Shown: positions 1 to 22,490 of the stretch, one piece after another
How the letters are laid out: each line of letters starts with the position of its first letter
Position numbering within the stretch: position 1 is the first letter of the stretch
Virus record (IMG/VR): IMGVR_UViG_3300030099_000153
Location: 1-22,490 of that record
DNA: 22,490 nt
From: a virus
Direction: 5' to 3' (one strand)
The notes under the pieces: generated by a model
What the model was told of the DNA's origin: nothing
The model's database searches: none
What the model saw: the letters and a program-made list of their open reading frames with translations, nothing else
Translations under genes and position numbers: made by a program

Positions 1-1603
1 TATTACCCTCATATAATTCTAAAGTAGGTTGTTGTTCTCCCATAATAAAATATTTATTAGCACCACCTACTGATTGTACAGAAACTGTATAGTTAATTGT
101 TGATGCTACATATGACATATTAAAGCCATAAACTTCAGGAGAAGATGCTTGACCTAAAATGAACGCATTTCCTGCTGGATTTACTTTTAATACTTTATCT
201 GCATTTCCTGATACAGATGATAAACCAGTACCACCTTTTGATATTGGAACTACTGGTAATCTAGCTGTAGATAATGTTCCTGATGAAATGTTTGCTGCAT
301 CAATTGCTGCAACATTAAATGTACCAAAACCTACAACATCAACAGTATCTGTTCCTGATGTACCAATTGCTGATGCAAAAACTATAGAGTTTCCTGATGA
401 AACAGTAACATCAGAACCATTAACCATTTTAACACCATTCAAATAAACATCTACAAATCCAGCATCATAAGCAAGTGTAGCACCATTATCATCATTACCT
501 GTTATTGTTGTAGTTGATGATGAAACTGTAAATGTAAATCTAGCAGAAGTACCATTAATTGTTGAACCTGCTGCACTCCATCCTGATGATTTATAAACTT
601 TTAATTCATTTTGTGTTGTGTCAAAATATAAATCTCCAACATCAAGTGATGTAGTAGGAGCAGATGATGCTATTCTATATACACTAGCAAAATTATTTAC
701 ATCACTAATATTTGCTGCAGCAATATTAATATTAGCAATATGTGGGCCAACAGCATTTACATTAGCAATTGATCCACCTACTAAATCTACATTAGTAATT
801 GCATTTGCTACTACTTCTATTTCAGATGTAGATTCATTTAAGTCATTAGCGGCAGTTACTACTTTTGATATATCTGCAGCGACTGTAGAAATATCAGAAC
901 TATTAAAACCAGCAAGAGTTGTAATATCAGATGATATAGCACCAAGACTTGTTATTTCTGAATTTAAACCAGCAAGTGTAGTTATATTACTAGAATTTCC
1001 AGCAACACTAGTAATATCACTAGCTATTCCACCAAGAGTTTGTATTTCAGTAGATAATCCTGATATAACAGCTAAACCTGAAGATGAAGTTGTAGTTTCT
1101 AAATTACCATTTGCATCAAAAGATAATATTTTATCTTGTCTAGTTGCTTTAGCTGGTAAAGTTACAGTTGCAGAAACAGTATCAGTATCTAATAATTTTA
1201 CTGATCTATCTGTTTGTCCTTTTAAATCTCCTACAATTGCAGTTAATTGATCAAGTTGTGTATTTATAGATTTAACATCTAAAGTTCCTGTACTAGAAAA
1301 ATCTGAAGTTCTAGTAATAGCAATATCTCTAATGATGACGATTATATCATTAGCACTTGCCCCACCACCACCTAGCTTTAATGTGCCTCCACCACCAAAT
1401 TCATAAGCGTCATCACTTGAAGATGCAGTTCCTATTAAATTGTACTGCGAATTTGTTGTTGGACTTGCATTGTAAGTAAGCAAAGTTCCATTTTTAAATG
1501 CTTTAACATCTGCTACTGCAAAAAATTCAAAACCAATAGTAAAATCAGTTTGACCTGCTGTAGCAGTATATGTATTTCTAGGTGTATTTAAACTAATTGT
1601 CAT
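1..1603 (-). CDS. Tail fibre protein, T7 gp17-like N-terminus (3' end outside window)
   Basis: The minus-strand frame is open from ATG 1603-1601 to the left window edge: 534 complete codons, no stop, so the C-terminal receptor-binding part is missing. Residues 1-100 begin MTISLNTPRNTYTATAGQTD and resemble the T7 gp17 N-terminal tail-attachment domain. Residues about 187-306 are decapeptide repeats. Residues 321-342 carry a GDLYFDTTQNELKVY motif, residues 380-430 a YDAGFVDVYLNGVKM segment, and residues 440-460 a SGTLSTARLP...GGTG motif, all recurrent in phage tail fibre shafts. The start overlaps the stop of the gp16-like gene (ATGA), so translation is probably coupled. The protein would form the host-recognition fibre at the tail base. 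The class is confident; the receptor cannot be inferred from what is visible. Confidence 0.88.
   Translation of the reverse strand, partial: MTISLNTPRNTYTATAGQTDFTIGFEFFAVADVKAFKNGTLLTYNASPTTNSQYNLIGTASSSDDAYEFGGGGTLKLGGGGASANDIIVIIRDIAITRTSDFSSTGTLDVKSINTQLDQLTAIVGDLKGQTDRSVKLLDTDTVSATVTLPAKATRQDKILSFDANGNLETTTSSSGLAVISGLSTEIQTLGGIASDITSVAGNSSNITTLAGLNSEITSLGAISSDITTLAGFNSSDISTVAADISKVVTAANDLNESTSEIEVVANAITNVDLVGGSIANVNAVGPHIANINIAAANISDVNNFASVYRIASSAPTTSLDVGDLYFDTTQNELKVYKSSGWSAAGSTINGTSARFTFTVSSSTTTITGNDDNGATLAYDAGFVDVYLNGVKMVNGSDVTVSSGNSIVFASAIGTSGTDTVDVVGFGTFNVAAIDAANISSGTLSTARLPVVPISKGGTGLSSVSGNADKVLKVNPAGNAFILGQASSPEVYGFNMSYVASTINYTVSVQSVGGANKYFIMGEQQPTLELYEGN
686..1045 (-). repeat. 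Decapeptide repeats in tail fibre shaft
   Basis: Residues about 187-306 of the tail fibre form roughly twelve degenerate ten-residue units. Clear examples are ITSVAGNSSN, ITTLAGLNSE, ITSLGAISSD and, later, VDLVGGSIAN, VNAVGPHIAN. Each has a hydrophobic residue at unit position 1 and an L/V-A/G pair at positions 4-5. One unit (227-237) has an extra residue. Such a short period fits a trimeric beta-structured or coiled shaft whose length can change by recombination between units. Confidence 0.7.
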
Positions 1604-4600
1604 TTAAGTAATTCATCCACTCCAAAATTATATAAGTCTTTAAACTTTCTATCCCAAATCCATAAAGTATTCAATGGAATTATTCTTCTTATGGTTGCAG
1701 CTTTTTCATCAAAGTCTGCATCTGTTCCAAAAGCATATGCTAAATCAGCTATAATACTTGGCCCAGCACCAGTAAATTCTCCTATAGCATCTGCCATATC
1801 AGGATTACCAAATCTTAAATCTAATCCTAATGTTGGTCTTAATCCTACTGCATTATCAAACAAACCACCTGAAATAGTTTCTAATATAAAATTAGCATCT
1901 GTAAATAATCCACCAACACCTGATAATTCTACACCTCTTATAATTTTTTCTTCTAAAGGTTTTTGTTCCCAGTATCTAGGATTCTTTAGATAATCTCCTA
2001 ACATACCAAATGTTACCATAGCTAATACACCACCCATAGCATTTTGATCTCTACCTGATAAACCTGATATAACTAATTTTCTATTAGCAGCTACTGCCCA
2101 TGAAAAAAATTGGAAAGGTAATCCCATGTATGAATTACTAAACTTTCCTCCTCTTGCTGTCTTTTGATATCCTAAAAATTTAAAAAAAGGATTATCTAAA
2201 AACTTTGCAGTATTTTCATTATTAATTCTTAATACACCATGCATCATATTAAACTGGTCAGTTACTTGTGGTGTAATAATAGTTCTATTTACATCTGCAT
2301 ATAATGCTTGTCTAAATTTTCTTGCTGCTTGTTGTCCACCTGTAATAGTTCCCCACTTTCTAACATTAGCTGTAAATAAACCATCCATATTTTCATATGG
2401 CATTTTTGCCATTAAGTTAGCTGTTTTTTCATCAATACCATAACTAATTAATCTTTGTTTTCCAAAATCATCTAGTGAACCTTTAGACCATTTAATTGAA
2501 TCTTCTATGAATCTATGAGCAGATACTACACCTTGAAACTCTTTCATCATTTGAGTCCAAGGAGTAAGACCATTTATAAAATAAAAAGGTGCTTGTGCAT
2601 TATTTGCAACATCTGCAATTTTATCAAATCCTCTACCAATAAATGATTTACCTCTACCTACTAATCCTACATCTTCTATAATTCTTTTTCTTGCTGATCC
2701 TAATGTAACTTCTGCTGCAACACCCATGTATTTTACATTCTCTGCAGCTTTACCAAATGCTGCCATGTTACCTGCCCATTGTCCTAAACCATCTTTAAAA
2801 GTTCTATGAATACCATTAACCATTATTGGTCTTGCTGCATCTACTACTGCAGAAAAAACAACTTTACCCATAAATGCTAAACTTGCCCAATCTCTTAAAA
2901 ATGCTGCACTTCTTTTGCTAATAGAAGATGGATCTTCTAAATTAACAGAACCTAACATTTTATCTTTCTCATCTTCAAATGCATTTAATATTGCATTAAT
3001 TTTAGTTTTATCTTTAGAAGTTTTCATTTCTTCTTTGATAAGTTTAAAATGCATTTCTTTTAATTCAGCAGACATATGATGATCGCCAAACTTTTTAGAT
3101 ATTTCTATAGCATTAGCTGTTTTGATTTGATATTGACGCATAATAAATTCAATATCATTTTCTACAAAATCTTTTATTTTCCATGTAGGTATATTTAATG
3201 TTCTTGATATAAGTGGTCTTACTCCTGCCTTTATTGTGCCATCTTTTTGTCTGCCAAATCCAAAGATACCCTCTGGATCAACTGAATCTTGATCTATAAT
3301 CTTGTTATAAACTTCTTCTGCTCTTTTCATTCTAGCTTCTTTAGACATATCAGTCATAAATTCTTTACCTCTTTTTACGACTATAGGATTTTCTAAAAAA
3401 TGATCTGCTACTATTTTAATAAATGCATCTTTATTTTCTAACAACTTATCTTGTCTATACATTCTCATTACATAATTTCTACCCATTTCAAATGGAGGAG
3501 ATATTGGTTGTTCTAAATTTAATTCAGGTATTAATTCATCTTTGATATATCTAAACTCTGCTTCTGAATATTTTATTAACTCATCTAATTCATCTCTTTG
3601 TGCTTTATTTAATTTTGCTGTTGCTTTTGCTTCTTTAAACTTTGCTATTTGCCCCTCTAATATTTTCATTTTTCTTTGATATGATCCTTGTGATGCAAAC
3701 ATTCCTTGTTTTCTTAACTCTACTTCATACTCTGCAAAAAACTTTCTAACTTTATCTACTGATTTTTTCATAGTAGGATGTAATGAATCATAAACTCTAT
3801 CATCTACTACTCCCTCAAAAACTTTTACTTTATACTCATCAAATGTAAAATCTTCAGGTTGTCTAGTATTTCTACCAGTTACTTTTGCTTTCATATCTCT
3901 AACTGCATCTCCAAATCTTAATCCACCTTTTTGTAAATTCATATCTAATAATTTTTTAGAATTGGCTGTACCTGTTCTAAATTCTACAAAGTCTGCATTA
4001 ACACCTTGTAAAGTTTCACGAAGTTTTGGTGTCCAATATGTTTGTGATTCTAATAATGCTGATGAAACAGCTCCATATCCCTCTGCTGCTGCTCTTGATT
4101 TTGTACCATGATCTCCTGATAATCTCATCATATTTTCTGCATAGTAAGAACTTTTTAATAATTTTTTATTAATAACTGATCCATAGTTTGTCCATCCCTC
4201 TACCCATCTAAAAAAACCATTAGCTTGTGTTTTTAAATCTGCTGTTCCTTGTTGTCTTAATTCTGATAATGCTGCATTGTTTAATCTATTTTCATATGTT
4301 GCTAGTGGTTCATCTTTTCCTCTTGCATATAAACCTTTCTTACCTCCATATACTTTTTTTAATATTTCTTTCTTCATAAGAAATTGCATATAGTCATCTG
4401 CATTTTTAAAAAACTTTTTAGGTAATGGTGCAACACCTTTTAATTTAGGAAATAAGTGTTTATTATTTTGAAATATATTTCTTATTTTAATATAATCTAC
4501 AATTAACTTATTAGTTTTTGTTCCTGTGTATGAAACTAATTCTCCATTTTTATTTTTATTATATGCTACACTTACATTAGCAACATCATCTTCTACTTTG

Positions 4601-5376
4601 TAATTAAATCCTGTGCTTTCAAAATCTTTTCTACCATCTGTAGATGCATGTGCTTTCATATATTTTTCGCCAATACCTTTTACTCCTCCTTTTTTAGCTA
4701 CAGTTTCTGATGCTATCTTTGCTCCTGATCTTCCAAGAAAACCAGTAAGTAATCCACCAAGTAAAAATGATCCACCAAGATACATCATAGTTTCTTGATT
4801 AGTAGAAGTAGGATCAAGATTTCTTCTTATTGGTTCTGTAACTCCAACTAATCCTGTAGCAACTGCACCACCTTTAACTGCTCTTTGTGCAAAACCAATT
4901 CCTTTTACAAAAGGTATAGGTACATAATTTATAGGATCGCCAAGACCTGCAACTAAAGCTGGTAAAATACCTCTTTCACTACTATCTAATCTTGTTCTTC
5001 TATCTAAATTATTTTGTATTTTTAATTTTAAAAAATCATGATGTTCTTTGTTTCTTACTTCTGTGAACATACCTGCAAAGTTTTCATATCCTGCTATATT
5101 ATCAGGAGCATATGGATCATAACTTCTATCTACAGGTTTGTTCATAAAACTCATATCATAAGTACCCTGTTCTAATGCTTGACCAATCCAAGATAAATTA
5201 AATTCATCTACAACATCAGATACAAAACCTGAATCATAATTAAATGATCTTTGTAAGTTTGATGGTAATACTTGATGCTCTTGATCTATAGTATTTATTA
5301 CTGCTAGATTTTTTTCTTTTTCATCTGATTGTGGAACAATAATTGGTGGTTGTTCTTTTTTAACTATTTCTGCCAT
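1600..5376 (-). CDS. Internal virion protein, T7 gp16-like (1258 aa)
   Basis: This is the largest gene here, third in the run gp14-, gp15-, gp16-like, just before the tail fibre. T7 gp16 is 1318 aa, forms the inner core and is ejected into the cell envelope to help make the DNA conduit. Size and position match. The N-terminus is acidic and polar. Residues about 135-215 contain glycine-rich hydrophobic stretches (ILPALVAGLGDPINYVPIPF and YLGGSFLLGGLLTGFLG) that could insert in membrane. The middle (about 550-830) is highly charged and helical. Other hydrophobic segments follow near 850-900 and 1090-1130. I see no lytic transglycosylase catalytic motif at the N-terminus, where T7 gp16 has one. 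Its start meets the stop of the gp15-like gene by one base. The call rests mainly on synteny and size. Confidence 0.72.
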   Translation of the reverse strand: MAEIVKKEQPPIIVPQSDEKEKNLAVINTIDQEHQVLPSNLQRSFNYDSGFVSDVVDEFNLSWIGQALEQGTYDMSFMNKPVDRSYDPYAPDNIAGYENFAGMFTEVRNKEHHDFLKLKIQNNLDRRTRLDSSERGILPALVAGLGDPINYVPIPFVKGIGFAQRAVKGGAVATGLVGVTEPIRRNLDPTSTNQETMMYLGGSFLLGGLLTGFLGRSGAKIASETVAKKGGVKGIGEKYMKAHASTDGRKDFESTGFNYKVEDDVANVSVAYNKNKNGELVSYTGTKTNKLIVDYIKIRNIFQNNKHLFPKLKGVAPLPKKFFKNADDYMQFLMKKEILKKVYGGKKGLYARGKDEPLATYENRLNNAALSELRQQGTADLKTQANGFFRWVEGWTNYGSVINKKLLKSSYYAENMMRLSGDHGTKSRAAAEGYGAVSSALLESQTYWTPKLRETLQGVNADFVEFRTGTANSKKLLDMNLQKGGLRFGDAVRDMKAKVTGRNTRQPEDFTFDEYKVKVFEGVVDDRVYDSLHPTMKKSVDKVRKFFAEYEVELRKQGMFASQGSYQRKMKILEGQIAKFKEAKATAKLNKAQRDELDELIKYSEAEFRYIKDELIPELNLEQPISPPFEMGRNYVMRMYRQDKLLENKDAFIKIVADHFLENPIVVKRGKEFMTDMSKEARMKRAEEVYNKIIDQDSVDPEGIFGFGRQKDGTIKAGVRPLISRTLNIPTWKIKDFVENDIEFIMRQYQIKTANAIEISKKFGDHHMSAELKEMHFKLIKEEMKTSKDKTKINAILNAFEDEKDKMLGSVNLEDPSSISKRSAAFLRDWASLAFMGKVVFSAVVDAARPIMVNGIHRTFKDGLGQWAGNMAAFGKAAENVKYMGVAAEVTLGSARKRIIEDVGLVGRGKSFIGRGFDKIADVANNAQAPFYFINGLTPWTQMMKEFQGVVSAHRFIEDSIKWSKGSLDDFGKQRLISYGIDEKTANLMAKMPYENMDGLFTANVRKWGTITGGQQAARKFRQALYADVNRTIITPQVTDQFNMMHGVLRINNENTAKFLDNPFFKFLGYQKTARGGKFSNSYMGLPFQFFSWAVAANRKLVISGLSGRDQNAMGGVLAMVTFGMLGDYLKNPRYWEQKPLEEKIIRGVELSGVGGLFTDANFILETISGGLFDNAVGLRPTLGLDLRFGNPDMADAIGEFTGAGPSIIADLAYAFGTDADFDEKAATIRRIIPLNTLWIWDRKFKDLYNFGVDELLK

Positions 5377-7889
5377 TATTTTTTCTTGTTAGCTGCTTTT
5401 AATTCTGCAGAGTTTTTATATAATTTACCTTTGTATAATATGCTGCCATCTTCAAAGAAATGTGTTGATTTAGGATTTAATCCTTTAGGTATAGCAACAG
5501 CTCCCTCTAATTCTAAAACTCTCATCTTTTTAAATTCTTCAAAGTTATTTACATTTTGTAACTCTAAAGGAAGTTGTGCTTTTGCTGCTTCATAATCTTC
5601 TTTTGGATTATAAATAATATTTAAACCTAAATCATTTTGTAGTCTTTCAGCTTGACCATCTTGATTTACAAAAACTACATAATAAGTAGGGAATTGACTA
5701 CCCTCTGTTTGTACACTTTCTAAACGAATATTTTTTCCAAGTTCAGGTTTAAATGCTTTTATATTTGGATAGTCTGCAGATTTTTTTACAATATCCATAA
5801 TAGGTTTATTTAGATATTCAACACTTGCTTCATATGTATTATCTTTATTTAATTTAGGTAATGTATATCTTTTATCTACTGGATTTAAAACATAAGCATC
5901 ATATTTTTCAAATTCTCCCTCATCTAATCCAACACCTGTAAATTTACTATATCCTATTTTAGAAAAACCAAATGCACTACTATCAGATAAACTATAAGCT
6001 AATGCAGATTTTACATATCTATCTATGTCTGATAAATTATTAAATATTATTCCTCCCTCTAATAAACCTGCATATATTTCTTTTTTTACTTCACTAAATA
6101 AAATAGTTGGAAAAGAAACATCTCCTATACCTAAAAAGTTTTGTTCAATTGTACTATTAATAGATTTCATTATTTGTTTATCTATATCTCCTATATTACT
6201 ATATTTATTATTTGAGGCATTTTGTAATGCTTCTATCAATGTCATGCCTCCCTCTTTATTAAATTTATCAAATCTTTCTTTTACATTATCAACTACTTCT
6301 TGAAGATTAGGATTGATTAATAAACCTCTTTCTATTGCAATCATTTTGTTTTCAGTCATTCTTGAAAAACCAAAATTTTGCATACTTGATACTGGTACTT
6401 CTTTCATAGTTCCTGTACCATCATCTATGTATAATGATTTATTATATAAAAAACTAATAAGACTAGAGTTTCTAAAACTTTCTATTTCTGAAACTGCATT
6501 ACCCTCATAAGCTGATTCAATAGATTCAAATACTTTTGGAGGTAATTTATTATCTACTGCTGCAACATATTTTACAAATCTAAAATAATTTTCTCCAGTT
6601 CCTGAATTAACTTCTTCTTCTGTAATAGGTTGATTAGGACTATCTTTATTATAATCTGCCATCCAAACTCTTACTAATTCAGGATTATTCCATTCTTCAT
6701 TTCTTTCTTTAGATGTTCTTTCTCCATCTATTGAAGTCATACCTTTACTATTTCTATTATAATTTACTTTCCATGAGTTCATGCCAGTTAAACTTTTTGT
6801 TTTACCAGTAAGTCTTGATTCTAATCTAGCTGCTATTTTATCGTATTGTTGTTGTATTTCTGATTTTAATTTACCTTTACCACCTATTAAATTACCTATA
6901 GTAGTAGAATCAAATGTTTCAGTAACTTTAACTTCTTTTCCATTACTATCAATTCTTGTAGATGTAAGTTCAACACTATCAACAATACCTGAAACAACTA
7001 ATGCTATATCTCTATAGTTTTGTGCTGCCTCTGTTAGTTCTATAGTAGTAGCATCATCAACATTATCTAAATTAAATTTTTCAAATAAACCATAAACTTT
7101 AGATGCTGCTTTCATGTCTGCTATATATTCTTTACCATTTGCTATAGCAGCTACTACTTTTTTGCCTTGATATTTATTTATCATAGTTTCATATTCTTTC
7201 ATTTGTAATTTAACTGATGGATCATTTGGCCCAAGTAACTGCATATCAGTCATTAAACTATCTCTCATATTAACATTATCTGAAGTAAAGCTGCTATTAT
7301 TAACTCTTTCATCAAATTGAAATTTATTTTTACCAACCATAAACCCATGTTGATTTATAAGTTTAGTTCCATATCTTTCTGCAAGTTCTTTAAATTTAGG
7401 AGATACATTTTCAAATACAGCAGCAAATTTTGCATCTACTACTTTTTCATAATCTCCTGCTGTAGAATAATTTTGTTCAGCAATAGTTCTTTCATCTATT
7501 GCTATTGTTTCCATTGATCTAAAAATTTCATCTTTGTATTTATCATAAATATCTTTTTCAAAAGATTCTATTGCAGTTTTAGTAGTTGGAAGTGTATCAG
7601 GTAATTTTATTTTTGTAGGTACTGATACTACTTCATTTTGATTTGTAACAGGATTAAATATTGTTTGTTGAGATGATCCAAACTCATAATTATCTACAGC
7701 TTTCTTTGCTTCTGCTTCTCCAAATTGTTGTAAGTCTTTTAAACCTGCATCTGCAAATCTAGTTACAAGATTGTCAATATCATTAGCTTGTGATTGTGCT
7801 ACTTGTGATGCAAATTGAAAACCACCACCACGATTGACTCCAATCTTTTCACTATAACCAAATAATCTATCTTCTTTTTTTAATGCCAT
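5376..7889 (-). CDS. Internal virion protein, T7 gp15-like (837 aa)
   Basis: It lies between the gp14-like and gp16-like genes, in the slot of T7 gp15 (747 aa), an internal core and ejection protein that builds the periplasmic tunnel. The sequence is polar and predicted largely helical. It has no signal peptide or clear membrane segment. The N-terminus contains FQFASQVAQSQANDIDNLVT, similar in character to other podophage gp15-type proteins. The C-terminus is basic (KAANKKK). Both ends join neighbours by one-base TAATG overlaps (7889 and 5376), which suggests coupled, stoichiometric synthesis with the other core proteins. No enzymatic motif was recognised. Synteny carries most of the assignment. 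Confidence 0.7.
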   Translation of the reverse strand: MALKKEDRLFGYSEKIGVNRGGGFQFASQVAQSQANDIDNLVTRFADAGLKDLQQFGEAEAKKAVDNYEFGSSQQTIFNPVTNQNEVVSVPTKIKLPDTLPTTKTAIESFEKDIYDKYKDEIFRSMETIAIDERTIAEQNYSTAGDYEKVVDAKFAAVFENVSPKFKELAERYGTKLINQHGFMVGKNKFQFDERVNNSSFTSDNVNMRDSLMTDMQLLGPNDPSVKLQMKEYETMINKYQGKKVVAAIANGKEYIADMKAASKVYGLFEKFNLDNVDDATTIELTEAAQNYRDIALVVSGIVDSVELTSTRIDSNGKEVKVTETFDSTTIGNLIGGKGKLKSEIQQQYDKIAARLESRLTGKTKSLTGMNSWKVNYNRNSKGMTSIDGERTSKERNEEWNNPELVRVWMADYNKDSPNQPITEEEVNSGTGENYFRFVKYVAAVDNKLPPKVFESIESAYEGNAVSEIESFRNSSLISFLYNKSLYIDDGTGTMKEVPVSSMQNFGFSRMTENKMIAIERGLLINPNLQEVVDNVKERFDKFNKEGGMTLIEALQNASNNKYSNIGDIDKQIMKSINSTIEQNFLGIGDVSFPTILFSEVKKEIYAGLLEGGIIFNNLSDIDRYVKSALAYSLSDSSAFGFSKIGYSKFTGVGLDEGEFEKYDAYVLNPVDKRYTLPKLNKDNTYEASVEYLNKPIMDIVKKSADYPNIKAFKPELGKNIRLESVQTEGSQFPTYYVVFVNQDGQAERLQNDLGLNIIYNPKEDYEAAKAQLPLELQNVNNFEEFKKMRVLELEGAVAIPKGLNPKSTHFFEDGSILYKGKLYKNSAELKAANKKK

Positions 7890-8416
7890 TAGTAAAAGCC
7901 ACCCTCTTGTGCAATAGGTTTAGCTGCAAGTAATGATCTACCTACTGTAGAAACAACACCCATTTTATATTTAGATTTAGCAGCACTACTCATAACATCA
8001 GCTTGTTGTACTCCATACATAGCTGCTAATCTTTTCTCTACTCCTGCCATTTTAATTCTTTCTACATCTCGTTTCATAGTTTCTTTGTTTGCTTTAAAGA
8101 ATGCTCTACTAGATGCAGAGTCAGGAGTAATATTCATTTGAGCAAGTAATGCTCTATTAGTAGATAATTGTGAATTGTATTTTCTTTTTCTTTCTAATTC
8201 TTTTTCAGTAGCTTCTAAAGTAGCTGCATCTGCCTGCATTTTAAATTGTCGTCTTTGTAATGCTGCTTGTTGTTGTTGAAAAGCCATAGCTTGTTTTTGA
8301 GCATTTATACTCATCATAGTACCACCAGCTATTAAACCTATCTGTGATACTGCTGCTAAAGTTGCTGCTGTTGAAGCACTTGCTCCCATAGCTGTAAATA
8401 CGACTGGAGCGCACAT
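7889..8416 (-). CDS. Internal virion protein, T7 gp14-like (175 aa)
   Basis: The protein is 175 aa (T7 gp14 is 196 aa) and follows tail tubular protein B. Residues about 8-35 form an Ala/Gly-rich hydrophobic segment (SASTAATLAAVSQIGLIAGG). Residues 40-85 are a Gln/Ala/Arg/Lys-rich helix likely to be coiled coil, followed by a second basic helix. T7 gp14 is ejected first and forms a pore in the outer membrane, and the hydrophobic N-terminus plus amphipathic helices fit that role. The gene shares one base with the stop of the tail tubular B gene and one base with the gp15-like start. Function is inferred from architecture and position, both of which agree well. Confidence 0.8.
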   Translation of the reverse strand: MCAPVVFTAMGASASTAATLAAVSQIGLIAGGTMMSINAQKQAMAFQQQQAALQRRQFKMQADAATLEATEKELERKRKYNSQLSTNRALLAQMNITPDSASSRAFFKANKETMKRDVERIKMAGVEKRLAAMYGVQQADVMSSAAKSKYKMGVVSTVGRSLLAAKPIAQEGGFY

Positions 8417-10872
8417 TAATAATATACCTCTGTTGTTATGCCCAATACTCTAAATGGTAATGGAGCTGATTGTGAAATTGTTAAGTTTGGTTCTAAACTA
8501 TAGCCCAATGTATATACCTCTTTCTTTCCTGTAAAATTAGGGAGTCCAAGACTCGGATTATTTGTACCATCTAAAAGTAATATATCATTACTATTTACTT
8601 GTATATTATAAGTTGTAGATAACTCAACAATTGCTTTACCTATTTTTCTAGGAAAACCTGTAAGCTGACCACTTTGTATAGTTGAGTCAATTGGTAGGGT
8701 TTGAACATCAGTTGTATAATCTATTCCTATATCTGCTGCACTTGTTGGTGTAGTAAATGTTACATTACCACTACTGCTAACAGTTCCTTTACCAAAGAAA
8801 TATATAGCACCTCCCTCTGTAGAACCTGCAGTTGCAAATACTTCTTTGCCTATATGTGTTGTTAATCCTGAAAAAGATTTACTTGTAACAAATTGTAACG
8901 CTGTGTTATCTGCTTCTGTAACTGCTGCATCTACAACAATTGTGTACTCTCCACTAGTACCAGTAGAAGTTGCACTCTGTATTACATATGTAGTACCAGT
9001 TCCTCCAAACTGAAATTGCTCTGATTGACTTGGTGGATTGTTTGTAAATCCATCTGCTATAAAAGTTGTAGAAGAAGATACTGCACCTTTGGTTAATGGT
9101 GTTCCATGTGGTTGATAACTTCCTGATATAGTTTTAGTAACTGTGTAATCTGTAGGTACATCAAAAGATTGTGATGCAAATTGTTCTAATGAATATTTAG
9201 TAACACCATTTATAGTTCTTGAAGTTGCTACATATATACCAGCAGTTGTACATGCTACAGAAGTATAACTACCATCTGTTTCAAACAATACCCATCCTGC
9301 TATCTTCTCTGCTCTTTGAGAAGTAAATACTGCAAGTGATCCATCTGTATTAACTAAAAAATATAATTGTTCAGTTCTGTTTTCAATAGCAGTTATTTGT
9401 GCAGAATCTATTGGATTTGAAATTAAATGACTTGATAACAATGAAATACTATTAGAAGTAAATTCATCATTACCTGTGCTATATAAATATTCTCTAACTG
9501 TTTTGCCATTGTTTTGCATAAAGATAGTAGCACCATCAAATATTCTTGGTTTAGCTTTTAGTTGTGAACCTAATGTAGATTGTCTAATGATTTGTATATT
9601 AGTAGGAGTAATAGGTTTAGATACTTCAGGTTTCATAAAAAACTCTGATGTACTTGTAAGTATTTGTAATCTTCTTCCTGAAACTAAATGTCTTATTTCA
9701 TTTACTTGATCTGATCCAATTTGTATTTGTACAGAATCTGCATCTTCTGCTTCTCCTACATCAAAGTTAAAAAAGTCTGCTACCTTACTAGCTTGTACTC
9801 CATCAGGTAATGCAAGAACACCACCAAAAAATAATCTTTGTTCATGAAAAGTTACAGTTTGTGGAAAACCATTTACTTGTGAAAATACTTGTTCATCCCA
9901 TTGTCTTGTAGGAGGATGGCCTGATATAGTAACTCTTACTCCACCACCATCTACAGATTCAGTTGCAGTATCACTTCCACCTGCTGTAAATTCATAATGG
10001 TTATTATCTAAAACTGTTATTGTTCTTGTACCATTTATATTACTAGCAGCTAATCCATTACCATCTGTATCAAATATATCTTCTGATCCTGATATTGTAA
10101 TAGATGCACCATTACTAAATCCATGTTCTACATGAGTAACTTTTACTGCTCCTGAACCTTGTTGTGTTGCAAAAGGATCATCATCTAATTCTATTGATAC
10201 ATCATCTTTAAGTGTTGCTGTTACTTGTGTAGGAGATGTATATCCAGTAATTGTTAGTTCAGTTCCATGATATCTAATAACCATACCTACATAACCTGAA
10301 GTAAAATAAGATGCTGATGTTGTTGCAGTAACTCCTGTACCTGCAGTAGCTGTATCTATATCTAAAGTAATATCATCATCTGCAAACTTAAAATATGGTT
10401 GAAATATTTCTTTATCATTTACTGATGTTTCAAAACCAAATGCTGCTCTTGTAAAAGATGTTGATCCAGTTCTTTGTATAACTTGTGGTACAAAATCTTG
10501 ATGTGTTATTATCATAGTATCTCCTGATTGAGTCATATCCATTTCAAATAATTCTGCAGTAACCCAAGGACAGCTTGATAATGTAGCTAATAAAGTACCA
10601 TTAGTAGAATAAACTTTTAATGATTGGTTTTGGAATGCAAATATATATTCTTGATTTTGATTAAATATAAATGTTTCTAATCTAGTTTCTGCACCAAGAT
10701 CAGCACGAAATACAGAACCACCTCGTCTTTCAATACCACCTTGGTTTATTGGAATAACATTTCTAGCTTTTTTTAATCCTTGACCATATGCTGCAAGATC
10801 AACTCTTGATACTATTGTTGGATTTAATTCTCCTCGTAAGAAACTTGATTGATGAACCCTTTGTCTAGCCAT
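8416..10872 (-). CDS. Tail tubular protein B, T7 gp12-like nozzle (818 aa)
   Basis: The N-terminus (QSSFLRGELNPTIVSRVDLA ... YGQGLKKARNVIPINQGG, then ERRGGSVF) is the hallmark opening of podophage gp12 or stabilisation proteins, which form the hexameric tail nozzle. T7 gp12 is 794 aa, so the length agrees. Residues about 243-315 hold a VTHVEHGFSNGASITISG module, common in these proteins, followed by the conserved WDEQVFSQVNGFPQTVTFHE QRLFFGG block split around residue 344. The C-terminus is beta-rich. It directly follows tail tubular A with a 9-base gap and precedes the gp14-like gene with a one-base overlap, as in T7. Assignment is firm. Confidence 0.93.
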   Translation of the reverse strand: MARQRVHQSSFLRGELNPTIVSRVDLAAYGQGLKKARNVIPINQGGIERRGGSVFRADLGAETRLETFIFNQNQEYIFAFQNQSLKVYSTNGTLLATLSSCPWVTAELFEMDMTQSGDTMIITHQDFVPQVIQRTGSTSFTRAAFGFETSVNDKEIFQPYFKFADDDITLDIDTATAGTGVTATTSASYFTSGYVGMVIRYHGTELTITGYTSPTQVTATLKDDVSIELDDDPFATQQGSGAVKVTHVEHGFSNGASITISGSEDIFDTDGNGLAASNINGTRTITVLDNNHYEFTAGGSDTATESVDGGGVRVTISGHPPTRQWDEQVFSQVNGFPQTVTFHEQRLFFGGVLALPDGVQASKVADFFNFDVGEAEDADSVQIQIGSDQVNEIRHLVSGRRLQILTSTSEFFMKPEVSKPITPTNIQIIRQSTLGSQLKAKPRIFDGATIFMQNNGKTVREYLYSTGNDEFTSNSISLLSSHLISNPIDSAQITAIENRTEQLYFLVNTDGSLAVFTSQRAEKIAGWVLFETDGSYTSVACTTAGIYVATSRTINGVTKYSLEQFASQSFDVPTDYTVTKTISGSYQPHGTPLTKGAVSSSTTFIADGFTNNPPSQSEQFQFGGTGTTYVIQSATSTGTSGEYTIVVDAAVTEADNTALQFVTSKSFSGLTTHIGKEVFATAGSTEGGAIYFFGKGTVSSSGNVTFTTPTSAADIGIDYTTDVQTLPIDSTIQSGQLTGFPRKIGKAIVELSTTYNIQVNSNDILLLDGTNNPSLGLPNFTGKKEVYTLGYSLEPNLTISQSAPLPFRVLGITTEVYY

Positions 10873-10881
10873 ATCATTTTC

Positions 10882-11490
10882 CTATGGAGATTTTGCAGTT
10901 ATATTATTTAATGCAGTTCTATTTCTAACATTTCTAAATCTATCAAGATCAAGATTTCTAGTAGTTTGTTGTTGTGAATCTAATGCTCTTGATACTGCTA
11001 ACTGGGCTACTGCTCTCTTGTGATATAATTCTGATAACTGATCATTACGAGCAATTGCACCAGCAAACAAAGACGCTAGTTCAAAGACTAGCGTCTGTGT
11101 AAAAAAGGGAGGAAAATCGCTTTCACTGGGTTGGAAAGTATAATCCGATATTAAGGTATCACTAGATGTTGTGTTTGTAAATATGTTTCCACCATATATA
11201 TCGTATTTAATAACATCATCAGAAACTGTTATTGTGTGTATAACTAATGCATCATTTGGCATAGCATATGAAGATTCATATCTAGCATCAGGATTAGTAG
11301 TATTTTTACTTAATTGTTTTTGTTTAGATGCAAATCTCCATCTACATCTAGTTAATAAATTTTCTAAAGTAGATTCATAAAGATTATTAGCTACTTTGGA
11401 TTCTGTAGTTGCTTGATTAAAACTTGTGATTGTATTAGCACCTACGAGTACAAGTGCTTTATTGCAGATATCAAATTTAGAATTAGCCAT
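10882..11490 (-). CDS. Tail tubular protein A, T7 gp11-like adaptor (202 aa)
   Basis: The protein opens with SKFDICNKALVLVGANTITS and contains LYESTLENLLTRCRWRFASK, both characteristic of the gp11 (tail tubular A) family that joins the portal to the nozzle. T7 gp11 is 196 aa. PNDALVIHTITV near residue 80 and the helical C-terminal region (LASLFAGAIARND ... QLAVSRALDSQQQ) also fit. The gene lies downstream of the capsid and decoration genes and just upstream of tail tubular B, as in T7. No good Shine-Dalgarno precedes ATG 11490, in contrast to the capsid genes. A hairpin lies 20 bases upstream, so its expression may be lower than that of capsid. Confidence 0.92.
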   Translation of the reverse strand: MANSKFDICNKALVLVGANTITSFNQATTESKVANNLYESTLENLLTRCRWRFASKQKQLSKNTTNPDARYESSYAMPNDALVIHTITVSDDVIKYDIYGGNIFTNTTSSDTLISDYTFQPSESDFPPFFTQTLVFELASLFAGAIARNDQLSELYHKRAVAQLAVSRALDSQQQTTRNLDLDRFRNVRNRTALNNITAKSP

Positions 11491-11509
11491 AGTTTATATG
11501 TACACTAGA

Positions 11510-11535
11510 TATGGGGAGAAGTAAATCCCCCCATA
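11510..11535 (-). terminator. Hairpin between capsid module and tail tubular A (weak terminator or processing site)
   Basis: TATGGGG at 11510-11516 and CCCCATA at 11529-11535 make a perfect 7-bp stem with a 12-base loop. An alternative 5-bp stem GGGGA/TCCCC uses the same G run. On the minus-strand transcript it lies after the decoration gene and before tail tubular A. No run of U follows, so it is not a canonical intrinsic terminator. T7 has its Tphi terminator at the matching place, between genes 10 and 11. Confidence 0.45.
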
Positions 11536-11548
11536 CCATGTTTAGTTA

Positions 11549-11794
11549 TTATGTACCATTGATAGTAGTAACTGTAGCTGCACCTGTTGCAGATGAAACT
11601 ACTAGCATATCTACAGTTCTAGTACCACCAGTTGAACCTACAGCGATTATAATATCATTCTGTTTTAGTTCATTGGTTGCACTATTAAAGTAGCCACTAC
11701 CAGCGATAGTTCCGATTGCGTCAGCAGAATCATATAAGAATACACTCATAGCTCCACCAGCGACTTTTCGTAAGTTACTTGCTGAATATGCCAT
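11549..11794 (-). CDS. Small capsid-associated (decoration-like) protein, 81 aa
   Basis: This 81-aa protein (MAYSASNLRKVAGGAMSVFL at the start) lies directly after the major capsid gene. It has a DSADAIGTIAGSGYFNSATN segment followed by a strand-rich part (NDIIIAVGS, TVDMLVVSSATGAATVT). I recall small proteins of this layout next to capsid genes in many marine and environmental phages; the role is usually unassigned, with capsid decoration or a head-fibre base as the common guess. It has a perfect AGGAGG SD placed over the capsid stop, implying high-level expression like capsid itself. No enzymatic motif is seen. Confidence 0.7.
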   Translation of the reverse strand: MAYSASNLRKVAGGAMSVFLYDSADAIGTIAGSGYFNSATNELKQNDIIIAVGSTGGTRTVDMLVVSSATGAATVTTINGT

Positions 11795-11799
11795 TTATG

Positions 11800-11805
11800 C
11801 CTCCT
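11800..11805 (-). promoter_or_regulatory. Strong Shine-Dalgarno of the decoration-like gene
   Basis: AGGAGG on the minus strand lies five bases before ATG 11794 and overlaps the TAG stop of the capsid gene (11804-11806). It fixes the start of the 81-aa gene and suggests coupling with capsid translation. Confidence 0.85.
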
Positions 11806-12628
11806 ATTCTGTTATCTGTACTTTGATCGCACCCTCATTGTCAATCATAGTAGAACCCATTGACATGTAAGATGTGATTAAGCTGCTGACTTTTTCAGGA
11901 ATGTAGTTGATCTCTGTTCTGATCTCTGAACCTACTCCGATACCAACACTTGATTTATGGAATGCATGACATTCTCTTGTTGTACCAGAAATAGAAAGAC
12001 CTGAATGAGTAAACCACATAAATCCTAACCATCTTTTAGCTGTGATTCCACCAGCATATGGAAGATCATTTTCTCCAACATACTCTGCTCTACTGAATTG
12101 ATCTATTTGTAATAAATCAGCCCATCCAGCAGGAGATACTACAAAGTATCTCTGTCCATCATCAGGGATGTCAGCACCACCAAACGCTTCGTACACAGTT
12201 AGTGATTTAGCTAAAGTTAAACCAGCCGAACCATGTGCGACATTGTTTGAGTTTGTACCAGCATCCAAAACATCAATGATGAGTTGGTCTGTTTTTCTTC
12301 CTAATGCAGCAGCAGCATTTGATGACAGAACTTGTCTTTCATCAATGTTAGTTTTTAATTCATCCAATCTATCTACATAATCTGCAGCATAGAAGTCTGA
12401 TAAACTAACATCAACAGTAGAGTGAGAAATATCCATTGTAGGAATTGCAGAGTGTCTTGCTTTATTAACAGCAGTACCCTTGCCTACTTTTTGGAATCTC
12501 GCTTGACTACCTTGTACATTATTAACTTGCCTTATTGTGTTTTTCAGCTTTGATCCCATTCTTTGATAAGCCATGTGGACTTCAGCTTCAAACTGCTTAA
12601 TAAAGGCTGTTGATATAGATGTACTCAT
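11804..12628 (-). CDS. Major capsid protein (274 aa)
   Basis: The gene follows scaffold and the gp13-like gene and precedes the decoration-like and tail tubular genes, which is the capsid slot of T7-like phages. The N-terminal region contains FIKQFEAEVHMAYQRMGSKL, and later DFYAADYVDRLDELKTNIDE, then helical AAAALGRKTDQLIIDVLDAG. These are typical of the shorter HK97-fold capsid proteins of marine podophages. At 274 aa it is smaller than T7 gp10A (345 aa) and has no visible frameshift-extended form. Codon choice is noticeably less A/T-biased than in neighbouring genes, and a perfect AGGAGG SD lies four bases before the ATG, both fitting very high expression. Confidence 0.9.
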   Translation of the reverse strand: MSTSISTAFIKQFEAEVHMAYQRMGSKLKNTIRQVNNVQGSQARFQKVGKGTAVNKARHSAIPTMDISHSTVDVSLSDFYAADYVDRLDELKTNIDERQVLSSNAAAALGRKTDQLIIDVLDAGTNSNNVAHGSAGLTLAKSLTVYEAFGGADIPDDGQRYFVVSPAGWADLLQIDQFSRAEYVGENDLPYAGGITAKRWLGFMWFTHSGLSISGTTRECHAFHKSSVGIGVGSEIRTEINYIPEKVSSLITSYMSMGSTMIDNEGAIKVQITE

Positions 12629-12632
12629 GTTG

Positions 12633-12638
12633 CCTCCT
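12633..12638 (-). promoter_or_regulatory. Strong Shine-Dalgarno of the major capsid gene
   Basis: AGGAGG on the minus strand is four bases before ATG 12628, inside the 38-base gap after the gp13-like gene. It confirms the capsid start. Confidence 0.88.
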
Positions 12639-12666
12639 TATTAGTCGTTTGTTGTTAATTAAGCAA

Positions 12667-13206
12667 TTATCTCTTTTGAGGTAAGCTGGTTGTCCAAGAT
12701 GGGCCAACATCATTCAAAATAGGTTGCGTTCTATTTTGAATACAATTTTGTATTCGTTTATAGAAGTAATACATTTTTACATTATTTACAAGTATAGGTT
12801 TAGAAAATTTATACCCTTGCCATTTTAACCATTTAATAGATTTAGTATGCTCTGCAGTTATATAATTAGACAAATAATCATAGTTTTTCTCTAAATATTC
12901 TGTCCAATACTTATTTCTTTTAAGAAAATATAAGTAATTTTTATCTAATATTTCTGAAGATAGTAACCATATTGTACCTATTTTATCATTTTGTCTTGAT
13001 GAAACTGTACCAAATATAGCAGCTACTTCCTTGTTTTTATCAAAAATTGTATAAGTATGAACCTTTCTTTTGGTATATCTAAATGGCTGCAACAATGCTT
13101 GTAATGGATCAAGCCCCCATATAGCTAGTTCATACTTATCAACTTGTTTAAGATTCTTTGCTAATTCAAAACAATCTTCAGGAGTAGTCTTTTCAACATA
13201 TAACAT
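12667..13206 (-). CDS. GNAT-fold protein like T7 gp13 (DUF2833-type), 179 aa
   Basis: The start MLYVEKTTPEDCFELAKNLK, the central strand (HTYTIFDKNKEVAAIFGTVS), the WLLSSEILDKN segment, YDYLSNYITAEHTKSIKWLK and a final aromatic strand (MYYFYKRI) follow the layout of an acetyltransferase-like (GNAT) fold. T7 gp13 (internal virion protein A, DUF2833) has the same pattern, with 'V/I...N/H T...HIRFLK' near its C-terminus. The GNAT coenzyme A pyrophosphate loop (Q/R-x-x-G-x-G/A) is not clear, so it may not be an active transferase. It overlaps the scaffold stop by one base and lies just before capsid, whereas T7 gene 13 lies after the tail tubular genes. Acting as an assembly factor is inference. 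Confidence 0.65.
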   Translation of the reverse strand: MLYVEKTTPEDCFELAKNLKQVDKYELAIWGLDPLQALLQPFRYTKRKVHTYTIFDKNKEVAAIFGTVSSRQNDKIGTIWLLSSEILDKNYLYFLKRNKYWTEYLEKNYDYLSNYITAEHTKSIKWLKWQGYKFSKPILVNNVKMYYFYKRIQNCIQNRTQPILNDVGPSWTTSLPQKR

Positions 13207-14015
13207 TAACCTCTATAGAGTCTGTTAAATGCATCATCTACTTTTTTCACATATGCTGTATCTCTTTCTTTAGGATCAAAGTATCTTTTGTCTTTCATCA
13301 TACTTCTTACATCATCTAAAGTTAAAGGTCTTTCAGGTTGTGCTACTTGATTTGAACGAGTAATAGATTGTTTTTGTGATTCCATAACTCTTTCAAGTGC
13401 TTCTATACCATCAGCATTCATACCTAATGTTTGTGAAACTACTTCATATTGTTCAGGAGAAAAGAATGTAGATGCCCAACTATTTACTGCATCTAATCTT
13501 GCATCTGCATTTTCTCCTAACTTTTGTTTTTCTGCATCAGGATCAACTTGATTACTAATATAGGAATCAACATATTTATTAATACCCTCCTCAAATACTT
13601 CTTGATCATATGCATTTTCATAGCAAAAGTTTTTCCACCAATCTGTCATAGGATTAGCATTTACTAGTTCTTCAGTAACACCCTCTGGTAATTTAGGTAA
13701 TTCATAACCCTCTACCTTTTCAGGTCTTTCTGCTATAGCTTCTTGTTGAAGTTCATCTACGATTTGATCTCGCAGTTCTTCTTTTTTACCACCTACATAT
13801 TTTTCAAGATTGGTATATGATTTACCAAATTCTTCCATATTAACTTCGCCTTTAGTAGCATCCCAAAATTTTTCAGGTATGTGTTCAGGTCTTGGTGCAG
13901 GTTCTGTTGTTGTAGGTTGTGATGTTTCATGTGAAACATTTTCCTGCGTTTGTTCTTGTGTTTGAGCAGGTTGTTCTTGTTGCTGCTCAACTGGTTGTGT
14001 TTGTTCTTCACTCAT
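13206..14015 (-). CDS. Scaffolding / capsid assembly protein, T7 gp9-like (269 aa)
   Basis: The N-terminus (about residues 1-45) is a low-complexity Gln/Glu/Pro/Thr-rich tract, followed by PRPEHIPEKFWDATKGEVNM and FGKSYTNLEKYVG. This 'IPEKFWD...N.E...KSY..LE' opening is characteristic of podophage scaffolds. The protein is acidic and helical, with a basic C-terminal segment (DVRSMMKDKRYFDPKERDTA) that would contact capsid, as in the family. T7 gp9 is 307 aa. ATG 14015 is preceded by AAAGGAG seven bases upstream and overlaps the end of the preceding gene by eight bases. It is placed shortly before capsid, as expected. Confidence 0.88.
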   Translation of the reverse strand: MSEEQTQPVEQQQEQPAQTQEQTQENVSHETSQPTTTEPAPRPEHIPEKFWDATKGEVNMEEFGKSYTNLEKYVGGKKEELRDQIVDELQQEAIAERPEKVEGYELPKLPEGVTEELVNANPMTDWWKNFCYENAYDQEVFEEGINKYVDSYISNQVDPDAEKQKLGENADARLDAVNSWASTFFSPEQYEVVSQTLGMNADGIEALERVMESQKQSITRSNQVAQPERPLTLDDVRSMMKDKRYFDPKERDTAYVKKVDDAFNRLYRG

Positions 14016-14301
14016 CTTTTTTCTCCTTTATCATATTAATACTGATACCTTTATTAACCCTACGCTGAATAAGACCTACGATATATCTTTGCCCCTCTAA
14101 ATGACGCAAAGCATTATCTGATATCTCTGAACCAGCGACTGTATCTATGGTTATAGATTTCAAGTATTGGAGAACTTGCTTACCAGATGTAGAACTAAAT
14201 AGAGATGTAAATACCATATTTAGTTTTGCTTCTTCTTCTGAACCTCTTTTAAAGTTATCCAATCCAATTAGGGCTTTATTTTGTTCAGTTTTTTCTACCA
14301 T
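14008..14301 (-). CDS. Bbp19-like small phage protein (97 aa)
   Basis: A 97-aa protein. Its middle, NMVFTSLFSSTSGKQVLQYL ... ALRHLEGQRYIVGLIQRRVN, resembles the small domain named after Bordetella phage Bbp19 (pattern F..LF.T..G..VL..L ... EGQR..V..I), often found between portal and scaffold in podophages. The function of that family is not known to me. The gene ends eight bases inside scaffold and starts two bases after its upstream neighbour. The family assignment is from remembered motif shape, so it is moderate. Confidence 0.55.
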   Translation of the reverse strand: MVEKTEQNKALIGLDNFKRGSEEEAKLNMVFTSLFSSTSGKQVLQYLKSITIDTVAGSEISDNALRHLEGQRYIVGLIQRRVNKGISINMIKEKKDE

Positions 14302-14303
14302 TG

Positions 14304-14585
14304 TTATATCCTTACCATTTTTTTAATTACACTTCTAGGATAAATGTTTCTATCCCCAAATCCTATTTCTCCATTTTCACATTGATAGCTGCCAAAAGAA
14401 TATAGATATTTAGGGGTTTTTTTAAATATATATGCTTCTGTATGTATTAATGCACAATGCATATTAGTAAACTCATTGTAATCTGTTATTGTTGAATCGC
14501 CTACAATATCTTCCCATACGATTAAATATTTATAATACTTCTTATCTCCTATAAGAATTGGCTTACTCGGTTTCTTTGTACTCAT
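14304..14585 (-). CDS. Hypothetical protein (93 aa)
   Basis: Not recognised. The protein is 93 aa, begins MSTKKPSKPILIGDKKYYKY, is rich in aromatic residues and lysine, and appears to be mostly beta strand (KYLIVWEDIVGDST, YLYSFGSYQCENG). It overlaps the stop of the DUF3310-like gene by 23 bases and is followed after two bases by the Bbp19-like gene, so it is embedded in the operon and likely real. No signal peptide, membrane segment or catalytic motif is visible. Confidence 0.65.
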   Translation of the reverse strand: MSTKKPSKPILIGDKKYYKYLIVWEDIVGDSTITDYNEFTNMHCALIHTEAYIFKKTPKYLYSFGSYQCENGEIGFGDRNIYPRSVIKKMVRI

Positions 14586-14781
14586 CTATCAATATCTTTT
14601 TTAAAAACCATATCGCTTTTTTAATATCGGTTGATCCACCTTTATCTCTATGACGAATGATATATTTTATAGATGTAGCATCTGCATAAGGTAAGTCTTT
14701 TACCCAATCATATGTTTGTAGTTTTTTACCACAAGTACATTTTCCTTTTTGATAATAATTAGGATTTATTTTATCTGTCAT
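14563..14781 (-). CDS. DUF3310-like protein (T7 gp1.7 relative), 72 aa
   Basis: The pattern INPNYYQKGK ... ATSIKYIIRHRDKGG ... DIKKAIWFLKKIL matches DUF3310 (typical form: HY..G ... GN.IKYI.R...K ... DL.KA.WYL...I). T7 gp1.7, a nucleoside monophosphate kinase acting on dGMP and dTMP, contains this domain. Here the usual 'EVIDFIED' helix between the two halves is replaced by KCTCGKKLQTYDWVKDLP, with a Cys-x-Cys pair. The protein is only 72 aa. It overlaps the phosphoesterase stop by four bases (ATGA). A role in nucleotide metabolism is possible, but activity in so short a form is unproven. Confidence 0.7.
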   Translation of the reverse strand: MTDKINPNYYQKGKCTCGKKLQTYDWVKDLPYADATSIKYIIRHRDKGGSTDIKKAIWFLKKILIDEYKETE

Positions 14782-15476
14782 ACTATATCTCCTATCCAGT
14801 TACCATTTTTATCTAATACCATTGGAAGTAATCTTGGTATTCCATTTATTATTATTCCACATCCAATAATAAATCTTGTTCTAAAATTTTTTGCATATGA
14901 GAACGCCATACTTTTTTGATTTATCAAACAGCCAACATTCATACCAAAAAATATATCATCAGGATTAGCCCAATATGATATAACAAATTTTGTATGATAA
15001 TGACCTTGTACTGCACTCATACCCATTGTTTGTGAAACTTTTAATATATCTGCTGCTCTACCATGTGTAAAAAAACATTTTTTTCCATTACTTAATTTTA
15101 AAGTAATATCATCAATCCATTTCCATTTACGAGTTCCTAAAAAATCTCCATATGGTTTTAAAAATTGTTTTGACATACCATATCTTAATGCTCTCCTATA
15201 AACTAAACTACTATGATTTGAATCTACTTCAGTTACTTCAGGAAATATTCCCTCTAATTCTTTTACATATTCTCTTGCTATATCTAATTCATATCCTGCA
15301 CTTGGTAAATCAGGATTATGATCATGCATTGATATTGCATGGAAATCTAATAAATCCCCTATATTAATTATAGTATCAGGTTTAAATTCTTTTTTAATTT
15401 CTTTTAAAAATTTAAAAGAATCTTTATGATGATAAGGAATATGTAAATCACTTATAACAAGTACAGAATTATACAT
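14778..15476 (-). CDS. Calcineurin-like metallophosphoesterase (232 aa)
   Basis: All metal-binding motifs of the calcineurin-like phosphoesterase superfamily are visible: SDLH (D10, H12), GDLLD (D41, D44), SNH (N87, H88; family form GNH), THG (H138) and GHYH (H159, H161). It should be a two-metal phosphodiesterase or phosphatase; the substrate (nucleic acid, nucleotide or protein) cannot be told. The third motif is SNHSS rather than GNHD/E. There is no signal peptide, so it is cytoplasmic. It lies 10 bases after portal and overlaps the DUF3310-like gene, so it is made with late structural proteins. Marine podophages often carry such an enzyme; its role is not settled to my knowledge. Confidence 0.9.
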   Translation of the reverse strand: MYNSVLVISDLHIPYHHKDSFKFLKEIKKEFKPDTIINIGDLLDFHAISMHDHNPDLPSAGYELDIAREYVKELEGIFPEVTEVDSNHSSLVYRRALRYGMSKQFLKPYGDFLGTRKWKWIDDITLKLSNGKKCFFTHGRAADILKVSQTMGMSAVQGHYHTKFVISYWANPDDIFFGMNVGCLINQKSMAFSYAKNFRTRFIIGCGIIINGIPRLLPMVLDKNGNWIGDIV

Positions 15477-15486
15477 GCCACTCTCA

Positions 15487-17073
15487 TTATTGAATTTCCT
15501 CTGATGGTTCTTGCTCTATTCCCCCCTGTTGCTGCGCCATCATTTGTTGCATTTGTTGTGCAGCTTCTTGCATTTCTTCTGATGATCTAATTAATTCTTC
15601 AGGTATTCCTAATTTTTTAGCAACAAATTTTGCTACTTCATCTTGTTTAATTAAAACATTTAATAATTGTGGCCCAACTCTTTGCTGCACCATTCCTAAA
15701 AATCTATCTATTGTAGCAACATCTTGTTGTTGTTGTGCTTGTGCTAAAGGAGATGATGATCTTATTTTTATTTCTCTACCATTAACTACTGGTATTTTTA
15801 TTCTGCCTTGTTTTTTAAGAATATATATTACTCTTTGTAAAACAGGATTAACTAACTCTGCTTGTAATCTACCAAACGCTGCACCTATCTGTCTTGATAA
15901 GTCTGCCATTCTTTCTGCAACTTCTGTAGCAGTCATAGGAGTTTTCTCATTTGGTGTACCTAACATATCATTGTATAATGCTTTCTTAATATTAGTTCTC
16001 ATTTCTCTTAATACTAAATCAGATACATTAAAATTACCTGCTGGTGCTATTGGAGTAAGTCCTTGTGAACCTGCAGCTTTAGGAATAATTGTGCCAGGGA
16101 TTAGTGATATATTATCTACATTAACAACACCATCATCTTCTACTTGATACATTCCTGATATTGCCATTTGTGCATTTTCTAAAATTAATTCTATAACTAG
16201 ATTAGAAGTTTTGATTGCTGGTAAAGCTAATTGAAGTGGGCCTCTACCATATACTTCTCCTGCACATTTACTCCATCTGTAAATTATATATGGATTAGAA
16301 CCTAAACCTTTAAATGTAGTTTCTACAATTTTGTGTTCATACATTTCTGATATTGCACAGAATTTATATTCTTCTTCTTTTGTATTTGAGTAATCTCTAT
16401 AAACTATTTCTATAATATCACATTCTTTATCAGGCATCTTTTCCATATCCATCTTCATCTTTTCGCTTAATGTACCTGCTGGATATGCAATAAGAATATC
16501 TTTAAATTTTATTTTTCTATTTCTAAATATGTAATCAATCTTGTCATCATGACCTGCATCTAAATATATTTGTGGTAAAGGGATTGCTCTAAATCTAACT
16601 GGTTGTACTGCATCTCCCTCCTCTACTAAAAGTACACCTGTACCTACTGCACAATCTAAAAATGTTTCATGTACTTCTTGTGAAAAGTTTGAGTTTTGTA
16701 ATATTTCAAAAACATATTCTGTTACTTCATCTAATAACAGATTAACTTGTTTTTCATCTTCTTTTGGAATTTCAGAACCTGCAACAAAGTCTGCCCATCT
16801 TGCATAGTTAGGAACAATACCTGCTTGTAATCTTGATGCAAACTCTTGTACTCCTACTACAGCAGTTTCATCAAATATACGATCAGTTCTTCTTCTACCA
16901 ATTGATTCAGTATAAAAAGATTCTCTTTGAGGTAATGCAAATTCATAACACTCCTCAAATGTAGAAGTCCATAAATCTTTTATGGCTTTGGCATGATTAT
17001 ATCTACCAATTAATCTTCTTACCTCATTTGTATTAGTTACAACTGGTACTTGTGGTTTTACATCTACTACCAT
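15487..17073 (-). CDS. Portal (head-tail connector) protein, T7 gp8-like (528 aa)
   Basis: The protein is 528 aa (T7 gp8 is 536 aa). The N-terminal half contains YEFALPQRESFY, then GRRRTDRIFDETAVVGVQEF and ASRLQAGIVPNYARW, the characteristic T7-type connector opening. The stem/wing region includes IYRWSKCAGEVYGRGP and MTATEVAERMADLSRQIGAA, also conserved. The C-terminus is Gln/Met-rich (AAQQMQQMMAQQQGG). Twelve copies would form the DNA channel at the unique vertex and the docking site for the terminase and tail. It follows the proline-rich 86-aa gene by three bases. Assignment is firm. Confidence 0.95.
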   Translation of the reverse strand: MVVDVKPQVPVVTNTNEVRRLIGRYNHAKAIKDLWTSTFEECYEFALPQRESFYTESIGRRRTDRIFDETAVVGVQEFASRLQAGIVPNYARWADFVAGSEIPKEDEKQVNLLLDEVTEYVFEILQNSNFSQEVHETFLDCAVGTGVLLVEEGDAVQPVRFRAIPLPQIYLDAGHDDKIDYIFRNRKIKFKDILIAYPAGTLSEKMKMDMEKMPDKECDIIEIVYRDYSNTKEEEYKFCAISEMYEHKIVETTFKGLGSNPYIIYRWSKCAGEVYGRGPLQLALPAIKTSNLVIELILENAQMAISGMYQVEDDGVVNVDNISLIPGTIIPKAAGSQGLTPIAPAGNFNVSDLVLREMRTNIKKALYNDMLGTPNEKTPMTATEVAERMADLSRQIGAAFGRLQAELVNPVLQRVIYILKKQGRIKIPVVNGREIKIRSSSPLAQAQQQQDVATIDRFLGMVQQRVGPQLLNVLIKQDEVAKFVAKKLGIPEELIRSSEEMQEAAQQMQQMMAQQQGGIEQEPSEEIQ

Positions 17074-17076
17074 TGA

Positions 17077-17337
17077 TTATGCTCCTAAAGTCGGTTTGCT
17101 CATCAAACTAGCAGCTATTTCAAAACCTTGTCCACCTCTACGCCCTTGTAGAAGTGATCTTCTTCCTACTCTACCAGAAAATGCTGCAACTCTTTCTTCA
17201 AATGCTTTTTGCTTATTAGCTGCTCTTTCAGCATCTTGTTGCTTACGCATTCTTAATCTTTGTTGTCTAACACTTTCTTCCTCTACTGGAGGTGGTGGTG
17301 GAGGAGGAGCTTTTGGTCTAAATGGCCCTGCACACAT
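17077..17337 (-). CDS. Small proline-rich basic protein between TerL and portal (86 aa; gp7.3-like?)
   Basis: The 86-aa product starts MCAGPFRPKAPPPPPPPVEE, a seven-proline run, followed by a strongly charged helix (about residues 20-52) and a C-terminal GRRSLLQGRRGGQGFEI. The C-terminal 'G(R/K)(R/K)SL...R..GG.G..I' pattern is reminiscent of the end of T7 gp7.3, a small virion tail-assembly protein, although overall similarity is low. It is packed between TerL (two bases) and portal (three bases), so it is probably a head- or tail-completion factor. That role is inference. Confidence 0.7.
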   Translation of the reverse strand: MCAGPFRPKAPPPPPPPVEEESVRQQRLRMRKQQDAERAANKQKAFEERVAAFSGRVGRRSLLQGRRGGQGFEIAASLMSKPTLGA

Positions 17338-17339
17338 AG

Positions 17340-18845
17340 TTATCTTCTCCTTTCATATACACTTTTTGGTTTAACATCAAAAACATTAAAATTCCTTTTC
17401 GCAACTATAGGTTTATTCGTTTTCTTTCCAATAGTCAATGATCTTCCCTCTCCTGCTCCAAGAAGTAAATATTGTAAAGCATCATGAACATGAGAAAATC
17501 TGTTCTTATTTGGCTTTTCATCATACCTTTCTCCTGATACTTGGAGTCGTCTATAATGATATCCACCACTAAATCCTCTAACTAAATTAGTACATTTAGG
17601 ATCAATTAGTATTCCTGTTTCGCCATCTACCATTCTAGTTAGTGTAGCATTTACAGATTCTAGTCTTAATGCAACATCATTTGATGGTGCTGGTCTTGCA
17701 TGTATTCCTTTACCTCGTAGTATTTGAAATGGTGTAGATTCATCAGTTTGTACTCTATGATCTCCTGCAGGATCGCCAAATATATAAAATTGTCTTGGAA
17801 GATAAGATGACATTATCTGTTTCATAAGTTCAGAAAATTTTACTATACCCATATCTTCTGCAACTAATTCATCTATAACTACCCATCTTTGTCTAATTCT
17901 TTGTGCAAATACACAAGCTGGTGTTAATCCAAAGTCTATACCTACAAATATAGGAATACCCTCTGCTATTGCTAAATCTCCTTTTGCTACATGAATATCA
18001 CTTCTAAATGATTCATATACAGGTTTACCATCTTCTATTTGTCCTAATTTATTTAATACATAAACATCAATCCAAGATTTAGTTTTACCTCGTATAATAT
18101 TTTTATAATAGTTTGGTGTAAGGTTATTCATATTTTCTGCTTCTTTGTTTTCTTCATAACCATCAATTTCTTTTTCTTTGTTTCTTAATTCTTTCATAGC
18201 AGGTGGTTGATTAAAGAATCTCCAGTTATCAGGTTTAATTAACATCTTTGCTTCTTGTTTGGTTATGTAATCAGGTATAACAGCTTCTCCTGACATAATG
18301 CTCCACCAATGATCTGTATCTGGTGGGTTAGTATCACAGATAACACCATACCAACTTGGGCCACCATCTCTCATAGATGGATATCTACCTACCCTCATTG
18401 AACATGCATCTACAATACTTTTAGGAATCTCTCTTGCTTCATTAATCCATACACCAGTAAGTTCTAATGATAATAATTTTTTTACATCTTCAGGTCTATC
18501 AAGTGCTAAAAAAATAACTTCTAGTTCTATATCGCCTTTTTTTATTTTATGAGTATATGGAACACTCCATGCAAAGTTTCCCCATTCTGTTTCAGGAAAC
18601 CAATCAAGCCATGTTTTAATTGTTGTTGTTCTTAATTGTGGGTTTGTATTTCTTATGACTGCCCATCTACTTCTACGAATACCATCCTCTGCTGGTTTTT
18701 GTTCTAATGCTCGTCTAATAATTTCTATGCAACAAGCAACTGATTTGCCTGAACCAACTGGCCCACGCAATCCTCTAAAAAAGTTATTATCTTTTAAAAA
18801 ATTTTTAAGACTTATTCCTGATGGTTTATAATTTAGTGATCCCAT
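17340..18845 (-). CDS. Terminase large subunit (501 aa)
   Basis: This is the packaging motor ATPase and nuclease. The ATPase domain has Walker A GPVGSGKS (residues 28-35) and a Walker B-like strand ending in the acidic pair of WINEARE (133-139), preceded by LSLELTG. The nuclease domain has GIDFGLTPA (D304), the second acidic site YIFGDPAG (D358) and HVHDALQYLLLG (D455), matching the RNase H-like fold of TerL. The length is usual for podophages (T7 gp19 is 586 aa). It starts inside the end of the preceding 64-aa gene (20-base overlap) and has no clear SD of its own, so it may depend on coupled translation. Assignment is firm. Confidence 0.96.
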   Translation of the reverse strand: MGSLNYKPSGISLKNFLKDNNFFRGLRGPVGSGKSVACCIEIIRRALEQKPAEDGIRRSRWAVIRNTNPQLRTTTIKTWLDWFPETEWGNFAWSVPYTHKIKKGDIELEVIFLALDRPEDVKKLLSLELTGVWINEAREIPKSIVDACSMRVGRYPSMRDGGPSWYGVICDTNPPDTDHWWSIMSGEAVIPDYITKQEAKMLIKPDNWRFFNQPPAMKELRNKEKEIDGYEENKEAENMNNLTPNYYKNIIRGKTKSWIDVYVLNKLGQIEDGKPVYESFRSDIHVAKGDLAIAEGIPIFVGIDFGLTPACVFAQRIRQRWVVIDELVAEDMGIVKFSELMKQIMSSYLPRQFYIFGDPAGDHRVQTDESTPFQILRGKGIHARPAPSNDVALRLESVNATLTRMVDGETGILIDPKCTNLVRGFSGGYHYRRLQVSGERYDEKPNKNRFSHVHDALQYLLLGAGEGRSLTIGKKTNKPIVAKRNFNVFDVKPKSVYERRR

Positions 18846-19020
18846 AATCTACAGCTAGTTTGATTAGTTTCTCTCTTGTTTCAGGAGTAATAGTTTCTAT
18901 TATTTTATCAGCTTCTCTATCTGTACATTGTTCTCTAGGATAATGTTTCATGTGTTGCGTCTTAACTACTGCTCTTAATTGTACTAAATCTTTTATCGGT
19001 ATTTGTGTAAGTAATGTCAA
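18826..19020 (-). CDS. Hypothetical helical protein before TerL (64 aa)
   Basis: The product is 64 aa: MTLLTQIPIKDLVQLRAVVK, then KHYPREQCTDREADKIIETI and a final helix. I recall short proteins with a similar 'VQLRA.V...H...YP ... TD.EADK.IE' pattern just upstream of terminase in marine phages, but no function is known to me. It overlaps the TerL start by 20 bases and the DUF5872-like stop by four bases (ATGA). A packaging accessory role is only suggested by location. Confidence 0.68.
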   Translation of the reverse strand: MTLLTQIPIKDLVQLRAVVKTQHMKHYPREQCTDREADKIIETITPETREKLIKLAVDYGITKL

Positions 19021-19415
19021 GTTCTATACCTTTTAGTTTTTCTAGCTATAGATTTTGGTTGCTTACTAAATTGTTTTCCTGCTGCTTTATCTCGTCTTTT
19101 CTTTGCAGTAGTACGAGCATATTCTCTTGCAGATAATGACTTAATAGCTTTTTCAGGTAGGTATCTTTCTCCTGTCTTTGATGATTTCTTTCCTGATTTT
19201 GTACGCCATTTTTGTTTTGACCATTTAGCTAAAGAAGTTTTTGACTTGCCACCACCTCTATAACCACCACCAGCTTTCTTATAAGCCTTTACTGCAGCTT
19301 GGGCTTTTCTTCCTGACCATTGTCCAGCCCTCGTACCATGTGATGCTTGTGCTTTTATTCTAGCAACAATTCGTTTCCATAATGCAGGTTTAGATTTAGT
19401 GGCAGTCTTACTCAT
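19017..19415 (-). CDS. DUF5872-like basic protein (132 aa)
   Basis: The protein is very basic, Lys/Arg/Gly/Ser-rich and 132 aa. Residues about 8-45 read KPALWKRIVARIKAQASHGT then GQWSGRKAQAAVKAYKKAGG. Residues 60-130 carry WSKQKWRTKSGKKSSKTGER YLPEKAIKSLS, YARTTAKKRR and GKQFSKQPKSIARKTKRY. Both halves match, from memory, a widespread marine-virus and plant-associated family (DUF5872) of unknown function. The charge suggests binding to DNA or RNA, perhaps during packaging or as a nucleoid-like protein. The ends overlap both neighbours by four bases. Confidence 0.75.
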   Translation of the reverse strand: MSKTATKSKPALWKRIVARIKAQASHGTRAGQWSGRKAQAAVKAYKKAGGGYRGGGKSKTSLAKWSKQKWRTKSGKKSSKTGERYLPEKAIKSLSAREYARTTAKKRRDKAAGKQFSKQPKSIARKTKRYRT

Positions 19416-19639
19416 CTGATAATACTATTTTGTTTATTACCTAGATGCGCTTTCGCCATTGATGTAGCAGCATCTTTAGAATGACCTTTTGACATTTTGT
19501 ACTCAATGTAATCAGCCATCTTTTGCTTTTCTTTAGCAGTCTTTGCATCTTCTTCATTCTTTAGAATCGCTGCTGCTGTCTTTATTGCTTTCTGCATCAG
19601 CTTGTTTATCGGTGTTTCTGACTTGCTTTGCTTCTTCAT
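19412..19639 (-). CDS. Small helical lysine-rich protein (75 aa)
   Basis: I choose ATG 19639 because AAGGA lies just upstream of it. An in-frame ATG at 19666 lacks an SD. The 75-aa product begins MKKQSKSETPINKLMQKAIK and is helical and basic, with a KQKMADYIEYKMSKGHSKDA stretch ending in a possible helix-turn-helix-like AATSMAKAHLG. I do not recognise the family. It overlaps the start of the DUF5872-like gene by four bases, and the 3' part of the upstream 82-aa gene by 86 bases in another frame. Confidence 0.65.
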   Translation of the reverse strand: MKKQSKSETPINKLMQKAIKTAAAILKNEEDAKTAKEKQKMADYIEYKMSKGHSKDAATSMAKAHLGNKQNSIIR

Positions 19640-19802
19640 AATGTTCCTTACTATTGTTATGTCCATCAGGACTATCTGTTTTAGGTACGAACTTTCCCAT
19701 GTCTATCTCCTCATATGTTGCTCTTGAACCCTCTGGTAAAGAAAAATTTTTACATTCTTCATACGATAATATCTTTTGTTCTAAAAGAATACAATCGCCC
19801 AT
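19554..19802 (-). CDS. Hypothetical acidic protein (82 aa), overlapping the next gene
   Basis: The 82-aa product has a folded-looking N-terminus (MGDCILLEQKILSYEECKNF, then SLPEGSRATYEEIDMGKFVP) and a disordered, acidic Ser/Asp/Lys tail. It is the only acidic protein in this cluster of basic ones. The last 86 bases also encode the start of the 75-aa protein in another frame, so the tail composition may be a by-product of overlap. The SD before ATG 19802 is weak. I do not recognise it. It is likely real because without it 19640-19824 would be an unusual gap. Confidence 0.5.
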   Translation of the reverse strand: MGDCILLEQKILSYEECKNFSLPEGSRATYEEIDMGKFVPKTDSPDGHNNSKEHYEEAKQVRNTDKQADAESNKDSSSDSKE

Positions 19803-19824
19803 CTGCCATATTCTTACTAAATAT

Positions 19825-19950
19825 TTAGGCAGTTTTCTTTTTCTTTTTCATCTTTGAAGCTACAATCTTTCTTTTCAATGCAGTAGGTAAATTCTTTTGC
19901 TTACCTTTCAACATTGACTTGCCTTTATGTGATGATTTTTTTCCATACAT
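19825..19950 (-). CDS. Tiny lysine-rich protein (41 aa)
   Basis: The product is MYGKKSSHKGKSMLKGKQKN, then LPTALKRKIVASKMKKKKKT and a final A, so nearly half the residues are Lys or Arg. AAGGA lies upstream of ATG 19950 at normal spacing, and the gene sits five bases below the 61-aa gene, so it belongs to the operon. The ending (LP....K..I....KMKKKK) is shared with the 61-aa protein. Short phage proteins ending this way are familiar from marine phages, function unknown. Nucleic-acid binding is inferred only from charge. Confidence 0.68.
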   Translation of the reverse strand: MYGKKSSHKGKSMLKGKQKNLPTALKRKIVASKMKKKKKTA

Positions 19951-19955
19951 AGTTT

Positions 19956-20141
19956 TTATCCTTTCTTTTTTTTCATTTTCATTATTCTACTTTTTACCTG
20001 TTTTGGTAAATCTTTGAAGTGGAATAAATTTTTACTAGATGATGTATGTGTTGCACCTGTGTGCAAACTACCATCTTTCATCTTATGGGTTTTACCTTTG
20101 TATTCTTTACCATCTTTTGTGTAATGAGGTACTCCTTTCAT
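19956..20141 (-). CDS. Small basic protein (61 aa)
   Basis: The 61-aa product begins MKGVPHYTKDGKEYKGKTHK, then MKDGSLHTGATHTSSSKNLF, and ends LPKQVKSRIMKMKKKKG. The first half is strand-like, with repeated 'DGK..KGKTHK' and 'DGSLHTG.TH' segments, so it could be a small two-hairpin domain. The tail is like that of the 41-aa protein. AAAGG motifs precede the ATG, and the start codon shares a base with the stop of the 103-aa gene. The 'G..H.TGKTH.M..G..HTGATH' layout recurs in marine phages. No function is known to me. Confidence 0.72.
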   Translation of the reverse strand: MKGVPHYTKDGKEYKGKTHKMKDGSLHTGATHTSSSKNLFHFKDLPKQVKSRIMKMKKKKG

Positions 20142-20452
20142 TATGCCTTTCCTTTCTTTTTTTTCTTTTTAAGACGCATTGATATGTTTCTAGCTTTCTT
20201 TCTAGCGTCTGCTTTTGAAGATGCACCCCATGCTCTCAAACTTAAAAGAAGTCTAGTCGGCTTTCCATTCTTGTACTCTGGGCCACGCATGTTCCCCATT
20301 CTAGCAAGGAAAGATGCTCTACGAGGATTGTCGCCACTCTTAACAGGTGCTTTAAGTGTGCCACCTTTATAAGATGCACGACCTTTAGCATTAAGTCCAC
20401 CTTTCGGATTCTTACCTGCTTTTCTCATCCATGCTGGTGTTTTGTAAGCCAT
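20141..20452 (-). CDS. DUF6321-like basic protein (103 aa)
   Basis: The protein is 103 aa: WMRKAGKNPKGGLNAKGRAS, then RRASFLARMGNMRGPEYKNG and LLLSLRAWGASSKADARKKA, ending in a lysine run. The 'GKNPKGGLNA.GRASY' start is the hallmark of a small family (DUF6321, from memory) seen in cyanophages and other marine phages, function unknown. It is strongly basic. ATG 20452 lacks an SD. It is the first gene after the structured 126-base gap below terS, and an extended -10-like TGC-TAGATA on the minus strand just upstream is a weak promoter candidate. Confidence 0.78.
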   Translation of the reverse strand: MAYKTPAWMRKAGKNPKGGLNAKGRASYKGGTLKAPVKSGDNPRRASFLARMGNMRGPEYKNGKPTRLLLSLRAWGASSKADARKKARNISMRLKKKKKKGKA

Positions 20453-20517
20453 GTTAGTTATCTAGCACAAATTGAACGAACCTTAAAGAACATTATTGTG
20501 TGGGGAACACCACTAGC

Positions 20518-20567
20518 TGTAGCGTGTCGTAGTTTTTTGGGGGTGGGGTAACACTCACGACACTACA
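20518..20567 (-). repeat. Inverted repeat with G-tract loop between terS and the DUF6321-like gene
   Basis: TGTAG (20518-20522) plus TGTCGT (20525-20530) pair with ACGACA (20557-20562) plus CTACA (20563-20567), leaving a two-base CG bulge. The 26-base loop carries a T6-G5-T-G4 run on the plus strand. In this A/T-rich genome an 11-bp stem and a G run stand out. It could be an RNA hairpin limiting read-through from terS, or a terminase recognition site. No U-tract follows on the transcribed strand. Confidence 0.5.
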
Positions 20568-20578
20568 ACCTGTGATTT

Positions 20579-20989
20579 CTAGCTTAAGTCTATATTAATC
20601 TTGAAATCGCCACCAACAAGGTGTTGGTGTTTGTCAGGGGCTTTGAAACCACTGCGATCAAGTATGTCCTTTGCTGCTTCTAGCTGGACATACTCTGATT
20701 TAGCCCCCTGACAAAGTTGTAGTAGTCGTGAGGATGCTTTGGCAGAGTGAATCCCAAGAGAACGCTGTATCTCTTGTGCCATGTACTGCTGCACTTCAGG
20801 TTTTCGTAGCATCTTACTGGCACTTACTCTAGCTGAATTACCCTTGTAACCAGCGAGTTTTGATGCTTCTGTGATAGAACATCCACGAGATACAAGCGTA
20901 TCTACAAGTAACTTGGCTTTGCCAGTTATTTGCTTGGGATTCCTACTCTGACTCAAAGCATTCAAAGGTGCTGAAACTACCTTACTCAT
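20579..20989 (-). CDS. Terminase small subunit (136 aa)
   Basis: This is the DNA-recognition subunit of the packaging motor. Residues about 22-62 (TGKAKLLVDTLVSRGCSITE, then ASKLAGYKG and ARVSASKMLRKP) form a helix-turn-helix typical of TerS. The C-terminus EAAKDILDRSGFKAPDK plus a short strand (GGDFKINIDL) is also typical. I place the start at ATG 20989, with AGGAG four bases upstream. A longer frame from 21067 would run through the promoter, so its first 26 codons are rejected. The first codons, SD and promoter lie within the left arm of the large inverted repeat, so the N-terminal tail may derive from the duplicated sequence. Confidence 0.87.
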   Translation of the reverse strand: MSKVVSAPLNALSQSRNPKQITGKAKLLVDTLVSRGCSITEASKLAGYKGNSARVSASKMLRKPEVQQYMAQEIQRSLGIHSAKASSRLLQLCQGAKSEYVQLEAAKDILDRSGFKAPDKHQHLVGGDFKINIDLS

Positions 20990-21019
20990 GAAACTCCTAT
21001 CTGTTAATACCTTACAGGG

Positions 21020-21048
21020 AGTATAGAGGAGAGTCAGGTTTGTGTCAA
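21020..21048 (-). promoter_or_regulatory. Sigma-70 promoter of terS and the late operon
   Basis: On the minus strand a perfect -35 TTGACA (21048-21043) is followed by exactly 17 bases and a -10 TATACT (21025-21020). Transcription should start near 21013, leaving a leader of about 24 bases before terS. This is the best promoter match in the window and indicates that host RNA polymerase reads the late region. The same bases align with coding sequence of the 148-aa gene in the other arm, which reads CTAACA at the -35 position. Confidence 0.85.
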
Positions 21049-21175
21049 GCCACCAGCACAGACACAAGATGTAGTAGTTACCGGATGTCGTGCATCCTGT
21101 ATCTACCTTTTTACAATTACTCCCTTTGTTTAAGTTTAACTACGCCCAACATACAATCAAAGGAGCTTCTTAAAC

Positions 21176-21229
21176 AACAACTAATTTCCCCTCTGCTGCG
21201 CAGATTCCTCGCGAAACAAATTAGCTGTT
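21176..21229. repeat. Central stem of the inverted repeat
   Basis: AACAACTAATTT (21176-21187) pairs with AAATTAGCTGTT (21218-21229), 11 of 12 positions. The 30-base interior holds a small hairpin TCTGC-TGC-GCAGA (21192-21204) and the palindrome TCGCGA (21209-21214). The interior is clearly more G/C-rich than its surroundings. In RNA or extruded DNA this would be the tip of the large hairpin. Confidence 0.7.
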
Positions 21230-21256
21230 CCCCTCGGTGGGCAAGTACACCTCGGT
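21230..21256. repeat. 27-base insert in right arm with a direct repeat
   Basis: This stretch has no counterpart in the left arm. It carries CCTCGGTG twice (21232-21239 and, running one base past the insert, 21250-21257), 18 bases apart. The second copy forms a short hairpin ACACC-TC-GGTGT. Confidence 0.55.
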
Positions 21257-21324
21257 GTTTAAGACTCCTCCATGATTGTTATTCATGTTGGCGTGTTAAA
21301 CATAATAAACAAAGGAGTAAATAT

Positions 21325-21771
21325 ATGAAAAAAGGTAACACAATAAAGGATGCACTAGACATCATGGTAACATACTACGAAGATATGTCTGTGCCTAACA
21401 CAAACCTAGACTCTTATACACCTGCAAAAGCAGTGGTAGGGAGTTTCATAAGAGGTAGAGAAGCAGCTTTGAGATCGGCTTTGAAAGCAAGATCAGGCCC
21501 AGCTTCTCAAATCAGATACCTTGTATCAGATGAAGTTTGGACTGGAGATGAAATCCAAGATACTAAACTTCAACAACTACAAGCATTTGTTGAGAAGATT
21601 GATCAGCAAATGGTTTTGATTGAACAACATAAGCAAGAAGCTATGCAATACTTCTTTGAGAAGTTTGGTGTAGCTTATACGCCTTATGTTCCAAAACCGA
21701 TCAATGTTGCTAATGCTAAAAAGCAAACTGCAGCATACAAAGATGCTTTGAAACTAGTAGCTAACGCCTAG
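21325..21771 (+). CDS. Hypothetical protein, first gene of the divergent operon (148 aa)
   Basis: Not recognised. ATG 21325 follows AAAGGAG by seven bases; an upstream in-frame ATG at 21040 would run through the terS promoter and is rejected. The 148-aa product starts MKKGNTIKDALDIMVTYYED, has a basic helix (FIRGREAALRSALKARSG), a Gln/Glu-rich likely coiled coil (about 85-118, KLQQLQAFVEKIDQQMVLIE) and a Pro/Tyr linker (YTPYVPKPINVA) before a basic C-terminal helix. Codons are less A/T-biased than in most of the late genes. It is first in the rightward set, so it may be an early protein. Its first third and its leader are mirrored in the left arm of the inverted repeat, and its SD could pair with that arm. 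Confidence 0.82.
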   Translation: MKKGNTIKDALDIMVTYYEDMSVPNTNLDSYTPAKAVVGSFIRGREAALRSALKARSGPASQIRYLVSDEVWTGDEIQDTKLQQLQAFVEKIDQQMVLIEQHKQEAMQYFFEKFGVAYTPYVPKPINVANAKKQTAAYKDALKLVANA

Positions 21772-21786
21772 TTTAATTCAAAGATT

Positions 21787-21819
21787 AATCCTGCTTGGGA
21801 TTTATTCCCAAGTAGGATT
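21787..21819 (+). terminator. 14-bp hairpin after the 148-aa gene (terminator-like or regulatory)
   Basis: AATCCTGCTTGGGA (21787-21800) pairs with TCCCAAGTAGGATT (21806-21819) through 14 pairs, one of them G-T, around loop TTTAT. It starts 15 bases after the stop codon. The downstream bases (GTTAATAATG) are T-poor for an intrinsic terminator, so efficiency is doubtful. A second CTTGGGAT occurs at 21882-21889 and could compete for the same partner. Confidence 0.6.
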
Positions 21820-21821
21820 GT

Positions 21822-21927
21822 TAATAATGAGATACATAGACGACAGACTAGGTCATGATTAACCCATATAAGCACGCAAGTCTTGGGATCGTTGGTATTG
21901 CAACCTTAACTATGTATCTCACTATTG
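21822..21927 (+). ncRNA. Candidate structured RNA closed by a 16-pair long-range stem
   Basis: Bases 21828-21839 and 21910-21921 form 12 perfect pairs (TGAGATACATAG/CTATGTATCTCA). After one mismatch, four more pairs (21823-21826/21923-21926) extend the stem. The 70-base interior can form ACGA/TCGT (21840-21843/21889-21892) with AGACT/AGTCT (21845-21849/21879-21883), plus a hairpin GTTG/CAAC (21891-21894/21901-21904, sharing two bases with the previous helix). No good reading frame with an SD lies here. A tRNA was considered and rejected. It may be a small RNA or a cis-acting element between the 148-aa and 44-aa genes. The non-coding stretch 21772-21979 is otherwise accounted for by the flanking hairpin and promoter. 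Confidence 0.5.
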
Positions 21928-21937
21928 ACATCAATAG
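21922..21937. promoter_or_regulatory. Perfect 16-base palindrome, operator candidate
   Basis: CTATTGA (21922-21928), CA, TCAATAG (21931-21937) form a perfect 7-bp inverted repeat. It lies exactly over the TTGACA of the promoter candidate at 21925. A dimeric regulator bound here would compete with RNA polymerase. Confidence 0.5.
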
Positions 21938-21953
21938 AACAAACTGATAACTT
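21925..21953 (+). promoter_or_regulatory. Promoter candidate for the 44-aa gene and downstream
   Basis: A perfect -35 TTGACA (21925-21930) is followed by 17 bases and TAACTT (21948-21953). The -10 keeps the three most important bases (T1, A2, T6) and is preceded by an extended-10 TGA. Transcription would start near 21960, about 20 bases before ATG 21980. The poor centre of the -10 makes this moderate. Confidence 0.5.
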
Positions 21954-21979
21954 TAAACTTAAAAGGGAAAGGAATCGTT

Positions 21980-22114
21980 ATGATTTTATACAAAGGAAAA
22001 GCTAAAGATTACAACCTAAAGAAATTTCTAGCAAAAAGATATGGTGTAATCGTTAGCAAGAAAATGACAATTAAGGAGTTGGAACAATGTCTGAAGAAGA
22101 AATCAATTACTTAA
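21980..22114 (+). CDS. Hypothetical basic protein (44 aa)
   Basis: Not recognised. It is a short frame from ATG 21980 to TAA 22112-22114, with a purine-rich AAGGGAAAGGAA SD region just upstream. The product MILYKGKAKDYNLKKFLAKR, then YGVIVSKKMTIKELEQCLKK, ending KSIT, is basic and looks like a strand-helix-strand-helix mini-domain. Its end overlaps the 78-aa gene by 28 bases in another frame, and the overlap contains that gene's start, as expected for coupled early phage genes. Confidence 0.65.
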   Translation: MILYKGKAKDYNLKKFLAKRYGVIVSKKMTIKELEQCLKKKSIT

Positions 22115-22323
22115 TTACTGCACAAAAGCAATTAGATGCAGCATTCATTTCTAAAATTAAATCTGAAAAGTCTGCTGCTCAATTGCATAAATGTCTTGCC
22201 ATCATGACAGAAAACAAAACCATTGATGACAAAATTAGGAATGCAATCATTACAAGAATGAAAGAAATTGCACCTGAATATTTAGAATCAAAAGAATTTC
22301 TGAAGTGGGCTTATGAAAATTAA
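22087..22323 (+). CDS. Hypothetical helical protein (78 aa)
   Basis: Not recognised. The 78-aa product begins MSEEEINYLITAQKQLDAAF and is all-helical in appearance, charged, with ENKTIDDKIRNAIITRMKEI in the middle and a WAYEN end. AAGGAG lies eight bases before ATG 22087, inside the preceding 44-aa gene. No catalytic motif, signal or membrane segment is seen. It ends inside the start of the next frame. Confidence 0.72.
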   Translation: MSEEEINYLITAQKQLDAAFISKIKSEKSAAQLHKCLAIMTENKTIDDKIRNAIITRMKEIAPEYLESKEFLKWAYEN

Positions 22324-22490
22324 ATCATCATTAGCTTGGCAAGAATGGGAAGAACATAAACAACAACAAGAAAGGGATAAGATGAACGCATTAGATAGTT
22401 TGAATGCACAGAAGATTCATTGGGAAAATGTAAGAGCATCAATATTCTTGCTGCTTAAACATCATAAAAATTCAATGATGTATTCCCAAG
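22313..22490 (+). CDS. Partial hypothetical protein, runs off right edge
   Basis: The frame is open from ATG 22313 to the window end, 59 codons: MKIKSSLAWQEWEEHKQQQE, then RDKMNALDSLNAQKIHWENV and onward. It overlaps the 78-aa gene by 11 bases. A second in-frame ATG at 22382 has a better SD (AAAGGG five bases upstream) and may be the real start. The visible part is helical and Gln/Glu/Lys-rich. Unrecognised; the C-terminal end is outside the window. Confidence 0.6.
   Translation, partial: MKIKSSLAWQEWEEHKQQQERDKMNALDSLNAQKIHWENVRASIFLLLKHHKNSMMYSQ

Follow-up and report, generated by a model that had tools for sequence, protein, structure and literature searches.

Introduction

GOLLD, ROOL and OLE are large, highly structured and covarying RNAs, some of which are carried by phages. 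Another phage RNA, the phi29 pRNA, lies near the packaging genes and combines a stem with a two-hairpin junction. The element studied here is an imperfect palindrome located between the gene of the terminase small subunit (terS) and the first early gene of a phage. Like GOLLD, ROOL and OLE, it is large, structured and covarying. However, it differs from them by its one dominant long stem, which overlaps a protein gene encoded on the opposite strand, as well as by a sequence that turns over almost completely and has no Rfam match. With phi29 pRNA it shares the stem-two-hairpin junction, the phage host genome and the proximity of packaging genes, but its stem is far longer, terS is present, its location differs and no Rfam match to the pRNA model was obtained.

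Two other kinds of described structures are relevant. In the Frpo promoters of plasmids, a folded single strand rebuilds the -35 and -10 boxes (PMC9849209), and such ssDNA promoters are also treated in PMC11541004. As in Frpo and ssi of conjugative plasmids, the palindrome is a long bulged stem-loop found upstream of anti-restriction and SSB genes, and in one group of lineages (class A) its stem carries consensus -35 and -10 boxes (TTGACA-16..18-TATACT in the 3′ arm, the -35 box being often bulged). Unlike Frpo and ssi, it has far longer arms and belongs to a dsDNA phage, and its promoter is explained by terS and is missing from the arms of several lineages. Besides, Monttinen and Loytynoja reported hairpins made by template switching (PMC8794818), which resemble the palindrome by their compensatory multi-base changes and tract-like copying; those hairpins have short stems, whereas the arms described here reach 200-600 nt and display conserved bulges and a wobble bias. 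Our literature search found no paper on such a feature in pelagiphages.

A large palindrome between terS and the first early gene

The window, i.e., the whole stretch of DNA analyzed, is a viral contig of 22,490 bp (IMG/VR IMGVR_UViG_3300030099_000153). Its late block (tail, capsid, portal, terL, terS) is oriented leftward and its early genes rightward. The features discussed below are the following:

20579..20989, - strand: terS, terminase small subunit (PHROG 51, E 1.5e-12)
20953..21176, - strand: left arm; read in terS sense, the 3′ side of the long bulged stem (self-alignment)
21020..21048, - strand: terS promoter, consensus sigma70-type (TTGACA-17-TATACT), inside the left arm
21177..21255, - strand: apical region with two small hairpins, loops UACUUGCC and GCA (folding)
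21256..21484, - strand: right arm; read in terS sense, the 5′ side of this stem (self-alignment)
21325..21771, + strand: first early gene, 148 aa, Hodr gp22 family, predicted to be all-helical

The inverted similarity had first been proposed by a sequence-only reading, which suggested its comparison with shuffled sequences. When the left flank was reverse-complemented and aligned with the right flank (Smith-Waterman; match 2, mismatch -3, gap open -5, extend -2), the score was 109, above all of the 500 dinucleotide-preserving shuffles (mean 20, sd 2.4, maximum 34). The outer limits of the arms, 20953 and 21484, are exactly those given by this reading. The direct-orientation control scored 32. 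Chance similarity of the arms is ruled out by the shuffles, this control and a reversed control. The right arm begins 69 nt ahead of the ATG at 21325 and covers 160 nt of the ORF, so that it indeed corresponds to a leader plus about 53 codons; on the terS-sense strand, it is antisense to this leader, to the Shine-Dalgarno site and to these first codons of the first early gene. The left arm contains the terS start codon and the first ~12 terS codons and, as had been noticed, is rich in indels (28 gap openings vs 19 mismatches). The longest exact run in our alignment has 10 bp, and the initially listed block of 15 matches out of 16 bases was not recovered as such. The arms are separated by a spacer of 79 nt.

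The predicted ability to form a large hairpin is borne out by folding (z -14.2 for the - strand and -10.6 for the + strand), and a sliding self-palindrome scan of the window found no second large palindrome. The replication origin evoked as an example by the same reading gained no support from these data. A chimeric join at the palindrome is unlikely: L002, a contig that belongs to another metagenome assembly, matches this region with 99.97% identity, and the architecture recurs in a cultured isolate. An assembly artefact was rejected on the evidence of other assemblies and of this isolate.

Distribution among relatives

The nearest cultured relative of the window is Pelagibacter phage EXVC031P Hodr. 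Its palindrome occupies the equivalent location, between its terS and gp22 genes (about 11.9-12.6 kb in OQ414635), and has an unrelated sequence, whose own two arms match strongly; the first genes of Hodr and of the window share 27% amino-acid identity. It should be mentioned that the record OQ414635.1 (L088) is named EXVC031P Hodr and that its locus tags read EXVC032PBaldr, probably due to a mix-up of labels at deposit.

A large palindrome was found in most of 80 terS relatives and, after two further scans, in 60 of 103 unique loci distributed in 29 lineages (half-score ≥50; block-shuffled null with a mean of 22 and a maximum of 33), these lineages being split by right-arm dissimilarity and not fully independent. 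The 43 other unique loci have no detectable palindrome. Among relatives based on TerL, MEP301, BcepC6B, VA-RY-3 and Ss1 carry short repeats only and no similar palindrome. The palindrome occupies one fixed place per genome and is found nowhere else; on its inner side, the stem usually stops 48-80 nt ahead of the ATG of the first gene (some exceptions from 13 to 191 nt). The locus L048 is extreme: its arms (+63..+677 and +827..+1498 relative to the terS start) exceed 600 nt and mirror the whole first gene (177 aa), with many short deletions in the left arm.

Joint change of the two arms

In a matrix of 15 x 15 lineages, each left arm matched the right arm of its own lineage (scores 69-371), whereas left and right arms from different lineages matched at chance level (17-40). 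The similarity between left arms of different lineages probably corresponds largely to terS coding sequence. The matching of the arms extends into terS codons in Hodr, L078, L072, L053 and L017 (own scores 45-77 vs codon-shuffle maxima 26-30) but not significantly in the window. Sites that have changed on both arms and are still Watson-Crick paired largely exceed expectation in three comparisons between close relatives: 13 vs 1.3 for L072/L038, 17 vs 3.2 for Hodr/L017 and 15 vs 0.9 for L068/L067. At very short distances, for example among the close relatives of the window, most changes affect one side only, and the left arm hardly varies.

The sequence-only reading had interpreted the left arm as an old copy of the beginning of the first gene, inverted and then decayed; the corresponding explanation is an inverted duplication that decays without function. 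Most left-arm sequence is non-coding and rich in indels, and the many short deletions of L048 beside a mirrored complete gene would fit such a decay. However, the two arms follow each other inside every lineage but not from one lineage to another, compensatory changes are found, and the spacer, too, folds and covaries; moreover, the left arms are not closer to the arms of relatives than to their own right arm, although a decaying copy would be expected to diverge from its source and to stay similar to the copies in related phages. The comparison of the same locus in related phages, which that reading had advised, thus revealed a shared architecture carried by unrelated sequences, at odds with a mirrored decayed copy. 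We therefore consider this explanation as highly improbable. For the same reason, i.e., the joint change of both arms in close relatives and the folded, covarying spacer, the divergence of the arms does not date any single old event, contrary to what had been deduced from it.

Arms could also be kept alike by mutation, without any function, if template switching or short-tract conversion recopied one arm from the other, bulges being the footprints of this process. Hairpins are known to arise and to be kept by template switching, with compensatory changes of several bases (PMC8794818), and one-nt indels are abundant. Conversion-like tracts were also seen: L067 carries a tract of 12 nt that is identical in both arms, and the compensated pairs that distinguish L108 from L027, L188 and L025 are adjacent, like one conversion or template-switch tract (p about 0.001). 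Overall, the clustering of compensated pairs, used as a test of conversion, gives mixed results: a few runs are tract-like but most pairs are dispersed, although dispersal alone does not exclude copying. Two other features fit poorly with such a process. The first is the single fixed place of the palindrome in each genome. The second concerns the stem bulges (1-6 nt), which copying would erase: their positions relative to the ATG of the first gene correlate between lineages (0.081 vs a null of 0.000, sd 0.022), a correlation that is partly due to shared descent and that is not significant in all small subsets of lineages. Together with the wobble pairs described below, these observations make a purely mutational maintenance unlikely.

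Folded shape and strand preference

RNAalifold analysis of six relatives gave a structure composed of a long stem, one branch and two hairpins, in which 96.8% of the alignment cells are paired. In this structure, 15 of the 57 pairs changed on both sides (vs 6.3 in shuffles, 0/500), while controls with slid structures had at most 50% of paired cells and 0-5 pairs changed on both sides. Compensatory changes thus exceed both shuffled and slid controls, as expected for a structured RNA. The covariance model built from these six relatives retrieved the held-out loci L190 (E 3e-15), L188 (1e-14) and Hodr (6e-6), always on the terS-sense strand; it matched none of the palindrome-free loci and did not match the window itself. 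The search of eight sources with Rfam covariance models gave no match at the gathering score and only chance-level matches at permissive E-values. At least two apical hairpins were found on the - strand in 26 of 33 loci. On the terS-sense strand, otherwise dissimilar sequences (window, L120, L106, L155, L171 and L175) share CUUG(C) in one apical loop, UACUUGCC in the window; it is possibly a binding or kissing motif.

Isolated mismatches between arms were counted by strand, in place of loose alignments that are confounded by composition. Those of wobble type number 58 on the - strand and 14 on the + strand (34 and 33 expected, p=4e-7); 17 lineages favour the - strand and five the + strand. The locus L048 supplies 17 of these 58 cases, and 17 of its 18 wobble-type mismatches are on the terS-sense strand. 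Furthermore, conserved wobble (G-U) pairs occur in the six-relative alignment (6/6 and 5/6), so that G-U pairs are found on one strand, another trait of structured RNAs. In L004, a close relative of the window, the apical hairpin has changed so that a U-A pair is replaced by U-G on the - strand. Copying between arms would turn wobble pairs conserved on one strand into Watson-Crick pairs; template switching alone therefore does not explain them, nor does it account for the fixed location and the persistent bulges. A strand-biased C-to-T mutation is another possible cause of the wobble excess. The apical folds are also more stable on the - strand beyond the effect of composition (23 of 30 loci, p=7e-5), but the apical region of the window has no such preference. 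Transcription of the whole hairpin from outside was considered too, and promoters are not enriched directly outside either arm, on either strand (p 0.35 and 0.86).

This strand bias points to a terS-sense RNA or to a single-stranded DNA. The latter would be a hairpin promoter or primer site of the Frpo type, or else a site used in replication or packaging, whose - strand folds when single-stranded. Apart from the strand preference, this explanation agrees with the consensus promoter found in the 3′ arm of class A elements, which points to the stem base as in Frpo, and with early genes that recall plasmid leading regions by encoding ArdC, SSB and recombination proteins (the next early genes of Hodr include those of ArdC, a replication-initiator-like protein, YqaJ exonuclease, SSB and RusA). 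However, no single-stranded entry stage is known for a tailed dsDNA phage, and the gene content is that of a tailed phage rather than of an element entering by conjugation. The position of the promoter is clearly the one expected for terS; it is kept in class A relatives and also in the palindrome-free loci L041, L054 and L086, whereas several lineages have no such promoter in their arms. In addition, several class A members have a separate predicted rightward promoter after the first gene. An Frpo-like promoter is a weaker rival, and a folded ssDNA element appears quite improbable. We infer that folding takes place in RNA and not in single-stranded DNA.

Proposed nature of the element

Selection for pairing is well supported by these data. 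The palindrome is probably a single large element, structured and under selection to fold within one strand, most likely as RNA, from the terS-sense strand. In the proposed folding, the antisense of the leader and N-terminal codons of the first early gene (5′) would pair with the terS-side leader (3′) in a long bulged stem, which two or more small hairpins would cap in most lineages. Pairing persists while the sequence turns over, despite the overlap of the 5′ strand with a protein-coding gene; the 3′ strand itself overlaps terS codons in several lineages. Template-switch mutation may help in this maintenance. As for its role, we suggest, only tentatively and with a modest chance of being right, that the element could act at the head of late transcription (terminase and structural genes), as a cis leader or a free RNA whose 5′ strand would also oppose expression of the first early gene, and so function as an early/late switch.

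The element might even represent a new class, which we regard as plausible although somewhat short of probable: a very large phage RNA whose stem joins the antisense of the first early gene to the terminase leader, whose two strands both overlap protein-coding sequence in several lineages, whose fast compensatory evolution lets only the shape persist, and which would be an RNA switch or a cofactor of packaging or of the late operon. It would be a large, previously undescribed structured element of marine phages, visible only through the covariation of its arms amid sequence turnover and missed by homology searches. It would also be a case of long-range pairing imposed upon protein-coding sequence and a natural system to separate selection for pairing from template-switch mutation. 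It points to a control point, at the level of RNA or of folded DNA, beside the packaging genes and within reach of tests in a cultured pelagiphage.

The first early gene and its surroundings

The first early gene is a real protein gene, with a dN/dS mostly of 0.1-0.3 in close pairs, both inside and outside the arm, and it diverges fast. Its product has no Pfam or PHROG match, and its predicted structure is all-helical (pLDDT 88). At E ≤0.001, the fold search with this model matched nothing in the PDB; it did retrieve two viral proteins, one unnamed and one uncharacterized. The protein alignment lacks conserved blocks. Across many loci, the slot of the first early gene is occupied by several apparently unrelated families of ~120-200 aa, with an extremely fast turnover.

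A clear rightward promoter ahead of the first gene is mostly missing in palindrome-bearing loci and is present in some palindrome-free ones. In several class A members, a separate rightward promoter is predicted after the first gene. In the window, a near-perfect hairpin of 14 bp (21787-21819, AATCCTGCTTGGGA / TCCCAAGTAGGATT) directly follows the stop codon of the first gene, which suggests that this gene is its own transcription unit. No tRNA was found. Between the first and second early genes, the window also carries an inverted repeat of 21 nt with 90% complementarity (21819-21839 / 21910-21930). This repeat overlaps a predicted rightward promoter (TTGACA at 21925-21930), and other class A members also have a predicted promoter between these two genes.

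Follow-up and report, generated by a model that had tools for sequence, protein, structure and literature searches.

How the control region of a phage terminase small subunit gene (terS) comes to mirror the interior of its divergently transcribed neighbor, and whether regulatory DNA arose there from coding DNA, is the question raised by this locus. The preliminary description had proposed that a single duplicated copy of the neighboring gene, here termed D, decayed and was turned by small changes into the terS promoter and ribosome binding site. The locus was analyzed in the window, a 22,490-base virus record of a podovirus-like phage whose nearest named relative was Pelagibacter phage EXVC031P Hodr (TerL 87.6%, TerS 78%), and in related phages.

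A quasi-palindrome between terS and D

The terS gene (20579..20989, minus strand) codes for a terminase small subunit of 136 aa (Pfam Terminase_2) and diverges from D (21325..21771, plus strand), which codes for a helical protein of 148 aa belonging to no known family. Pfam and PHROG searches with D gave no family with a usable E-value, and its predicted fold of two long helices (mean pLDDT 84) had no significant match in the PDB and two significant matches among the viral models of BFVD, neither with an assigned function. In Hodr, D was the first gene of an operon also encoding an ArdC-like anti-restriction protein, a YqaJ-type recombinase, and SSB, and because of this operon content D probably lies on the early side. 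The GC and keto skews of Hodr were also considered as signs of a bidirectional replication origin, but they merely tracked gene orientation and were uninformative. The GenBank entry for this phage (L087; OQ414635.1) is named EXVC031P Hodr, carries the locus tags EXVC032PBaldr, and lists all products as hypothetical.

Self-inverted alignment of the window revealed an imperfect quasi-palindrome of ~530 bp (20953..21484, centered at ~21218) scoring 88, while the rest of the 22.5 kb never exceeded 33. The match spanned the entire terS-D intergenic region and entered both genes, much further than first noted. Its T arm, on the terS side (20953..21218, minus strand), contained the terS promoter, leader, Shine-Dalgarno (SD) sequence, start, and first codons, and its D arm (21219..21484, plus strand) held the D leader and the first ~53 D codons. 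With an ungapped identity of 75–96% and many indels, the arms formed an imperfect rather than a perfect inverted repeat. The predicted fold of the locus was very stable on both strands (z −11.9 on the plus and −15.1 on the minus strand), and an Rfam search of positions 20500–22000 gave no gathering-level match. A separate, second inverted repeat (21819–21839 and 21910–21930; 21 nt, 90%, 70 nt apart) was present directly past D.

Within the T arm, the terS −35 hexamer TTGACA (21048–21043, minus strand) mirrored CTAACA (21395–21400, plus strand) and, across a spacer of 17 nt, the −10 hexamer TATACT (21025–21020, minus strand) mirrored TATACA (21415–21420, plus strand) inside Tyr-Thr codons of D. 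The SD sequence AGGAG (20998–20994, minus strand) mirrored GGGAG (21439–21443, plus strand), and the plus strand of D opposite the SD and the ATGAG start (from 20989, minus strand) read GGGAGTTTCATAAG at 21439–21452. The D codons mirroring the promoter, SD, and start translated as NTNLDSYTP ... GSFIRG (21395..21452, plus strand), and a lineage-specific N-terminal tail of TerS (20930..20989, minus strand) was partly mirrored to D codons 38–54. The full inverted alignment scored 53, whereas 1000 dinucleotide shuffles averaged 10.5 (s.d. 1.4) and reached 18 at most, and the piece from the SD to the N-terminus alone scored 18 when none of 2000 shuffles exceeded 15. The alignment of the terS control elements with internal D codons reported in the preliminary description was confirmed, and each motif, including the mirrors CTAACA, TATACA, and that of the SD and start, was found where it had been placed.

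Recurrence and concerted change among relatives

The comparison covered 88 distinct terS-upstream loci, including 86 from IMG/VR, and 68 stretches downstream of terS as controls. A palindrome score of at least 45 was reached by 45 of the 88 loci and by none of the 68 controls (control maximum 27), and the quasi-palindromes at the terS/D locus were 250–1435 bp long. Hodr had the same layout as the window, and its own inverted repeat, 695 bp long (11941–12635 of OQ414635), scored 135; nothing else in its 34-kb genome was a strong palindrome (next best 30). Four near-complete contigs likewise carried a single palindrome at the terS/D site (575, 410, 81, and 61; next best 26–35), giving one strong palindrome per genome in all five near-complete genomes scanned. 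Four control phages (Cronobacter Ss1, Methylophilales MEP301, BcepC6B, and pelagiphage HTVC010P) had no palindrome adjoining terS. Elsewhere in their records, HTVC010P (L251) contained weaker quasi-palindromes at 20347–20622 and 34594–34892 (scores 45 and 44), the second at the record end, and BcepC6B (L250) a compact palindrome with a score of 58 at 1–98, right where its record begins.

No palindrome was detectable in 34 of the 79 clearly scored loci, and its presence was patchy on a terS tree built on few columns (13 changes over the 79 loci). In most loci the center lay ~60–180 bp upstream of the D start codon, independent of the distance to terS. Non-coding DNA mirrored the entire D gene in L042, L061, and L062, and in L073 (same region in G002, 10495–11823) the arm covered almost all of terS, which paired in a different reading frame with the latter half of D and DNA past it, so that terS and D appear to share mirrored DNA there. 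Four loci with near-identical TerS (L042, L036, L037, and L031) had different D genes and palindrome scores of 583, 96, 43, and 32; this pairing of near-identical terS with differing D genes and palindromes suggests that D and the palindrome are exchanged between phages as a cassette. Among 152 distinct loci, the 250 bp directly upstream of terS held a weak excess of contig ends (16 compared to 3–11 per further bin), perhaps reflecting assembly breaks at younger palindromes.

A T arm decaying independently is expected to match the D of other genomes as well as its own, and simulated independent decay scored with the same aligner gave equal within- and cross-genome values and equal numbers of genome-split and homoplasy columns. 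The observed arms differed from this expectation, with scores of 93 and 111 within compared to 40 and 59 across genomes for L033/L049, 218 and 220 compared to 127 and 152 for L061/L062, 111 and 87 compared to 16 and 17 for L049/L182, and 306 and 218 compared to 13 and 14 for L042/L061. Genome-split columns outnumbered homoplasy columns in four-way alignments (21:1, 6:0, 31:1, 42:1, and 154:5). The closer pairs retained arm-split columns and arm-grouped indels beside the genome-split columns, and on this ground their arms are orthologous and partly overwritten. Orthologous arms were more alike within than between genomes, as in a homogenised quasi-palindrome. The terS control region therefore does lie within an inverted D copy, as the preliminary description held, but the copy has been re-homogenised with D in each lineage rather than left to decay.

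Clustering of the concerted changes reached p<0.05 for 12 of the 16 pairs, and clustered multi-nucleotide changes equaled the opposite arm, the pattern expected of template switching. Their ratio of transitions to transversions (166:232) showed no transition excess compared to single-arm changes (608:664). Patchiness without such an excess points to templated copying rather than site-by-site compensation under selection on RNA pairing. An asymmetry of G-U wobbles across strands (355 compared to 164) was considered as a signal of RNA pairing and was accounted for by a strand composition model (chi2 6.2, 3 df). At mismatched arm positions of 45 loci, the leftward (terS-sense) strand was G+T-rich in both arms. 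Short indels between the arms were numerous, with 730 gap openings beside 1569 mismatches, and exceeded what simple decay combined with copying would lead us to expect. No mirrored change was seen when the window was compared to its nearest relatives (L003–L007), and scores with L003 were about equal within (43 and 36) and across genomes (32 and 37), suggesting that arm-to-arm copying is slow on the scale of the closest kin of the window.

Direction of transfer between control and coding DNA

The terS promoter was compared among 12 aligned relatives in which D differed widely at the mirrored codons. Most of them had TTGACA and TATACT at the same T-arm site despite these differences, the exceptions being L182 without a clean −10 and L073 with a −35 only, and in each relative the spacer tracked its own D sequence while the hexamers stayed conserved. 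Four further loci (L035, L040, L178, and L180) had a TTGACA-16/18-TATACT promoter upstream of terS, palindrome scores of at most 36, and no D-like gene in a profile search, which comes near to the observation that, according to the preliminary description, would reverse the direction of transfer. A footprint in D itself polarised the move. The D genes of L010, L172, and L182 read AACCCAACATC(A/T)GATAC (NPTSD), while those of L101, L102, and Hodr, whose flanks are almost identical, read AACCTTGACACAAATAC (NLDTN); at the footprint, GAGAACCCAACATCAGATACC in L172 was replaced by GAGAACCTTGACACAAATACC in L102, L101, and Hodr, where the new block is the terS −35 sequence CTTGACACAA. Since the D block of this clade equals the terS −35, comparison of these sequences indicates that the −35 is copied into D there, from promoter to coding DNA.

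The SD and start gave a different picture. In all 13 aligned lineages, the SD, start codon, and variable N-terminal tail of TerS mirrored internal D codons, and the GSFIRG opposite the SD and start in the window shared its motif core with TSFIYG in the distant D of L072. Because this core is common to distant D proteins, transfer from coding to regulatory DNA is the likelier direction for the SD, the start, and the TerS N-terminal tail, and plausibly the actual one. The −10 sits opposite conserved Tyr-Thr-Pro (YTP) codons of D and, on that account, may have an ancient coding origin. Of the proposal that small changes made the promoter and SD from coding DNA, the part concerning the −35 is not supported, that concerning the SD, start, and first codons is plausible, and that concerning the −10 is possible.

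Probable template switching between the arms and its alternatives

The locus is a long quasi-palindrome whose arms evolve in concert, probably through two-way copying of patches filtered by selection. During replication, a nascent strand in one arm would switch to the complementary arm, copy a short patch, and return to its original template, so that changes would pass from either arm to the other; some other intragenomic conversion between the arms might do the same. Selection would retain the conserved body of D, the terS −35 and −10 hexamers, and the body of TerS, and the promoter spacer, terS leader, SD region, TerS N-terminal tail, and loosely constrained D codons would turn over together. 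The locus may then persist because copying renews the complementarity and not because a hairpin has a job. Confinement to one site per genome asks for an added cause beyond copying.

The mirror region might be a functional element selected for its symmetry rather than its sequence, for instance a cruciform or hairpin in replication or terS-linked packaging, that is maintained by arm copying; this reading is possible but doubtful, and under it the promoter spacers, ribosome sites, and N-termini of two proteins would be by-products of a structural requirement. The related proposal that selection acts on self-complementarity itself, compensatory mutations keeping a DNA hairpin, cruciform, or long hairpin RNA paired for replication, as a packaging signal, or to silence read-through transcripts, is unlikely. 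It would fit the fixed terS-D place of the palindrome across a diverged family, its single occurrence in each of five genomes, the very stable predicted fold, and its course through two genes in L073, yet concerted changes lacked a transition excess, the wobble asymmetry followed from strand composition, Rfam gave no match, and a palindrome ranging from 250 to 1435 bp was absent from many relatives. With no excess of wobble- or transition-type compensation and no Rfam family, the locus does not behave as a structured RNA under pairing selection.

Recurrent births, in which each lineage freshly duplicates D in inverted orientation and the copy then just decays, would account for T arms such as that of L072 that are unlike any other, for the patchy presence, and for near-identical TerS accompanied by very different palindromes (L042, L036, L037, and L031). 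The closer pairs nevertheless have T-arm differences and indels in common through descent while showing concerted columns (6:0, 21:1, and 31:1), within-genome arm scores exceed cross-genome scores, and the loci included no near-perfect young copy, of a kind that short-read assembly tends to miss; this origin is therefore very improbable. Least credible, and nearly discarded, is the original model of one duplicated and decayed copy of D reshaped by small changes. The SD, start, and N-terminal tail aligned with D codons whose motif core recurs in distant D, and the −10 mirroring YTP codons, agree with it, but the hexamers are retained in relatives whose mirrored coding DNA is different or missing, one clade copied the −35 into D, which largely refutes the model for the −35, and the contrast between within- and cross-genome scores shows that the copy is not merely decaying.

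Known palindromes resemble the locus in some respects and differ from it in others. Palindromes tied to viral replication or genome ends include hairpin telomere resolution sites, viral terminal palindromes, and T7-type concatemer hairpins. The phage palindrome is unlike these in being long, imperfect, different in sequence between lineages, and internal to the assembled genomes (the Hodr record is circular). Homogenisation of inverted-repeat arms by template switching, also within genes, is described in reports on quasi-palindrome mutation in yeast genes (PMC8604942) and on stem maintenance in RNA genes (PMC8794818). As in those cases, patches appear to be copied between arms, multi-nucleotide changes result, and coding sequence is affected. 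In contrast to the short repeats covered there, the phage arms are 100–700 bp long, homogenisation persists at one locus family-wide, and the repeat connects a promoter and a leader with the N-terminus of terS and with a second gene. Mitochondrial genes of Nematomorpha contain coding palindromes that are likewise long inverted repeats overlapping genes, and repeat conversion has been proposed as the means of their upkeep (PMC6649704). These are perfect and scattered, differ between species through gain or loss, and have both arms inside one gene, whereas the phage palindrome is imperfect, occurs once per genome, and is fixed between divergent genes with its arms in two transcription units. A literature search on pelagiphage inverted repeats or Hodr found no paper. 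As far as the searches show, the mutational process is already known and the novelty lies in a maintained, concertedly evolving mirror region.

For interpreting such loci, a leader that resembles a neighboring gene in inverted orientation need not go back to one ancient duplication. Where mirror halves overwrite each other, the promoter, the ribosome site, and the ends of the proteins are repeatedly rewritten, and a polarised transfer from promoter to coding DNA becomes readable from phage sequences. The persistence of long palindromes beside essential genes becomes directly testable in this natural system of dozens of marine phages, in which an inverted repeat lets regulatory and protein-coding DNA overwrite each other.
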